Shown here in pieces: positions 1 to 64,000 of a stretch of DNA of 64,000 nucleotides. The translations under genes and the position numbers were made by a program. Source of the DNA: Neolewinella aurantiaca (GTDB lineage Bacteria > Bacteroidota > Bacteroidia > Chitinophagales > Saprospiraceae); NCBI RefSeq assembly GCF_008014675.1, contig NZ_VOXD01000012.1, positions 1 to 64,000 on the forward strand, given 5' to 3'. The stretch's first letter is position 1. Every line of letters starts with the position of its first letter. Below the pieces are notes generated by a model. That model was given only the letters and a program-made list of their open reading frames with translations. It made no database searches and had not been told where the DNA came from.

Positions 1-131
1 GTCTATCCATAGACTACGAGCATACAGTAGAAAGTTCGGCAGCGCACATCAAATTAGCTAATATCAGCATGACCATGCAGTGCTTAAGCTAGTTTTGACA
101 AATTTAATTCCCCAACAAGCTCTAAGATCGA

Positions 132-284
132 ACTCGACAGGCGAACTTTTTTGCTCTTCAGATGGTAAATTCTACCCCTCAGGCAATTCGATTCGTAGTG
201 TCAATAATTTTATTCCGTAAGGACAATAAGCAAAAAAGGATTCGACTGGCGAGTTCTGGCACCAGACTCGCCAGTCGGGTTCAG
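132..284. repeat. Nested palindromic repeat, family B, copy 1
   Basis: An ACTCGACAGGCGAAC element followed by a T-run lies at 132-153. Further on, a GGATTCGACTGGCGAGT arm (238-254) faces an ACTCGCCAGTCGGGTT arm (266-282), giving a strong hairpin. The same two motifs build the large array at 54,763-56,180 and recur at 4,828-4,973 and 40,157-40,189. The hairpin abuts the stop codon of the T9SS-tail fragment, so it could act as a terminator. Nothing else recognisable was seen in positions 1-280. Confidence 0.75.
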
Positions 285-676
285 CGTTTAAAAAACCGCC
301 GCACCGCCAGTAGCCGATGCTCATTCGTGATGGAGAAAAAGTGTAGGCCGGAGGGTAAGTTACCTGCATCAATATCCATGGAATGACCAGTCACCGAGCC
401 TGATTGTAATATACGGCCATCACTGCCTGCAATCGTGTACGTCAGCCGACCAGTCGGTAAGTTTACTCCGGAAATTTCCAGGTGGAGTGAGTTTTCTACG
501 GGATTGGGGTTGATTTCAATAGTGGCCGTGGGTTCCCGAACAATTTCTTCATTTGCCACCGGCTTAATCAGGTGAATGGTGCCTGATGTGCAGCCAGGTT
601 CGAGCCCACCTCCCATTGTATCACCATCCATTCTATGAACCGAAGGAAAGATATGGGTAATGGGGCGTCTCACCAT
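281..676 (-). pseudogene. Truncated type IX secretion cargo tail (C-terminal sorting domain)
   Basis: The 131-residue reading frame is mostly a C-terminal sorting domain of the type IX secretion system: an INPNPVENSL start, a GRLTYTIAGSDGRILQSG core, a LPSGLHFFSI strand and a basic end (RRFFKR). Such domains sit at the end of large secreted proteins, and here only a short unrelated N-terminal stretch precedes it before an in-frame stop. No signal peptide is visible, so it cannot be exported as it stands. The likeliest reading is the 3' remnant of a larger gene, ending directly at a palindromic repeat; a frameshifted gene is possible. The start codon is uncertain. Confidence 0.6.
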
Positions 677-740
677 AACGATAAGTCGATAGCGTCAATC
701 TTTCCAAACCTCGCCCAAACCAGTTACGTTACCGACAAAT

Positions 741-1241
741 ATGCGCTACTTCCTCTCCTTCCTCCTCCTACTATCCCTCCTATCCGCCTGCAACTCCGGC
801 ACCGGCCGCCAGGAAATAGACCTCACCGAACGAACCATCGCCAACCCCGCCGACGGAGTAGGTCATTACGTCTATGCCCTCTCCCTGCCGGAATCCATCG
901 CAGCCGGTGAAACACTGGAAATCCAAATGGACTGGCGCACCGTCGGCCCCGCCGATATGCGCAAACGCTACGACCTTGAAATGCGGCTCAATGGCCCATC
1001 TACTAAGATATACCGCGTAGACAAATCGCTCAACACCGTCGGCGAAGCCAATCTGGTTAATTGGATCAACTACTTTTTCGACGTTCCCGCCAACTTCCCG
1101 GCGGGAAGCTACAGCGTAGAAGTTCGCTTGCTCGATGAGACACGAGTGGAAGGGTTCGTATCATTAGGGTTTCAACAGGATATGGCTGCGGGGGACGGGT
1201 TTTGGCGCGTAGCCGAGATCGAAATAGAAGCTTTACAATAA
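741..1241 (+). CDS. Small lipoprotein of unknown function
   Basis: The 166-residue product starts with a hydrophobic segment and a lipobox (LLSAC, Cys17), so it should be lipidated and anchored in the envelope. The mature part is polar and strand-rich, with a YALSLPESIAAGETLEIQMDW stretch and a later PAGSYSVEVRLLDE segment that resemble an Ig-like or jelly-roll beta-sandwich; this is inference only. It stands alone between oppositely oriented small genes and no family is recognised. Confidence 0.65.
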   Translation: MRYFLSFLLLLSLLSACNSGTGRQEIDLTERTIANPADGVGHYVYALSLPESIAAGETLEIQMDWRTVGPADMRKRYDLEMRLNGPSTKIYRVDKSLNTVGEANLVNWINYFFDVPANFPAGSYSVEVRLLDETRVEGFVSLGFQQDMAAGDGFWRVAEIEIEALQ

Positions 1242-1287
1242 TGAATGGTTGAGGCCTGGCTGGCTCGCCAGTTATGTATTCAACAGT

Positions 1288-1815
1288 TCACCAACTCATT
1301 GTGACTGTAGGCAACAAAACGAATCCAGGTACATCGTAAAATCGCATGATCATCTGTTTGTATTCCGCATTGTCCTGGAAGATATTTCTACCGGTACCGC
1401 CACTGCCCAGAGGATGAGGAAAATACAGTGGAACTACGAAAACTGCGCTTTTATCTTGAACAACACAATCTTCCCATGCCCTGATCCTTTTCGCATTTCT
1501 AAAAGAAATACGATTCATAAATTCCTGTAGCTCCTCGTTCGGGGTTCCCTTCGCGAAAATCCACCCCTTGGAAGTAAAATCATGAGCTATTGAGTCATAC
1601 TCATAAAACATTATTACGCCCTCTTCCTGATCATACTCCAACTGTGAAGTACTTGCACGGGACAGGGCTGAGACGATTCGTTTGGCACAGGAGTCTGAAG
1701 CTACAGCAGCTAAACCTGGCGGTGTTCCGCCTACATCTTGAGCAAACAGGCTACCCGCTAAAGCCAGAAACGACAGACAGAAAAACGAGGAAAAGAGAAT
1801 TACACGAAGGAGCAT
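1288..1815 (-). CDS. Exported protein of unknown function
   Basis: The ATG at 1,813-1,815 is preferred over one 18 codons upstream because it opens directly into a signal peptide (MLLRVILFSSFF, ending near LAGSLFAQ). The remaining ~150 residues are soluble, with Cys in SDSCAKR and WEDCVV and a VVPLYFPHP strand. The spacing resembles TonB-C-like periplasmic domains of Bacteroidota, but the match is too weak to name. It is flanked by non-coding DNA and appears monocistronic. Confidence 0.55.
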   Translation of the reverse strand: MLLRVILFSSFFCLSFLALAGSLFAQDVGGTPPGLAAVASDSCAKRIVSALSRASTSQLEYDQEEGVIMFYEYDSIAHDFTSKGWIFAKGTPNEELQEFMNRISFRNAKRIRAWEDCVVQDKSAVFVVPLYFPHPLGSGGTGRNIFQDNAEYKQMIMRFYDVPGFVLLPTVTMSW

Positions 1816-2034
1816 ACTTAACAATTTATGAAGTAATAGTTGGTGAAATCTCCCGGAGTAGGGCTGCATCTGGCGGCCATATCTATTTCCACCACAGAAC
1901 GACTCTATTTATTTAGACCTTACTAACAATTTATAAAGCACAAGGCATAGTATTGCGATTACAAGAAAAATAAAGAATGAAGAAACCCAGAAGAGAAGCC
2001 CGGGATTTGGTTTAAAAAACATGCGTTATTTTTT

Positions 2035-2721
2035 TTAATCAATGGTTATTGACCATTCGCTGGTCCATGGATCGAAAATTAGTTGAAGGTGATAGGTTGC
2101 AGTAGAGTATCCGCCTGATCCGGTAACTGAAATGTATCCATAAACATTTACAACTAATCCTCCAACTCCCCAACTTGAACTTGTCGAAGTCTGATTCCAA
2201 TTTAGAGGTCCTGAAAACCCATAAAGGTGAGAAGTGATATTACTAGCCTCCCAGCCTAGATTCATTGTACCATTGGGTAGTTCAGAATAATCGAAATCGA
2301 TTGCAAAGCCATAGGGTGCCCAATAACCGGCTGGTTGATTTGCTGTAACGTGGCCACCAGAAACACAATGAGCGGGAGTAAGGATAGCGAAAGGATCATT
2401 ACATCCGTTTAATTTACCCGTATGGTCCTTCCCCTTACCGTTAAGGGTAACAATAAACTGGTCAGATGTCATTATAAACCGTTCACCCCGAAGACTTTCA
2501 GTAGCTGCAAGCTCGCTATAAATATATTCAAGCTCTGTTTGAGTATAGTCCCTCAAACTACTTTGGCTATTGGTTAAACTAGTTTTGATCAAGTTAAATT
2601 CACTGACTATTTCATCAAACGTTATTGCTGTAGGATCAAAACTATTTTCCTCGACACAGCTATACGTTAGAGCTAAGAGAGAAAGGCATACGAGAAGCGA
2701 GAAACGAGAAACGAGAAACAT
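2035..2721 (-). CDS. AT-rich lipoprotein of unknown function
   Basis: The 228-residue product has a signal peptide with lipobox (LTYSC, Cys22). The mature part has a helical polar region to about residue 75, then a Gly/Ser/aromatic-rich beta region (GFAIDFDYSELPNGTMNLGW, VYGYISVTGSGGYS). Base composition is clearly more AT-rich than neighbours, which suggests acquisition. The first ~11 codons are written in a CGAGAAA heptamer repeat on the plus strand, so the N-terminus (MFLVSRFSLLV) derives from repeat DNA. No homologous family is recognised. Confidence 0.6.
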   Translation of the reverse strand: MFLVSRFSLLVCLSLLALTYSCVEENSFDPTAITFDEIVSEFNLIKTSLTNSQSSLRDYTQTELEYIYSELAATESLRGERFIMTSDQFIVTLNGKGKDHTGKLNGCNDPFAILTPAHCVSGGHVTANQPAGYWAPYGFAIDFDYSELPNGTMNLGWEASNITSHLYGFSGPLNWNQTSTSSSWGVGGLVVNVYGYISVTGSGGYSTATYHLQLIFDPWTSEWSITID

Positions 2722-2968
2722 AATTCAGGTTTAATTAGGTGGAAATAAAATTCCAATAATTGAATATTGTATGTGCAAGATAGTTTCAAAGCAATAAAAA
2801 GTCAAAAGAATATTAAACATTAACGTTCAAAAAAACAAAAAGCGCACACCAGGATTGACCCCCCGGCATGCGCATCCAAAGCTAAAAAAAAGGTGTGATT
2901 GCTGAGGCTGGAGCCTAATCGGACGCCAGACTCAACATGGTTGAAATCTAAATTTTATCGGAAGTATT

Positions 2969-3166
2969 CTAGGGAGCTAGGAGCTAGGGAACTAGGAACT
3001 AGGGAGCTAGGAGCTAGGGAACTAGGAACTAGGGAGCTAGGAGCTAGGAGCTAGGGAACTAGGAACTAGGGAACTAGGGAGCTAGGAGCTAGGGAACTAG
3101 TTCCTAGTTCCTAGTTCCTAGTTTCTAATTCCTAGTTTCTAATTTCTAGTTCCTAATTCCTAGTCC
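2969..3166. repeat. Heptamer repeat hairpin overlapping the ftsZ stop
   Basis: About 16 consecutive 7-bp units of type AGCTAGG/AACTAGG run to ~3,098, then the complementary series CCTAGTT/CTAATTT runs to 3,166, so the block folds into one long imperfect hairpin. The ftsZ TAG stop (3,160-3,162) is part of the last heptamer. It fills the end of the 438-bp gap between the AT-rich lipoprotein and ftsZ. The rest of that gap (2,722-2,968) is AT-rich and shows no gene. Confidence 0.9.
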
Positions 3167-4650
3167 ACATTATCGTGCAGGTACCGGTTATCCCGGCGCA
3201 GCGGCATCTCCTCGTCGTCAGAGATACTCCAGCGGCTCAGTTCGCGCTCGTCGCTTGGGGCCACGTTGTCGAGTTGAATGTTCCGACGGAGGTAGGCGGG
3301 CTGACTTTCCAGTTCGTTCACCACTTTCGGGTTGCTGAGTTTGGGCAGTTCGGTCCGGTTACGGAGGGCGGCACGACGCTCTTCGTCGCGGGCAATCTGC
3401 TCGAGACGGAGGGCTTCACGGCGGGCTTCTTCCTCGTTCTGGAGAAAGGAGTTCGTAAAGCTGCGCTCTTCGCCACGGCTGCGCGGACGGAGACGCGCCT
3501 TGGCTTCCTCCAGGTCCTCGAACTCGAAGGTAGTGGTGCCTTTATTGTCTTTGCTGTAACCAACGGGGTCGGCTTCGCCGGTGATGTCTTCCAGGCTAAC
3601 GCGTGTTTGCGCCTTTGGCTGGTCGTCATTGACCTTGCGGTCGTCCAGGTGAACTACCCGACGATCGGTTGCCTTGCCGGCAACCAGGTTCTTCTTTTCG
3701 TTGAACCCGGTAGCGATTACGGTTACGCTGAGGTTATCGCCCAGACTCTCGTCGTAGCAGTTACCCCAGATGAGGTCGGTGCCGTAGCCGGCTTCTTCCT
3801 GTACGAATTCGGTGATCTCAAAGATCTCGTCCATCGTCACTTCGCGGGTACCGGAGGTGATGTTCAGGAGGATGTGACGGGCACCACGGATGTCGTTGTC
3901 TTCCAGCAGCGGGCTGTGGAGGGCCTGGTCTACAGCCTGGCGGGCGCGGTCGTCGCCTTCGGCCATTGCGGTACCCATGATGGCTACCCCGGATTCGCGC
4001 ATTACCGTGTTCACATCTTCGAAGTCAACGTTCACGTAACCGGGAACGGTGATGATTTCGGCGATGCCCTTGGCTGCGGTCGTCAGGATGTTGTCGGCCT
4101 TGGCGAATGCTTCGCTAAGGTTCAGGTTACCGTGAATCTGACGAAGTTTGTCGTTGCTAACAATGATGAGCGTATCAACGTTCTCCTTCAGTTCGTTCAG
4201 GCCTTCCATGCCGTTGGTTGCACGACGACGGCCCTCAAAAGTGAAGGGCAGGGTTACGATACCAACCGTCAGGATGCCCATTTCGCGGGCAGTCTTGGCG
4301 ATGATCGGCGCGGCACCCGTTCCCGTTCCACCGCCCATACCGGCGGTCACGAAGAGCATCCGGCAATTGTTGTTAAGGTACTTGCGAACGTCATCGATGC
4401 TCTCTTCGCAGGCAAGGGCTCCTACGTCAGGTTTCGACCCTGCTCCGCGGCCTTCTGTAAGGTTGGGGCCAAGCTGAACCTTGGTGGGCACCGGGCTCAG
4501 TTCCATGGCCTGGTGATCTGTATTACAAATGGCAAAATCAACACCGATAATGCCCTGGCTGTACATGTGGTTCACGGCATTGGAGCCGCCGCCACCGACG
4601 CCGATTACTTTGATGATGGGAGATTCTCCCTGTGGGAAATCGAAATTCAT
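3160..4650 (-). CDS. ftsZ: Cell division protein FtsZ
   Basis: FtsZ is the tubulin-like GTPase that forms the cytokinetic Z-ring. The 496-residue product shows the glycine loop VGGGGSNAVN (~18-27), the tubulin signature GGGTGTG (106-112) and the T7-type region around VNVDFEDV. A long, charged Arg/Glu-rich linker (~330-450) follows the GTPase core. The C-terminus carries a conserved peptide for FtsA binding and ends LHDNVD, as is usual in Bacteroidota. It is the last gene of the dcw cluster, separated from ftsA by ~310 bp of repeat-filled DNA that may hold its own promoter. The TAG stop lies in a heptamer repeat. Confidence 0.98.
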   Translation of the reverse strand: MNFDFPQGESPIIKVIGVGGGGSNAVNHMYSQGIIGVDFAICNTDHQAMELSPVPTKVQLGPNLTEGRGAGSKPDVGALACEESIDDVRKYLNNNCRMLFVTAGMGGGTGTGAAPIIAKTAREMGILTVGIVTLPFTFEGRRRATNGMEGLNELKENVDTLIIVSNDKLRQIHGNLNLSEAFAKADNILTTAAKGIAEIITVPGYVNVDFEDVNTVMRESGVAIMGTAMAEGDDRARQAVDQALHSPLLEDNDIRGARHILLNITSGTREVTMDEIFEITEFVQEEAGYGTDLIWGNCYDESLGDNLSVTVIATGFNEKKNLVAGKATDRRVVHLDDRKVNDDQPKAQTRVSLEDITGEADPVGYSKDNKGTTTFEFEDLEEAKARLRPRSRGEERSFTNSFLQNEEEARREALRLEQIARDEERRAALRNRTELPKLSNPKVVNELESQPAYLRRNIQLDNVAPSDERELSRWSISDDEEMPLRRDNRYLHDNVD

Positions 4651-4780
4651 AGTTCTTTGATTTATTTGCCCGTATCCTCAGCATGGTTCACACCTCTGAA
4701 AACCAGAAATATCGGATGTCTTGTGGGCTACAGCGAAGGGTGAGTCCGCTGGATTATTGTTGTGGGTTATGAAGCATCTG

Positions 4781-4973
4781 GGCGGGGCCGCAGGTGCAAT
4801 GAAGGTTGAAAAGCAAGGTTCCTCAAGTCGCCAGTCGAATTCTTTTTAGCCTGACGAAGTCGGATAAAAAGTTCGCCTGTCGACTTGAGCCGAATCTCCA
4901 CCAAAATCGGCAGATGAAAACTCTGCCGACTACGTCAGGCGAAATTTGATTCGGCTGGCGACTTAGAAATCAG
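4781..4973. repeat. Repeat-filled ftsA-ftsZ spacer: family A copy plus family B palindromes
   Basis: The 312-bp spacer 4,651-4,962 contains a family A repeat at 4,781-4,799 (GGCGGGGCCGCAGGTGCAA, followed by GGTTGAAAAGCAAGG). Family B elements follow: AAGTCGCCAGTCGAATTC at ~4,828, an AAAAAGTTCGCCTGTCGAC arm at ~4,868, and a closing GATTCGGCTGGCGACTT arm that runs to the ftsA stop. A separate AATCGGCAGA/TCTGCCGA pair lies at ~4,907-4,930. The stem-loops may attenuate or terminate transcription between ftsA and ftsZ. Confidence 0.7.
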
Positions 4974-6345
4974 AGTCAGGCTCAGCTTCGAACCATTCCT
5001 TTGTTTTCTTGAACACGTTGTCGAACCATCCGGAGCCGGAGGACACTGCTTCCTGTTCCGCTGCCTGCTCCTGCGTACGCGCCGCCTCTTCCTTCGCTTT
5101 TGCTTCGGCTTCGAGTTGTGCTTTTGCAGCTTCTTCCTTCGCCTGCTTGCGGGCAATGGCCGGGTTCACTTTGCCGGCGTCGATGTCCGCAAAACCCTGC
5201 AGCAACAGGCCTACACCGGTGGCGTATATCGGGCTGGTCAGTTTTTCCTGGTAGCCGTGCGCGAGGTGCTCGATCGGCGTACCCACGCGGGTGGGCATTC
5301 CGGTGTGCAGCTCGGTGAGCTTTTCGATGTCTTTCATGAGGGCGCCACCGCCGGTAAGCACGATGCCACCGATCAGTTCCTGACCTTCAAATCCGGCACG
5401 GCGGATCTCCCACATCACGTGATCAAGAATCTCTTCCGCGCGGGCCTGAATGATCAGGGCAAGGTTCTTCTCACTGATCTCCTTCGGGTCGCGGCCACGC
5501 AGACCCGGGATTACGATGAGGCGGTTCTCGAACACCTCGCTGGCGAGGGCCGAACCGTAGTTTACTTTCAGTTTTTCAGCGTGCTGGTCCATCACGGTGC
5601 AGCCCGCCTTAATGTCTTTGGTGAAGACGTTACCACCAAAAGGAATCACTGCCGTGTGGCGGATGATGCCGTCCTGGAAGATGGTAATGTCAGTCGTTCC
5701 ACCGCCGATGTCGACCAGCGCTACACCGGCCTGCTTTTCGTCGGAGTAGAGCACGGATGCAGCACTGGCGATGGGCTCCAGCGTTACGCCGGCCATTTCC
5801 AGTCCGGCGCGCTCAACGCAACGGTGGATGTTGTTGCTGGCCGTGATCTGGCCAGTGATGATGTGGAAGTTCGCCTCCAGGCGGGAGCCGCTCATCCCGA
5901 TGGGGTCGGTGATGCCCTGCTCCATATCCACGGTGTATTCCTGCGGAATCACGTGGAGGATTTTGTCTCCGGGAGGGAGAACGAGCTTGTGCATATCGCT
6001 GATCAGGCGATCGATGTCGCGCTGGCTGATTTCGTCCTGGGCGTTGTCCCGAACGAGCATCCCGCGGTGCTGCAGGCTTTTAATGTGCTGGCCGGCAATA
6101 CCGACGTGCACGATGTCGAAGTTTTCGCCGCTGGCCTTGCGGGCCAGGTCGCATGCTTCGCTGATGGCGCGTACGGTCTTCTCGATGTTCGAGACGACGC
6201 CGCGCATTACGCCTTCGGATTCGACCTTGCCGGTTCCGAGGATTTCCAGCCGTCCGTGTGCATCACGCCGTCCAACGAGGGCGCACACTTTGGTGGTGCC
6301 GATGTCTAGTGCGGCAATGGTTTGGTTTTGAGTATCAGTAGTCAT
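4963..6345 (-). CDS. ftsA: Cell division protein FtsA
   Basis: FtsA is the actin-like ATPase that tethers FtsZ to the membrane and recruits later division proteins. The 460-residue product has the phosphate loop ALDIGTTKVCALVG near the N-terminus, a second actin-type motif LVDIGGGTTDITIF (~204-217) and the adenosine motif GIVLTGGGALMKDIE. After the core comes an Ala/Glu/Lys-rich coiled-coil-like linker (~395-435), then an amphipathic helix (WFDNVFKKTKEWFE) that fits the membrane-targeting sequence. It follows ftsQ across a 194-bp gap holding a heptamer hairpin. Confidence 0.97.
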   Translation of the reverse strand: MTTDTQNQTIAALDIGTTKVCALVGRRDAHGRLEILGTGKVESEGVMRGVVSNIEKTVRAISEACDLARKASGENFDIVHVGIAGQHIKSLQHRGMLVRDNAQDEISQRDIDRLISDMHKLVLPPGDKILHVIPQEYTVDMEQGITDPIGMSGSRLEANFHIITGQITASNNIHRCVERAGLEMAGVTLEPIASAASVLYSDEKQAGVALVDIGGGTTDITIFQDGIIRHTAVIPFGGNVFTKDIKAGCTVMDQHAEKLKVNYGSALASEVFENRLIVIPGLRGRDPKEISEKNLALIIQARAEEILDHVMWEIRRAGFEGQELIGGIVLTGGGALMKDIEKLTELHTGMPTRVGTPIEHLAHGYQEKLTSPIYATGVGLLLQGFADIDAGKVNPAIARKQAKEEAAKAQLEAEAKAKEEAARTQEQAAEQEAVSSGSGWFDNVFKKTKEWFEAEPDSDF

Positions 6346-6403
6346 AATTACATCCGATAATTAAAAAGGGTTAAAAAATATGGCCAGGGTCATTGGCCGG
6401 CTG

Positions 6404-6540
6404 TGAGTCGGGAGTTTTGAGTCTGGAGACCTACCGCTGTTTCCATTCACTGTACTTCGCTTGTTCGCTCAGGGTGAGCAAGCGAAGCGCTGCGAATAGC
6501 AATTGCGGCAGCGACTCCAGACTTCCGACTCCAGACTCTC
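6404..6540. repeat. Heptamer-type inverted repeat between ftsQ and ftsA
   Basis: The arm GAGTCGGGAGTTTTGAGTC (6,404-6,422, continuing TGGAG) is matched by the inverse CTCCAGACTTCCGACTCC (from 6,514). Units are 7 bp long (GAGTCTG/GAGTCGG). Inside lies a second hairpin, CTTCGCTTG with CAAGCGAAG (~6,455-6,487). The right arm runs directly into the ftsQ stop codon (TAG, 6,540-6,542). The block sits inside the dcw transcription unit. Confidence 0.8.
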
Positions 6541-7355
6541 TACCGCTTCCGCGCAATCACCTGGTCAGAGAAGCGCAAGTCAAAGCTTTTGTACTTACGC
6601 CACCCTTCGTAGGGGAGCCCTTCACGATAGAAGATCTTTAGTCGGCGCAGGCGTTCCTGCGTCGTTTCTTTTTTATAGCGACCAAGGTGAATCACCTGGT
6701 CTCCGACCTTAGGAGCGAGGACGAACTCGCCGTTGGTCTTTACGTAAATCTGTTCCACCAGCGCGTCGAGGAAATCATCCTGGCGCAGGTAGTGGGCCAG
6801 CTCTACGAGCTGGCGGAGTTGGTTGTCGTCGTGGTCCATGAAGTCATCAGACCACAACACCACGTTGCCCGATGCGACGGGCACGCGGGCCGTGTAGCTG
6901 CTGCTCAGGGGCATGCGGACCCCGTCTTCGTCGAGGTAGTAATCTTGTCCGTTCTCGGCCATTACTCTGAGCAGTGGGACCCGCTGAGTAACTTTTATGT
7001 TCAGCTGGAGGTCGTCGTCGATATAAGCATCGGCGTTGGCCACAAAAGCCTGGCCTTCGAGCACTTCTTCGACGCGCTCGATGTCGATATCGCTGAGGCT
7101 CAACTCACTCATCGGCTTGGTGAATCCGGCAGCCAGACGGTCCAGCAGGTCCTTTTCGGTTACCAGTGCCTCGCCTTCGGCGAGCGGCATGATGATCGGG
7201 GCTACGGTTTCAACGTGGGAGGCTTCGCGGGACGAAATCGCTGAGATCGCGAGAACGCCGACGATGATCGCCACCCCCAGCCAGCCATAGGCCCGTATTC
7301 CGCCAAGGATGGCGAACAGCACCTGAGTAACCTTATTGGTTTTTTTCTTAGCCAT
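6540..7355 (-). CDS. ftsQ: Cell division protein FtsQ
   Basis: FtsQ is a bitopic inner-membrane protein that scaffolds the FtsB/FtsL complex at the septum. The 271-residue product has a short Lys-rich cytoplasmic start (MAKKKTNK), one membrane helix (~residues 24-41, WLGVAIIVGVLAISAI) and a periplasmic POTRA-like region. The latter includes a paired-residue motif near VEEVLEGQAFVANADAYID and later a YLDEDGVRMPLS segment typical of FtsQ. The start overlaps the murC end by 8 bp, indicating translational coupling. Confidence 0.92.
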   Translation of the reverse strand: MAKKKTNKVTQVLFAILGGIRAYGWLGVAIIVGVLAISAISSREASHVETVAPIIMPLAEGEALVTEKDLLDRLAAGFTKPMSELSLSDIDIERVEEVLEGQAFVANADAYIDDDLQLNIKVTQRVPLLRVMAENGQDYYLDEDGVRMPLSSSYTARVPVASGNVVLWSDDFMDHDDNQLRQLVELAHYLRQDDFLDALVEQIYVKTNGEFVLAPKVGDQVIHLGRYKKETTQERLRRLKIFYREGLPYEGWRKYKSFDLRFSDQVIARKR

Positions 7356-8766
7356 TGGTGAGGGTATTTTGGTGTTCAGCTACAATTTTCGGGACCAGTG
7401 CATCGATGTTTCCGGCACCTAACAACAGCAATACGCCGTCGGTAAGTTCCGCCGTTGCGGCCAGCATCTGCTCGTCGTCAAGCAGGCGCTTATTGGTTGA
7501 GCGCATCTTCCCGAAGATCAGGCGGCTGGTAACGCCCTCGATGGGCAGTTCACGGGCCGGGTAGATCGGGATGAGGATCGCTTCGTCAAGTAAATCGAGG
7601 GCTTTTGCAAAGCCCTGTGCGAAGTCCTGTGTCCGGCTGAACAGATGTGGTTGAAACACACCGCGGATCGTCTGGTCGGGGTACAGTTCCCGGGCGGCCG
7701 TGATGGCCGCTTCCAACTCGGTCGGATGGTGAGCGTAATCGTCGATGATGACGATTTTGTTTGTCTTCAGTACCGTCTCGAAGCGACGGGCGATGCCACG
7801 GAAGGCAGACAGTCCTGCTTTCAGTGCATCCTCACTCCCGCCGGCCAGCCGGGTTACGGCGCAGGCAGCAACGGCATTCTCGACGTTGTGGCGCCCGGGC
7901 AGGGCGGTGCGGATGTTCGTAATGAGGTGGCCATCCGGTTCTTTGAGATCGAAGTGGAAGGCTCCGTCTTCTACGCGCACGTTGTGCGCGCAAAAGTCTC
8001 CGGCCCCAATTCCGAAGGTGTATAGCCCCTCGCCTCCCAAAGGGGGAGTTAACCGTGCTCCCCCTTTGGGGGGCGGGGGGCTAAAATGGTGCGCAATGTC
8101 GTAGCGTACAATCAGGCTTCCACCTTCTTTGACCCGGCGTGCGTACGCCCGGAAGCCGGTCTCCAGCATATTGTCGTGGTCGCCGTAGATGTCCAGATGA
8201 TCAGGGTCAGCACTGAGGATGACGGCGATAGCCGGGTCGAGGTTCAGGAAGCTCCGGTCATACTCATCGGCTTCCACCACTACCCAGTTGCTGTTGCCGT
8301 GGACGTAGTTTCCGTCGAAGTCGCGCGGGATGCCGCCCAGGAAGGCGTGGGGTTGCAAGCCCGCTGTCATCATCAGGTGAGTGGTGATGGTAGTTGTGGT
8401 TGTTTTACCATGAGTTCCGGCAATACCGACACAATCCATCCCCCGGCTGAGGAGGCCGAGTACCTGGGCACGCTTGTAAAGGTTGTAGTTGCCAGCCTGC
8501 ACTTTCACCAGCTCGGCAAAGTCGGTCGGGATGGCCGGGGTCCACACTACCAGCAGATCATCGGATGCGTCCGGTACAAGGCTTACGTTCGCAGCGCCGT
8601 AGTGGATAGCAATTCCTTCGGCTTCCAGCGCACGGGTGAGCGGCGTCTCGGTCTTGTCGTAGCCCGTCACCTTCAGCCCCTGGCTGTTGAAGTAGCGCGC
8701 AACGGCGCTCATCCCGATTCCACCGACACCGATGAAGTAGACCTGCTTTATGTCAGTCAGTTCCAT
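7348..8766 (-). CDS. murC: UDP-N-acetylmuramate--L-alanine ligase MurC
   Basis: MurC adds L-alanine to UDP-N-acetylmuramic acid in the cytoplasm using ATP, the first peptide step of murein synthesis. The 472-residue product has the Rossmann-like GVGGIGMS start (13-20), the ATP loop GTHGKTTTT (117-125), the central EADEYDRSF motif and the C-terminal DDYAHHPTE motif. About 20 residues at 228-247 (SPPPPKGG...TPPLGGEG) come from a GC-rich palindromic repeat inserted in frame in the central domain. The murC ATG overlaps the murG TAA by 1 bp. With its catalytic motifs intact the enzyme should be functional. Confidence 0.97.
   Translation of the reverse strand: MELTDIKQVYFIGVGGIGMSAVARYFNSQGLKVTGYDKTETPLTRALEAEGIAIHYGAANVSLVPDASDDLLVVWTPAIPTDFAELVKVQAGNYNLYKRAQVLGLLSRGMDCVGIAGTHGKTTTTTITTHLMMTAGLQPHAFLGGIPRDFDGNYVHGNSNWVVVEADEYDRSFLNLDPAIAVILSADPDHLDIYGDHDNMLETGFRAYARRVKEGGSLIVRYDIAHHFSPPPPKGGARLTPPLGGEGLYTFGIGAGDFCAHNVRVEDGAFHFDLKEPDGHLITNIRTALPGRHNVENAVAACAVTRLAGGSEDALKAGLSAFRGIARRFETVLKTNKIVIIDDYAHHPTELEAAITAARELYPDQTIRGVFQPHLFSRTQDFAQGFAKALDLLDEAILIPIYPARELPIEGVTSRLIFGKMRSTNKRLLDDEQMLAATAELTDGVLLLLGAGNIDALVPKIVAEHQNTLTNG
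8026..8082. repeat. Palindromic repeat inserted in frame in murC
   Basis: CTCCCAAAGGGGGAG on the left faces CTCCCCCTTTGGGG on the right, separated by a short TTAACCGTG loop, with GC-rich flanks. On the coding strand it encodes Pro/Gly-rich residues 229-247 of MurC. Neighbouring residues (RYDIAHHF and GLYTFGIG) read as normal MurC, so the palindrome looks like an addition of about 19 codons in a surface loop. Confidence 0.75.
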
Positions 8767-9911
8767 TATACGAAAGCTTTTACGGGTGAAGGAATAAGAT
8801 TGATAACTTCGTTGGCGATGCGGGTTACGGCTCCGGTTTGGGCCATTGCGCGGGCATTGGTGCTGAGTACCGTTGGTAGCTGAGCGTCGTCGATGACTCC
8901 GAACACCGTCGCCACCAGTTTTTCATTCACGTCTTTGTCGGCCACCAGGACTGCTGCGTCGCGCTCGGTGAGTGCCCGGGCGTTCATCGTTTGGTGGTCT
9001 TCGGCAACCCAGGGGCTCGGCACAAGGATAGTCGGTTTGCCGAGGAACTGGATTTCGGCGATGGTAGTGGAACCGGCCCGGCCGATGACAACGTCGGCTG
9101 CGGTGTAAGCAGCTTCCATATCGTCGATGAAGGCGGAGATCGTTACGTTTGGCAACTGCGCGGTAGCGCAGTCTTTGAAAGCGTCGTAGTAGAACTTACC
9201 GCACTGCCACGTCCATTGCACCTGCGGCCGCGCCCCGATCAGATCAGTACTGTCGCGCATTGCTTCGTTGAGCGAACGGGCACCGCCGCTGCCGCCCATC
9301 AGAAGGATATGGGTTTTTCCTTCCGTGATGTTTCTTTCCGAAACCGGTGTGGACTTCTCCAGCACCCGCTCCAGCATCTCTTCCCTTACCGGGTTGCCCG
9401 TCTCGACCAGCTTTTCTTTGGGGAAGAACTTCTCCATTCCGGGGAAAGCCACGCAGATTTTGTCTACGTACTTACCCACCCATTTATTCGCGAGGCCGGC
9501 AAATGCGTTCGGTTCCTGGATCAGTGTCGGCACGCCCATTCTCGCCCCGACATAAAGGATAGGTCCGCCGGCGTAGCCGCCGGTGCCTACAACTGCATCG
9601 GGCCGGAAACTTTTGATGATGCTCCGGCTCTGCCACAAGCTGGAAAGCAGCTTGAACGGGAAAGACAGGTTGGCAAGCGACAGCTTACGCTCAAGGCCCC
9701 GGATGGGCAATCCGACAATCTTGTAGCCAGCCATCGGCACTTTCTCCATCTCCATTTTTCCCGTGGCTCCCACAAACAGGAACTCGGTATCCGGGCGGAG
9801 CCGCTTGAGCTCATCCGCAATGGCGATGGCCGGGTAGATGTGCCCGCCGGTGCCGCCGCCACTTACGATTACCCGTAAGGGGGCCGTGTTATGTCCGACA
9901 CTAGGTTGCAT
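8766..9911 (-). CDS. murG: UDP-GlcNAc:lipid I N-acetylglucosaminyltransferase MurG
   Basis: MurG transfers GlcNAc from UDP-GlcNAc to lipid I at the inner face of the membrane, making lipid II. The 381-residue product shows the first glycine loop GGGTGGH (18-24), a second loop at MGGSGGARSLN, and the donor-binding stretch VVIGRAGSTTIAEIQ...PSPWVAEDHQTMNA, all characteristic of the GT-B fold enzyme. Its start overlaps the end of ftsW by 11 bp and its stop overlaps the murC start, so it is tightly coupled within the dcw operon. Confidence 0.97.
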   Translation of the reverse strand: MQPSVGHNTAPLRVIVSGGGTGGHIYPAIAIADELKRLRPDTEFLFVGATGKMEMEKVPMAGYKIVGLPIRGLERKLSLANLSFPFKLLSSLWQSRSIIKSFRPDAVVGTGGYAGGPILYVGARMGVPTLIQEPNAFAGLANKWVGKYVDKICVAFPGMEKFFPKEKLVETGNPVREEMLERVLEKSTPVSERNITEGKTHILLMGGSGGARSLNEAMRDSTDLIGARPQVQWTWQCGKFYYDAFKDCATAQLPNVTISAFIDDMEAAYTAADVVIGRAGSTTIAEIQFLGKPTILVPSPWVAEDHQTMNARALTERDAAVLVADKDVNEKLVATVFGVIDDAQLPTVLSTNARAMAQTGAVTRIANEVINLIPSPVKAFV

Positions 9912-11061
9912 CAGCAGTAACGGCTTCTATGTACTTCGATACGGACAAGATGATGCCAAACGAAATACAGGTGAACAATACGGACGTACCACCCATCGAA
10001 ACGAGGGGCAGCGTCAATCCGGTGACGGGGACGAGATCAAGGTTGACCGCGATATTCATGAAGGCCTGCATCAGCACCGCCAGGCCGATCCCGAAGGCGA
10101 CCATGGCCCCGAAGGCCTTTGAGCTTTTAGTTACAAGGCGCACCACCCGTAGGAACAGTAACATGTAGAGCGCGATCAGGGCAATACCTCCAACGACGCC
10201 ATATTCTTCAACAATAATGGCGTAGATGAAGTCTGCGTAGGCATACGGTACGTAGTTCCGCTGGGTCGAATTGCCCGGTCCTACGCCAATTATACCACCG
10301 TTGGCCATTGCAATTTGTGCCTTGGTGATCTGGTAACGATCATCGGAAGATGCTGCACTTGGGTTCACGAAGGTTTCGATCCGCTTTTCCCAGGTAGCTG
10401 CCCGCGGAATCAGACCGGGATATTTAGACCCCAGCATCACCATAATGCTGAAAACGGAAACCCCGAGCAGGATCAACATCACCACGTACTGAAGCGCCAC
10501 ACGACCAACCACCATCATCAGGATGCAGATCAGAAACAGCATCAGCGCCGAGGAAAGATCGTTGATCGCGATCAGCATACAGATACCGATCACCGGCAGG
10601 ATGATGGGCAGAAATGCCCCCTGGAAATCTTTGATCACATCCTGCTTGGAGCCGATGGAACGGGCGACAAAAATGATGAGGGCCAGCTTAGCGAAGTCGG
10701 ACGTCTGGAAGGTGAGCCCCACAAACGGAATCTGAAGCCAGCGTTGCGAGTTGTTGATTACGGGCCCGAACCACATCGTAAGCAGTAACAGGACAAAGGC
10801 GACCACCAGCATACCCGGTGCCCACCGGCTGAACTTGGTGTACGCCAGCAGGTGACAGACGTAGATCACCACCAGGCCGAAGGCCAGGATGACGCCGTGC
10901 TTGATGAGGTAGTAGCTCACCTCGCCCGACCGCTCGGCGTAAGCCAGCGTGGAAGCAGAGCTGAATACGGACACCATGGAAATGATGGCCAGCAGAACCA
11001 CAATGGCCCAGATCACGCGGTCACCCCGCAACTCCGTCGCTATGCGTGCTGAGATGTTCAT
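9901..11061 (-). CDS. ftsW: Lipid II polymerase FtsW
   Basis: FtsW is the SEDS-family peptidoglycan glycosyltransferase that works with FtsI at the septum. The 386-residue protein is almost entirely hydrophobic with about ten membrane helices. Near the C-terminus it carries the SEDS signature VPVTGLTLPLVSMGGTS; the usual RxTxW-like and AQWAFNP-type loops are less clear by eye. The gene overlaps murD by 4 bp and murG by 11 bp. FtsW rather than RodA is preferred because of its place between murD and murG. Confidence 0.95.
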   Translation of the reverse strand: MNISARIATELRGDRVIWAIVVLLAIISMVSVFSSASTLAYAERSGEVSYYLIKHGVILAFGLVVIYVCHLLAYTKFSRWAPGMLVVAFVLLLLTMWFGPVINNSQRWLQIPFVGLTFQTSDFAKLALIIFVARSIGSKQDVIKDFQGAFLPIILPVIGICMLIAINDLSSALMLFLICILMMVVGRVALQYVVMLILLGVSVFSIMVMLGSKYPGLIPRAATWEKRIETFVNPSAASSDDRYQITKAQIAMANGGIIGVGPGNSTQRNYVPYAYADFIYAIIVEEYGVVGGIALIALYMLLFLRVVRLVTKSSKAFGAMVAFGIGLAVLMQAFMNIAVNLDLVPVTGLTLPLVSMGGTSVLFTCISFGIILSVSKYIEAVTADAT

Positions 11062-12383
11062 GCGTTGAGGTTTTTAACGGCCGCACGGAACTGGTCTCCG
11101 CGGTCGATGTAGTTATTGAATAAGTCGAAGCTTGCGCAACAGGGGCTCATCAGTACGGTATCGCCTTTTTTCGCCAGTTGGCTGGCAAAGGTGACGGCCG
11201 CAGCGGCACTGTGGCACTCGTACAGATTTTCCACCTTACCGGTGAAAGCCTCCACCAGTTTGGCGTTGTCTTTCCCCATGCAGATGAGGGTGTGCACGTT
11301 TTCGGTAACGAAAGGCAACAGGACGTCGTAGTCGTTCCCTTTGTCCGTTCCGCCGGCGATCCATACCGTAGAGCCGCTCATCGCTTCCAGCGCGAAGTAA
11401 GTGGCATCCACGTTGGTTGCTTTGCTGTCGTTGATCCACGTGCGGCCGTCGGAGGTCGGGACGACTTCCATGCGGTGCGGTGCGGGGACGAAGCTGTCCA
11501 GCGCCAACTGTATTTCTTTTTCGTTCACGCCCAGTTCCATCGCTATACGGATAGCGAAAAGCGCATTCAGTCCGTTGTGGCGGCCGCGCAGGCTGCCCGT
11601 TCCGAGGGTAAATTCGTAGCCGTCGATGAACACGCTTCCGTCCCGAATATCCTCGTCGGAAATCGTTGTGAGTTTAGCGTCAATTTTGTGGCGACGCAGC
11701 GCAGGTGCAATGGTTTGTTGATCGGCAAGGACGAAAAGACGATCAGTGAGACGTTGGTTTTTAGCGATGCTGACCTTCGAGTCCGCATAAGCCTCCAGCT
11801 TGTAGTCGTACCGATCCAGGTGGTCCGGGGTGATGTTAAGCACCGCCGCGATGGCCGGCCGGAAATCCACCATGCCATCGAGCTGAAAGCTCGAGAGTTC
11901 GAGTACGTACACATCCTGCGGCTCGTGGTCCAGCAGGAGACGGGCGAAGCTATCACCAAGGTTGCCACCGGCGAGTGACTTCACATCGGCGAAGTCGAGC
12001 AGGTGATGCGTCAGCATTGTGGTCGTTGTTTTACCGTTGCTTCCGGTGATCCCCACGATGGTCGCTTCCTTCGGCGCGAAGCGGTAAGCGAATTCGATTT
12101 CGCTGATAACGGGGATACTACGCTTACGCAGCTCCACGATCATCGGTACGGTATCGGGGATACCGGGACTCTTCACCACTTCATCCGCAGCGTAAATCCG
12201 CTCGGTGGAATGCTGCATCGTCTCAAACTCGATGCCGGCCGCTTCCAGTTCAGCCAGGTATTTAGGGTTGCCCGGTCCTGCGTCGGATACGAAGACGGCA
12301 TAGCCTTCCCGTTGCGCCAGGCGGGCTGCGCTTGCTCCGGATTCACCGGCTCCGAGGATGACTATGTTCTTCGTTGTCTTCAT
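11058..12383 (-). CDS. murD: UDP-N-acetylmuramoylalanine--D-glutamate ligase MurD
   Basis: MurD adds D-glutamate to UDP-MurNAc-L-Ala in the cytoplasm. The start at 12,381-12,383 (MKTTKNIVILGAGESG) is chosen because it begins the UDP-binding fold; a longer open frame further upstream only overlaps mraY out of frame. The 441-residue product has the ATP loop GITGSNGKTTTT (111-122), an NITPDHLDRYD motif, the NDSKATNVDAT motif and the SPCCASFDLFNNYIDRGDQF signature of MurD near the end. It overlaps ftsW by 4 bp. Confidence 0.97.
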   Translation of the reverse strand: MKTTKNIVILGAGESGASAARLAQREGYAVFVSDAGPGNPKYLAELEAAGIEFETMQHSTERIYAADEVVKSPGIPDTVPMIVELRKRSIPVISEIEFAYRFAPKEATIVGITGSNGKTTTTMLTHHLLDFADVKSLAGGNLGDSFARLLLDHEPQDVYVLELSSFQLDGMVDFRPAIAAVLNITPDHLDRYDYKLEAYADSKVSIAKNQRLTDRLFVLADQQTIAPALRRHKIDAKLTTISDEDIRDGSVFIDGYEFTLGTGSLRGRHNGLNALFAIRIAMELGVNEKEIQLALDSFVPAPHRMEVVPTSDGRTWINDSKATNVDATYFALEAMSGSTVWIAGGTDKGNDYDVLLPFVTENVHTLICMGKDNAKLVEAFTGKVENLYECHSAAAAVTFASQLAKKGDTVLMSPCCASFDLFNNYIDRGDQFRAAVKNLNA

Positions 12384-12398
12384 GGTTGGTTTTTCAGT

Positions 12399-12460
12399 AG
12401 GCGTGGCTTCAACCGCTGCCTTGGTAATTATTTTTAAAGGCAGCGGCTGAAGCCGCGCCT
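12399..12460. repeat. Hairpin repeat between mraY and murD
   Basis: A 24-bp arm at 12,399-12,422 (AGGCGTGGCTTCAACCGCTG...) pairs with 12,437-12,460 (AAGGCAGCGGCTGAAGCCGC...) with 22 of 24 positions complementary and a 14-bp AT-rich loop. It fills the only sizeable gap in the murE-to-ftsQ block (12,384-12,466). It resembles a mobile palindromic repeat more than a terminator, as transcription must pass through it. Confidence 0.8.
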
Positions 12461-12466
12461 GCTGGA

Positions 12467-13723
12467 TCAGCGTAGTTTTAAGGTAAGAATGGTTGCTACC
12501 GCGAGGAGAAGGCCTACGATCCAGAACCTGATCACGATCTTGGTTTCGGGCATCCCTTTCTTTTGGTAGTGGTGATGTAATGGTGACATGAGGAAGATCC
12601 GTCGGCCTTCCCCGTATTTCTTTTTGGTGTATTTGAAGTAGCTCACCTGCATCACTACGGAGAGGTTCTCGATCACGAAAATCCCGCACAGCAGCGGCAG
12701 CAGCAGTTCTTTGCGTAGTAGTATGGCAAGCGCGGCAATCATACCTCCCAGGGCAAGTGACCCGGTATCGCCCATGAAGACAGTTGCCGGAAAGCCATTG
12801 TACCACAGGAAGCCGAGGCAGGCTCCGAAAAGGCAGGCGCTGAAGATCACCAGCTCCTGCGTACCCGGCAGGTGAAGAACCCCGAGATAGTTCGCCGCGA
12901 TAGCATTGGAGCTCACGTAGGCGAACACGCCGAGTACCGCCGCAATGATCGCCGAAACTCCGGTCGCTAATCCGTCCAGCCCGTCGGTGAGGTTCGCCGC
13001 ATTCGACACTGCCGTAACGATGAACACGATAAAGGGCACAAAAATGATCCACACCAGCGAAGCACCGATGTTGAAGATGTTATCGTAGGCGATGTGGCTG
13101 TTCTTGATGAAAGGAACGTTGGTCAGGGTCGTGCGGTAGTTTGCGCGTTCCATCGTCTTACCATTGGCAAGAACTGTGGAAGTCGCCTCCCCTACCCGAT
13201 CTTCGGCGGTGAGTTCCAAAGCTTCTGCTTCTTCTACCGTCATCCGTACGGTTACCTGCTCGCTAAAGAGCATTACCAGTGCGATCAGGATGCCAAGACC
13301 GATTTGCCCGGCGATCTTGAACTTACCGGCCAGACCATCTTTATTTTTACGCTTGATCTTCAGGTAATCATCAACAAACCCGATTGCCCCCATCCATACC
13401 GTTGCAACGAGCATGGTGAGGAGGTAAACATTGTTCAGCTTTCCCATCAGCAGGCAGGGAACCAGAATAGCCAGCAAGATGATCACACCGCCCATGGTGG
13501 GAGTCCCTGCTTTCTGAGCCTGACCGTCGAGGCCAAGGTCGCGTACCGACTCTCCCATCTGGTGACGCTGAAGCATCTTGATGATCCGGTTACCGAAAAG
13601 CATGCTGATGACCAGGCTGAGGATAATTGCCACGCCAGCCCGTACGCTCAAAAAGTCGAACAGATTATTACCAGGAAAGTCTCCCAGAACGGATTCCAGC
13701 CATTTGAACAGACTAACTAGCAT
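12467..13723 (-). CDS. mraY: Phospho-N-acetylmuramoyl-pentapeptide transferase MraY
   Basis: MraY couples UDP-MurNAc-pentapeptide to undecaprenyl phosphate, forming lipid I in the inner membrane. The 418-residue protein has about ten hydrophobic helices and the catalytic motifs VDDYLKIKRKNKDGL, NAANLTDGLDGLA and FMGDTGSLALGG, and ends with the HHHYQKKGMPE loop. It is longer than the ~360-residue enterobacterial enzyme because of a charged ~60-residue periplasmic insertion (EEAEALELTAEDRVGEA) between helices, a Bacteroidota trait. The start overlaps murE by 11 bp. Confidence 0.97.
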   Translation of the reverse strand: MLVSLFKWLESVLGDFPGNNLFDFLSVRAGVAIILSLVISMLFGNRIIKMLQRHQMGESVRDLGLDGQAQKAGTPTMGGVIILLAILVPCLLMGKLNNVYLLTMLVATVWMGAIGFVDDYLKIKRKNKDGLAGKFKIAGQIGLGILIALVMLFSEQVTVRMTVEEAEALELTAEDRVGEATSTVLANGKTMERANYRTTLTNVPFIKNSHIAYDNIFNIGASLVWIIFVPFIVFIVTAVSNAANLTDGLDGLATGVSAIIAAVLGVFAYVSSNAIAANYLGVLHLPGTQELVIFSACLFGACLGFLWYNGFPATVFMGDTGSLALGGMIAALAILLRKELLLPLLCGIFVIENLSVVMQVSYFKYTKKKYGEGRRIFLMSPLHHHYQKKGMPETKIVIRFWIVGLLLAVATILTLKLR

Positions 13724-15995
13724 AATTGCGGGTATTTAGTGCGGTGGCTAATTCCAATTTATCGTTGAAGGGCAGGCGCTCTCCTTTGATTTCCTGGTAG
13801 GTTTCGTGGCCTTTGCCAGCAACCAGAACAATGTCCTGTGGCCTGGCAAACTGAACTGCGGTACGGATGGCACTGCGGCGATCCGTGATGCGCAGGGTTT
13901 TCTCTTTTTGCATCGAAGTGGTCAGGCCAGCTTCCATGTCGTTAATAATCGTTTCGGGATCTTCTGAGCGGGGGTTATCGCTGGTCAGAATTACCCGGTC
14001 GGCAATTTTTGCCGCCAATTGCGCCATCAGCGGGCGCTTCGTTTTGTCGCGGTCTCCCCCGGCACCAACGACACAGAGTAACTGAGCATCGGTCGCCAGA
14101 AGATCACGAAGGGTTGTGAGTACGTTTTCGAGCGCATCGGGCGTATGGGCGTAATCGACAACGGCAGTAACGAGCCCTGCTGGGTCCGTGACGTAGTCGA
14201 GCCGGCCGGCAGCAGCCGTCAGGCTGCTAATTGCCACGAGTACTTCGTCGCGTTCCTGCCCCAGTTCCATCGCTACCCCGAAGGCAGCAATGAGGTTGTA
14301 GGCATTGAACCGACCGATAAAGCGGGTGAACACCTCCGTTCCGTCCAGCTCGAGTTGCAAGCCCTGAGCGGAGTTGCTCAGCACTTTGGCGCGGTAATCC
14401 ACCAGCTTGCGCAGGCTGAACGCCAGCTTGCGGGCTTTGGTGTTTTGCAGCATGAACTGGCCGTTCTTATCGTCAGCGTTTACGAGGGCGAAGGCCGTTT
14501 TCGGGAGTTGATCGAAGAACCCCTTCTTAGCGTCGCGGTAGGCCGCGAAGGTCTCGTGGTAATCCAGGTGATCGTGGCTCAGGTTAGTGAAAACACCGCC
14601 GTTGAAGGCGAGGCCGCAGGTGCGATGCTGGCTTACGGCATGGCTTGACACCTCCATGAATACGTAGTCGCAGCCGGCATCCCGCATTTCCGCAAGGAGA
14701 GCGTTGACCGACAGCGCATCCGGGGTGGTATGCGTAGCGGTTTGCACCTCGCTGCCAACCCGGATCTCTACGGTCGAGAGCAACCCGGCTTTGTAGCCCA
14801 GGTTGGTGTACAAATCGTGCAACAGGGTGGCAACGGTCGTCTTACCGTTGGTACCGGTGATACCGACAAGGGTAAGATCCTGGCTGGGGTTGTGGTAGAA
14901 CTCTGCGGCTGTTTGGGCCAGGGCTTTGGCCGAGTTTTTTACCTGGAGATACGTTTCCCTCTCCCCCGGCCCCTCTCCTCGGGAGAGGGGAGACGAGGCA
15001 GACGTGAGTGCTTGCTCTCCCATTCTGTTCTCCTCCAGCTCCTCTTTTCGGGAATCGGGAGACGAGGCAGACGTGAGTGCTTGCTCTCCCATTCTGTTCT
15101 CCTCCAGCTCCTCTTTTCGGGAGTCGGGAGACGAGGCAGACATGAGTGCTTGCTCTCCCATTCTGTTCTCCTCCAGCTCCTCTTTTCGGGAATCGGGAGA
15201 CGAGGCAGATGTGGGTACGCCGTAGTAGACTTCCGTTGGGTACGGGAAGGGGCGGCTTTCGCGCTCGTCCAGTATGGTTTTGATCTTAGCTGCAACTTCA
15301 GATGGCTGAGCTAAAACTTCTTCGTTAGTAAAGCGAATTACCTTATAGCCTACAGACTCAAACTTTCTAGAGCGTTCTTCGTCGCTCCAATACATTTCTG
15401 GTGTTTCGTGGTAGCCGCCATCAACTTCAACGATTAGTCGTTTTTCAAAAAACACAAAGTCTGCAATAGCGTATCCCATCGGTCTTTGACGGTATACTTT
15501 ATAGCTAAGTTGGTTGGCTCGGATTTTGCCCCACAGTACTTTCTCTGCGGGGGTCGGAGCGCTGCGCATTTTCTTTGCGTAGCCTAAAATGGTTTGTGCA
15601 TGCGCTTCAGGCAATGACCAGTAAGTTTTGGTCAGTTCCCCAACAGCGAACTCTTCTTCCGCAGCACCTCCGACACCAAAGCCGTCTCCCCTCTCCCGAG
15701 GAGAGGGGCCGGGGGAGAGGGAACGAACAGAGGGGGTTTCATTGCTATCCGAACCTCCCCCCGCACCTGCGTCCGCGCCCACAGGCAGCTCTTCGCAAAT
15801 AATTGCCGTAGCACCAAGCTCAATCGCCTTGGCTATGTAATCGTGCCCGTCGACCTGCGTACCGCGAACGGCAACAAACAGGCAGCCCGGGACTGCTTTT
15901 CTTGAATCAAAAACCACGCAACTCACCCCACGACCGGTCACCTCGCCAACAACGGCAAGGGGATGAATCCGATCAATGATTTGGGTAAGTTGCAT
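13713..15995 (-). CDS. murE: MurE ligase (meso-DAP-adding) with an internal DUF559 nuclease domain
   Basis: MurE adds meso-diaminopimelate to UDP-MurNAc-L-Ala-D-Glu in the cytoplasm. All MurE parts are present: N-terminal UDP-binding residues 1-71 (DSRKAVPGCLFVA), the linker TYLQVKNSAKAL (~348-359), ATP loop GITGTNGKTT (378-387) and the C-terminal DNPRSEDP motif that reads meso-DAP. The protein is 760 residues instead of ~485 because residues ~73-346 are an in-frame insertion: a family A repeat, a GC-rich inverted repeat, a DUF559 domain (~125-245), three 23-residue repeats and the second inverted repeat. It joins domain 1 at a loop. The gene is expected to be essential and overlaps mraY by 11 bp, so the insertion must be tolerated. 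No intein motifs are seen. Confidence 0.95.
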   Translation of the reverse strand: MQLTQIIDRIHPLAVVGEVTGRGVSCVVFDSRKAVPGCLFVAVRGTQVDGHDYIAKAIELGATAIICEELPVGADAGAGGGSDSNETPSVRSLSPGPSPRERGDGFGVGGAAEEEFAVGELTKTYWSLPEAHAQTILGYAKKMRSAPTPAEKVLWGKIRANQLSYKVYRQRPMGYAIADFVFFEKRLIVEVDGGYHETPEMYWSDEERSRKFESVGYKVIRFTNEEVLAQPSEVAAKIKTILDERESRPFPYPTEVYYGVPTSASSPDSRKEELEENRMGEQALMSASSPDSRKEELEENRMGEQALTSASSPDSRKEELEENRMGEQALTSASSPLSRGEGPGERETYLQVKNSAKALAQTAAEFYHNPSQDLTLVGITGTNGKTTVATLLHDLYTNLGYKAGLLSTVEIRVGSEVQTATHTTPDALSVNALLAEMRDAGCDYVFMEVSSHAVSQHRTCGLAFNGGVFTNLSHDHLDYHETFAAYRDAKKGFFDQLPKTAFALVNADDKNGQFMLQNTKARKLAFSLRKLVDYRAKVLSNSAQGLQLELDGTEVFTRFIGRFNAYNLIAAFGVAMELGQERDEVLVAISSLTAAAGRLDYVTDPAGLVTAVVDYAHTPDALENVLTTLRDLLATDAQLLCVVGAGGDRDKTKRPLMAQLAAKIADRVILTSDNPRSEDPETIINDMEAGLTTSMQKEKTLRITDRRSAIRTAVQFARPQDIVLVAGKGHETYQEIKGERLPFNDKLELATALNTRNYAS
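14952..15725 (-). mobile_element. DUF559 nuclease module with inverted-repeat ends, inside murE
   Basis: The left end 14,952-14,994 and right end 15,684-15,725 are near-perfect inverted copies of a 42-43 bp GC-rich sequence, differing by one T in a T-run; each is itself palindromic. Between them the murE frame encodes a DUF559/VSR-like domain (15,261-15,623) with the hallmark TPAEKVLW, IADFVFFEKRLIVEVDGG and RFTNEEVL motifs. Candidate catalytic residues Asp179, Glu190 and Asp192 are intact. The module is 774 bp, exactly 258 codons. Known: DUF559 proteins belong to the PD-(D/E)XK-like Vsr fold. Inferred: a nuclease-bearing mobile module settled in a permissive MurE loop. Confidence 0.75.
14991..15212. 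repeat. 69-bp tandem repeat in murE
   Basis: The motif AGACGAGGCAGA recurs at 14,991, 15,060, 15,129 and 15,198, exactly 69 bp apart: three full units and a partial fourth. It encodes the 23-residue unit SASSPDSRKEELEENRMGEQAL plus one variable residue. Units differ at only a few bases, implying recent expansion, and the length keeps the frame. The first unit merges with the left inverted repeat of the DUF559 module. Confidence 0.9.
15761..15780 (-). repeat. Family A repeat copy within murE
   Basis: On the coding strand GGGCGCGGACGCAGGTGCGG encodes VGADAGAGG (residues 72-80) at the exact point where normal MurE sequence ends. It lies 36 bp outside the right inverted repeat of the DUF559 module, so the insertion looks composite: repeat first or last, nuclease module beside it. 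Confidence 0.8.
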
Positions 15996-16114
15996 GGTTA
16001 AAATAGTTATCTGGTATCAGTAAAAAGGAAAAAATGGTTGCAAAAAATTAGTAATTGAGATTCAACTCGTATCCTTATTGAATCAGTGTCTTTTGGGATT
16101 TTGATCTATGGGCG

Positions 16115-18238
16115 TCAGTTAAGTATTAAGGTGACATCTTTACCGCGCTTCCCTTTTCCGTCGGTATGCCACTGCTGGTCGGTGACCCTGCCAACACCTT
16201 TGGGGTGTACTTTGTATCCGTTGTTTTCCAGGACGTAGACTGCGTCACGCAGTCTCATCCCCCGAACGTTTGGCCACTGCTGGGCTGCGGGATCCCATGG
16301 CTTCACCACTACCCGTTCGTCTGCGGCATCCACCACCGCCAGTTCGCTGCCCGGCAGGCTGTCCAGCTTCACGTTGACGTAGTCGAGAATGGTAGTGATC
16401 TCGGCCAGATTCCCCGCGTCACGGTTGGGCAGTTGTGCAGCGTAAAGCACCGGGCGTGGCCCCTGATTGAGCGCATCGTGGACGGTGATCATACTGTTGT
16501 AGATATTGTCGGATATCTCACGGAAAACCGGACCTGCAACCTCGCCACCGTAGTATCCGCCCTGGGTAGGGTTGTAAATCACTACGATCACGCTATAGAC
16601 TGGTTTTTCAGCCGGGAAATAGCCAGCAAAGCTCGCCTGGTGCTCGGTTTTACGCCGGCGCTTTCCGTAATTCTGCTGACTCGTCCCCGTCTTACCCGCA
16701 AAGCGGTACTTATCGGATTTGAGTTTCTTAGCCGTACCGCGCTCTACCACACCCTCAAGGAGTGTTTGCAATTCTTCGATGGTGTGCTGCGAAGCAATCT
16801 GTTCATCGACCACCGTTGGCCGGAAGTCGGTGAGGGTCTTCCCTTCTCTGCGAATCTCTTCAACTACGTAGGGCTTCATCATCTTGCCACCGTTAGCAAC
16901 GGTGTTGAAAAAAGTCAGCATTTGCAGCGGAGTCAGGCGGGATTCGTAGCCGAAGGAGAGCCATGCGTTAGAGATGCCCGACCACTCGGCGCGGCTGGTA
17001 TCGTTTACCATTGGTGTTCCTTCTCCGGAAAGCTCGATCCCCGTCTTCTCGTCGAGGTGGAACGACTGCAAGCGGGCCGAGAACTCACCGTCGACGTAGA
17101 GGCTGTCGGCCAGCTTGGCCATCGCCACGTTGGAAGATTGCTCGAAAGCCTGGCGGATAGAGATCACATTCCAGTGCCTGCTGAGCGGGTTGGAGTCGGT
17201 TACCTTCACCTTGTCTTTAGAGAATTCCTTCACCCCTTTTTCGATATCGATCTCGCCGTCAAGGGTCACTTTTTTGTCTTCCAGCAATGCCATCATTGTG
17301 GCCAGTTTGAAGGTAGACCCCGGCTCTGTACTCCGCTGAATAGCATAGTTGTACTGCTCGAAGTATTTCGTGCGGGTAGTGTTCATCCCCAGGTTGGCGA
17401 TGGCACGAATGGCGCCGGTCTTGACGTCCATCACAATTGCCGCGCCCCAGTCTGGCCGGTGCTTGCGCATCGCCCGGTGCAGGGCATTCTCGGTAATGTC
17501 CTGAATATTGACGTCCAGCGTGGTGTAAACATCAGCACCTGCAGTAGGCTCTACGATGGCGAGGTTTTCGGTTGGCAACCATACATCATCGTTCTTGCTG
17601 ATGCTGAACATATGAGCTTTGCCGCTTTTGCCAGCGAGTTCTTTATCGAATGCGTTTTCAATTCCTACTTTCTTGCCGTCGATCTTACCGATCGTCCGCC
17701 GGGCAAGCCAGCCGAAGGGCCGCTTACGCTCGTCTTTTTTGGTCACAATGAAACCACCGCCAAACCGCCCGAGGTTAAAAATCGGGAATTTTTTGATCTC
17801 CTGTAGTTCGCGGTAACTGACGCTCTCGGCAATTTTATAGTAGTGGCGGGCAGGCTTGCTGAAGCTGTCACGCATAAAGGTCAGGCTGTCGCGCCAGTCT
17901 CCGGCGGTATGGCTATCGTCGACGTGCAGGCTCAGCAGGTAAGACAGGCTGTCGATGTTGTCGTAGTAAGTGCGGGGCGGCGCTACAAACGGATCGAAGT
18001 GCAAGGTAAAATACGGTACCGAAGTAGCCAGCAGGTTATTGTTACGGCTGTAGATGTTGCCCCGCTCAGGCCGTACTTCACGTTCCTGGAAGTACTCAGC
18101 GCCCTTTTTCATGTTTGCCTCCCTGTTGATAACGGCGATATCAATCGTCTTGTACGCCAACGCGCCCGCAATCGCCACCATGACGGCGACGATAAGGTAA
18201 ATCCTGACCAGGACATCGTCTTTGTAATTTAGAGCCAT
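16115..18238 (-). CDS. ftsI: Septal penicillin-binding protein FtsI with PASTA domain
   Basis: This class B PBP cross-links peptidoglycan at the septum together with FtsW. The 707-residue product has one N-terminal membrane anchor (~11-29), a pedestal domain with REVRPERGNIYSRN, and a transpeptidase domain with all three motifs: STFK (308-311, nucleophile Ser308), SSN (368-370) and KTGT (516-519). A C-terminal PASTA domain (~640-707, WPNVRGMRLRDAVYVLENNGY) is present. It lies between ftsL and murE; the 119-bp gap to murE (15,996-16,114) holds nothing recognised. Gene order makes FtsI a better call than an elongation PBP2. Confidence 0.96.
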   Translation of the reverse strand: MALNYKDDVLVRIYLIVAVMVAIAGALAYKTIDIAVINREANMKKGAEYFQEREVRPERGNIYSRNNNLLATSVPYFTLHFDPFVAPPRTYYDNIDSLSYLLSLHVDDSHTAGDWRDSLTFMRDSFSKPARHYYKIAESVSYRELQEIKKFPIFNLGRFGGGFIVTKKDERKRPFGWLARRTIGKIDGKKVGIENAFDKELAGKSGKAHMFSISKNDDVWLPTENLAIVEPTAGADVYTTLDVNIQDITENALHRAMRKHRPDWGAAIVMDVKTGAIRAIANLGMNTTRTKYFEQYNYAIQRSTEPGSTFKLATMMALLEDKKVTLDGEIDIEKGVKEFSKDKVKVTDSNPLSRHWNVISIRQAFEQSSNVAMAKLADSLYVDGEFSARLQSFHLDEKTGIELSGEGTPMVNDTSRAEWSGISNAWLSFGYESRLTPLQMLTFFNTVANGGKMMKPYVVEEIRREGKTLTDFRPTVVDEQIASQHTIEELQTLLEGVVERGTAKKLKSDKYRFAGKTGTSQQNYGKRRRKTEHQASFAGYFPAEKPVYSVIVVIYNPTQGGYYGGEVAGPVFREISDNIYNSMITVHDALNQGPRPVLYAAQLPNRDAGNLAEITTILDYVNVKLDSLPGSELAVVDAADERVVVKPWDPAAQQWPNVRGMRLRDAVYVLENNGYKVHPKGVGRVTDQQWHTDGKGKRGKDVTLILN

Positions 18239-18239
18239 T

Positions 18240-18392
18240 GTTACTGGGTAGTTCTTGGTGGGTAGTGGGTAGTTATTAAATGATGGTGGTGGTGTTACAG
18301 ACGCTGGAGTGTGGAAGGCGTAGCAGGCTTGGGATACCGAAGCTATGGGCGGCTATTACCCCAACTATCCTGCTATTTACTATTCACTACCA
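18240..18392. repeat. Degenerate heptamer repeat around the ftsL stop
   Basis: Left part 18,240-18,275 has GGGTAGT-type heptamers (GGTGGGTAGTGGGTAGT). The right part (18,370-18,392, TACTATTCACTACCAAC) is the inverse series and overlaps the last codons and TAG stop of ftsL, so that LVVNSK is encoded by repeat DNA. The block fills the 18,239-18,372 spacer between ftsL and ftsI. Confidence 0.65.
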
Positions 18393-18681
18393 ACTTCTTA
18401 GGTTTTCCCCGGTGCATGCGCAGCCCGTCTTCGCGGACATTTTCCACAACTTCGGAGCGCAGACCGTTGTACATGTTCTCACTTTCGAGCGACATGTAAA
18501 GCCAGCGTTTTTCTTTGATTTCGTCTTCGAGGTATTGGATACGGCGTACGTTGTACTCCGCGTAATGGGCATTGCCGATATACAGCAGGGCCAGCCCGCC
18601 CAGAAAGGCAAGGAAGCCGAGGTTATTCAGGATGAAGGAGGAGACGTCAAAGGACGGTCCTCTGCTGCGTTTAGCTGCCAT
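18373..18681 (-). CDS. ftsL: FtsL-like bitopic division protein
   Basis: The 102-residue product has a basic cytoplasmic start (MAAKRSRG), one membrane helix (~18-36, NNLGFLAFLGGLALLYIG) and a periplasmic heptad-like coiled coil (RRIQYLEDEIKEKRWLYMSLESE). This is the FtsL plan, and the position between rsmH and ftsI is where FtsL is found. The ATG at 18,679-18,681 is preferred to an upstream one because the extra 35 residues do not look protein-like. The C-terminal residues are encoded by a heptamer repeat. FtsL is assigned by position and architecture rather than sequence identity. Confidence 0.8.
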   Translation of the reverse strand: MAAKRSRGPSFDVSSFILNNLGFLAFLGGLALLYIGNAHYAEYNVRRIQYLEDEIKEKRWLYMSLESENMYNGLRSEVVENVREDGLRMHRGKPKKLVVNSK

Positions 18682-18831
18682 TTTAATCACACCTTTTGGA
18701 CATTTGAATGCCGGACAAATGATTCCCCATCCCTGATTCAGGTGCCGCACCGTACAGGCGGCACCGTCAATTGGTACGAGTCTCAAAATCTCAAATTCAG
18801 CAATCCTAATTCAACAATCAATACGTGGCGA

Positions 18832-19746
18832 CTATTCTTCGCCTTTTCTTAAACCTACCCGCAGTTTAGCGCTACGGGCCCGGCTGTTCCGCTTCAGTTC
18901 TTCAGCGGAAGGCAACTCGGGTTTCTTCGTCAGGATTTTATAGGGACGGTCAATTTTCCCGTAAAAATCCTTGATGACGTTTCCGTCCGCGTTGCCTGTT
19001 TTGAGGAAATTCTTCGTGATGCGGTCTTCCAGCGAGTGGTAAGAGAGTACAACGAGTCGACCTTTGTTTGGTATCAGTAAGTCGGTGGCCTGGGCCAAAA
19101 GATCAGTAAGTGCGCCGATCTCGTCGTTAACCTCTATCCGCAGTGCCTGGAACACTTGCGCCAGGTAGCGTGGTCGTGTACCGCGCACCCAGGGATCGCA
19201 GACATCCAGGAAGTTCTGAATGGTCACGATGGGTGCATTTTCGCGGGCTTCCACAATTGCGTGAGCCAGCGAGCGGGCGTTACGAACTTCGCCATACTCC
19301 CCGAACACCTGCTGCAGATCGTCGGCTTCATAGTTGTTCACTATGTCGGCGGCGGTGCGGTCGGCGGCCTTACCCATGCGCATGTCCAGGTCCGCGTCGA
19401 AGCGGTAGCTGAACCCCCTTTCGGCCTGATTGAACTGGTGGCTGGAGACCCCCAGGTCAGCGAGCAACCCGTCAATCTGAGTTACTCCGTGCAGACGCAG
19501 GTAGTTGCGCAAGTGGCGGAAGTTGGCGGCTACGAAGGTGAAGCGCTCATCGTCGAGGGCATTGGCACGGGCTTCCTCATCCTGATCGAAGCCGAACAGA
19601 CGAATGTCCATATCACCGGCTTTTTCCAGAATGAGGCGGCTGTGACCGCCTCCTCCGAAGGTTACATCTACGTAAATTCCTCCAGGACGGAGATCCATAG
19701 CATCCACGCATTCGTGGGCCATTACGGGTATGTGGTATTCAGACAT
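18832..19746 (-). CDS. rsmH: 16S rRNA m4C1402 methyltransferase RsmH (MraW)
   Basis: RsmH N4-methylates C1402 of 16S rRNA in the ribosomal P site using S-adenosylmethionine. The 304-residue product begins HIPVMAHECVDAM and has the SAM loop VDVTFGGGGHS (26-36), then LADLGVSSHQFNQAERGFSYRFDADLDMRM, a family hallmark, plus VVLSYHSLEDRITKNF near the end. Its ATG overlaps the mraZ TGA (ATGA). Second gene of the dcw cluster. Confidence 0.98.
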   Translation of the reverse strand: MSEYHIPVMAHECVDAMDLRPGGIYVDVTFGGGGHSRLILEKAGDMDIRLFGFDQDEEARANALDDERFTFVAANFRHLRNYLRLHGVTQIDGLLADLGVSSHQFNQAERGFSYRFDADLDMRMGKAADRTAADIVNNYEADDLQQVFGEYGEVRNARSLAHAIVEARENAPIVTIQNFLDVCDPWVRGTRPRYLAQVFQALRIEVNDEIGALTDLLAQATDLLIPNKGRLVVLSYHSLEDRITKNFLKTGNADGNVIKDFYGKIDRPYKILTKKPELPSAEELKRNSRARSAKLRVGLRKGEE

Positions 19747-20222
19747 CAGTCTTCAACTTTTTTACCCTTCGAATCACCGAACAACTCTTCGGCAAGCGCC
19801 GCCGGATCTTCCAGCGCCTCTTGCAGCAATTCGTCGTATGCGGCTTCCGTCCAGATTTCAATTCTGTCGTTGCGGGCGCACAAAATCAGGCTCTTCTCCC
19901 CTTCTGCATAGGCCTGCAACCGCTTGGGCAGCAGAATCCGGTCTGCAGAATCAGGAGTCACCTCATTGGCGCCACGGTAAAAAATCCGCTTAAACGTTTT
20001 ATGGCGAGGACTGAGATCGCTCAATTCGTCAACCTCCTTCTTCACCTCGTTCCAAACGGGACGAGGATACATGGTCAGGCATTTATCGAAGCCCTGGTTA
20101 ACAACAAATTCAAGCTCGTCCCGGTCTCCCAGTTTTTTGAGTAAAGCACCAGGAATACGAAAGCGGCCCTTGCTGTCAAGGGACACATCATACTCGCCGA
20201 TAAGATTATACTCAAGTACCAT
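19746..20222 (-). CDS. mraZ: Transcriptional regulator MraZ
   Basis: MraZ is a SpoVT/AbrB-like DNA-binding protein that autoregulates the dcw operon through spaced direct repeats. The start at 20,220-20,222 (MVLEYNLIGEYDVSLDSKGRFRIPGALL) matches family starts; a longer frame adds 20 unlikely residues. The 158-residue product contains two AbrB-like repeats, the second with DSADRILLPKRLQAYAEGEK. A Glu/Asp-rich tail ends the protein. An operator-like array lies 56-90 bp upstream of the start. Confidence 0.95.
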   Translation of the reverse strand: MVLEYNLIGEYDVSLDSKGRFRIPGALLKKLGDRDELEFVVNQGFDKCLTMYPRPVWNEVKKEVDELSDLSPRHKTFKRIFYRGANEVTPDSADRILLPKRLQAYAEGEKSLILCARNDRIEIWTEAAYDELLQEALEDPAALAEELFGDSKGKKVED

Positions 20223-20256
20223 AAGCGGACCCCACGGGATATACGAACCCCTTGGG

Positions 20257-20272
20257 ACTGTAAAAATACAGT
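20257..20272. promoter_or_regulatory. 16-bp palindrome in the mraZ leader
   Basis: ACTGTAAAAATACAGT is a perfect 16-bp inverted repeat between the MraZ-box array and the mraZ start. It could be an operator or part of the core promoter (TATTTTTA on the minus strand is close to TAnnTTTG). Its centre spacing is 2 bp too short for an Escherichia coli-type LexA box. Confidence 0.4.
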
Positions 20273-20277
20273 GCATT

Positions 20278-20312
20278 GACACAAATTCCCACTTTTCGAC
20301 ACTTTATTTCAC
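20278..20312 (-). promoter_or_regulatory. MraZ-box array upstream of mraZ
   Basis: Read on the minus strand, four GTGnn pentamers occur at an exact 10-bp period: GTGAA (20,308), GTGTC (20,298), GTGGG (20,288) and GTGTC (20,278). They are separated by 5-bp spacers, and another GTGAA lies 11 bp further upstream. Known MraZ operators are short G-rich direct repeats with 5-nt spacers, so this fits autoregulation of the dcw operon. The rest of the 519-bp spacer (20,223-20,741) is AT-rich, with a family A repeat but no convincing gene. Confidence 0.7.
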
Positions 20313-20621
20313 ATCTTTTTCACTCAGCCTGAGTTTCAAAGCATAAAAAACGACGCACTTGGTCGCAAAAAAATTACACACGTAATTTTAGATCGCAATA
20401 AAATGTCATTTCTATTCAAATCTTGGTACAGTTTTTTCTTCTTCCAACCTACCTCGGCTTCCTGAGCCTCTTTTTGAGTTTTTCCGTAAGACTATACTGG
20501 TGGGAAAAAGTGTCGGTAGGTGTAAAAGAAAGTGGTAAATCTTCATCGCCAACCACTTCAGGGCACAATATAGGGCAAATTGTTTGCTAAATTTCAAAAT
20601 ACCAACATTAACACAATTCGG

Positions 20622-20640
20622 AGGCGAGGCCGCAGGTGCA
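20622..20640 (+). repeat. Family A repeat copy
   Basis: AGGCGAGGCCGCAGGTGCA, one mismatch from the consensus GGCGCGGnCGCAGGTGCA, in the divergent spacer between mraZ and the SGNH hydrolase. A 15-bp perfect palindrome, TATACCTTAGGTATA, lies at 20,706-20,720, just before the hydrolase start. Confidence 0.75.
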
Positions 20641-20741
20641 GCGCACGGGTTAATGGAAAGGACTATCCGGAAATGATGGTTAGAATTGATATCTTCACCT
20701 TCTTCTATACCTTAGGTATATCATCATGCAAACCGTAACTA

Positions 20742-21404
20742 ATGCTACGCCCTTTTCTATTTACCCTTACTCTTCTTCTCATGGAAACTACCTGTTTCGG
20801 ACAAAACGACTTTGCTAACCTGGCCCGGTACGCAGACCACAACGAAGTCCGAGCCGAAATGACCAACGAAGTCGTCTTCCTCGGCAACTCGATTACCGAC
20901 AGCTGGTACGCCCGGGATACTGCTTTCTTTGAAAGCAACAACTTTGTCGGGCGTGGCATCAGTGGGCAAACCTCAGAACAGCTCTTGCTTCGTTTCCGCC
21001 CGGATGTAGTCAACCTGAAACCCAAAACCGTAGTCATCCACATCGGCACCAACGACGTAGCCGAAAACACCCGCCCCTACAGCGAGGATTACACCGTTGG
21101 TAACATTGCTTCCATGATCGACATTGCCGACCAGAACGACATCCGCGTTGTTCTGGCCTCGGTTTTGCCCGCTACCGGATTCTCCTGGCGGCCAGCTCTC
21201 GGTGATCGCTCTGCCATGATCGTTGCCCTCAACAAAAGACTAAAGCAGCTGGCAGAAGAGAAAAACGTGGACTACCTGGATTACCACTCCGCCCTCAAGA
21301 ACGACCAGAACGGCATGGACAAAGAGCTGGCTCCGGACGGCGTCCACCCCACCATGAAAGGCTACGGAATGATGAAGGAGATGGTGCTGAAAGTGCTGCG
21401 GTAA
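20742..21404 (+). CDS. Exported SGNH/GDSL hydrolase
   Basis: The 220-residue protein has a signal peptide (MLRPFLFTLTLLLMETTCFGQ) and the SGNH blocks: GNSITDSW (Ser in block I), a block II glycine (GRGISG), HIGTNDVAEN (block III Asn) and DGVHPTMKGY (catalytic Asp and His). These enzymes are serine esterases or lipases, often deacetylating polysaccharides outside the cytoplasm. The substrate cannot be told. It is monocistronic and a palindrome precedes it. Confidence 0.88.
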   Translation: MLRPFLFTLTLLLMETTCFGQNDFANLARYADHNEVRAEMTNEVVFLGNSITDSWYARDTAFFESNNFVGRGISGQTSEQLLLRFRPDVVNLKPKTVVIHIGTNDVAENTRPYSEDYTVGNIASMIDIADQNDIRVVLASVLPATGFSWRPALGDRSAMIVALNKRLKQLAEEKNVDYLDYHSALKNDQNGMDKELAPDGVHPTMKGYGMMKEMVLKVLR

Positions 21405-21476
21405 CGCACTGGAGCGAGCTGCCTGCGGCAGCGGGTTCGAAGGCAACTCGCTTCAGGTCGTATTATTCATACGCTC

Positions 21477-21484
21477 TATATTTG
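21477..21484 (+). promoter_or_regulatory. Possible Bacteroidota -7 promoter box
   Basis: TATATTTG fits the TAnnTTTG -7 element 20 bp before the ATG of the lipoprotein gene at 21,504. No clear -33 element is visible. Confidence 0.4.
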
Positions 21485-21503
21485 AGGTTAACCCTCTCGC
21501 CAA

Positions 21504-22775
21504 ATGAAATCCTATTTACCAGTACTAATTACCTACGCTCTCTGCTCTCTTCTCACAGGTTGCAGTACAGAAGGGAGTCACCCAACCGGAATCTATCTCT
21601 CCGTCTGCACTACGGAAAACGGCTCACCGTATAGCGATTTAACGGTATTCCACGTAAAAGAAGATTCAATTACCGCAAGCACTCTCAACAACTTCCTCAA
21701 TGGCAGTACATCTCAAGGAACGGCTATACCTACTTCTGTACTTAACACTCCTTATTACAAAGACTATGATCAGTGGTTCAAAGACACTATAACCGCAACC
21801 ATAACGGCGGATGAGTTAACGATAACCTCTATCGGAATCTCAAATAGCATAACGATTGCTAAGCACCTGCAGGGCATCAATTCCGGTAAGATCCACCTCG
21901 CTGACAATAGTATGGTAGCCAATAAGGCATTTGAAAGATGGAGCGACCGGTCCCGCTGGCTGTTCTCAGCGGACAACCGGCTCGAGGTAAGAACCCATGA
22001 TAACAAAGCGCTCTATGAACTGGAATATGACCAGTTTTACACCATCGATAGTTTTGCCAATTCTCGATTTTTGAATGTCCATACCAACAACCAACATAAG
22101 TATACTATTGACACTATTAGCGAATCCTACATCGCGCTGGAACAGGTTGGCTGCGCTCCCACAAAGGACACCCTGAGGTTTTTAAAGGATACGTTTATCG
22201 AAAACCTACTCCCCCCGGCAGAGATCCTTGCCGAACACCCCGAATATGAACCTAAGAGTTATTCAACCTACTGGTACGAAACGCTGTGGACGTTTACCTT
22301 TTTGAACGATGGAACTTTTAAGTATCTCCCAAGCGGGCACTTTAGTGCCGGGCACCTGTACACAGGCACCTTTAAAGAACAAGACGGTATTATTGAGTTA
22401 GGCTATGTGAAAAGCGATTTCGGTGACTTGCGTGCAACCACTGACCCCACAAGGCTATTCCGGCTGGATGCCGATCACCTTCGCTGGTCCAACGGTGCCT
22501 TGATTTCCACCAACGAAAAAAAACGAGAACCTTGGGAGGATTTATTCCATGAGCTTGTCGACGTATGTTCTCAAATGGTGGCTGAGAATAAATTTGGCGT
22601 GGCCAATGAGGCCTTCCCGTACATCTCAGCGGAGATTATAGCCATTACCCCTGAGGTTTTGGTCAGGTTTCAGCCCAGCTCCCGCAACGATAACCAGATC
22701 GCACCAGAATTAAGGGATACACTTTCGTTAAAAGAAATAAGGGTAAGGTATCCATACAGAGCACCAGAATATTAA
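21504..22775 (+). CDS. Lipoprotein of unknown function
   Basis: The 423-residue product begins with a lipoprotein signal peptide (lipobox LLTGC, Cys20). The mature part is polar and strand-rich; a repeated theme of KDT and WTFTFLNDGTFKY...GHLYTGTFKEQDGIIEL suggests lipocalin-like or META-like beta structure, repeated loosely in the two halves. No catalytic motif is seen and no family is recognised. It is AT-richer than neighbours. It follows the SGNH hydrolase by 99 bp with a possible promoter of its own. Confidence 0.6.
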   Translation: MKSYLPVLITYALCSLLTGCSTEGSHPTGIYLSVCTTENGSPYSDLTVFHVKEDSITASTLNNFLNGSTSQGTAIPTSVLNTPYYKDYDQWFKDTITATITADELTITSIGISNSITIAKHLQGINSGKIHLADNSMVANKAFERWSDRSRWLFSADNRLEVRTHDNKALYELEYDQFYTIDSFANSRFLNVHTNNQHKYTIDTISESYIALEQVGCAPTKDTLRFLKDTFIENLLPPAEILAEHPEYEPKSYSTYWYETLWTFTFLNDGTFKYLPSGHFSAGHLYTGTFKEQDGIIELGYVKSDFGDLRATTDPTRLFRLDADHLRWSNGALISTNEKKREPWEDLFHELVDVCSQMVAENKFGVANEAFPYISAEIIAITPEVLVRFQPSSRNDNQIAPELRDTLSLKEIRVRYPYRAPEY

Positions 22776-22804
22776 AGCAAATGAAATACCGATGCCGTTC
22801 TTTT

Positions 22805-22910
22805 TGCGCGGTCGCAGGTGCAAGGATGCTTTTCCAGATAGCAAGAAATAGCCAGTAGAGCGGGTTTCCCCCCCACAACAACCTTTCTCTGCACCTGCGC
22901 ACCGGCGCCC
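22805..22910. repeat. Inverted pair of family A repeats
   Basis: A plus-oriented copy (TGCGCGGTCGCAGGTGCAAG, 22,805-22,824) and a degenerate minus-oriented copy (TGCACCTGCGCACCGGCGCCC, 22,890-22,910, split TGCACCTGCG/CACCGGCGCCC) face each other 65 bp apart. They sit between the convergent ends of a lipoprotein gene and a DUF885 gene. Confidence 0.65.
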
Positions 22911-23051
22911 CTACCCTGTTCTTTTGGAGTCTCTGGAAAAAAGCAGAATCGCTTCTTTAAAACCAGCGTTTTCTTCACGGGGCTGTATCATTTATCTTCT
23001 CGCACCCGGAGGGTGCTCTGACCGCTCGCGCTGAAAGAGGGCGTTAACCGG

Positions 23052-24701
23052 TTAAAACACAGGCTTCACTCCCGTCATCTCCCAGTGCCCCAGTGCGATG
23101 GGGATGTTCCCGATGCCGTTCAGTTGATCGAAGAAGTCTTTAAGCATGAAGGGCTCGCCCTCCGCTTCCCGAACCCGCGCGAGATCGGTCATTGCGTTTT
23201 CCATGAGGTATTTGCCGGTGATGTAACTGGTACCGTAGCCCGGTTGCCGCAGGTAGAGGTGCTGCTCAAAAAGGAGGAGTTCTTTCTCCGTCTTCATCCA
23301 TCCGCGCGGGGTGTATTCTGAATGAATACCGCCAGCTTCCTCCATCGTCATCTCGTTGGCGTGAGCGTAGAGTGAGCCCAATCCCCGGGCTGCGCGCTGA
23401 GCGATCATGATGTAGACGATTTCCCGCACGCGGGGATTATCGTCGTACAAACCCGCCTGCATAAACATTTCCTCCACGGCGGTCGCCATGCCCTCGTTGC
23501 GGGAGTCGAAAATATTGTAGAGCAGCGCGCCGCGCCGGACCGGGCTGGCGTGCGGTTCTGTATCCATCCGGGCCAATTCAAACCAGTGGTAGAAGTGGGA
23601 GTACAACGGGCGCTGATCGTAGTGCGCCGTAATCCAGAAGAAGTTGCGGGTATCGGCGGGGACAAAACCACCAAGGTGCTCCCGCAGTGCAGGATCGAAG
23701 TAGTCTTTAACCGTTACGATGTCTTCCTCTTCGAGGAAGTTGATCAGGCTTCGGGCCGATTTATCAGCCATCTCAGCGTAGGCCTCCGGCGAGTCGGCAG
23801 CTACCAGCGGCGGCAGTTTCCGGTTACGGTGTTCTTCGAGCTTTAGCGATGACCAGGCCCGTGCCAGTTCACGTTTCAGGATCATTACCTCATCGGCCCA
23901 GGTAAGCGGAACGAGGTGGACGTTTTGCAGGTACCAGGTATAGTTTTCCTTACCGATGCCGGAGGGGCCGGTTTTAGTTTCTGCTTCCGCATTCAGCCAA
24001 CCGACCAGTTCCACTGAAGACTCGTAGGCCAACTCCACCGCACGAACCAAATCCTTGTCGTCACTCACGCCATCCATCCCGAGGACAGCTTTGAGGTTAT
24101 CCCCCTGGTCCTGAATATCGCGGATACCAGCGACCCACAATTCCTTAGCGTTGCCCGTCAGGTTTTGCCGGGCCTGCTTATTGAGTGAGGGGATAACGCG
24201 AAGATCAGCGAGTAAGCGATCCCGTTCGGAGGCAGTCAGCGGAAATGTGTAGGTCCATAGTTCGGTAACGCCGTGGTGGGTTGGTCCTTCGTGAGCGGGC
24301 ACATCGCTGCGCGATGTCCACAGGCTTTTGTAGAAGGCGGGGTCACGAGCCCATGGCTTTAGAATTCGGTCATTGAAGTCGTAACCGTTCATTTCGGCGC
24401 GGACGATGTTCCAGTCTACTTGCTCGGCAATGCTCCAGCCCGTAGTGTCCATCGCCAGCAGGCGGGCGCGCAGGACTTCGAAAGCCGGACGGCGTTGGCT
24501 GAAGGTGTTGGCGGTGTAGTCCGGTGCACCTTCCAGTAGCGGCGGTTGCTCAAAGGTCCGCCACTCGTCGAAGAGGGTGAGTAACTGCCCGTAATCGCTA
24601 GTCGTTTCAACAACCGGTGATTCCGCAGCCGGGGCATTGGGTTCGCAACCGAAAAGCAGGCAAATAACGATCGAAGAAAGAAACAAAGAAAACAGGCGCA
24701 T
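23052..24701 (-). CDS. DUF885-family lipoprotein
   Basis: The start at 24,699-24,701 ([10 protein letters not shown]) gives a clean lipoprotein signal peptide with lipobox LLFGC; the upstream in-frame start adds nine residues. The 549-residue mostly helical protein resembles DUF885 proteins, which are related to M32-like metallopeptidases, as seen in [36 protein letters not shown] and [13 protein letters not shown] cannot find the HExxGHH-type zinc motif usual in active members; the region reads [15 protein letters not shown] then [10 protein letters not shown]. It may be an inactive or divergent relative. It appears monocistronic. Confidence 0.7.
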
Positions 24702-24791
24702 CGGATATGGGTTGGTTTTGACCGGCAAGATATGACCAACTCACCTGACTCCCGGCAAAAGCATAAACCTTTGCCTGAAATCAGGTTGGGT

Positions 24792-27700
24792 TTACTCCCG
24801 GCGTTTTGCCCGCTCCTGTCTCCGCAGTTCTCTCAATTCTTCCAATCGGCCGCGTTGCCGGTAGTACTTTCTGCGGCCCAGGCGGAATTTCATCTTCTGC
24901 TCTCCTCTTTTATCCCGTTCCACCACCAGGTAGACCTTCCAACCGGCATTATGGAACCCTGTGTTCTGCGGGGGCGTATCGAGCATGCCCCGGCCAATAT
25001 TCCGCAACGGCACCGCAATCAGTAGATCAGGCCCTTTGAGACTGTCGAAATCTCCTTCGATAAAAAGTTGCAGGGCAGTTGACTGGACCTCCGTGCGTGG
25101 TAACCAGGCCTTTCCGTTCTCCAGCTTCAACTTCAGGTTCAGCGGAGCGAAGCGAAGGGTATCGAAACGCTTCTTCATTTTCACCTTGCGGCCTACTTCC
25201 TTCAGGGCCGGCCAACCGGAAAGTTCCAGGTCGGTCAGCAGGAGTTTCAGGTCTCCGGTGGTGCTGTCCAGCATCACCCGTTGGGTTTCTTCGTTCATTT
25301 TACTCACTACGTCTCCACTCATTGAGAGTACGCCCGACACAGTCCCTTCCGCCTCCTGCGGGGCAATGTTCATCGTTTTCATCACCTGCTGCAGCTCGCC
25401 CAGCGCAAGAGAATCCGTTTTCCACTTTACCAGAAAAGGAGATTTCACCTTTTTATCGATGTCGTAAACAGCCGAGAAGGTTACATTTCCTTCTCCCAAA
25501 CGGAAACCTGAGGTTTCCAGAATCAGCCGGGTGGAATCCTCGAGCCGCAGTCCCGACCTTACATCCGTCAGAACTGTGTTTGCGTCCGTACGGAAGGTAT
25601 CTACCCGCAAACTGAGTTCGGGACTAAAGGCACTGAATATCCCTCCGGTTGCCGACAGAATATCCTGCGGGTTGAAGGCGGCAGTATCTACCGCGCTGGC
25701 CTTACGCTTACGAATAAGCCCCTGAATATCCGACCAGTGCAGCCGCTGAGCGGAGGCATTGGCTTTCATCCTGAAGGTTGCGCCCGGCTCGGGATATAGA
25801 AAAGCAGAAAGGCGGTCGAGGGTACCGTTCAGTACAACCGACCGGCGGGTAGAGTCAGAGATCAGTTCCAGATTATAAGCGACGTGTTCGTCGGCGGAAT
25901 GAACGGAAAACTTACGAATCGGTACAAACACATTTCCGGGCCGGTACTCTACCCTGCTTGAGTCTATTTCCAGCGACAGGTTTGTCGTCCGGATCAGTTC
26001 ATTAAGGTCATCAGGGGTTCCTTCCAAATCCATATCAATAGTGAAGCGGCCAGTACCAAAGAAAAAATCTTCCGCGGCAAACAACTGATTTACCACGATA
26101 GGATCTCCTTCCAGGTGGAGCCGTGTATGCAGGCTGCCGGAGCGCGGCGCATAAGTGATATTGCCGGAGAAAAGTTCTTCGCTGCCTTCGCTGAAGCTAA
26201 GGCTCCCGGTATTATCTCCCGGTCGAACTCCGGCGACATCGTTAATTACTCCACGGTGAGCAAAATCGATCTTCAGGTCCTGCGGCAAAGAATCGAGGCC
26301 GGAGGGGAGTTTCAGCCCGAAGTGTTCCAGGGCGGGCCGGGTCCGGTTGAGGTTCAGGTGCTCAGCACCTGCCACTAACCGAAAAGGTGTCGTTCCGGAT
26401 TCACCCAGGCCCAGACGCGCGCCAAAGTCGAGCTGACTGTCTTCCCAATCGAAACTCGTTTGCTCCAGAACGAGGGTGTCCCCGTCAAATCGTAAGCCGG
26501 TTGCAAAGTTGGTCACGGCAAGGATGTCGTAGTAGGAGACTGTATCAAAACGGGCCTCCATTTGCGGGCGGAACGAAGCCTGCAGACCGAGGAGCGCCTT
26601 TTTCATGGCCTTAACGCGCTGGTCACCGTTCACGGCATCCTGCGTTTGCGCCCCCTCAGCATCAGAAGACGGGTTAGTGACAAGTTGTGGTTGCCGGTTC
26701 TGGTCGTCGGAAGCGAACATACCACCTTCACCAAACATGGCCAGAAAGTCGGTCCAGCTAATGCGCGGTGCGTGGAGTCTCACGTCGGTCCGTATACTGT
26801 CTGCCGGACGGTCGAGCAGCAGGGGCAGCAGATTATCCATTTCTCCCTCCATACCGAAGGCGAAGCCCGTACTGAGTTCTCCGCTCTGGAGTTTGAACCG
26901 AACATCTTTAGCCCTTTTCACCAACTCAAGGTGACGGAGCGGGAAGGTGACGTTGGCCGGTTTGTACAGCACCTTGGTATTGGTCAGCACCAACTTACCG
27001 TCACTGCTCTGGATGATCTTCGGCATGTAATTGAGCGACTCGTTGATGTACGTCGACAGCACAAAACGGCCATCGCCAAAGATGAAGTTCTCGGTTCCGA
27101 CATTTTTGTTGATCGCACGCGCCGGCCCGGCTACCCTGATGGGAGCATCGAGGTAAGTATCTCCCACCACACCTCGTATAATTGCTTCGGGGAAGCTGAT
27201 GAACAACGCCCCCTGGTACGCCCGTGAAGTATCGAGCTTGATGCGGAAGTTCTTCTTACTCCCCGGGATTCCCCCCTCGCTGACCGCCAGTTCGTTTACG
27301 AACGTACCCTGGCTGAATACTTTTCGAAACGGAAACTGATTGATCCTTACGTCGTTGCCCGTCAGCTTAAAGTCGACACTAATATCTGGCTCCTGATCCG
27401 CTACCAGGCTGGACTGAATACTGGCCATCGCGCTGAAACGGTCCCTTACGTGGTACTTCTCGAGGTTTTTCCGCAACTCCTCCGGGAGCAATACCAGGGT
27501 GGAATCGTAATGAACGGCAGCACTTTCAATCTGAAGGCTAAGGCCTTTGTCGGCACCGGTACGTAGTTGTCCCGCGCAGGTAAACGTTTCGTCCCTGATG
27601 TGGAGCACAGTACTGGCCAGCTCCCACACGCCATCATTGTTATCGATATGTAAGTCGCCCCGCAGGGGCGACCGGACGAGAAACTCTCCCTTTTCGGTAT

Positions 27701-28337
27701 TGAAGGCAATTCCCTCGACGAACGCGGCGACCTTACTGTCGGTATGCATCCCGAAGGGAGTCTTTTCGGTTTCGGTCCGTAAAGAGTCGAGATGTACCAC
27801 CATCCTTTTGTTCCGGTCGGGCCGGAGGAAGGCGAGATCTACGTCGATTAACGCGATCTTCAATCCACTCCACACAAATTGGGGTTCGAACCATCCTTTA
27901 CGCTGTACCGAATCCGCGGGCGTGCGCTGCCGGGTGAGTTTGCCGAGGTTGAAACCGCCCAACGAATCGCTCGCGACGTACACTGCGGCGTGGCTCAGTT
28001 CAATACTGTTGAGGCGCAGGGTATCGAAGATGAGGTTGCCCAACGTCAGGGAACCGCTGAAATGCTGAGCGGCAAGCAGTGGAGGTTCTGCGACCGATCG
28101 CGTAGTGTCGCGCACCACCATACTGTCGATGGTAAAGGTGACGTGGGGGAAACTCTTCCAGGCCTTGAAGTCGAGTTCCCGAAAGGTAACATCAAGGCCC
28201 GATGTACTGACAAATTCGCTCAGGATCTTCTCCTGACTGGAATCCAGGTAGGCACTAAGCCACCAGGTTGCCAAACCCAGCAGCAACGCAACAACGCCTG
28301 CAAAGATGAGCAACCAACGGACAATTTTTTTCAGCAT
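24792..28337 (-). CDS. AsmA-like envelope protein
   Basis: The 1,181-residue product starts with one membrane anchor (MLKKIVRWLLIFAGVVALLLGLATWW), directly followed by the AsmA-type N-terminal motif (ILSEFVSTSGLDVTFRELDFKAWKSFPHVTFTIDSMVVRD). The rest is long, beta-rich and repetitive, typical of AsmA/TamB/VPS13-like bridge proteins that span the periplasm and handle lipids. The C-terminal PLRNIGRGMLDTPPQ and EKRRGEQK-like basic tail also fit. The start at 28,335-28,337 is chosen because the membrane helix begins there. It is divergent from a small membrane protein. Confidence 0.85.
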   Translation of the reverse strand: MLKKIVRWLLIFAGVVALLLGLATWWLSAYLDSSQEKILSEFVSTSGLDVTFRELDFKAWKSFPHVTFTIDSMVVRDTTRSVAEPPLLAAQHFSGSLTLGNLIFDTLRLNSIELSHAAVYVASDSLGGFNLGKLTRQRTPADSVQRKGWFEPQFVWSGLKIALIDVDLAFLRPDRNKRMVVHLDSLRTETEKTPFGMHTDSKVAAFVEGIAFNTEKGEFLVRSPLRGDLHIDNNDGVWELASTVLHIRDETFTCAGQLRTGADKGLSLQIESAAVHYDSTLVLLPEELRKNLEKYHVRDRFSAMASIQSSLVADQEPDISVDFKLTGNDVRINQFPFRKVFSQGTFVNELAVSEGGIPGSKKNFRIKLDTSRAYQGALFISFPEAIIRGVVGDTYLDAPIRVAGPARAINKNVGTENFIFGDGRFVLSTYINESLNYMPKIIQSSDGKLVLTNTKVLYKPANVTFPLRHLELVKRAKDVRFKLQSGELSTGFAFGMEGEMDNLLPLLLDRPADSIRTDVRLHAPRISWTDFLAMFGEGGMFASDDQNRQPQLVTNPSSDAEGAQTQDAVNGDQRVKAMKKALLGLQASFRPQMEARFDTVSYYDILAVTNFATGLRFDGDTLVLEQTSFDWEDSQLDFGARLGLGESGTTPFRLVAGAEHLNLNRTRPALEHFGLKLPSGLDSLPQDLKIDFAHRGVINDVAGVRPGDNTGSLSFSEGSEELFSGNITYAPRSGSLHTRLHLEGDPIVVNQLFAAEDFFFGTGRFTIDMDLEGTPDDLNELIRTTNLSLEIDSSRVEYRPGNVFVPIRKFSVHSADEHVAYNLELISDSTRRSVVLNGTLDRLSAFLYPEPGATFRMKANASAQRLHWSDIQGLIRKRKASAVDTAAFNPQDILSATGGIFSAFSPELSLRVDTFRTDANTVLTDVRSGLRLEDSTRLILETSGFRLGEGNVTFSAVYDIDKKVKSPFLVKWKTDSLALGELQQVMKTMNIAPQEAEGTVSGVLSMSGDVVSKMNEETQRVMLDSTTGDLKLLLTDLELSGWPALKEVGRKVKMKKRFDTLRFAPLNLKLKLENGKAWLPRTEVQSTALQLFIEGDFDSLKGPDLLIAVPLRNIGRGMLDTPPQNTGFHNAGWKVYLVVERDKRGEQKMKFRLGRRKYYRQRGRLEELRELRRQERAKRRE

Positions 28338-28487
28338 AAGGAGGAACTTGCCGGACACGTCGGAAAACAGAGGCAACGTAAACACAGCTCTCATTTAACG
28401 AAAGTAAGCAGTACGGAGTTCGGTACGTCGACATTACGACGAAACAACATACGTTGTTTTGTAAAAAAGGAAGAGCACCTTAACTTT

Positions 28488-28904
28488 ATGCCAGCAATGC
28501 AGAACCGTAAATTCAAACGACAGATCGCCCGCCTCGAGAGGGCTGGCAACGACGATTTTCTCCTCATCCTTACCGGAGGAGCAGGCGCGTTTGCTACCCA
28601 CGAGTTGCACCTTTTGCTGCGACGCATACGGGTAAGGACCCAGCAGGTAAGCCAGTTACGCAAAACGATGTTTAAGGTAAGTCTTTGCATTCCGCTGCTG
28701 ATGCTTGCCGCCTGTGTGGCAGCTTTGGTTTCCCTGCGGGGGCTGATGGCCATCTTTGTTTTAGCAATCCCCGTTTGCCTGATCATTCTGCTGTACCAGC
28801 AGGTCCGGGCGGGCCGCAAATTCAGTTGCTACGACCGGGCCAAGCGTTTACGGGCCATCATCCAGCAGGAATTGGCGCGCCGCCGGCGCGGGATGACTTA
28901 CTGA
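28488..28904 (+). CDS. Small two-helix membrane protein
   Basis: The 138-residue product has a basic N-terminal half (KFKRQIARLERAGNDDF), two adjacent hydrophobic helices (~64-82 and ~84-103, LCIPLLMLAACVAALVSL and LMAIFVLAIPVCLIILLY) and a basic C-terminal tail (RAKRLRAIIQQELARRRRG). It is a likely inner-membrane protein with both ends cytoplasmic. No family is recognised. The ATG at 28,488 is the first after the divergent AsmA-like promoter region. Confidence 0.6.
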   Translation: MPAMQNRKFKRQIARLERAGNDDFLLILTGGAGAFATHELHLLLRRIRVRTQQVSQLRKTMFKVSLCIPLLMLAACVAALVSLRGLMAIFVLAIPVCLIILLYQQVRAGRKFSCYDRAKRLRAIIQQELARRRRGMTY

Positions 28905-28954
28905 TTCTCAAACAGTACCGAAGGTGGTTTCAATCATTGCCGGCCAGCCATCAG

Positions 28955-28972
28955 GGCGCGGCCGCAGGTGCA
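28955..28972 (+). repeat. Family A repeat copy
   Basis: GGCGCGGCCGCAGGTGCA, followed by AGGTTGAAGAAGCA, which resembles the extension after the copy at 4,781 (GGTTGAAAAGCAAGG). It sits between convergent genes in a 266-bp spacer. Confidence 0.85.
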
Positions 28973-29040
28973 GTGTAGGTTGAAGAAGCATCGTTTAAAC
29001 AATTGGCCAGAACGAGTTAGACTCCCCAACCCCCAGGGCT

Positions 29041-29093
29041 AACGCATAGGATTCGATTTTAAGCTTTTAGTTCAAGATCAAACCCTATGCGTT
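29041..29093. repeat. Stem-loop between convergent genes
   Basis: AACGCATAGG at 29,041-29,050 pairs with CCTATGCGTT at 29,084-29,093 around a 33-bp AT-rich loop. It lies downstream of the small membrane protein gene and of hemC, so it may assist termination in both directions, though no T-run follows. Confidence 0.45.
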
Positions 29094-29170
29094 GGCCTTG
29101 AGACAGTGCCCTCCCCCGCTCTCAGAAGTGGGTCATTGCACCGGCGTACGCGCCTGAAAAAGCAATTGGT

Positions 29171-30055
29171 TTATCCTTTTAGTTCAGCAACCACCCGTTC
29201 TGCCAATCCGGCCCGGGTACTGAGTGATAGCTGCACCCGTTTCACCGGTGCGTGCTCGTTTTCGGCGAAAGCCGCCCATACCCGGTAGTTACCCAGTTGG
29301 TCTTTTTCACAGTACACGCCCAGCGGCATAGAGCAGCCGCCTTCCATCATGTTGAGCACGGTGCGCTCAACGTTGGTACACTCCCCTACTTCGAGGTTGT
29401 GCAGCGGTGCGAGTTGCTTACGAATAGCGATGGCGTCTTTGCGGGTTTGGATGGCCATTACGCCTTGCCCCGGTGCGGGCACAAACTCACGTGGACTTGG
29501 CTCCACCACTACCATGTCGGAAAGGTCAATTTCCAACCTTTCGAGGCCGGCGGCGGCGAGCATGACGGCGTCCAGTTCCCCGGTGCGGGCTTTCTCCAGC
29601 CGCGTCGGTACGTTGCCACGGATGTCGACCGGCACCAGGCCGGGATGCAGCTCGCGCAGCTGCGCCTTGCGCCGGTTAGAGCTCGTACCGATGGTCGCTC
29701 CGTCGGCCAGTTTGAAGGGCTTGCCCTCCACGGCTTTGTCTTTATGGATCAGGATCAGGTCGCGCACGTTGGCGCGGTAGCTGAGGGCCGCCAGGGTCAG
29801 GCCTTCGGGCTGCTCGGTCGGCATGTCCTTCAGGCTGTGAACGGCCAGGTCGATGTCTCCGGCCAGCAGATGATCTTCGATCTCCTTGGTGAAGAAGCCT
29901 TTGCCCTCCAGCTTGTCGAAGCCGAGGTGCTGAATTTTATCGCCCTGGGTTTTGATGATTTTCAGCTCACTGTCTATGCCCAGCTCCTTTAGTTGAGCCT
30001 GGACGAAGTGTGCTTGCCATAGGGCTAGTTTTGAGCCTCTTGTACCTATTATCAT
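29171..30055 (-). CDS. hemC: Porphobilinogen deaminase HemC
   Basis: HemC polymerises four porphobilinogens into hydroxymethylbilane for heme synthesis in the cytoplasm. The 294-residue product opens IIGTRGSKLALWQA, has DLAVHSLKDMP (conserved catalytic Asp region), IGTSSNRRKAQL and the Cys of VLNMMEGGCSMPLGVYC that carries the dipyrromethane cofactor. It starts downstream of asnS across a strong cruciform repeat, so co-transcription with asnS is possible. No other heme gene is in the window. Confidence 0.97.
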   Translation of the reverse strand: MIIGTRGSKLALWQAHFVQAQLKELGIDSELKIIKTQGDKIQHLGFDKLEGKGFFTKEIEDHLLAGDIDLAVHSLKDMPTEQPEGLTLAALSYRANVRDLILIHKDKAVEGKPFKLADGATIGTSSNRRKAQLRELHPGLVPVDIRGNVPTRLEKARTGELDAVMLAAAGLERLEIDLSDMVVVEPSPREFVPAPGQGVMAIQTRKDAIAIRKQLAPLHNLEVGECTNVERTVLNMMEGGCSMPLGVYCEKDQLGNYRVWAAFAENEHAPVKRVQLSLSTRAGLAERVVAELKG

Positions 30056-30065
30056 TGGTTGGTAT

Positions 30066-30120
30066 TGTTCCGCAGCCTTCAGGCTGCGATGAGTTGACGC
30101 AGCCTGAAGGCTGCGGAACA
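30066..30120. repeat. Perfect 23-bp-arm cruciform between asnS and hemC
   Basis: The arm TGTTCCGCAGCCTTCAGGC (30,066-30,084, continuing TGCG to 30,088) and its exact inverse at 30,098-30,120 are separated by 9 bp. Each arm also contains its own palindrome (GCAGCCTTCAGGCTGC with one offset), so the block can form two small hairpins or one long one. It ends 1 bp before the asnS stop codon. Confidence 0.9.
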
Positions 30121-30121
30121 G

Positions 30122-31555
30122 TTAGAAGTCGGCCGTCTTCGGTGCCCGGGGGAAAGGAATTACGTCGCGGATGTTGCCCATTCCGGTTACGTACATCACC
30201 ATCCGCTCGAAGCCGAGGCCGAAGCCGGCGTGAGGACAGCCACCGAATTTACGCAGGTCCAGGTACCAGGCCAGTTCGTCTTCGTGCACGTCCATCTCCT
30301 TCATCCGGGTGCGGAGTACTTCTTCGCGCTCTTCACGCTGGGAACCGCCGACCATCTCACCGATGTAGGGGAAGAGGATGTCCATCGCGGCAACAGTTTC
30401 GTTGTCGTCGTTGAGGCGCATATAGAAGGCCTTGAAGCTTTTGGGGTAATCGCGCACGATGACCGGCTTTTTGAAGTGCTTCTCCACCAGCCAGCGTTCG
30501 TGTTCGGCTTGCAGGTCTGTCCCCCACTCTACCGGGAATTCGAATTTCTTTTTCTTGTAGGGCTTACTGCGCTGGATCAGGTTGATCGCCTCGGTGTAGG
30601 TGATGCGGGCGAACTCGTCTTTGACGGTAAACTCCAGCATCTCGATGAGGCCCATCGGGCGGCGCAGTTCGGCCTTCATGTTCTTTTCAGCCTGCTTGAT
30701 GCGGGCGTCGAGGAATTCGAGGTCGGCGCGGTAGTTGTCGAGGCAGTAGTTGATGAGGTACTTCAGGAAGTCCTCGGCCAGGTCCTGATCGTTGTCGATG
30801 TCGGCGAAGGCGATTTCCGGCTCGATCATCCAGAACTCGCTCAGGTGGCGGCTGGTGTGGCTGTTTTCGGCGCGGAAGGTGGGCCCGAAGGTGTAAACCT
30901 TGCCCATCGCCAAGGCTCCGATCTCGGCCTGTAGCTGCCCGGAAACGGTAAGGTGCGTGCCCTTACCGAAGAAATCCTGGCTGTAGTCCACATTGCCGTC
31001 CTCGTCTTTTGGCGGGGACGCAGGATCAAGGGTCGTTACCCGGAACATCTCCCCTGCTCCCTCAGCATCGTTGCCGGTGATGATCGGCGTGTGCAGGTAG
31101 TAAAAGTTGCGGTCGTTGAAGTACTTATTGACGGCGTAGGCCAGCGCGTGGCGGAGGCGGAAAACAGCGCTGAAGGTGTTTGTCCGCATCCGGAACTGCG
31201 CGTTTTCGCGCAGGAACTCCATCGTTTGGCTCTTGGCCTGCAGCGGGTATTCGCTCAGGTCAGCAGCACCGTGGATGGTGATGGACTTGGCGACCACCTC
31301 TACGGCCTGTCCGCTGCCCTGACTTTCGACCAGTTCGCCCGTCACGCCCACACAGGCGTGGAAACCGATGGCGCGGATGGTCTCTTCGTCGAAGTCCTCT
31401 CCGTTCACCACCACTTGAAGGGTTTCAGCTCCGGAGCCATCATTTAAAACCATAAACCGGTTGCCGCGCCAGGCGCGGACCCAGCCCATTATGGTTACAT
31501 CTTCGCCTACCGTTGGCGACTTTAATACATTGGCTATTTCCTGACGGTGGATCAT
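30122..31555 (-). CDS. asnS: Asparaginyl-tRNA synthetase
   Basis: AsnS charges tRNA-Asn in the cytoplasm. The 477-residue product has an N-terminal OB-fold (GWVRAWRGNRFMVLNDGSG) and class IIb motifs: motif 2 FRAENSHTSRHLSEFWMIEPE and motif 3 FGLGFERMVMYVTG. The YPKSFKAFYMR motif distinguishes AsnRS from AspRS. The start at 31,553-31,555 (MIHRQEIANVLKSPTVGE) is chosen over one 22 codons upstream. Its presence does not exclude the amidotransferase route, because gatB is also encoded at 52 kb. Confidence 0.97.
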   Translation of the reverse strand: MIHRQEIANVLKSPTVGEDVTIMGWVRAWRGNRFMVLNDGSGAETLQVVVNGEDFDEETIRAIGFHACVGVTGELVESQGSGQAVEVVAKSITIHGAADLSEYPLQAKSQTMEFLRENAQFRMRTNTFSAVFRLRHALAYAVNKYFNDRNFYYLHTPIITGNDAEGAGEMFRVTTLDPASPPKDEDGNVDYSQDFFGKGTHLTVSGQLQAEIGALAMGKVYTFGPTFRAENSHTSRHLSEFWMIEPEIAFADIDNDQDLAEDFLKYLINYCLDNYRADLEFLDARIKQAEKNMKAELRRPMGLIEMLEFTVKDEFARITYTEAINLIQRSKPYKKKKFEFPVEWGTDLQAEHERWLVEKHFKKPVIVRDYPKSFKAFYMRLNDDNETVAAMDILFPYIGEMVGGSQREEREEVLRTRMKEMDVHEDELAWYLDLRKFGGCPHAGFGLGFERMVMYVTGMGNIRDVIPFPRAPKTADF

Positions 31556-31884
31556 TCGCTTGCTTGTTTGAGGGCGCGAAGATAAGAACATCGTCAGGTA
31601 GTGTTGTAGTTGCAGGGTCAAATAGTCTGAGGGAGCATTAACTCTGCTGAATCCTTACCACAACTAAAGTTGCCGCCTGTAACCTGCCAAGTCCCTTCAG
31701 GGCTCCTGCGCTCAGACGAAGTTGATGGTTAATAGCCTCCCCTAAAACCCTTCCCTGCACCCGCGTTCCCGCAAAAAAATAAATAAAACGGTCTGCCCTG
31801 TCACATTCCTTCGGCCACCGGCATATGGGTGAATGTACCCAACATTCCCACACGGCACCAATGTGCCGCAACAAAAACCAAAGC
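31556..31884. other. 329-bp intergenic region, divergent promoters expected
   Basis: This stretch separates asnS (minus) from a lipoprotein gene (plus). It contains CCCTGCACCCGCGTTCCCGC at ~31,753, a poor relative of the family A repeat, and an A-rich AAAAAAATAAATAAAA tract. No gene or clear promoter box is seen. Confidence 0.5.
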
Positions 31885-32430
31885 ATGATCCGTTCTACCC
31901 TTTTTTCCTTATTCTGCCTCTTCGCCCTCGGCTTCGCCGTAAGCTCCTGCGACGGCGACGAAGTCGACCTCACCAACCAGCAAGTTGATCCTCCGGTGAT
32001 CGAAGTGGAGGCCGGCACCCTGAACTATACCATCAACGGCAACCCTGTGCTGGACACCGGTTTTGGATTCGTCTGCCGCACCGATACCATTGGCATGCTC
32101 ACCCACAGCTACGTTGCCACCAACGTCGACGTTTCGGGGCTGAGTGATACCAACAACATTGTGCCCGTTGCCCAGGGCGATGTACTCATCCATGGCTACA
32201 CCGTAGATGTAAACGACATCGACTACACCTACCTTTCAATAATGGTGCCGATTGCCGTTGGCGAACTTGAACGTGCCCAGTGCTCAGATTGCGACATCAC
32301 GATGATCGAAACCGATGGTATTGTTTCCGGCACCTTCTCCGGCACGGTGAATACCTCCAACCCTGATTCCGTTTTCGTTATCACCGACGGTACATTTGAG
32401 CTACCGCTCATTGAACTGGTCTGCGACTAA
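31885..32430 (+). CDS. Small lipoprotein of unknown function
   Basis: The start at 31,885 (MIRSTLFSLFCLFALGFAVSSC) gives a lipoprotein signal peptide with Cys22; upstream in-frame codons are unlike protein. The mature 160 residues are acidic and strand-rich, with a CSDC motif and a final Cys (LVCD), so a disulfide is possible. No family is recognised. It ends 61 bp before an ECF sigma factor gene and could share its transcript. Confidence 0.6.
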   Translation: MIRSTLFSLFCLFALGFAVSSCDGDEVDLTNQQVDPPVIEVEAGTLNYTINGNPVLDTGFGFVCRTDTIGMLTHSYVATNVDVSGLSDTNNIVPVAQGDVLIHGYTVDVNDIDYTYLSIMVPIAVGELERAQCSDCDITMIETDGIVSGTFSGTVNTSNPDSVFVITDGTFELPLIELVCD

Positions 32431-32491
32431 CAGGCCCTGCTACTAAAATCCATTTCAACCTGAGTATTACCTTCCGTTCCGTCCATCAATT

Positions 32492-33100
32492 ATGGACGGG
32501 ACGGTTTTCTTCACTACCTCAATTTCTCCGCGCTTGCCCGAAAGAGAAAACGAAGCACAACTGCTGGCCGAATGTCGGGCCGGGAAAGATGCGGCCTGGG
32601 GCCGCTTCTACCAGCTTTTCGGTGGCTACGTCTACAGTCTCTGCCGGCGGTACGGAGTTGCCGAAGGCGAGATCGTGGACACGGTGCAGGAGGTTTTTGC
32701 GCAGGTATTTCTTAACCTCAAAAGCTACGACCCGGTGAAGGGTGCATTGAAGCCGTGGGTGCGCGCCCTGGCCATCAACATCGTACTGATGCACCTGCGC
32801 AAACAAAGCCGGGGGCGCATCGTGTACCTCGAGGATTACTCCGACGACGTACAGGTCTCCGGGCGCGGAGTACTGGACCAGCTCAATCAGGAAGCCTTGC
32901 TGAGCATCGTAGCGAAGCTGCCGTTGAACCTCCGCCTCGTGTTCAACCTTTCGGTAGTGGATGGTTACAGCCACCGGGAGATCGCAGAGCGCCTTACGAT
33001 CAGCGAAGCCACCAGCCGGCAGCACCTGACCCGCGCTAAGCAATGGCTGCGTCGTCATCTTTCTCAACCCTCCGTAAAGCAAGCATATGGCCTATTCTGA
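32492..33100 (+). CDS. ECF-type RNA polymerase sigma factor
   Basis: The 202-residue product has region 2 (FYQLFGGYVYSLCRRYGVAEGEIVDTVQEVFAQVFLNLKSYDP) and region 4 with a helix-turn-helix (LPLNLRLVFNLSVVDGYSHREIAERLTISEATSRQHLTRAKQWLR), the classic sigma-70 family group 4 layout. It should direct RNA polymerase to a small regulon. It overlaps the next gene by 14 bp; that gene encodes a membrane protein with an anti-sigma-like N-terminus, so the two probably form a sigma/anti-sigma pair. Confidence 0.93.
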   Translation: MDGTVFFTTSISPRLPERENEAQLLAECRAGKDAAWGRFYQLFGGYVYSLCRRYGVAEGEIVDTVQEVFAQVFLNLKSYDPVKGALKPWVRALAINIVLMHLRKQSRGRIVYLEDYSDDVQVSGRGVLDQLNQEALLSIVAKLPLNLRLVFNLSVVDGYSHREIAERLTISEATSRQHLTRAKQWLRRHLSQPSVKQAYGLF

Positions 33101-34469
33101 TCAGCACTTTGAGGATGAACTGCGCGAGAAGCTCAGCCAGGACACACCATTGCCTCCGGGCATGGACTGGGAGGCCATGCGCAAAGGAGTGCATCAGAAA
33201 GTAGAGGCTCAACGCAAAACGAAGCGGCCTTTCCTTCCCTGGTGGCGGCCGGGAATAGGGATCCTCCTGCTGTTGCTCGCAGGGCTTTGCGGCTATCAGC
33301 TCAGAAACGCCAGTATTTCCCAGCAGGATGCTCCGTTGAAGGATGAAACGAATATCCCTGATAATCCGACCGACCCAACACCTGAAATTCAGGACGCTAC
33401 GGGTTCTGTACTTACCGACATCGAATCAGGAACAGACAGCCAACAACCAGAAAAGGAAGCCGGACAACTGCCCCAGCCTTCCACTTTCTCACCAACGAAT
33501 GCCGCACCTGAAAAAGATGGACCGGCTTCTGCGGGTCTCCCGACAACTAATGTTCAGATTACCACCGGTAAGACAAACGACCTCCAGAAACCTGACCCCG
33601 TAGTTTCTGCCGACAACGCTGTCGTTACAACCAAGAACGCAGCAGAAAAAGTTGATGCATCGCTCCGGAGTGAAGCCCTTCCGCGGCTTCCCTTTCAGCA
33701 GTACACCCTCATTGCGGAAGGAGAATTCCTGCCCGATCCCGAAGTAAAACCCGCTCTTACTACCAACGAAGAACAAGCAACTGTTGAGGCCAAAGGCTGG
33801 TTTGTCGACCTGGTGATGGGCACGCAATTCGCTAGCTTAGATTACGAGGGAGATGACTCGGCTTACGCGGCCTTGCGTTCCGAGACAGCGGCTGCTTTGC
33901 CGGGTCATCACCTGGCCTTTAGCGTTGGTAAAAACATCAATGAGCAGTGGCATATCCGGTCGGGTCTGGCTTACGACCGCATTCGCACCCTCACCGAATA
34001 TGAGGGCATGCGGACGTTTGACTCTACCTTCCTCAACGTACCCTTGCGGGTACGGGTGAACGGCGACACCATTTTTGGCGCAGCGGCGCTGGGGGTCACG
34101 GAGTTTCGCGAGATTCAGTCTTTCCAGCGGGAGGAGCGGCTTACCGTCCCCATATTGGTGGGCCGTAACTTTCAGTTCGGTCGCAGCCTGCTTACCCTGC
34201 GGGCGGGGCCGGAGTTTGGTCTACTGATTGGTAGCGGGGGGAAAGTGCTTACGGCGGACCGTAGTGTCCGCCTCTTGACCGATGACGACTTTCAGCGGCT
34301 TACCATCAGTGCTCGCCTGGAGGGCGAGCTGGCGGTGCCACTCGGGGCGAAGTGGCCCCTGCTTATTGGCCGGATTGGAATCCGGCGGGAGTTTGGCGGT
34401 GGCCAGCTCGAAATCCGGCGGACGGGAGGTTCGGTGGTCGGAGGGCTGGGGATTCGGTGGTCGCTTTAG
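33087..34469 (+). CDS. Anti-sigma-like membrane protein with barrel-like C-terminal domain
   Basis: The 460-residue product has a cytoplasmic N-terminus (~1-52, FEDELREKLSQDTPLPPGMDWEAMRKGVHQ), one membrane helix (~55-73, GIGILLLLLAGLCGYQL), a long Pro/Asp/Thr-rich periplasmic linker (~78-215) and a C-terminal 220-residue domain of alternating strands. The end LEIRRTGGSVVGGLGIRWSL resembles outer-membrane barrel proteins. It overlaps the sigma factor gene by 14 bp, which supports an anti-sigma role. The unusual combination could let one protein sense envelope status, but function is inferred. Confidence 0.7.
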   Translation: MAYSDQHFEDELREKLSQDTPLPPGMDWEAMRKGVHQKVEAQRKTKRPFLPWWRPGIGILLLLLAGLCGYQLRNASISQQDAPLKDETNIPDNPTDPTPEIQDATGSVLTDIESGTDSQQPEKEAGQLPQPSTFSPTNAAPEKDGPASAGLPTTNVQITTGKTNDLQKPDPVVSADNAVVTTKNAAEKVDASLRSEALPRLPFQQYTLIAEGEFLPDPEVKPALTTNEEQATVEAKGWFVDLVMGTQFASLDYEGDDSAYAALRSETAAALPGHHLAFSVGKNINEQWHIRSGLAYDRIRTLTEYEGMRTFDSTFLNVPLRVRVNGDTIFGAAALGVTEFREIQSFQREERLTVPILVGRNFQFGRSLLTLRAGPEFGLLIGSGGKVLTADRSVRLLTDDDFQRLTISARLEGELAVPLGAKWPLLIGRIGIRREFGGGQLEIRRTGGSVVGGLGIRWSL

Positions 34470-34542
34470 GCGAGGCACAGCCAGGGTAATCCTGACGGAG
34501 AGATTTAACAATGAGGAATTGAACGGTGCTCAAAACCGACCG

Positions 34543-34603
34543 TTGCACCTGCGACCGCGCCTTCTGGTAAAACAGGCTGACGTGGGCGCGGTCGCAGGTG
34601 CAA
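34543..34603. repeat. Perfect inverted pair of family A repeats
   Basis: TTGCACCTGCGACCGCGCC (34,543-34,561) and its exact inverse GGCGCGGTCGCAGGTGCAA (34,585-34,603) form a 19-bp stem with a 23-bp loop. Both copies share the same variable base, so they probably arose together. Located in the spacer 34,470-34,749 upstream of the peroxiredoxin promoter, possibly ending the sigma/anti-sigma transcript. Confidence 0.9.
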
Positions 34604-34664
34604 AGACAAGTTGAAGGAGCTGTACTGAAAATGTTTTTCCGGTTTGGCGTAACGTTTTTTCGTC

Positions 34665-34682
34665 TTGTGAATAAGATCACAA
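34665..34682. promoter_or_regulatory. CRP/FNR-family operator (HcpR/CRP type)
   Basis: TTGTGA-ATAAGA-TCACAA is a perfect TTGTGA-N6-TCACAA palindrome, the recognition pattern of CRP-like regulators including HcpR of Bacteroidota. Its centre (34,673.5) lies ~41 bp before the transcription start predicted from the TACTTTTG box at 34,703-34,710, the classic class II activator distance. Confidence 0.7.
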
Positions 34683-34702
34683 AGCCCAAGGCAACACCCC
34701 CA

Positions 34703-34710
34703 TACTTTTG
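34703..34710 (+). promoter_or_regulatory. Promoter -7 box of the peroxiredoxin gene
   Basis: TACTTTTG matches the Bacteroidota TAnnTTTG -7 element. Transcription should start near 34,714, about 36 bp before the ATG at 34,750. The upstream CRP-type palindrome overlaps where a -33 element would be, consistent with activator dependence. Confidence 0.55.
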
Positions 34711-34749
34711 CTGCTGTAATAGATAATTAAACACTAAATAAATACAGTT

Positions 34750-35406
34750 ATGCAAACGGATTCCCCCACAATGCCCTCCATGCCAAGAATTGGTGACAAG
34801 GCTCCCGATTTTAATGCGGTAACCACCACGGGCAAATTGCAATTTTCAGAATACGCCAAAGACAGTTGGGTTGTAATGTTCTCGCATCCGGCCGATTTCA
34901 CCCCGGTGTGTACGACCGAAATGTCGGCCTTCGCGGTAGAAAAAGACTGGTTTACTGAGCGTAACACCAAACTTCTCGGGCTCAGCATCGACAGTATCCA
35001 CTCCCACCTTGCCTGGGTGAACAACGTCCGCGAAAAGACCGGCGTCTACCTCGACTTCCCCATTATTGCTGACATCGACATGTCTGTATCCAAGCTTTAC
35101 GGAATGTTGCACCCCGGAGAAAGTGCGACTGCCGCCGTCAGGGCCGTTTTCTTCATCGATCCCAAAGGTGTGACGCGTTTGCTGATGTACTACCCGATGA
35201 ACGTAGGGAGAAATATGGACGAAATCAAACGTGCGCTCGTAGCGCTCCAAACCTCAGACGAGCATAAATGTCCACTGCCCATCGATTGGCGCCCCGGCGA
35301 TAAGGCGATCGTTCCTCCGCCCAAAACACTGAAGCAACTGGAAGAGAGAAACGCCAATACGGAGTATGAGAAGGTCGATTTCTATCTGGCCAAAAAGGCC
35401 ATTTAG
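34750..35406 (+). CDS. 1-Cys peroxiredoxin (Prx6 family)
   Basis: This thiol peroxidase reduces hydrogen peroxide and organic peroxides. The 218-residue product has the peroxidatic Cys54 in FSHPADFTPVCTTE, the Prx6-type long C-terminal domain (LPIDWRPGDKAIVPPP) and no resolving Cys in the usual AhpC place; Cys174 (HKCPLP) lies in the C-terminal domain and might resolve. A CRP/HcpR-like palindrome and a -7 box stand upstream. It precedes a CstB-like persulfide dioxygenase gene by 354 bp, but a stem-loop between them suggests separate transcripts. Confidence 0.93.
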   Translation: MQTDSPTMPSMPRIGDKAPDFNAVTTTGKLQFSEYAKDSWVVMFSHPADFTPVCTTEMSAFAVEKDWFTERNTKLLGLSIDSIHSHLAWVNNVREKTGVYLDFPIIADIDMSVSKLYGMLHPGESATAAVRAVFFIDPKGVTRLLMYYPMNVGRNMDEIKRALVALQTSDEHKCPLPIDWRPGDKAIVPPPKTLKQLEERNANTEYEKVDFYLAKKAI

Positions 35407-35547
35407 CCAGAAATCTATTTCTCATCCCCGAGGAGGCATTTCAGACGTTCGCCGGAAAATTGAGGAAGTACTCAAAATCGCCTCCGTGACGGATGGGGTG
35501 GCACTGATTCCTTACAGTGCAACAACAGATCAAACAGAAGACTTCCC

Positions 35548-35576
35548 GGCAGGCAGCAATAACATTGTTGCCTGCC
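35548..35576 (+). terminator. Stem-loop downstream of the peroxiredoxin gene
   Basis: GGCAGGCAGCAA pairs with TTGTTGCCTGCC (one G-T) around a 5-bp loop, followed by CTTT and a further GGGCAGCG. It is a plausible weak intrinsic terminator. The rest of 35,407-35,760 shows no convincing gene; an open frame across it overlaps the peroxiredoxin end out of frame and looks non-coding. Confidence 0.5.
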
Positions 35577-35760
35577 CTTTCGGGCAGCGAAGTATGAGAG
35601 CAACTTCCAGCCGGATCGAAGTCAGTTGGTGGCCTCTACGGAGTCTCGAAACTCTGGCAGGAACCGGGTTTACTCCCTTCCGGATTGGGATGGATAACCA
35701 AACCTCCTACCCCAGACAACCGTATCAGAAGTAAATCACCTTCACTAAAATTATATACAA

Positions 35761-37104
35761 ATGACCATCAAGCAATTTTTTGACGACGGCCTTGCGCACG
35801 CTTCTTACGTGCTCATTGCCAACAGCGAAGCGGTTGTAATTGACCCCGCCCGCGACCCTCAGCCTTATTATGACTACGTGAAGGAACAGGGAGCAAACCT
35901 GAAAGCGATCATCGAAACCCATCCGCACGCAGACTTTGTTTCTTCTCATCTGGAGATGTACGAAACGACGGGTGCAACAATTCTGGTGAGCAGCAAAGTT
36001 GGAGCTGCGTACGACCACGAGGCGTTTGACGGCGGGAAAACGTTCTCAGTGGGTGATCATACCCTGACCGCTCTGGACACGCCCGGCCACTCTCCCGACG
36101 GGATTACGATTCTGCTTACGGATAAGGATGAAAAGCAGATTGCGGCGTTTACCGGGGACACGCTCTTCGTTGGTGATGTTGGTCGCCCCGATTTGCGGGA
36201 GTCGGGCGGTGACGCCCGGAGCAAGAAAGAACGTCTCGCCCGGGATATGTACAGCAGTTTGCGCAATGTACTCATGCCCCTCTCCCCGGACGTGACGGTC
36301 TACCCGGCGCACGGCGCCGGCAGCCTGTGCGGTAAAGGGCTAAGTGAAGACCGGACCAGTACCATTGGCAGAGAACTGAAGGAAAACCCGGCCCTGCAGC
36401 CAATGAGTGAAGACGAATTTGTCTCCTGGCTTCTGCAAGACCAGCCTTTTATACCGAAATACTTCCCTTACAACGTTGAGGTGAACAAGCAGGGAGCTCC
36501 TGCGCTGGCACCAAGTCTCGCCAACGTGCAGCGGGAAGGACACGACTATGAACTCAGTAACCCCGAACTGCCAATCATTGATACCCGTGACGAGGCAACC
36601 TTCAAACTCGGTCACCTTCCGGGAGCTATAAACATTCAGGATGGCAACAAATTCGAAACCTGGCTCGGCGTTCTGGTCGCTCCAAAGACCCCGTTTTACC
36701 TGATCGCAAAAGACGAGGAAGCCCTCGAAAAGGTGATCACTAAAGCAGGCAAGATTGGCTACGAAGGCTTCATTTCTGTTGCCTATACGCAGTTCGAGGC
36801 TTCGGCAGAAGCCTCCCTCTCCCCCATCAACCTGACCCACTTCCGTAATAGCCCCGACGACTACACCATTGTAGACATCCGCAACGCCAGCGAAGTAAAA
36901 GACGGTAAGTTCTTCCCCTCGGCCATCAACATCCCTCTGCCTGAGTTACCAGACCGGGCCGGCGAAATCCCTACCGACAAATCCGTCGTTGTTCATTGTG
37001 CAGGCGGTTATCGCTCCGCTGCGGGATCCAGCATCGTAGCCGCCGAAGTGGGAGACAAAGTCGAAGTCTTTGACCTGAGTGAAGCCGTCAATTCGTTCAA
37101 GTAA
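35761..37104 (+). CDS. cstB: CstB-like persulfide dioxygenase-rhodanese
   Basis: The 447-residue protein combines a metallo-beta-lactamase-fold persulfide dioxygenase (metal motif THPHADFVSSH at 53-63, later GHSPDGITILL and FTGDTLFVGDVGRPDL) with two rhodanese domains. The first (~255-340) lacks a catalytic Cys, the second carries Cys413 in VVHCAGGYRSA. This is the layout of CstB, which oxidises persulfides and releases thiosulfate during sulfide detoxification. It is followed 4 bp later by a porin gene, so they form an operon. Substrate details are inferred from the family. Confidence 0.88.
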   Translation: MTIKQFFDDGLAHASYVLIANSEAVVIDPARDPQPYYDYVKEQGANLKAIIETHPHADFVSSHLEMYETTGATILVSSKVGAAYDHEAFDGGKTFSVGDHTLTALDTPGHSPDGITILLTDKDEKQIAAFTGDTLFVGDVGRPDLRESGGDARSKKERLARDMYSSLRNVLMPLSPDVTVYPAHGAGSLCGKGLSEDRTSTIGRELKENPALQPMSEDEFVSWLLQDQPFIPKYFPYNVEVNKQGAPALAPSLANVQREGHDYELSNPELPIIDTRDEATFKLGHLPGAINIQDGNKFETWLGVLVAPKTPFYLIAKDEEALEKVITKAGKIGYEGFISVAYTQFEASAEASLSPINLTHFRNSPDDYTIVDIRNASEVKDGKFFPSAINIPLPELPDRAGEIPTDKSVVVHCAGGYRSAAGSSIVAAEVGDKVEVFDLSEAVNSFK

Positions 37105-37108
37105 GGTC

Positions 37109-38392
37109 ATGTCAAAGTACCTGATGCTGCTCTGCTTGCTGATGATATCTGCCAGCCTGAGTGCCCGGCGCGATTCAAGCCGGTTGAATCAGCTACTAGC
37201 CGATTATCGAATAAAAATTTCTGTCGGGCTTCAGCTCTGGTCCACCTACTCAAGGGGAATGGAAATGTATGATATGGAGCAAGGAGCATATACCAGCCTT
37301 GAAGATCGGCTAAATGTACAACTACGGCGCAGCCGGTTCTCCGTAAGTGGCCAGCCTTACCCTACCCTCCGCTTCAAAGTTACTTCCTCACTTGACCTGG
37401 TAGGTCATGATGTTCTGGCAGCGACAGAAGCGGGGGGTAACAACGGAAGCTCCCCTGAATTCCGGATATGGAATGCCTTTGTAAACTGGCAACTGGCTCC
37501 TGCCAAGGACGTCCTTTACGCCACGGCGGGCTACTACGTATCCCCGATCGGGCGGGAGAGCAATACCTCCGCGATGCGGAGCATTTCCTTCGAGAAAGCC
37601 TGGTCGCAGAACTACCTGCGCCGCCATCTTATCGGAACGGGTCCGGGAAGGGCGATGGGCCTGATGTTGAGCGGACAGTTACACAACAGCAATGGAAAGC
37701 GGCACCTCACCTACGAATTGAGTCTGCAAAACCCAATATTCGACACCCTCAGCGGTAACTCTTCGGGAAGCAACTACAGTCCTTTGCTAAGTGCCCGGCT
37801 CTCTCTTCATGCGGGTGACCCTGAGAACAAATCCTACTCTTTGGGCCATAAAGTCAATTACTTCGGTAAGCGCAACGGGTTAACAATCAGCCTATCCGCT
37901 GCCCGTCAGGGCAAGTCGGCCGGGTTTTCCGCAAATGGAGCATACGGTCTGGAATACTTATACAACAGTCAGGTCGTCCATCTCGACGGGGAGTTTTTCT
38001 TCCTCAGCAGGTCCGATGACCGGTTACCGGGCCACGCCCGGTTTGAGGGAAGAACGGGCTATTTCCGAATCGGTAAAAACATACCTCTGCCCCGTGCCCT
38101 CACCATGGAGCCTGTAGTAAGTTACTGGTTCTTTGATGGCCCGCTGGAGGCTGCAGATATTCTGGAAGCGACGAGTCTGGGGAGCTTCACTGGATCTGAT
38201 ACCGGACTGGACATTGGGGCGAACCTGTACTTCAGCCCAAACCATAAACTATCCCTGTTTTATGCCTTCCGAATGGGTGATGCCGGCGAGGGAAAACATG
38301 AACTGATCGAGAATAATTATTTTCAGCAATCCGGAGTCGGAGCAGTTCGCAGAGGAAATTACTTCGGCGGGGGCTGGGTGGTTATTTTCTAA
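37109..38392 (+). CDS. Outer-membrane porin (phosphate-selective porin-like)
   Basis: The ATG at 37,109 opens a signal peptide (MSKYLMLLCLLMISASLSA), 4 bp after the cstB-like stop, so the genes are translationally close. The 427-residue product is a strand-rich barrel with alternating aromatic residues (RFSVSGQPYPTLRFKV, AFVNWQL) and ends in aromatic FGGGWVVIF, as outer-membrane barrels do. The pattern suggests a porin of the OprP/OprO type. The cstB link hints at passage of sulfur anions, but that is inference. Confidence 0.75.
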   Translation: MSKYLMLLCLLMISASLSARRDSSRLNQLLADYRIKISVGLQLWSTYSRGMEMYDMEQGAYTSLEDRLNVQLRRSRFSVSGQPYPTLRFKVTSSLDLVGHDVLAATEAGGNNGSSPEFRIWNAFVNWQLAPAKDVLYATAGYYVSPIGRESNTSAMRSISFEKAWSQNYLRRHLIGTGPGRAMGLMLSGQLHNSNGKRHLTYELSLQNPIFDTLSGNSSGSNYSPLLSARLSLHAGDPENKSYSLGHKVNYFGKRNGLTISLSAARQGKSAGFSANGAYGLEYLYNSQVVHLDGEFFFLSRSDDRLPGHARFEGRTGYFRIGKNIPLPRALTMEPVVSYWFFDGPLEAADILEATSLGSFTGSDTGLDIGANLYFSPNHKLSLFYAFRMGDAGEGKHELIENNYFQQSGVGAVRRGNYFGGGWVVIF

Positions 38393-38442
38393 AGTTATCA
38401 CGATGCACCGTATTCTTTATTGCCATTGCTAAAAACAGGTAA

Positions 38443-39060
38443 TCATACAACAGCCGACTTCAACACTTCCACCACCTCCCCCTGCGTACTCCGCGTCTTA
38501 TCCCGCGCGTACCAGGTGTGCAGTTGCTTCTGGAACTCGGCGTACTCTGGCCGCTCGCTTTCGGGGGTCTGCTTATAGTCCATCACCATTTGCTGAGCTG
38601 CTTCGGGGCGGGGTCCCCAATTGCCGAGCACGGCTTTGGTTTTAGCGTCCAGGATGATGACTTCGGGGATGGCGCGTGCCCCGTTGGTCAGGAACTTATC
38701 CATCAGTTCCAGGTTTTCATCGCGGAGGAGGCAGTACAGTTGGAGGTGTCCGGATTCATCAGCCATCCAGTTCAGGACGGGCAGGATTTGTGCGGCATCG
38801 CCGCACCAGCCTTCGGTGAGGACCAGCAGGATGAGTTCGCGGTCCAGAGCAGCCAGAAAATCCGAGGTTTCCCCGGTGAGTTTCGGTTTGCGGTCCAGCC
38901 GGTTCATCCGGGCCTGGTTGAGGTGAGCGATTTCTATGTACTGTTCAGACTGGTTGGGGCCGGTCGTTTTGCCTTCGTCCTCCAACAGTTCGGTCAGCAT
39001 TTGACGGTAACCGGCGTAGGATTGAGCTTTGCTTAGGGAGTCGGTGATCAGAGAAGTCAT
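38443..39060 (-). CDS. Thioredoxin-fold protein with one active-site Cys
   Basis: The 205-residue cytoplasmic protein contains a thioredoxin fold with LVLTEGWCGDAAQILPVLNWMA, where the usual CxxC is reduced to C-G-D-A, and cis-Pro motif AIPEVIILD. Family members of this type are widespread in Bacteroidota and may be redox or glutathione-like handlers; without the second Cys it cannot act as a normal dithiol reductase. No signal peptide. It is monocistronic between convergent porin and HAD genes. Confidence 0.8.
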   Translation of the reverse strand: MTSLITDSLSKAQSYAGYRQMLTELLEDEGKTTGPNQSEQYIEIAHLNQARMNRLDRKPKLTGETSDFLAALDRELILLVLTEGWCGDAAQILPVLNWMADESGHLQLYCLLRDENLELMDKFLTNGARAIPEVIILDAKTKAVLGNWGPRPEAAQQMVMDYKQTPESERPEYAEFQKQLHTWYARDKTRSTQGEVVEVLKSAVV

Positions 39061-39240
39061 CGTTGAGTTATTTAGTGGCGTTTAAAGGCCGGGAGGCCGG
39101 CTAAAGTTCACCTTAATGGGTTTCTCTGTGTTGCACAGACAGACAGAAACGACCAGTTTTCAGGTGCCTGCCTGCCGTCTACCGTCGCTTTGCGAACGCC
39201 AGGCCTGCGCTTTGGTCCCGCTGCTCCTCCGAACGCCCCC

Positions 39241-39257
39241 TGCACCTGCGACCGCGG
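39241..39257 (-). repeat. Family A repeat copy at the HAD gene stop
   Basis: TGCACCTGCGACCGCGG directly abuts the TAG stop of the HAD gene (39,258-39,260). Orientation is minus. The spacer 39,061-39,240 shows nothing else recognised. Confidence 0.8.
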
Positions 39258-40073
39258 CTACTTCATAAATTCTTTCAGTGCCAGCGCCACCCCGTCTTCT
39301 TTAGCGGCTCCGGCAGTAATGTTTGCGACCTCGAGCACTTCCGCTCTGGCGTTGGCCACGGCAACGCCCAGGCCTACGCCTTCCAGCATTTCGATGTCGT
39401 TGTAATTGTCGCCGAAGGCGACACAATCGGCCAACGTCAGGTCAGGATATTTATGCTCCAGAACCTTACTGATGCCCGTCAGTTTGGATATTTCCTTGCT
39501 GGCTATCTCCAGGTAATCGTCTTTAGAGCGGTAAAGGTGGAGGTAATCTCCGTCGGTAATTTTCTCCAGCCTGGCGACCATCTCGTCGATGCCCGCAGGG
39601 TCACCCATCACCATTATTTTGTGAGCACTGACGGGCCGGTCGGCCCAGTCCAGCGCCGTTTCCCGGTTACCCCGCATCTGAGGTTTCACACGGGTATTGT
39701 TCTCTTCGCGGCGGGCGTAGTGGTCCATTTCCTCTACGTACCATTCCTCACCGTGAAAGAGCTGTACGGACAAGCCGAGTTTCTCGTTGATCTTGCGGAT
39801 GGTGGCCAAAAAGATGATCGGAATTTCTTGCGAGTGCACCACTTCCCCATCCACAATCACCAGTCCGCCGTTGTAGCAAACCAGGGGCAGGCCGGTAATT
39901 CCCAGATCGTCCTGAATCCAGGTCATCGCCTGCGGCATGCGGGAGGAAATGAGGATGAAGGGGATGTTGCTTGCAGCGAGGCGTTTAACTTCCTTTTTCA
40001 GCGCAGGGGAAGGTTCACGATCGGCGTTGAGAAGGGTTCCGTCGATGTCGGAGAAGGCAATTTTGTAGGACAT
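39258..40073 (-). CDS. Cof-type HAD phosphatase
   Basis: The start at 40,071-40,073 (MSYKIAFSDIDGTLL) is chosen over one five codons upstream because it leads directly into HAD motif I with nucleophile Asp (DIDGT). Further motifs are ILISSRM (motif II Ser), Lys in the ...HKIMVMG region and FGDNYNDIEMLEGVG (motif IV). The 271-residue product has the C2B cap (Cof subfamily), a group of cytosolic sugar-phosphate or pyridoxal-phosphate phosphatases. The substrate is unknown. Confidence 0.92.
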   Translation of the reverse strand: MSYKIAFSDIDGTLLNADREPSPALKKEVKRLAASNIPFILISSRMPQAMTWIQDDLGITGLPLVCYNGGLVIVDGEVVHSQEIPIIFLATIRKINEKLGLSVQLFHGEEWYVEEMDHYARREENNTRVKPQMRGNRETALDWADRPVSAHKIMVMGDPAGIDEMVARLEKITDGDYLHLYRSKDDYLEIASKEISKLTGISKVLEHKYPDLTLADCVAFGDNYNDIEMLEGVGLGVAVANARAEVLEVANITAGAAKEDGVALALKEFMK

Positions 40074-40156
40074 GGCGGCAAGGTACAACGGCTGGGCAGT
40101 TTTACGCTCCGTGACGGGAGTCGATGGGCGTGCGGGAAGGGCTCTTCGGAGGGCGG

Positions 40157-40189
40157 GAGTCGACAGGCTAAAAGAATTGGACTGGCGAC
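40157..40189. repeat. Deletion derivative of family B repeat
   Basis: GAGTCGACAGGC is followed immediately by TAAAAGAATTGGACTGGCGAC, joining the two halves of the family B unit without the intervening ~100 bp. It sits between the HAD and FadH-like genes. Confidence 0.6.
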
Positions 40190-40203
40190 CCGCCGTTCCA
40201 TCC

Positions 40204-42270
<2,067 letters not shown>

Positions 42271-42283
42271 TTAAAGGGGCAAT

Positions 42284-42301
42284 GTAGCGAATTTTCGCTA
42301 C
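42284..42301. promoter_or_regulatory. 18-bp palindrome upstream of the fadH-like gene
   Basis: GTAGCGAA-TT-TTCGCTAC is a perfect palindrome 23 bp upstream of the start codon, between an outer-membrane protein gene and the fadH-like gene. It may be an operator for the latter or a terminator stem for the former; no T-run follows. Confidence 0.45.
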
Positions 42302-42354
42302 TTCTTGGTTATCCGCGAGTGTAGCCCGTGCAGGATATTCGGGCTGATGCTATT

Positions 42355-43047
42355 TTACTTGTTACCAAACCAATATCCCATACGTAGCCCCAGAGCCAAC
42401 TCTCCCCTGAACTTACCACCGTGTTGTTTCAGTTCACAGCATCCCCACTCATTGGGTTGTTCCCGGGGAGGGCCAGGATTTTCGATATCCGAGAAACGGT
42501 AATGGCGGTAGGCTAATCCGCCGCCCAGATATGCATCCAACATCACACGGTGGAAAACAATCATTTGCCAACCAATTTTAGCGATACCGGAAACCCTTAC
42601 CCTTCGCTCTAAGGCCTCACCAGCCCAGAAAGAGTTTTGTTCCTCGTCTACCAGGTTTCCGCTGTGTGATTCATGTTTTATGGTTACCGGCACCTCAAAG
42701 CCAAGATAAATCAGATCCTCGCTCCATTTCGTTTGGTACCGAAGCTCGGGCCGGAAGCCCAGAAACCGGTAGTCCGGATCAGAATCACCATCAAATACCA
42801 CCCGTAACTTATCCGTTCCGTATTCCAGATCGAGCAGGTAACTGAAACGTTTGTTTTTGTACTGCCCTCCGAGTCGAATGCGGGATGGGTTGTTTAACAA
42901 GCTGAAGGGCATCAGGTGGACGCTGCCCCCAGATGCCTCCGGCGAAAGAACTCTGGCGTGAGAAAGCAAGGTTGCATCATTCTGCCAATTTTGCCCGCTT
43001 ACAACAGCACTAAGCAAAAATATAAGTTGGAATAATAAATGCTTCAT
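42355..43047 (-). CDS. Outer-membrane beta-barrel protein, paralog 1
   Basis: The 230-residue product has a signal peptide (MKHLLFQLIFLLSAVVSGQ) and alternating strands ending GLRMGYWFGNK. The same layout (Leu-rich start, SIHVMP/SVHLMP motif, GIRPEIRF/GFRPELRY, GYWFG end) is found in the protein at 44,434-45,135, so the two are paralogs. They surround a TerB-like gene on the other strand. Function is unknown; porin-like or enzyme barrel are both possible. Confidence 0.7.
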   Translation of the reverse strand: MKHLLFQLIFLLSAVVSGQNWQNDATLLSHARVLSPEASGGSVHLMPFSLLNNPSRIRLGGQYKNKRFSYLLDLEYGTDKLRVVFDGDSDPDYRFLGFRPELRYQTKWSEDLIYLGFEVPVTIKHESHSGNLVDEEQNSFWAGEALERRVRVSGIAKIGWQMIVFHRVMLDAYLGGGLAYRHYRFSDIENPGPPREQPNEWGCCELKQHGGKFRGELALGLRMGYWFGNK

Positions 43048-43187
43048 GAACGTAAGTTAAGAACCTCGATTCTGAATTCAAAAAACCAGCTCAAACCAGC
43101 ACCCCATAAGCCACTGAACTTCGACATAGCGATGGATTGCACAAAAAGAGCAGAGCATCGTTCGGCTTTCTTAAGAAAGCACGCCCG

Positions 43188-43205
43188 GCACCTGCGGCCG
43201 CGCCC
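43188..43205 (-). repeat. Family A repeat copy
   Basis: GCACCTGCGGCCGCGCCC on the plus strand, in the divergent spacer (43,048-43,308) between paralog 1 and the TerB-like gene. An AAGAAAGC/GCTTTCTT hairpin (43,167-43,180) lies next to it. Confidence 0.8.
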
Positions 43206-43308
43206 AAACCCGCCCGACGATGAATACCATTCTCTCCAAACGGAGTAGCAGCATGCAACCCGTAGCCAGGCATAAAACGTTACAGTTCAAGCACTCACAC
43301 CCGCCCCC

Positions 43309-44403
43309 ATGCCTATATTCAGCACCTATAATAAAAAATACGCCACCGGTTTCGATAAGATCATCAACCGGCAGCCGCGTGAAAACGCCCTCTACGAAAT
43401 AAGCACGCTTCTTACCCGGTACGAATCGAACATCCTGCAGGTTCCACTTGAGGAAATTGAAGCCATCGCACGGAAACACCGGATCGACCTTGCAAAAGAT
43501 TTTCTAACCTTTCGCAAAGACATCTTCCGGGAATACCTGAGGTTTTGCCTGAAAGACTACTACCTGGATTGGAACGAAAAAGAAGAGTTGCGGCACCTGG
43601 CCGGGATGCTGTACCTCAGTAATCACGACATCAGCAATGTATTGACCAGCGAACGCAAACGGCTCTTCAAGAAGAAAACCAGGCATGCTGCAAAGGATGG
43701 TATAATAACCGAGAGAGAAAAGGCCCAGCTGGCCCGGCTCCGGCATCTACTGGAACTCGATCACGGCATTGCCAAGCGGATAAAACACGAGGTTTATACT
43801 CAGCGCTATCAGGCCGCAGTTCGATCGGCAAATGCCGACGAGCGCGTGACCGATGAGGAAATGAAAATCCTCGAGTTCATTGCGGGAAGCATGGGGTTGA
43901 AGCGGCCACACCTGGATACCGCCACTTACCGAATGTTCAACCGCTACCGGACCTACTGGCTGATTGAAAACGGACGACTCCCGAAGTACCACCCCGGCAT
44001 CATCCTCAACCACGGAGAACTGGCACACTTCCGGGGAGCAATAAAGTGGCTGGAGCGCAAGTTGGAGAAGTACACCCACGAACCGCGGGGCTATTCTCAT
44101 CGTATCCGTTACGCCCACGCGTATGTCTTCAATCACGGACAACTGGAGCCGGCACATATTCCTGAACACGAATATGAGTTCGTAGAATCAGGTGAGGTGT
44201 ACATAACAAACCAACGCCTCATTTTTACCGGCCATTCCTGCAACCGGGAGGTCAGACTCAGAGACATCCTGAACGTTTTCCCTTATTCAAACGGCGTTGA
44301 CGTGCAACGTAAAGACGGGCGCAGCCCGTTCTTACAGTTTGATGAGGATGTAGACCTTTTCTCCATGACGCTCAACCGGGTTTTGATGAACGTGAACCAT
44401 TGA
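43309..44403 (+). CDS. TerB-like/PH-domain protein
   Basis: The 364-residue protein has no signal peptide. The N-terminal 220 residues are helical with acidic repeats (DEKEELRHLAGMLYLSNHDI and DERVTDEEMKILEFIAGSMGL) that resemble TerB-type tellurite-resistance helical bundles. The last ~90 residues (EYEFVESGEVYITNQRLIFTGHS...RLRDILNVFPYSNGVDVQRKDG) look like a PH/GRAM-type membrane-binding domain. It is probably a cytosolic membrane-associated scaffold; its role is unknown. The flanking barrel genes are on the opposite strand. Confidence 0.65.
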   Translation: MPIFSTYNKKYATGFDKIINRQPRENALYEISTLLTRYESNILQVPLEEIEAIARKHRIDLAKDFLTFRKDIFREYLRFCLKDYYLDWNEKEELRHLAGMLYLSNHDISNVLTSERKRLFKKKTRHAAKDGIITEREKAQLARLRHLLELDHGIAKRIKHEVYTQRYQAAVRSANADERVTDEEMKILEFIAGSMGLKRPHLDTATYRMFNRYRTYWLIENGRLPKYHPGIILNHGELAHFRGAIKWLERKLEKYTHEPRGYSHRIRYAHAYVFNHGQLEPAHIPEHEYEFVESGEVYITNQRLIFTGHSCNREVRLRDILNVFPYSNGVDVQRKDGRSPFLQFDEDVDLFSMTLNRVLMNVNH

Positions 44404-44433
44404 AGATTTCGTCCCGCCGCGGGCGAGCGGCGT

Positions 44434-45135
44434 TTATTTGCGCCCGAACCAATACCCCATTCTTACTCCGGCCGCCAATTCGGGAACGTAGCGGGTGCCT
44501 TCGTCATAAAGGTCATCAGAAAAGAGCTGATCGACGTGAAGGAATTCCTCGGGCGCAGTGGTTGTGCGGGCGGCGTCGGAATAAGTGACGTTGCGTTTGG
44601 CTCCGCCAAACCCGAAATAGACATCCAGCATCATCCGTTCCCAGGCGATGTGGCGGATACCAAACTTCGCGATCACGCTTACCCGGAACCGGTCCTGCAG
44701 GGCATCTTCCACCCTCAGGCGCCGCCCATCGGCGGCGTCGAAGTCTCCGTCTTTGCGGCGGCGAACCTCCGTGACCGGCACCTCGATACCGACGTAAAAG
44801 GGCGTGAAGGTAGGAATGGGATCAAACCTGATTTCGGGGCGAATCCCGATGAAGTTATAATCTGTGTTATTGGGCATCCCGATCAGCCCCTGGGTAAAAT
44901 CGGAGCCGTGCTCCACATCAATGAGGAAGCCGAAGCGTGAGGGCTTGTACTCGATCCCCGCCCGGAGGCGGGGTAAAAAATTAACGACACTGGCCGGCAT
45001 CACGTGAATGCTCAGGCCACGCTGCACGATGTGCGTTTCTTCGGGAGTCGAGAAGTTGAGCGGAGAGTCATCCTGCTGAGCAAAGAGAGAGTGTGAAATG
45101 CAGAGGGCAAGGGCGGTTAGTAAACTCAGTTTCAT
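44434..45135 (-). CDS. Outer-membrane beta-barrel protein, paralog 2
   Basis: The 233-residue product has a signal peptide (MKLSLLTALALCISHSLFAQ) and the same motifs as paralog 1 at 42,355-43,047: SIHVMPAS, FIGIRPEIRF, PFYVGIEVPVTE and a GVRMGYWFGRK end. It should form an outer-membrane barrel. The pair probably arose by duplication; the gene on the opposite strand lies between them. No specific function can be given. Confidence 0.7.
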   Translation of the reverse strand: MKLSLLTALALCISHSLFAQQDDSPLNFSTPEETHIVQRGLSIHVMPASVVNFLPRLRAGIEYKPSRFGFLIDVEHGSDFTQGLIGMPNNTDYNFIGIRPEIRFDPIPTFTPFYVGIEVPVTEVRRRKDGDFDAADGRRLRVEDALQDRFRVSVIAKFGIRHIAWERMMLDVYFGFGGAKRNVTYSDAARTTTAPEEFLHVDQLFSDDLYDEGTRYVPELAAGVRMGYWFGRK

Positions 45136-45211
45136 GGAGGTAAGGTTAACAACGGGTTTCCCTCACACAACGTAGCCCTGCTCCGTTTCGCTGCCCGCAA
45201 GGGAACCCAGT

Positions 45212-45231
45212 TTGCACCTGCGTGTGCGCCC
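45212..45231 (-). repeat. Variant family A repeat copy
   Basis: TTGCACCTGCGTGTGCGCCC differs from the consensus by one change (CCG to TGTG). It lies in the 137-bp spacer 45,136-45,272. Confidence 0.65.
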
Positions 45232-45272
45232 GCATATGCTTTTCGATCAGCGTCTGAAAGTACCCGTCTTCT

Positions 45273-46487
45273 TCACTTGCCGGTGCCAAGATAGACCCTC
45301 ATGCGGCCGGTATCGGAGTTGTAACTGCCGTACATGGCGAGCTCGGCGTCTCCGTCGACGGTGATGTAACCACTTCCGCTTCCCGGGACCTCCTGCTCCA
45401 CGTATTGCCTCCGCACATTACCGCGTTGATCGCGGACGTTGCGGTAACCATAATAGGTAGAAGACGAAATCACCCGGTAAGCATACTTCCCCGGAGGGAG
45501 CTCCAACTCGAGGTCTTGTCTGTTACGGCCATTCTTGTGCAGGCGAATGACGAACTCCTGGTCGGCGATCTCGAGCCTGATCGTTTCAGCTTTTTGCCCT
45601 TCCCCCAGTTCATTGCTGATCAGCAACGAATGGCTACGGGCTACCACCGGCGTAACGACCGGTGCTGGCGAAGACGTGCTGGTACTTTCGACGACACGGC
45701 GGCCGGGGTAAAGTTTAGCGATGTACTGCTTATCGATCGTTGAAAGATTGTTGTTCATCCCTACCTCGTAGCGACCGTTGGTAAGTCTTGCGTCTACGGG
45801 GTAATGCATAATCGAGGCAGGATCCGGCTCGGAGTACTGGGTAACGTTCCGGTTAGCGGTAGCGATGACATTGTTGTAGGTGGTGTTGCGGTCCCAGCCC
45901 TGGGTATTGAGATAGTGGCTGTACACGGCGGCTTCGTCCCACGGAATTCCGCCAGCAGGATTTTGGTGCTCGTGCAGCAAGCCCAGAGCGTGCCCGAACT
46001 CGTGCAGTACGGTACGTTTGACCTCGTAATCAGGTGTCAGATCAGTAAGCCAGCCGAAATTCATGCTGGGTTTTTGCTGATCGGCCCGGGCGGAGGAGTT
46101 TCCGACCATCGACCACGACGAACCGTTTTGGGTGAAAGAGATTCGGATATCGGCAGGTCCCGAGCGTACTACCTCGAACTTCAGGTTGCCGTAGCGGGTC
46201 CACTCCGCTGCGTACTGCATAACCCGGTTTCTCAGCGCGGCACTGCCGTCGAAGAACTTCACGGTGATGGTGCTTCCGCTGACCCACGAATTTCCGTAGG
46301 TCTGGCCTGGCTTGTAACTCACGGCCTTCTGGACCACGCCGGGCAGATTGCCGTATTCCTGAACGGCCGGCTGCTCAGCAGCCGGTATGACCGTACAGGT
46401 ATGAATGGTCTGGCCACTGGCCATCGTACTGAAAATGGAGAGCATCAGCAATATGCCAAAACGGAAAAAAACGGCGTGGGTTTGCAT
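45273..46487 (-). CDS. Secreted astacin-like metalloprotease
   Basis: The 404-residue product has a signal peptide (cleavage near MASGQ) and the zinc motif HEFGHALGLLHEH (162-174) with Met-turn SIMHYP (225-230), which places it in the metzincin/astacin group of zinc endopeptidases. A C-terminal ~150 residues (from YPGRRVVES) are beta-rich and Tyr-rich, possibly a binding module. A disulfide Cys31 may pair after export. It probably degrades extracellular protein. Monocistronic. Confidence 0.88.
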   Translation of the reverse strand: MQTHAVFFRFGILLMLSIFSTMASGQTIHTCTVIPAAEQPAVQEYGNLPGVVQKAVSYKPGQTYGNSWVSGSTITVKFFDGSAALRNRVMQYAAEWTRYGNLKFEVVRSGPADIRISFTQNGSSWSMVGNSSARADQQKPSMNFGWLTDLTPDYEVKRTVLHEFGHALGLLHEHQNPAGGIPWDEAAVYSHYLNTQGWDRNTTYNNVIATANRNVTQYSEPDPASIMHYPVDARLTNGRYEVGMNNNLSTIDKQYIAKLYPGRRVVESTSTSSPAPVVTPVVARSHSLLISNELGEGQKAETIRLEIADQEFVIRLHKNGRNRQDLELELPPGKYAYRVISSSTYYGYRNVRDQRGNVRRQYVEQEVPGSGSGYITVDGDAELAMYGSYNSDTGRMRVYLGTGK

Positions 46488-46925
46488 AATAAATCGGTTT
46501 GAAAGAGCTGAATTGGGTTATCGTAGAAGAATCAACTACATAAGGGATGAGTCTATAAAGTTGAAACGGACCGTTTTCATCTGTGCTTCAGAAAACTTTA
46601 ACCGGATTGAATCGGATTTTAACCTTCGTTCTCCCCTTCGGGCGCAAACCAGATTGTCGCTCCCCATTAAGAAAGGTTGATTGTTCCGACACCAAACGAG
46701 GACTGCGCCTGGCAGCAAGAGGAACTACTTCCTGACCTCTTTTATTGCCGGTGCCTCCTACCCTACTCAGCCTATTCGGGCCTCGATGGTCTCTTCCGGA
46801 ATCCGGAGTGCAGGCTTTCTTCAGCCTCTCTTGCTTCACGACTATTTAGCGGCCTGTCCGTCTAACCTCAAAACTATCTTTCCCCTACTCCGTTTACCAA
46901 TCGCAATCAGTAAAGCTTATCAAAT
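46488..46925. other. 438-bp intergenic region without a recognisable gene
   Basis: This stretch separates the protease (minus) from the AAA+ ATPase (plus), so it should carry two divergent promoters. Short reading frames here have no protein-like features and no clear TAnnTTTG box could be picked out. Confidence 0.5.
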
Positions 46926-48404
46926 ATGACCCAGGCCAGAACCCTCGGCGAACTTCGCGCCACCGGCTATAAATCCCGCTCCGTAAAACAGGAACTCCGT
47001 GAGAACCTGATCAAGAAACTAAAAGCCAAGGAAGAAGTATTTCCCGGCATTATTGGTTTCGACGATACCGTACTGCCCGATATCCAGCGGGCGGTTTTGA
47101 GCCGCCACAGTATTCTCCTACTCGGTTTGCGTGGCCAGGCAAAGACCCGGATCGCCCGCTTACTCGTTAACCTTCTTGACGAGTATATGCCCGTGGTATC
47201 CGGCTCAGAGTTGAACGATGACCCCCTGGCGCCCATCAGCCGCTATTCTATTGACCTCATCGCCGAGAAGGGTGACGACACCCCTATCGACTGGGTCCAC
47301 CGCGACGATCGCTACGTTGAAAAACTGGCTACACCCGATGTATCCGTTGCCGACCTCATCGGAGACGTAGACCCCATCAAAGCAGCGACCCTGAAACTGA
47401 CCTACGCCGATGAACGCGTGATTCACTTTGGTCTCGTTCCCCGCGCCCACCGCGGGCTCTTCGTTATCAACGAACTGCCCGATCTACAGGCCCGCATCCA
47501 GGTTTCGCTCTTCAACATCCTGCAGGAAGGAGACATCCAGATCAGGGGCTTCAAGCTTCGTTTACCACTCGACATTCAGTTCCTGTTTACGGCGAACCCC
47601 GAAGACTACACCAACCGTGGTAGTATCATCACTCCCCTGAAAGACCGGATTCAGAGTCAGATTCTGACCCACTATCCCAAAACCATCGAGACCGCAAAAG
47701 CGATTACTAAGCAGGAAGCCGATCTGGTGGAAAGTCAATCGGATATGGTTGAAGTAGATGACCTGCTCAACACCATGCTCGAACAGCTTGCCTTCGCAGC
47801 CCGCGAGAGTGAGTACATCGACGAAAAGTCAGGTGTGTCCGCCCGTCTGAGTATCACTGCGCTGGAAAACCTGATCTCTACGGCCGAGCGCCGCAGCCTG
47901 ATCAACGGCGATAAGAAAACTGCCGCCCGCATCACCGATTTCTGGGGCGTTGTGCCCGCCATCACCGGTAAGGTCGAGCTAGTCTATGAAGGCGAACAGG
48001 AAGGTGCCTACGGCGTGGCGATGAAGTTGCTCAGCCAAAGCATCAAAACTTCGTTCCTCGAACACTTCCCTAACCCCGACGATGTAGAGGCCAGCGGCAA
48101 GTCTGATTCTGATCCCTACGGTATCATCCGGGCTTATTTCAGCGGCGGCAACGTGGTTGAGCTGCTCAACGATGCCTCCAACAAAGATTACCACGATACG
48201 CTCGACGGAGTGGCTGGTCTTCGCCAGATCGTGACCTCTACTTTCCACGACCGGAAACTGGGCAAAGAAGAAACCTACCTGTACATGGAACTCGTATTGC
48301 AGGGCCTGGCCGAAATGGAGGTACTGAACAAGGAAACGATGCAGAACAGCCTCAGCTTCCGGGATATTCTGGCGGATATGTTTGGTGAGGGAGATTTGTA
48401 TTAG
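46926..48404 (+). CDS. ChlI/MoxR-type AAA+ ATPase
   Basis: The 492-residue cytosolic protein is a magnesium-chelatase-subunit-I-like AAA+ ATPase. It has the Walker A variant GLRGQAKT (67-74), Walker B LFVINE (178-183, Asn in place of the usual Asp), sensor-1 FTANPEDYTN and Arg-finger region PLKDRIQS. Such ATPases usually act with a von Willebrand factor A partner to load metal or remodel complexes. No VWA gene follows within the window, so the partner may be elsewhere. The C-terminal 180 residues are helical. Confidence 0.88.
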   Translation: MTQARTLGELRATGYKSRSVKQELRENLIKKLKAKEEVFPGIIGFDDTVLPDIQRAVLSRHSILLLGLRGQAKTRIARLLVNLLDEYMPVVSGSELNDDPLAPISRYSIDLIAEKGDDTPIDWVHRDDRYVEKLATPDVSVADLIGDVDPIKAATLKLTYADERVIHFGLVPRAHRGLFVINELPDLQARIQVSLFNILQEGDIQIRGFKLRLPLDIQFLFTANPEDYTNRGSIITPLKDRIQSQILTHYPKTIETAKAITKQEADLVESQSDMVEVDDLLNTMLEQLAFAARESEYIDEKSGVSARLSITALENLISTAERRSLINGDKKTAARITDFWGVVPAITGKVELVYEGEQEGAYGVAMKLLSQSIKTSFLEHFPNPDDVEASGKSDSDPYGIIRAYFSGGNVVELLNDASNKDYHDTLDGVAGLRQIVTSTFHDRKLGKEETYLYMELVLQGLAEMEVLNKETMQNSLSFRDILADMFGEGDLY

Positions 48405-48484
48405 AGCTGTTCGGCATGATGATCAGGCAGTTGGATAAAAGTTCCATAATCCAGAGGATACCGCCAAAACAAAAGAATGGAATT

Positions 48485-48534
48485 TATACCGGAACCAAAG
48501 TGATAAAGTCCCAAACCACTTTGGTTCCGGTATA
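48485..48534. repeat. Perfect 18-bp-arm hairpin downstream of the ATPase gene
   Basis: TATACCGGAACCAAAGTG (48,485-48,502) pairs exactly with CACTTTGGTTCCGGTATA (48,517-48,534) around a 14-bp loop. No T-run follows, so it is a strong hairpin rather than a textbook intrinsic terminator. The sequence is unlike the other repeat families here. Confidence 0.75.
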
Positions 48535-48721
48535 GCGTCCCGGCATCTTAATCGATTGAATAAGAAACGATAGCGTTTCATTCCTCCGATGGCATGTTTA
48601 ATATATATACGTTTCGCTGCGGATGGATTGACAACTGATGGCCATAGTAGTTTTTTGGTGTAAAAAAACTATCTTTAACAATCAATCGATTAGGCACAAA
48701 TGACTCTAATCAAGAAAAAAT

Positions 48722-48889
48722 ATGTATATCATGTTAGCATATCTTCGTTCTCTGTCAAGTCAGGAAAAAGTTATTATTACCACATGTATAGTAATAGGCC
48801 TCGGCTTCCTTCTATTCTTCTCCATAATCCAACCAATGATACTGGCAAGACACCTATCTCCCGAAGAAATGGTTAACCAGTATTACTGA
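48722..48889 (+). CDS. Small single-helix membrane protein
   Basis: A 55-codon frame starts at the ATG at 48,722 after an A-rich leader (AAGAAAAAAT). It encodes a short N-terminus (MYIMLAYLRSLSSQEK), one strong membrane helix (~17-41, TTCIVIGLGFLLFFSII) and a charged tail (ARHLSPEEMVNQYY). It lies in an otherwise gene-free 793-bp spacer (48,405-49,197), is followed by a stem-loop and is in AT-rich DNA. It could be a chance frame, but the helix with charged ends is typical of small bacterial membrane proteins. Confidence 0.5.
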   Translation: MYIMLAYLRSLSSQEKVIITTCIVIGLGFLLFFSIIQPMILARHLSPEEMVNQYY

Positions 48890-48935
48890 ATAGTTCTTTT
48901 TCAACCCTTTAATAATCAAGGTTTGGACATTTTAG

Positions 48936-48963
48936 CCTTCAGTATTTTTATTAATACTGAAGG
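48936..48963. terminator. Stem-loop after the small membrane-protein frame
   Basis: CCTTCAGTATT pairs with AATACTGAAGG around TTTATT; both stems are AT-rich and there is no long T-run, so strength as a terminator is uncertain. It lies 47 bp after the 55-codon frame. Confidence 0.5.
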
Positions 48964-49135
48964 CTCCTCTGTTGTATAGGTCAGCAGATAAAGCAAACTC
49001 TTTCAAGTACCGCCAAGATTGCATCATTAATTTTTTTCGCCAGCTACCGGTATTCTGGGCGCAAGTATCAGTTTCAACTTTATTAGGGCTGACAATAGGA
49101 AACAACTCAAAAGTTCGCTCTCTTCTTCGCTGAGG

Positions 49136-49143
49136 TACTTTTG
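49136..49143 (+). promoter_or_regulatory. Possible -7 box of the lactonase gene
   Basis: TACTTTTG fits TAnnTTTG and lies 54 bp before the lactonase ATG at 49,198. A second near-match (TACTTTCG) lies at about 49,161. Confidence 0.35.
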
Positions 49144-49197
49144 CTAATCCTCGTTGTATTACTTTCGCGTAGAACCGCAAAGTAAAACAACCTCAAC

Positions 49198-50244
49198 ATG
49201 CTAATAATCGGTGGCTACACTGAAAGAATGGACGAAGACACCCCGGGCAAAGCCCGGGGTATTTCTGTTTACGACTTCTTCCCGTCTGAAGGCCGCATTC
49301 AGTTCCTTGGCTTCACTCCGGCGAAGAACCCCAGCTACGTAATTACGGACCGGAAACGGAGCGTTGTGTACGCAGCGCTCGAGAACGATCAGGGCGAAGG
49401 TGCTGGCGTAAGCGCCCATAAAGTCAACCGCAGCAAGCAGGGCAAAGTCTGGTTTGACGACCTCGGCAAGGTCGACCTGCCCGGAGACGGGCCGTGCCAC
49501 CTCAGTTTTGCGAAAAACACCGTCCTCGTTTCAAGCTACGGGAGTGGGCACCTCCACGTTATCCGGCGCGAGGAAGACGGAAGCCTCGGTGAAATCATCC
49601 AGACGATTGCGCTTTCCTCCGAGGACACCGACCGCGGCCCGCACGCGCACTGCACGGCTTACCACGAAGCGCGCGAGCAGGTTTTCCTCTGCGATAAGGG
49701 CGACGACAAATTGAAGGTATTTGACCGTGCTGAAGACGGAACCCTAACGGAACGCCCCGAGCTGGCGCTTGATTTTCAGGAGCACCAAGGCCCCCGCCAC
49801 ATCACCTTACACCCCGACGGTCAGCTTGCCGTTGTCAACGCCGAACTCATTGGTCACGTCCACCTGATCGACTTGAGCGGAGAGAAGCCCCTGCGGGCTA
49901 ATCGGATGAACTACCTGCCCGAACGGGTGCTCGACGAAGCTTCCGGCGCAGCCATTCGGCTTAGTACAAATGGCAAAATGATTTATACCAGCGACCGTAC
50001 CTACAGCGTGGTGACCGCTTTACGGATCGACGAAAAAGCAAAGAAAATAGTGCTGCGTGACACCTACCCGAGTGGTGGAGAGAGCCCGCGCGACCTCAAC
50101 CTCTCCCCCTCCGGAGAGTGGCTGCTAACGGCCAACACCGCCGATCATACCGTAGGTGTTTTCCGGGTAGATCCCCGGGGGGCACTCACCCATTACCACA
50201 CGTTCAAGAAGGTCCCCAGCCCTACTTGCTTTGCCTGGTTGTAA
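49198..50244 (+). CDS. Seven-bladed beta-propeller lactonase (6-phosphogluconolactonase type)
   Basis: The 348-residue cytoplasmic protein has repeated beta-propeller blades, including PAKNPSYVITDRKRSVVYAALE, DDRGPHAHCTAYHE-like and QGPRHITLHPDGQLAVV motifs, matching the lactonase family of YbhE (Pgl). It likely hydrolyses 6-phosphogluconolactone or a related lactone in carbohydrate metabolism. No signal peptide is seen. The following MBL-fold gene starts 48 bp downstream on the same strand and may be co-transcribed. Confidence 0.85.
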   Translation: MLIIGGYTERMDEDTPGKARGISVYDFFPSEGRIQFLGFTPAKNPSYVITDRKRSVVYAALENDQGEGAGVSAHKVNRSKQGKVWFDDLGKVDLPGDGPCHLSFAKNTVLVSSYGSGHLHVIRREEDGSLGEIIQTIALSSEDTDRGPHAHCTAYHEAREQVFLCDKGDDKLKVFDRAEDGTLTERPELALDFQEHQGPRHITLHPDGQLAVVNAELIGHVHLIDLSGEKPLRANRMNYLPERVLDEASGAAIRLSTNGKMIYTSDRTYSVVTALRIDEKAKKIVLRDTYPSGGESPRDLNLSPSGEWLLTANTADHTVGVFRVDPRGALTHYHTFKKVPSPTCFAWL

Positions 50245-50292
50245 GCCCGTCTGCTGCAAAAATTTCACGTAAAGTTCCATCCCGCATAAGCC

Positions 50293-51390
50293 ATGAAAAG
50301 ATACTGGTTACTAGCCCTGGCTACGCTTCCTACTGCATACGTAGCCAGGAAGCTCCGCAACGACCCACAATTCGGCGCGGACGCAGGTGCAATGCGATAC
50401 GTTAAAAAGCAAGGCTCGGTAGCCTGGAAGCTGGGCGCCTTCCGGAACCTCGATAAAACCCGCCTTCAGGAAGACATCGGCAGCCTCTTCGGCGACCTGG
50501 TGGGCTACATCAAGGCCAAAAACACCCAGCCGGCCCAGCCTTTGCCGGTTTCCCTGCCTAACCACCACGATCCTTCAGATCCGACGAAAGACATCCTGAC
50601 CTGGTACGGTCATTCCGCTCTCCGGCTCGAGACCCAGGGTAATACCATCCTTTTAGACCCTATGCTCGGTGAGTGGGTAGCTCCCGTCCCTTTCCTGGGC
50701 CACCGCTTCCCCTACAAAGATTACAACCCGCTGCAAGACATCGGAGAGATCGATCTCGTCGTCTACTCCCACGATCACTACGACCACCTGGACTACGACA
50801 CCCTGATGGCCATCAAGGACCGGGCGAAGCATTACCTCTGTCCGCTTGGCCTCGGCGCCCACCTCCGGGAATGGGGCATCCCCAACGATAAAATAACCGA
50901 ACTGGACTGGTGGCAAAGCACCGAACTTGCCGGCTGCACCTTCACCGCTACCCCGGCCCGCCACTTCAGCGGCCGGTCGCCGGGCACGCGTAATAAATCA
51001 CTGTGGGCGGGCTTCGCCATTAAGACGGCAGCCCACAACATCTTCTTTGGTGGAGACAGCGGCTACGGTCAACACTTTAAAATGATCGGTGAACGGCTTG
51101 GACCGTTCGATCTTACTATGCTCGACAGCGGGCAGTACCACGACCGCTGGAAGAACGTTCATATGCAACCCGAGGAAGCCCTCGTTGCTCACCGCGAACT
51201 CAGGGGTGATAAACTCCTACCCATTCATTGGGGAGCTTTCAGCCTGAGCGACCACGCCTGGTCTGACCCCGTGGAGCGCATCAGAAAAGCAGACAAAGAG
51301 AACTGCGTGATCAGCCCGATGGTCGGCCAACGGTTTTCCGTCGACGAACTCGAGTCCTGCCAGGATTCCTGGTGGGAGGAACATGGGTAG
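50293..51390 (+). CDS. Metallo-beta-lactamase-fold hydrolase (UlaG/NAPE-PLD type)
   Basis: The 365-residue protein has the metal motif SHDHYDHLD (~157-165), the early TWYGHSALRLE strand and later GGDSGYGQHF and LPIHWGAFSLSDH, which fit UlaG/NAPE-PLD-like lactamase-fold hydrolases of phosphodiesters or lactones. A hydrophobic N-terminus (MKRYWLLALATLPTAYVARKL) may anchor it. An in-frame family A repeat gives FGADAGAM at residues 27-34. Its TAG stop lies in a heptamer repeat. Confidence 0.88.
   Translation: MKRYWLLALATLPTAYVARKLRNDPQFGADAGAMRYVKKQGSVAWKLGAFRNLDKTRLQEDIGSLFGDLVGYIKAKNTQPAQPLPVSLPNHHDPSDPTKDILTWYGHSALRLETQGNTILLDPMLGEWVAPVPFLGHRFPYKDYNPLQDIGEIDLVVYSHDHYDHLDYDTLMAIKDRAKHYLCPLGLGAHLREWGIPNDKITELDWWQSTELAGCTFTATPARHFSGRSPGTRNKSLWAGFAIKTAAHNIFFGGDSGYGQHFKMIGERLGPFDLTMLDSGQYHDRWKNVHMQPEEALVAHRELRGDKLLPIHWGAFSLSDHAWSDPVERIRKADKENCVISPMVGQRFSVDELESCQDSWWEEHG
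50374..50392 (+). repeat. Family A repeat copy inside the MBL-fold gene
   Basis: GGCGCGGACGCAGGTGCAA encodes GADAGA (28-33), the same frame as the copy in murE. Like the intergenic copies at 4,781 and 28,955, it is followed by a GTTAAAAAGCAAGG-type extension, so the repeat is longer than its core. Confidence 0.88.
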
Positions 51391-51600
51391 TGGGTAGAAT
51401 GTAGTAGGTAGAATGTAGTGGGTAGTGCCCGGCGTACAGGCGTTACGTTCGTAGTGGGTAGAATGTAGTATAGGTAGTGGGTAGTGCCCGGCGTACAGAC
51501 GTTACGATCGTAGTAGGTAGAGTGTAGTGAGTAGCCCCTGGCGCAATGCGGTACTACCCGCTACATTCTACCCACTACATTCTACGTTCCGCTGACGCTA
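51386..51600. repeat. Heptamer-repeat block after the MBL-fold gene
   Basis: GGGTAGT and GTAGAAT-type heptamers run from the TAG stop of the MBL-fold gene to ~51,540. Within them a ~59-bp unit starting GGGTAGTGCCCGGCGTAC is duplicated (51,420 and 51,479). The inverse series (ACTACCCGCTACATTCTACC) follows at ~51,553-51,590, so the block can fold into a long hairpin. Confidence 0.88.
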
Positions 51601-51605
51601 TCGGC

Positions 51606-51788
51606 CTAGTTGCCGACCGTACGCATGAGGCCCATTCCGGTAAGGAAGAATATCCCGCCGATGATCGCCACTCCCCAGGGGTTCTGGCCGAAGGCCAGGC
51701 CTTTATTGAAAACGGACATTACACCCACAGCCAGACCGATGGCTCCAACAATGGTGAATACGATACCGAGGATTTGCTTGCTCTTCAT
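51606..51788 (-). CDS. Small two-helix membrane protein
   Basis: The 60-residue product has two hydrophobic helices (ILGIVFTIVGAIGLAVGVMSVF and WGVAIIGGIFFLTGMGLM) joined by a short loop, in the manner of small Bacteroidota inner-membrane proteins. It sits next to the heptamer block and is divergent from gatB. A real gene is likely because of the continuous membrane pattern, but no function is known. Confidence 0.6.
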   Translation of the reverse strand: MKSKQILGIVFTIVGAIGLAVGVMSVFNKGLAFGQNPWGVAIIGGIFFLTGMGLMRTVGN

Positions 51789-52033
51789 GCTTCTTTATTT
51801 CGGGCGAAGATACTGCGTCGTCTGTATTTGACTACAAAAGCCTGAGACAAACACTCCGTACAACACTCCAAAAAACCAGGCAGAGGCGGTTTCAGTAAGT
51901 TTGATAGCACGTTCCCGGCCCCTGATTAATCTGGGGTTAGTTCGCCAAACCGATCGTAAATCCATCAGAGGTTGAGCCCGCTTGCAGCGCAGGAGCTGGT
52001 ATAATTCCATCCTCAGAACGTACCTTGCGAGCT

Positions 52034-53503
52034 ATGTCTACGACCTACGAAACTGTCATCGGCCTGGAGGCCCACGTCCAACTAGCTACCGAAAGCAAAG
52101 CTTTCGCCGCGGACCGCAACCGTTTTGGGAATGAGCCCAACCGCAACATCAGCATGATCACCCTGGGCTACCCCGGCACGCTGCCGATGCTCAACGAGCA
52201 GCAGGTCCGCTTCGCCGTCAAGCTTGGCCTCGCCCTGGGATGTAAGATCAGTCGGCGCAGCACCTTCGACAGAAAAAACTATTTCTACGCGGACCTGCCC
52301 AAAGGCTACCAGATTACGCAAGACGAGACACCCATCTGTACAGGCGGTGGATTACCCATCCGGACAACTTCCCCTGCACCTGCGTCCGCGCCCGAAAAGA
52401 ATGAACCACGGGTCATAAAACTCCACCATATTCATATGGAGGAGGATGCCGGAAAATCCATTCATACCGCGGGCGAAGCCTACACCAAGGTCGACCTGAA
52501 CCGTGCAGGAACACCGCTGCTCGAAATCGTCACCGACCCCGACCTCCGCTCCGGTGAGGAAGTTGATGCTTTCATGAGCGGCATGCGCCAACTCGTACGC
52601 TGGCTGGGCGTATCCGACGGAAATATGCAGGAAGGGAGCCTGCGCTGCGACGTAAACGTGAGTGTACGCCCCGAAGGACAGGAAGAATTCGGCACTCGTT
52701 GTGAGGTTAAGAATATGAACTCGATGAAGTTTGCCCGCCAGGCGGTCAGTTACGAAGTCGAACGTCAGATAGCACTGATCGAGAGCGGTAAAGAAGTACA
52801 GCAGCAAACCAGGCAGTTCGCCCCCGAAACCGGCACTACCAGCGCCCTGCGTGATAAAGAGGACGCTCACGACTATCGTTATTTCCCCGACCCCGATCTG
52901 CCGCCAGTAGTGCTGACGGAGGCCTTCATTGAAGAAGTGCGCAAAGAAATCGGAATCCTGCCCTGGGAAGCTTACGATCAGTTGATTTTCAGACATCAAC
53001 TCGCTCCGGACGACGCAGCATTACTCAGTGAAGACCGGGAAGTCTTTGAGGCTTTTACTGCCTACGCGGCCGAATCGCCGTCCGTGGGTGACCTTGCCAA
53101 GCTCTGGATCAACAAACTGCTGCCTTGGCTGACCGAAGAACGCTTAACTCCTGCGGAGCTCCCCCTCTCCCCCGAAGAAATTGGCCGCTTTCAGGAACTC
53201 ATCCTCGCCGGAGATGTCGCGGCTTCCGTAGCTACGGCCAAATTGCTCCCCGACCTCTTGTTGTCGCCCGGAGATCCTATGCAGCGAGCCGAGAAACTAG
53301 GGCTTATCCAGAACACTGACGCAGACTTCCTCAGCGGCCTGGTTGACGAGGTGATTGCCCGAAACCCGGATAAAGTTACCGCCTACCAAAAAGGGAAGAA
53401 AGGCCTTATCGGCTTTTTCATGGGTGAAGTGATGAAACGGAGTAAGGGCAGCGCCGGACCAAAAGAAACACAGGCGCTACTGAAAGAGAAGTTAGGCAAC
53501 TAA
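52034..53503 (+). CDS. gatB: Asp-tRNA(Asn)/Glu-tRNA(Gln) amidotransferase subunit B
   Basis: GatB activates and transamidates Glu-tRNA-Gln (or Asp-tRNA-Asn) with ammonia from GatA. The ATG at 52,034 (MSTTYETVIGLEAHVQL) is the family start. The 489-residue product has KNYFYADLPKGYQITQ, HMEEDAGKSIH and the C-terminal YqeY-like tail. In-frame family A sequence adds PAPASAP (114-120) in a hairpin loop just before the catalytic cradle. gatA and gatC are not in the window. Followed 30 bp later by an rsmB-like gene, so the two may be an operon. Confidence 0.97.
   Translation: MSTTYETVIGLEAHVQLATESKAFAADRNRFGNEPNRNISMITLGYPGTLPMLNEQQVRFAVKLGLALGCKISRRSTFDRKNYFYADLPKGYQITQDETPICTGGGLPIRTTSPAPASAPEKNEPRVIKLHHIHMEEDAGKSIHTAGEAYTKVDLNRAGTPLLEIVTDPDLRSGEEVDAFMSGMRQLVRWLGVSDGNMQEGSLRCDVNVSVRPEGQEEFGTRCEVKNMNSMKFARQAVSYEVERQIALIESGKEVQQQTRQFAPETGTTSALRDKEDAHDYRYFPDPDLPPVVLTEAFIEEVRKEIGILPWEAYDQLIFRHQLAPDDAALLSEDREVFEAFTAYAAESPSVGDLAKLWINKLLPWLTEERLTPAELPLSPEEIGRFQELILAGDVAASVATAKLLPDLLLSPGDPMQRAEKLGLIQNTDADFLSGLVDEVIARNPDKVTAYQKGKKGLIGFFMGEVMKRSKGSAGPKETQALLKEKLGN
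52375..52393 (-). repeat. Family A repeat copy inside gatB
   Basis: TGCACCTGCGTCCGCGCCC on the plus strand (minus-oriented copy). It encodes APASAP in GatB. Orientation and frame match the copy in the fadH-like gene, and no stop codon arises in this frame. Confidence 0.88.
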
Positions 53504-53533
53504 AAGCCTGCCCTTGGTATATCTTTGCGCTTA

Positions 53534-54742
53534 ATGGACAGATTATACCCCGCCCACATAGAAGCAATCGCCGAAGCCCTGAGTAACATCTTCGGAGAAA
53601 ACAAGTACGCCGACCGCGAAATCGCCCGCGTGCTCCAGGCCGATAAGCGGCGTGGCAGCAAAGACCGCGCCTTTATCGCGGAGCACACCTACGGGGTTGT
53701 CCGCAACTACCGGCTCCTGCGGCACGTGATGGGAGGCTCCAAACCTAAGAAACGCGAAGACTGGTGGCGGCTTATCGGTATTCACCTGCTGAGCGAAGGT
53801 TACGAACTCCCCGAATGGCGTGAGTTCGGTGACTTCGATGAAGAAGAACTGAAAAGCCGCTGGGACGAAGCCAAAGCCATTCGCGCGCTGCGCGAATCCA
53901 TCCCGGACTGGCTCGACAAAGTTGGCGAGGAACAACTAGGCGAGGAACTCTGGACCAGTACCCTCGCCGCTCTCAACGAGCAGGCACCGGTGGCCCTGCG
54001 GGCCAACACCCTGAAGACCACTCCCGAAGAACTTGCCGGGGTTCTGGCTTCCGATGGCATTGGTACAGAACCTATTTCGGCCAACGGGTTGCTTGTAACC
54101 GAGCGTAAAAACCTCTTTGCCACCAAGGCCTTCAAACAGGGCCTGTTTGAAGTTCAGGATTTTAGCAGTCAGCAGGCTGCGCCTACTCTGGAAGTAGAAC
54201 CTGGCCAAACCGTAATCGATGCCTGCGCAGGCGCAGGGGGCAAATCGCTTCACCTTGCGGCTCTGATGCAAAACAAAGGCCGCCTCATCAGTCTCGACAT
54301 CCACGAGTGGAAGCTGAACGAACTAAAAAAACGCGCCCGCCGCAACGGCGTTTCCAACCTGGAAACACGCCCCATCACTTCTACCAAAGTGATCAAACGC
54401 CTGTCCGGCAAAGCTGACCGGCTGCTGCTCGACGTTCCCTGCTCGGGGCTCGGGGTGTTGCGTCGTAACCCTGATGCAAAATGGAAGCTCAGCCAGGATT
54501 TTATTGATCGTGTGGTTAAGGAGCAAACTGAGATCATCACCAGCTACAGCCGGATGGTAAAGCCGGGAGGCAAAATGGTTTACGCCACTTGTTCTATTCT
54601 TCCGCAGGAGAACGATGCTCAGGTCGATGCTTTCCTCGCCTCACCCGCCGGGGAAGGCTGGACGCTGGAGCATAAACACACCTTTTTACCACAGGTAGAA
54701 GGATTCGATGGGTTCTTTGTAAGCCGGTTGGTGAAGGAGTAA
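53534..54742 (+). CDS. RsmB-like rRNA m5C methyltransferase
   Basis: The 402-residue product is a SAM-dependent m5C methyltransferase of the RsmB/NOL1/NOP2/Sun family. It has a helical N-terminal domain, SAM site DACAGAGGKSLHLAAL, catalytic Cys motifs DVPCSGLGVLRRNPDAKW and VYATCSILPQEND. It probably methylates 16S rRNA C967-equivalent, but related enzymes use other sites, so RsmB itself is not certain. The ATG at 53,534 (MDRLYPAH) is taken, three codons inside the longest frame. It is the last gene before the 1.4 kb repeat array. Confidence 0.9.
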   Translation: MDRLYPAHIEAIAEALSNIFGENKYADREIARVLQADKRRGSKDRAFIAEHTYGVVRNYRLLRHVMGGSKPKKREDWWRLIGIHLLSEGYELPEWREFGDFDEEELKSRWDEAKAIRALRESIPDWLDKVGEEQLGEELWTSTLAALNEQAPVALRANTLKTTPEELAGVLASDGIGTEPISANGLLVTERKNLFATKAFKQGLFEVQDFSSQQAAPTLEVEPGQTVIDACAGAGGKSLHLAALMQNKGRLISLDIHEWKLNELKKRARRNGVSNLETRPITSTKVIKRLSGKADRLLLDVPCSGLGVLRRNPDAKWKLSQDFIDRVVKEQTEIITSYSRMVKPGGKMVYATCSILPQENDAQVDAFLASPAGEGWTLEHKHTFLPQVEGFDGFFVSRLVKE

Positions 54743-54762
54743 CCAACTAAACCAGCAACCCA

Positions 54763-56180
54763 ACTCGACAGGCGAACTTTTTTGCCTCAGCATCATCAGG
54801 TATCTCCGGCAAGTTGCCCGACTCTCAGCAGTGGTATAGTTGGCATCCTTTTGGATGGAGCAAAAAAGAATTCGACTGGCGAGTGGAAAAGCAAACGGAG
54901 GGAAACTCGCCAGTCGAATCCTTTTTCGCCTTCGTCAGCTGATGAGACCTTTACTCAAAGCTACACGACTTGATCCCCTGAGAAAAGCTTCGTCAAAAAG
55001 GGTGCGAAAAAGTTCGCCTGTCGAGTTTGGCCTAAGTAACCCAACTCGACAGGCGAGTGGGAGAACAAGTGGAGAGAAAACTCGCCAGTCGAAAAAGTTC
55101 GCCTGTCGAGTTTGGCCTAAGTAACCCCACTCGACAGGCGAACTTTTTTGCTTCAGCATCATCAGGTTTTCCCGGCAAGTTGCCCGACTCTCAGCAGTGG
55201 TATAGTTAGCCACCTTTTGGATGGAGCAAAAAAGAATTCGACAGGCGAGTGGGAAAGCAAACGGAGGGAAACTCGACAGTTCAACCGATTGATGCTAACC
55301 AACTAAACCAGCAACCCAACTCGACAGGCGAACTTTTTTGCCTCAGCATCATCAGGTATCTCCGGCAAGTTGCCCGACCCTCAGCAGTGGTATAGTTAGC
55401 ATCCTTTTGGATGGAGCAAAAAAGAATTCGACTGGCGAGTGGAAGAACAAGTGGAGAGAAACTCGCCAGTCGAATCCTTTTTCGCCTTCGTCAGATGGTG
55501 AGACCTTTGCTCAAAGCTACACGACTTGATCCCCTGAGAAAAGCTTCGTCAAAAAGGGCGCGAAAAAGTTCGCCTGTCGAGTTTAGCCTAAGTAACCCAA
55601 CTCGGCGAGTGGAAGAACAAGTGAGGAGAAACTCGCCAGTTCAACCGATTGATGCTAACCAACTAAACCAGCAACCCAACTCGACAGGCGAACTTTTTTG
55701 CTTCAGCATCATCAGGTTTTTCCGGCAAGTTGCCCGACTCTCAGCAGTGGTATAGTTGGCATCCTTTTGGATGGAGCAAAAAAGAATTCGACTGCCGAGT
55801 GGGAAAACAACCGGAGAGAAACTCGCCAGTCGAATCCTTTTTCGCCTTCGTCAGCTGGTGAGACCTTTACTCAAAGCTATACGACTTGATCCCCTGAGAA
55901 AAGCTTCGTCAAAAAGGGCGCGAAAAAGTTCGCCTGTCGAGTTTAGCCTAAGCAACCCAACTCGGCGAGTGGAAGAACAAGTGAGGAGAAACTCGCCAGT
56001 TCAACCGATTGATGCTAACCAACTAAACCAGCAACCCAACTCGACAGGCGAACTTTTTTGCCTCAGCATCACCAGGTATCTCCCACAAGTTGCCCGACTC
56101 TCAGCAGTGGTATAGTAAGCCACCTTCTGGATGGAGCAAAAAAGAATTCGACTGGCGAGTGGAAAAGCGAGTGGGAGAAA
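54763..56180. repeat. Tandem array of nested palindromic repeats, ~360-bp period
   Basis: ACTCGACAGGCGAACTTTTT begins units at 54,763, 55,129, 55,319, 55,679 and 56,039 (steps 366, 190, 360, 360). A typical unit has an outer arm A, then GAATTCGACTGGCGAGT (B), then its inverse B' (ACTCGCCAGTCGAATCC), then A' (AAAAAGTTCGCCTGTCGAG), with ~100 bp spacers. The array occupies the whole space between convergent rsmB-like and PNPOx-like genes. Reading frames repeated inside it follow from the repeats and are not genes. Confidence 0.9.
55092..55151. terminator. Strong bidirectional hairpin with T-run
   Basis: AAAAAGTTCGCCTGTCGAGT (55,092-55,111) pairs perfectly with ACTCGACAGGCGAACTTTTT from 55,129; the loop is 17 bp. 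A-runs and T-runs on both sides give an intrinsic terminator in either direction. Similar A'/A junctions lie at ~55,563, 55,923 and 55,007. Confidence 0.7.
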
Positions 56181-56183
56181 AGC

Positions 56184-56804
56184 CTACCGCAAATGCTCCG
56201 GCAGCGCAATTCCCACCGCATCAGGGCCAGGAATGGGCTCGCCTTTCAGCGGCTTGATCGGGATCAGACCCGTCCAGATTGGCTCAGTACTCTCTACGTC
56301 TGACGGCGGCCCCTGACGCACCTTCGCGGAAGCTTCGGTGATGGGCACTTTGATGGCCATTGTTTTGGCCATCTGCTTATCGGTCATCGGCAGGAGGTAA
56401 TCCCAGCTACCGGGCACCATTTTTTCGGTGAGGGTTTTGAAGGCGGCGTACTTTTCGTTGTAATCCTCAACCACCTCGGGCTTACCCCACATTACAACGG
56501 AGCGATAATTTATGCTGTGGTTGAAGGCGGTTTTGGCAACCACGATGTCGTCGGCCAAAGTGACCGTAATGCACACCTCGTCGAGTTGGGCCAGACTGCG
56601 GAAGAAATGACTACCAACTGAAGCATGGAAGTACACCGCATTGTCCATTCGGACAACAGATTGGGGAATAGAGCGCACTCGCCCCTCCCAAACAAAACTC
56701 ATTGTGCAGAACAGAGCTTCATCCAGAATGGGGTAAATGGTAGCGGCATCTTCGTGGGCGCGCTTCGGGTAACGGGAAGGGACGGTCCGGGAATCTCGGT
56801 TCAT
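56184..56804 (-). CDS. PNPOx-like flavin split-barrel protein
   Basis: The 206-residue protein has the pyridoxamine 5'-phosphate oxidase-like split barrel: AHEDAATIYPILDEALFCTMSFV, SIPQSVVRMDNAVYFHASVGSHFFRSL and the FNHSINYRSVVMWGKPEVVED region, ending KVRQGPPSD. Proteins of this group bind FMN and are often flavin-dependent reductases. It is divergent from a MocR-type regulator at 57,062, a frequent arrangement suggesting that the regulator controls it. The substrate is unknown. Confidence 0.85.
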   Translation of the reverse strand: MNRDSRTVPSRYPKRAHEDAATIYPILDEALFCTMSFVWEGRVRSIPQSVVRMDNAVYFHASVGSHFFRSLAQLDEVCITVTLADDIVVAKTAFNHSINYRSVVMWGKPEVVEDYNEKYAAFKTLTEKMVPGSWDYLLPMTDKQMAKTMAIKVPITEASAKVRQGPPSDVESTEPIWTGLIPIKPLKGEPIPGPDAVGIALPEHLR

Positions 56805-57061
56805 TTTACTGGGTTGATTAGTTTGCTGCCGCGTAAGAAAAATCTACCACAGGCAACTTTTCCGGCGCGGGCGCAGGATGCAAGGATTGTTATAGTGTGA
56901 GGATTCAATTTTCACAACTTCACAAAACTATGAGCAAAGCGGACTACCTTAGCCCTCCAATTCCGACAACAATTGTAGTCCATTCAACATTTATCGTTGA
57001 AAGGCTTGTATTTAGATCATGCCATCAGCCACAGGGCAATTATTTCTCAGGAACAAACGAT
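56805..57061. promoter_or_regulatory. Divergent regulatory region with candidate MocR operator
   Basis: This 257-bp spacer holds GGACTAC at 56,941-56,947 and its inverse GTAGTCC at 56,975-56,981, spaced 27 bp, which could be an operator half-site pair. A variant family A copy (GGCGCGGGCGCAGGATGCAA, 56,864-56,883) lies near the PNPOx start. No clear -7 box was picked out. Confidence 0.4.
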
Positions 57062-58510
57062 ATGCTTAAGAACCTGATCATAGACCGCGATGCTCCCCTA
57101 CCCCACTACCGCCAACTCAGCGATCAGATCATCGATCAGATTCAGCAGGGCTACCTGCTGAGCGGAGCCCGGTTACCAAGTACGCGTCAGTTGAGCAAAC
57201 AACTTGGCATCCACCGGAAAAGCGTTGTTCATGCCTACGAAGCACTCGCTCTTCAGGATTGGATTTATACCGCTACCGGACGTGGTACTTTTGTTTCCGA
57301 CGACCTGCCCGAAACCGGAGCGGAACAACTCCTGACCTCGCTTCCGGAAACAAACGCCCCCTCGCCTCCGGCGGAGCTTCACCTGCCCGAATATATGACG
57401 ATGGCCGAGTCGGTCACTCATCTGCCTTATCACCTGGACGATGGCCTGCCCGATCCCCGCCTGATTCCCTTCGTAGAACTGGAGCGCGCCTGGAAATCCG
57501 CCCTCCGCCGGGGCAACCAGTATCATCGCCTCGGCTACGCCTCGCCCCAGGGCATTCGTCCGCTGCGGGAGGCCATTGCCGGCTACCTGTCTAAAACGCG
57601 GGGTTTGATGGTTACGGCCGATCATATACTGCTCACCCGGGGCGTAACGCACGCCTTCCACCTCACGCTAACTGCACTGCTAAAGCCGGGCGACAAAGTG
57701 ATCGTCCCCGAACTGAACTGGGCCAACGGCAACAATGCTATCCGTTTTCACGGCGGAGAAATCCTGCAGGCCCGGATCGATGAAAAAGGCCTCGACACCG
57801 AGCACGTCGCTGAGTTAATGGCGACGCATAAGGTCCGGATGATTTACCTCACGCCCCACCATCAATACCCAACGACACTGATCATGCCCGCTGCCCGGCG
57901 CATCCAGTTATTGGAACTGGCGCGGGCCAACGGCGTCTATGTTTTTGAGGATGATTACGATTTTGATTTCCACTACGGCAACGTGCCGATCATGCCGCTG
58001 GCGAGTGCCCGCCACGATGGGTTATTGCTGTACGCCGGCTCGTTCACCAAAGCGATCTCCCCTGCTTTCCGGGTGGGTTACATGGTGGGGAACCCCGCCC
58101 TGATCGATGAGCTCACCAAAATCCGCCGCATCGTTGACCGGCAGGGCGACCCCACATTGGAGCACGCGCTGCTCGAGCTCTTCCGGCTCGATGTACTGCC
58201 GCGCTCGCTGCGGCGCGCCAAAGGCGTCTACCAGAAACGGCGGGACGTCCTGGCCCGCTTATTGACCAAAGAATTGGGCGCGGCAACCAGTTTTAAAGTA
58301 CCCGACGGAGGAATGGCGATCTGGACCCGTTTCCGGGAAGACATTGACATGGAGGCTGCCAGCAAGCGGGCTTTCAACCTCGGCCTGAGCTTCTCCAGCG
58401 GAGCTCCCTACGGAAAAAAATGGAACGCTACCCGACTCGGCTTCGCCTCGAGCACGGAAACAGAACTGAAGGAGGCTGTCCGGATTTTGAAGCAGAGTCT
58501 CCAGCTCTGA
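57062..58510 (+). CDS. MocR-type regulator (GntR HTH fused to aminotransferase)
   Basis: The ATG at 57,062 (MLKNLIIDRDAPLPHYRQLS) is used; upstream codons read as leader. Residues ~1-75 form a GntR winged helix (LSDQIIDQIQQGYLLSGARLPSTRQLSKQLGIHRKSVVHAYEALALQ). The rest is a fold-type I aminotransferase domain with PLP lysine in YAGSFTKAISPAFRVGY. MocR proteins sense PLP or amino compounds; this 482-residue protein probably regulates the divergent PNPOx-like gene and maybe itself. The exact ligand is unknown. Confidence 0.9.
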   Translation: MLKNLIIDRDAPLPHYRQLSDQIIDQIQQGYLLSGARLPSTRQLSKQLGIHRKSVVHAYEALALQDWIYTATGRGTFVSDDLPETGAEQLLTSLPETNAPSPPAELHLPEYMTMAESVTHLPYHLDDGLPDPRLIPFVELERAWKSALRRGNQYHRLGYASPQGIRPLREAIAGYLSKTRGLMVTADHILLTRGVTHAFHLTLTALLKPGDKVIVPELNWANGNNAIRFHGGEILQARIDEKGLDTEHVAELMATHKVRMIYLTPHHQYPTTLIMPAARRIQLLELARANGVYVFEDDYDFDFHYGNVPIMPLASARHDGLLLYAGSFTKAISPAFRVGYMVGNPALIDELTKIRRIVDRQGDPTLEHALLELFRLDVLPRSLRRAKGVYQKRRDVLARLLTKELGAATSFKVPDGGMAIWTRFREDIDMEAASKRAFNLGLSFSSGAPYGKKWNATRLGFASSTETELKEAVRILKQSLQL

Positions 58511-58520
58511 CCAACCTGCT

Positions 58521-58539
58521 TTGCACCTGCGATCGCGCC
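58521..58539 (-). repeat. Family A repeat copy between convergent genes
   Basis: TTGCACCTGCGATCGCGCC lies 10 bp after the MocR stop and its last base is the last base of the tamL TAG stop (58,539-58,541). This is another family A copy placed at a stop codon. Confidence 0.85.
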
Positions 58540-60980
58540 TAAAAAGGATACCCGAAGGCCAGTACAAAACGGAGGGATTTATCCGGAACTTCTCCCGCGT
58601 CCTGATACGGTGGCACCTGATCCGACAGCGGGTCTTCGTAAGGGACACGCAGCGGTTTCGCTATGTCTACGCGCAGGATCAGGAACTGGAGATCGAAACG
58701 AAAGCCCAGGCCCGCATCGAAGGCCAGCTCGTCCAGGAATGTTGAGGTCGTGAAGTCAGTGTTCAGGGGCTCCGTTTCTGTTTTGTAGGTCCAGATGTTT
58801 CCGGCGTCGAAGAAAGGAGCAATCTCGATCATTGAATTGAGCCGCTGCCGAAACTCGAAACTCGTTTCGAAGATCACGTTTCCGTACCCGCCCGAAGAGA
58901 GCAGGTTGGCGCCCTGAGGCGCGCTCCGGCCCGGTCCCAATTCACGTGGCGAGAAGCCACGAAGGCTGTTCGGCCCACCGATCGAGTACAGGTCGAAATA
59001 CGGGACAATGGCCCGTTCGGTAATCGGAACGGCTGCCCCGACGTGCAACCTTGCGGCGAATTGCTGGCGCTTATTGAAGGTCAGGTAATAGCGGAGGTCG
59101 GTTTCCAACTGCGGATAAATGCTACGTTCTGAATCCAAAAATTCAGCCTGGGTCCCAACCGGAAAAATGGTATTGAAACTCATCGCTACGGATTGCTGCC
59201 AAAACAGGTTATGGGTTTTCAACCCCTTCTTTCTGTCGTCGTAAGTGAGGATATAGTTCGGAGAAAAAACAATCATCCGGTCGAAGCGGCTGGCTCCGTT
59301 TTCAGCACCGGGCGCAACGCCCAGTTCGCGGGCCAGATCGAGCAACTGCGGCGTACTGACCCGGGGATCCTGAAAGCGGATGTTGATTGGGTAAAGGGCG
59401 TGAGACTTCGCGATTCTCCGTCTCCAGGTGTACCCGAACTTTCCGCTCAATTGAATGAGGCTGATGGATTCCATTGCATCGGGGTCTTCCTCCACCTGGG
59501 CCGAAAGCTCATCGAGCTGGTTGGTCGCTATTTCCGACGAGAAGCCCGACAGTCGCAGACTCAGGTTTTCCATTTTACCGCCCAGGCTAATCACCGTTCC
59601 GCTCGTCATCACGCGGGGAATGATTTTTCGTCGTTTGGGCATCCACAGCCGGGGAACCTCCAGGGTTGCAGTGAGCCCGTAGATGCCGCTGCGCGGCACC
59701 CGAACATCGCTTCCCGAACTAATGGCGTAACTGAAGTCTCCTTCCAGCCGGAGCAGTTCCGCTCCCTTCAGCAGGTTGCGGTTGATGTAGGCCAGGTGGA
59801 CGTTAGGGCCAAAATAGCGGGCGTTGTTGTACGTCAGGCCAAACTCTCCCTCAAACCGGCGCTGAAGCCGCGGCTGCATGGTCGCGTTCAGGGTCAGCAG
59901 GCTGTCGGTTCCCGGCAAGGGATCATAGCTCATGCTGATGTAGCGGAAGGTGTTGTAGTTCACCAGCCGGCGCAGGGTTTTATCGTGCTCAACCGGACTG
60001 TAAAGGTCGCCGCTTTCCTGGGCGAACGCTTCGTCCACGATTTTTGGGCGGAGCGGACAGTCGTCGCACAACACATTGAGCCCGCCGATTTTCACGGTGT
60101 CGGCCAGGAAACGGCGGGTAGTATCCCGCGGATTGACGTTGGGATACACGTTGATGGCCGAAATCCGCTGCGGGTAGAGGTGAGACGGAGGCGTATCATC
60201 CTTCAGTTTCAGCAGCATATTTACCTGATGGTCTCCCCCGACGGTATCGGCAAGAAAAACGAAATCGTCGGCCCGGGCATAGTAATAGCCAGCGTTGCGC
60301 AGTTGGGTTTCCCACCGTTGCCGTTCGGCTTTGATGAGGTCCAGGTCATAACGGGCTCCTCGTTTCAGGAGCGTCTTTTCGGCCAGGCTCGCTTCCACGA
60401 TGCGGGAAACCGAGGAGTCGGTCCAGAAGCGACGCAGCGAATCGATGGTGTACGGTCTGCCGACGGTCAGTGTATAGTCTGCCGAAATTTCGGGAGGATC
60501 AGTGAGGGTATCCAGCGTAAAATCAGCTTCGTTGTTGAAATATCCGTTGTTGGAGGCCCGGTTTTCCATCAGTGTATTTACGCTCTCCACCAGCGCCTCG
60601 TTGTAGAAGATCGGCGCGGTTCCCTTCGGGTCTTTATCCTCGTATTTTTCCGGCTTTTCAGCTGCTTTTTCCTGCCAGCGGTACCATCTCCAAATCTGGT
60701 AATACCCCAGAATGAAGTTTTTGTTATTAGTATTGTTGTTGAGGGTAGCGTTTACTTCGGTGGTTAGTTCGGCGACGTCTACCCCTTCCGGCGCTTCAAT
60801 GTTTACCGCTGCACCGCGGTACAGGTATTCACCTTCGGGGATGTACTTGCTGACGGAGCAGGAAGATAGCCAGATCATAATTCCACAAAAGGCAATAGCG
60901 TTCACGAAGGTTCGCGCCAGACCAAATCCGGGGCGACGGAGCGCGGGTGCAAAGAGTGGTTTTCCTGGTACGCTTTTCAT
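58539..60980 (-). CDS. tamL: TamL, TamA-like outer-membrane lipoprotein
   Basis: The start is the ATG at 60,978-60,980; a TTG three bases upstream is also in frame. The 813-residue product has a long n-region and lipobox WLSSC (Cys41), POTRA-like domains in the first ~400 residues, and a BamA/Omp85-type barrel, with the SIGGPNSLRGF hallmark and a C-terminal FVLAFGYPF. TamL is the lipidated Bacteroidota version of TamA, which works with TamB in outer-membrane assembly or lipid transport. It follows tamB by 3 bp. The n-region may contain degenerate repeat sequence (FAPALRRPG). Confidence 0.9.
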   Translation of the reverse strand: MKSVPGKPLFAPALRRPGFGLARTFVNAIAFCGIMIWLSSCSVSKYIPEGEYLYRGAAVNIEAPEGVDVAELTTEVNATLNNNTNNKNFILGYYQIWRWYRWQEKAAEKPEKYEDKDPKGTAPIFYNEALVESVNTLMENRASNNGYFNNEADFTLDTLTDPPEISADYTLTVGRPYTIDSLRRFWTDSSVSRIVEASLAEKTLLKRGARYDLDLIKAERQRWETQLRNAGYYYARADDFVFLADTVGGDHQVNMLLKLKDDTPPSHLYPQRISAINVYPNVNPRDTTRRFLADTVKIGGLNVLCDDCPLRPKIVDEAFAQESGDLYSPVEHDKTLRRLVNYNTFRYISMSYDPLPGTDSLLTLNATMQPRLQRRFEGEFGLTYNNARYFGPNVHLAYINRNLLKGAELLRLEGDFSYAISSGSDVRVPRSGIYGLTATLEVPRLWMPKRRKIIPRVMTSGTVISLGGKMENLSLRLSGFSSEIATNQLDELSAQVEEDPDAMESISLIQLSGKFGYTWRRRIAKSHALYPINIRFQDPRVSTPQLLDLARELGVAPGAENGASRFDRMIVFSPNYILTYDDRKKGLKTHNLFWQQSVAMSFNTIFPVGTQAEFLDSERSIYPQLETDLRYYLTFNKRQQFAARLHVGAAVPITERAIVPYFDLYSIGGPNSLRGFSPRELGPGRSAPQGANLLSSGGYGNVIFETSFEFRQRLNSMIEIAPFFDAGNIWTYKTETEPLNTDFTTSTFLDELAFDAGLGFRFDLQFLILRVDIAKPLRVPYEDPLSDQVPPYQDAGEVPDKSLRFVLAFGYPF

Positions 60981-60983
60981 CAA

Positions 60984-63900
60984 TTATCGTTTTTTTCCGA
61001 ACCAGCGGATCTTGTCAAAGTCCTTAGAGAAAGTCAGCCGTCCCCCAAATCTGATTACGTTCCCTCCTACCAGAATGTCCTGATCACGGTCGTTGAAGAA
61101 TTTAAGCCTGAAACTACCATCTTCATTGATCAGGTATTCGGCGGTGATATTGTCGAGGTACGTTTGGTTGGTACCCGCGAGTTCGTCTTCCGAGGTACCC
61201 GCTACCCCGTCGACGCTGATGATCACCCGCTCATCGAAGAGCGCTTTCCGGAGGCTGAGCCTCAGGTTCGTTTCCGTTTCTCCGGTCGACTCATTCTCAT
61301 AGCTGTCGAGACCGAAATCGAGTTCAACAAAGCCGATCAGCTGGTCGGCGAAGCTGTTGAGGTAATTATCCATCAGCTGCGTGATGGTAGTATTTACGAG
61401 GTTGTCGTTTGCCCCCGAGCTTTGGTCCAGCAGAGGCACATTGAAACTATTGAAGGCCAGTAGCTGGAACGCAGTCGCCGTCATCCGGCTGTCATCCTGC
61501 CGGATGGTACCCAGTGCATCACTGATCGAGCTAAGGCCCAGGTTCCCGTAGGCATCTTCGGGGTAGGTTACATCGGTAACGATCCGGCTGCCCTGCAAGT
61601 CGCCCTCAAGGCCAACATCCACATAGAACGTTTGGCTTCTCCGCAGGCCCGTGACGTCGGCTCCTTCACCCATGACCCCCTGCACCAGGGCGAGTGGTGA
61701 TGTTTTAGCCAGGTATCGGATTTTCAGGTCAAGCTGAGGGTTGATCAGGTCTCCAGTGAAGTTTACCGAGCTTCCTTTCAGGATATCGAACTTCTTGTTG
61801 ATGATTTTCTGGTAGATGAAGTCGTACGTCCCTTCTACAAGTTCGACTCTCCCAACGGCTTCCTGCCGTCCGTCCGGAAACATCTCCATCGTCAGGTTTC
61901 CTTCCGCCCTACCGACAAACTTCTGCCCCGAAACCGGATCGACGATAACCGTCACTTCCAGGTTGGGCCGGACGTCGAGGTCCATCGTCATACGGATGCC
62001 CGCCCGCTCGCTGTATACGCTGTCCGCCTGCAGAATATCTCTCCGGATGATGTCTCTCCATTGGTACCGCTCGGAGAAAATGACCACCCCTTCGGATTCA
62101 ACCAGTCCTTCTCCCGGGATGGTATAGACGTACGTTATCTCTGAATCGTCATTGGTTGTGGCAACTATGTCCAGCACAGGAACGGTTGCCGTTCCTGTTA
62201 TTTCCACGCGGGCATCAACGGACATTTTTCCGTAGTAAAGCTCGTTGTCCTTTCTAGTAGAGTTGATGGCGATGAAGTCATCGGCGACCACGAGCATATC
62301 CAGCTCAACGTTGCTGAAATCTCCTAGTCTTACCTCACCACTCACAACTGCCGATCCGTTCTCGCTGTCGTAGATTTTGAAGCTGTTACCAAAGTTGAAG
62401 ACACTGTTGTCGAAAAATATTGATTCGTCTCCCACTCTGAAACGCTCTCCGAGGAGACTGATCACCAAGCTTGCATCAACGAACTTCAACTGGCCATCGA
62501 GATCGGGCGCGGTGGCGGTGCCACCGATGTTTACCTTCCCCGTCAGGTAGCCCTCCGATTGGGTCAGGAAGCCCAGGCTAAAAGGTTCTGCGGACTCAAG
62601 CTGCAGTTTTTTCACATCCGCAATCAGGCTTATCGGCCCGTCCAGAGATACGTTGCCCTTCACGGTTGCGTTATTTCCTGCTTCCGTGAGGCTCACGTCT
62701 ACCAGGTAATTCTGCTCGTCGCTCGTCGTTGCGTTTGCTTCCAGAAGTCCGAGCCGTTGCCCGGCCCAACTCAGGTCATCGATACGTAAATCGGTATTCA
62801 GGCCGGGGTTGGTCATTACGTTATCAAGCCCGACCGAACCGTTCAGGATTCCTCCGGCTACTTCTTCGTCGGGGAAGACGAGGCGGCTTGGGGTGTTGAG
62901 GTTAAAATCGGTGAAGACCACCTCGATGTCTCCGGGGTCGGAGGTTTCGGCCCTGAGCGACTGTCTTCCATTTTGCAGCGCAAAATCACTGATCATCAGG
63001 GAGTCCCCGATCAGCGTAATCAGGTTTTCGCCGGGTACCGTCCACGTTTCGAAATTAAGAATTTGTTCCTCTTCAAAATGGGCCCTGATGGCATCCGTTT
63101 CCGGATCGACGTAAAGACCCAGATAGTGGCGCAAACTATCGGCCGGAGTATACATTTTCAGTTCTACCAGAATTTCGTCATTCACCGTTTCACCCGAGAG
63201 CCGGGTCTTACCGAGATCTACCTGATCGTTGTAGTTGATGTCGGACCAATCGGCCTCGAAATTCAGCGCAGCCGTATCTCCGATGACCCGCAGGGCGAGA
63301 TCGCTCGCTTCGACCCCGGCATAGTTTATATTTTTGAGGTCCATGTTGAAGAGCAAGGAAGGGGTCGCATCCCGGTAGAGCAGCGACATCTTCATCGGCG
63401 ACAGTTCGGTAAGGCCATCGATAAGGCCTCCCGTAAGTGGCTGAGGGCGCTTGAGGTCGAGGACGAAATCAAGTTCGCTGCCGTTCTCTACGGGGATCGG
63501 CTGACGCAGGTCTTCCTCCCAGTAAGCCATTACGAACTGCGTCAGTTTTTCGGGTGTCTTCAGAGGATCGAAGCGGCCAATAAGCTCTGCATCCATCACA
63601 TCGGAACGGACGTATATTTCGTTGTCCCAGTCGTGCATGCTTGCAGTAATGGCCATGCTGTCAACGAAGCTCCTGCCCTGGGCACCACGCAGGAAGACGC
63701 TGTCTAACCTTACGTATGCATCGAGGTTGTACGGGTCCAGGCCTTTGCTGCGGGCAACGAGGCTCCCTCTGAGCAGCATCGGCTCTTCCGTGATCTCCCA
63801 TTGCTGGAGGTCTATTCGTTTCAGCGTAACCTGGGCTTCCACCGATGCAACACTGTCTTCATCAACGGAGTATGCACCTGCGCCCTGCGCCATAAAAGCA

Positions 63901-64000
63901 GGGTGTGTGAAGTTGAAGTCGGCTTCGTAATTGTTGTCCTGAACCAAAGCGTTGAAATCAGCCCACTGCTCAGCACCGGTTCCCCCGATGGTAGCATCGA
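60984..64000 (-). CDS. tamB: TamB-family translocation/assembly protein (5' end outside window)
   Basis: TamB is a very long beta-taco protein that spans the periplasm from the inner membrane to TamL or TamA. Only the C-terminal ~1,005 residues lie here; the frame is open through 64,000, so the start is beyond the edge. The last ~300 residues carry the conserved TamB C-terminal domain (EGTYDFIYQKIINKKFDILKGSSVNFTG and DLKIRYLAKT...VDVGLEGDLQGSRIVTDV). Its stop is 3 bp before the tamL start, so both are one operon. A variant family A repeat sits near its N-terminal side. Confidence 0.9.
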   Translation of the reverse strand, partial: DATIGGTGAEQWADFNALVQDNNYEADFNFTHPAFMAQGAGAYSVDEDSVASVEAQVTLKRIDLQQWEITEEPMLLRGSLVARSKGLDPYNLDAYVRLDSVFLRGAQGRSFVDSMAITASMHDWDNEIYVRSDVMDAELIGRFDPLKTPEKLTQFVMAYWEEDLRQPIPVENGSELDFVLDLKRPQPLTGGLIDGLTELSPMKMSLLYRDATPSLLFNMDLKNINYAGVEASDLALRVIGDTAALNFEADWSDINYNDQVDLGKTRLSGETVNDEILVELKMYTPADSLRHYLGLYVDPETDAIRAHFEEEQILNFETWTVPGENLITLIGDSLMISDFALQNGRQSLRAETSDPGDIEVVFTDFNLNTPSRLVFPDEEVAGGILNGSVGLDNVMTNPGLNTDLRIDDLSWAGQRLGLLEANATTSDEQNYLVDVSLTEAGNNATVKGNVSLDGPISLIADVKKLQLESAEPFSLGFLTQSEGYLTGKVNIGGTATAPDLDGQLKFVDASLVISLLGERFRVGDESIFFDNSVFNFGNSFKIYDSENGSAVVSGEVRLGDFSNVELDMLVVADDFIAINSTRKDNELYYGKMSVDARVEITGTATVPVLDIVATTNDDSEITYVYTIPGEGLVESEGVVIFSERYQWRDIIRRDILQADSVYSERAGIRMTMDLDVRPNLEVTVIVDPVSGQKFVGRAEGNLTMEMFPDGRQEAVGRVELVEGTYDFIYQKIINKKFDILKGSSVNFTGDLINPQLDLKIRYLAKTSPLALVQGVMGEGADVTGLRRSQTFYVDVGLEGDLQGSRIVTDVTYPEDAYGNLGLSSISDALGTIRQDDSRMTATAFQLLAFNSFNVPLLDQSSGANDNLVNTTITQLMDNYLNSFADQLIGFVELDFGLDSYENESTGETETNLRLSLRKALFDERVIISVDGVAGTSEDELAGTNQTYLDNITAEYLINEDGSFRLKFFNDRDQDILVGGNVIRFGGRLTFSKDFDKIRWFGKKR
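63873..63891 (-). repeat. Variant family A repeat in tamB
   Basis: TGCACCTGCGCCCTGCGCC is a copy with one inserted base relative to the consensus. It encodes AQGAGA in TamB, just before the YSVDEDS segment. The match is weaker than for other copies. Confidence 0.5.

Follow-up and report, generated by a model that had tools for sequence, protein, structure and literature searches.

A probable REP-bounded, homing-endonuclease-like element resident in the murE reading frame of Neolewinella aurantiaca

An in-frame nuclease element in murE

The murE frame of Neolewinella aurantiaca contains a block that is, in our judgment, probably a REP-bounded, homing-endonuclease-like mobile element, persisting unspliced in permissive loops of essential enzymes. 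Comparison among genomes demonstrates, as read from sequence, that REPs bound the structure, that it has entered different host genes repeatedly and switched hosts, that some sites are empty, that the catalytic residues are conserved, and that the host enzyme is under selection; we infer that the nuclease drives movement. The window is the whole 64,000-nt stretch analysed (contig NZ_VOXD01000012.1, positions 1 to 64,000), and murE and its element are laid out in it as follows:

13713..15995, minus strand: murE open reading frame (760 aa) with the element in frame (frame, Pfam, and NCBIfam)
15789..15923, minus strand: MurE N-terminal domain match (Mur_ligase, residues 25-69; Pfam)
14955..15723, coding strand minus: element, repeat to repeat, 769 bp (inverted-repeat search)
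15683..15723, minus strand: N-terminal-side REP-like arm, 41 nt, translated within the murE frame
15270..15584, minus strand: DUF559 nuclease domain (Pfam residues 138-242) with catalytic Asp179, Glu190, Asp192, and His196
14960..15216, minus strand: tandem 69-bp units (23-residue repeat ASSPDSRKEELEENRMGEQALT/M), adjoining and overlapping the C-terminal-side arm
14955..14995, plus strand: C-terminal-side REP-like arm, an inverted copy of the other arm
14271..14861, minus strand: MurE central domain (Mur_ligase_M, residues 379-575; Pfam)
13809..14207, minus strand: MurE C-terminal domain (Mur_ligase_C, residues 597-729; Pfam)

As we picture it, the gene of a Vsr/EDxHD-type (DUF559) nuclease, flanked by an inverted pair of REP-like hairpins, would constitute a compact mobile element, inserted in the sense direction and in frame into a loop that joins the N-terminal domain of MurE to its central domain, and presumably read as part of that enzyme. 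A first-pass annotation had proposed a 774-bp in-frame block with near-identical inverted-repeat ends of 42-43 bp; the in-frame block and the repeats both stand, but the block measures 769 bp from repeat to repeat, and the repeats (14955-14995 and 15683-15723) are 41 nt long, 100% complementary, and spaced by 687 nt. Asp179, Glu190, and Asp192 lie where that annotation placed them in the DUF559 domain (residues 138-242, E 6.8e-27), with His196 downstream; the MurE domains it saw on both sides of DUF559 are matched by Pfam as Mur_ligase, Mur_ligase_M, and Mur_ligase_C; and the overlap with the next gene, which it called mraY, is kept (the end of murE is at 13713, and the following frame, on that same strand, begins at 13723). 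DUF559 is the only domain that Pfam finds between the arms, with no extra DNA-binding domain in the element and no transposase domain in the murE frame, on which ground we set aside an insertion sequence. By profile and by predicted fold DUF559 matches the homing endonuclease I-Bth0305I and Vsr, and the D/E/D/H residues are present; the Vsr-like nuclease fold named in the first-pass annotation agrees with these matches, and its analogy with homing elements is strengthened by them.

No second murE was found in the 6.0-Mb genome: of the two matches to a MurE search, one is to metH, through its DUF559 part. The interrupted MurE must therefore work, unless the domain is removed. Codon comparison places the host part of murE under strong purifying selection (dN 0.057 and dS 1.19 versus G204, which is without the nuclease). 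The two arms translate as SLSPGPSPRERGD and SPLSRGEGPGERE, are open in all three coding-direction frames, and have a hairpin loop of 3 nt; as a single-stranded hairpin the murE arm is no more stable than shuffled sequences (z -0.37), which counts against our preferred explanation.

Two further features of the sequence deserve mention in their own right. The tandem 69-bp units at 14960-15216, seen as 119-nt windows starting at 14960, 15029, and 15098, are partly arm-derived, and the element in the dnaE intein (L158/L246) likewise has tandem arm-like repeats. A 16-17-mer, GCACCTGCGnnCGCGCC, has 1479 matches in the genome when two mismatches are allowed, versus 11 for the reversed control, and 19 in the window when three are allowed, versus 0.32 expected; one copy lies in murE beside the insert (15763-15779), the other 18 places in the window include 9218, 28955, 34545/34585, 50374, and 52376, and there are copies in metH and ileS. 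We take this short repeat to be reminiscent of HIP1 or of a DNA uptake sequence.

Splicing signatures and other vehicles

We see no sign in these data that the element would be spliced out of MurE at the level of either RNA or protein. Specifically, i) Pfam gives no Intein_splicing match in murE at E<=1, and there is no intein model among 25 listed of 30 NCBIfam matches; the same two libraries do, as a positive control, detect the intein blocks in the dnaE case, and an intein in murE was rejected since neither library finds splicing blocks there; ii) an RNA intron was rejected because Rfam at E<=1 over positions 13600-16100 returns three matches, none of them introns and all far below their gathering scores; iii) a defence-system label was rejected, PADLOC returning none; and iv) close phage or plasmid relatives were rejected, the matches being confined to 3 of 50,697 phage and 39 of 72,556 plasmid records, all below 60% identity.

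Sister insertions, and occupied and empty sites in the genus

PF04480 is present in three copies in the source genome (G000), in open frames of 767, 1307, and 1484 aa, and the two DUF559 copies other than that in murE lie in frame inside ileS and metH, each with its own hairpin-like inverted repeats. A survey of 21 genus genomes gives 14 DUF559 matches in 10 genomes. One of them is a weak (34.5 bits), distant match to a stand-alone protein (G226); the 13 strong copies, from 9 genomes, all lie within host frames, namely metH (6), murE (2), ileS (2), murC (1), a metallophosphatase (1), and DnaE (1, in the dnaE intein). The genus elements have about 480-770 bp between their arms. The second murE copy (G200) is cut by a contig end and is the only one of the 13 without a recognisable arm pair, a point against our preferred explanation. 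Named records of N. maritima and N. lacunae have the same architecture in metH and dnaE; in the N. lacunae dnaE intein (L246:2-4609), the DUF559 element occupies the endonuclease position.

Empty murE sites in relatives, which the first-pass annotation had suggested looking for, do exist: murE is matched in 18 of 19 genus genomes, two with DUF559 and 16 with short linkers that vary among genomes. The metH insertion separates the B12 cap domain from the B12-binding domain and is present in 6 of the 17 genus genomes with a metH match, the other 11 having 35-59 residues between two conserved anchor motifs; the empty metH site of G211 has REP-like letters to which the arm model gives a weak match (18.4 bits, E 0.013). 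For ileS, matched in 20 of 21 genus genomes, two sites are filled and 15 empty sites could be read directly by a site pattern that missed the ileS of G199, G203, and G207; about 13 host residues between SMPYAQW and FPADFIAEG give way to the element, and the break point is the same in G146, which belongs to a different genus of this family. Within a single genus, murE, metH, and ileS thus each have both occupied and empty alleles at the site of insertion. A presumed solo arm in the murE of G204, seen by eye only, was rejected, the arm model finding none there.

REP-like arms

Eighteen arms of 10 elements give the genus arm consensus nCCTCTCCCCCGGCCCCTCTCC-nnn-GGAGAGGGGAG. Among these 10 of the 13 genus elements, arm likeness is 0.895 within an element versus 0.779 between elements, and the arm loops are the same in 6 of 10 within-element pairs versus 2 of 145 between-element pairs; since both loops and sequences are more alike within elements, the two arms change together. 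The ileS lineage has, by eye, another type of arm, common to G000, G200, and G146 and unlike the murE and metH arms of the same genome.

Inverted repeats are also found around DUF559 genes elsewhere in the family. Leaving out 8 duplicate loci and matches below 80 bits, 57 of 82 strong DUF559 genes are flanked by inverted repeats that score above the best of 50 shuffles, and 25 are without a significant repeat. With a tighter window, and dropping positions with less than 200 nt of flank, inverted repeats are present at 52 of 77 DUF559 genes versus 4 of 283 shifted control positions; at an inverted-repeat score of at least 40, the counts are 31 of 77 versus 0 of 283. This control, together with the 13 strong copies from 9 genus genomes all being in host frames, makes chance and artefact unlikely.

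A covariance model of the genus arm (E<=0.1) was run on 80 named loci, the best 80 of at least 557, three of which (L245-L247) apparently are, or come close to being, records from which the model was made. Both arms are found in the correct inverted orientation at 31 loci, so that the inverted hairpin repeats flanking an enzyme gene that characterise a REPtron are present there; one arm is found at 18, neither at 31, and misoriented arms at none. The loci matched include Flavobacterium, Prevotellaceae, and a Myxococcales bin. Inverted arm pairs also occur without room for DUF559 between them, for example at G199 C46:77074/77221 and G205 C2:289551/289691. In the source genome the 86 matches of the arm model overstate REP spread and were discarded as a measure of it: 25 places match the junction of an unrelated ~140-bp MITE (<=3 mismatches), and among 25 arms in 20 regions examined, 13 lie in the MITE and 4 in another repeat. 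The MITE itself (L337-L341, L344-L348, L352-L354) has inverted ends, GTGTGTATCACGAGATGCAC and GTGCATCTCGTGATACACAC, one REP-like arm in mid-element, and, by eye, 9-bp target duplications.

Movement and the nuclease trees

In a tree of 91 DUF559 domains the genus elements, without the ileS pair, form one clade (support 1.0) within which the metH copies are not grouped; rather, the murE element of the source genome pairs with the metH element of G193 (0.89), and the metH element of G202 with the metallophosphatase element of G225 (0.95). A 97-row tree with named genomes, from which three genus rows were left out as apparently identical with records L245, L246, and L247, and in which two rows are marked '?' (by motif, L293 is leuS and L303 is valS), keeps the G202/G225 pair (93) and leaves the place of the murE element open; both trees rest on about 100 columns, and 41 of 93 inner branches of the 97-row tree are open. 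Host labels require 43 changes over 32 groups on this tree (minimum 31; shuffled mean 71.6), including seven for the nine rows of metH site 1 and five for the eighteen rows of leuS site A. Host labels, as reconstructed, are clustered on the nuclease tree, yet with repeated host switches. Because most relatives have their sites empty and the nuclease tree mixes hosts, we conclude that the elements have moved.

A near-identical pair between two host genes of one genome was not found: the 8 domain pairs compared in the genus are 53-66% identical, so no very recent between-gene jump has been caught, and dS is saturated between elements. Two same-genome pairs are closer, one in G149, a further genome of the family, where two copies of ~530 bp are 89% alike and have unrelated flanks, and one in G042, where two 618-bp copies stand at 97.6%; no target-site duplication was seen by eye at either.

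Hosts across Bacteroidota

Genome contigs were scanned more widely with one motif, [VI][VI]E[VI]DG[GA][YI]H, and since the best 80 of at least 557 matches to this one motif were used, the scan favours close relatives. Of these 80, 64 are in frames of at least 300 aa; 47 have more than about 140 residues on both sides of the nuclease (mostly leuS, ileS, and metH). In 15 others a stretch of that length is present on the C-terminal side of the nuclease alone, in 2 it is present on the N-terminal side alone, each of these two frames being truncated where the locus ends, and the remaining 16 have none. Family scans or BLAST identify no fewer than 14 gene families as hosts of an internal insertion. 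Hosts recognised by family scan, BLAST, or motif include leuS, ileS, and metH (two sites each), valS, murC, the dnaE intein, purL, MmeI, methylmalonyl-CoA mutase, DegT aminotransferase, Lhr, and RdgB; the family survey adds mnmE in two genomes, a metH site in the second domain, and restriction-system genes, mostly read from translations, the names miaB, recG, valS, trmH, CCA/HD, type I restriction subunits, and L036 (mnmE) coming from translations rather than a family scan. In Prevotellaceae (L252, L257, L266-L268, L272, L274, L300, L319), DUF559 recurs as an N-terminal extension of guanylate kinase (gmk) and IspF frames.

DUF559 is present at E<=1e-15 in 102 of 247 genomes of the phylum, and 37 of the best 150 matches listed are in frames of at least 300 aa, two of these from the source genome. 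The intragenic habit belongs to part of the DUF559 family; most DUF559 genes among the matches listed sit in short frames. The idea from which we started, a mobile nuclease module that invades coding genes at permissive loops and stays there unspliced, gains support from occupied and empty sites, many hosts, a host-discordant tree, and the lack of an intein or intron signature in murE.

Alternative explanations

The arms could be recombinogenic repeats that owe their spread to something else, be it a RAYT/Y1 HUH transposase or a factor not known so far; recombination between arms would then carry DUF559 along as cargo, for example as a repair enzyme like Vsr or an enzyme of restriction type. 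There are Y1_Tnp matches in 20 of 21 genus genomes, and a Caulobacter DUF559 protein has been proposed, in the part of the source consulted, as a Vsr-type repair enzyme (PMC12907096); moreover, 6 of the 12 genus genomes with no strong DUF559 still have arms, one of these six being only 55% complete. The genome-level link between arms and DUF559 (arms in 9 of 9 genomes with strong DUF559 versus 6 of 12 without it, p 0.019) is weak, since 8 of the 9 positive genomes supplied arms for the model and the genomes are not independent of one another by descent. Against such a passive role, the arm model has no match at 10 Y1_Tnp loci examined of 70 Y1_Tnp matches listed, for which reason RAYT was rejected as owner of the arms, with the proviso that this covers 10 loci only; G213 has arms and an element without a Y1_Tnp match, while six Y1_Tnp genomes are without an arm match; the arms vary, by eye, with nuclease lineage; and the one domain found in the element is a nuclease with its catalytic residues kept. 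We consider a passive DUF559 unlikely.

Far less probable is that DUF559 is a useful extra domain of MurE and other enzymes, kept for host function. Frames and catalytic residues are conserved, as this would require, and the ispF and gmk extensions recur in Prevotellaceae; but presence at the same site is patchy within the genus, internal insertions are found in 14 or more host gene families, the ends are inverted repeats, and one insertion lies inside an intein. The chance of an assembly or annotation artefact, which the first-pass annotation had named as a way its reading of the repeats might fail, is practically negligible: the G200 murE copy is at a contig edge and the arms are repetitive, but separate assemblies, including N. 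maritima and N. lacunae, are alike in metH and dnaE, and host frames are open on both sides of the insert.

For the REP-bounded mobile nuclease that we prefer, transfer might begin when the nuclease cuts an unoccupied allele or a REP-like hairpin, after which repair of the break would copy the REP-nuclease-REP block, the hairpins serving perhaps as recognition or end signals of the nuclease. Besides the points already marked as counting against it, this explanation is weakened by the named loci and family genes at which no arm or significant repeat is found, the arms in genomes without a strong DUF559, the arm copies carried by the MITE, the few columns behind the trees, and the failure to find a target-site duplication or a near-identical pair in two host genes of one genome. 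The arms would encode flexible Pro/Gly/Ser/Arg linkers, and in-frame entry may be tolerable for that reason; residence in an essential gene would in turn block imprecise loss and so protect the element, because only precise loss leaves the host alive, a logic of persistence like that of inteins but without splicing. The chances are about evenly balanced, we think, that there is a whole splice-free homing class, in which an EDxHD nuclease recognising REP-like hairpins spreads REP-nuclease-REP blocks into Bacteroidota housekeeping genes, stays as a permanent domain (MurE-, MetH-, or LeuRS-nuclease), and yields dispersed non-autonomous REP-like repeats.

Homing nucleases are usually described as requiring a splicing vehicle for entry into coding genes. 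A nuclease with REP-like ends that is repeatedly resident in single-copy essential enzymes, with no splicing signal, would if confirmed be a third solution, beside introns and inteins, for life inside essential genes; it would account for the puzzling presence of DUF559 inserts in aminoacyl-tRNA synthetases, MetH, and Mur ligases, would suggest a non-HUH enzyme for a REP-like repeat family and make the origin of such repeats testable in Bacteroidota, and would show where essential enzymes have loops able to accommodate an entire additional domain.

Relation to known systems

Dassa et al. are said to have described a Vsr-like homing endonuclease family in 2009. The murE-type element nonetheless appears to represent an undescribed kind of selfish element: we found no description of REP-bounded or in-frame intragenic DUF559 elements in the open-licence literature, and judge the kind to be new because each known kind, in the part of that literature compared, fails on a defining feature. 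The homing link is not itself new, since DUF559 genes have, in the portion consulted of the source, already been placed in the EDxHD homing family (PMC9403480).

Specifically, i) EDxHD/Vsr-like homing endonucleases share with the element the Vsr-type fold, the D/E/D/H residues, and occupied and empty alleles at one site, but the murE element is without a splicing vehicle, has REP-like inverted ends, and belongs to a group with several unrelated host sites in one genome; I-Bth0305I also has an extended DNA-binding part, according to the portion of the source consulted (PMC3943268), whereas Pfam finds no counterpart in murE; ii) REP/TnpA-REP systems (REPtrons, RAYT) share an enzyme gene set between inverted REP-like hairpins, further hairpins of a related kind, single or paired, at other places in the genome, and arms that by eye vary with the enzyme lineage, but here the enzyme is a Vsr-type nuclease rather than an HUH Y1 transposase, and the genus elements lie inside coding genes; iii) Rickettsia palindromic elements, the nearest in-frame precedent in the sections consulted (PMC10969869), are likewise palindromic and in frame in many unrelated metabolic genes, with which they are translated (a likeness that here concerns the reading frame only), but they are ~150 bp long and described in those sections as encoding a conserved peptide, with no nuclease mentioned, whereas the genus elements have about 480-770 bp and a conserved nuclease, so that if the class is read as short inserts without an enzyme domain, the murE element differs in having DUF559; and iv) inteins likewise reside in frame in essential genes, which tolerate no loss but a precise one, but the murE element is without a splicing domain, and its extra domain would, as far as sequence tells, stay in the product.
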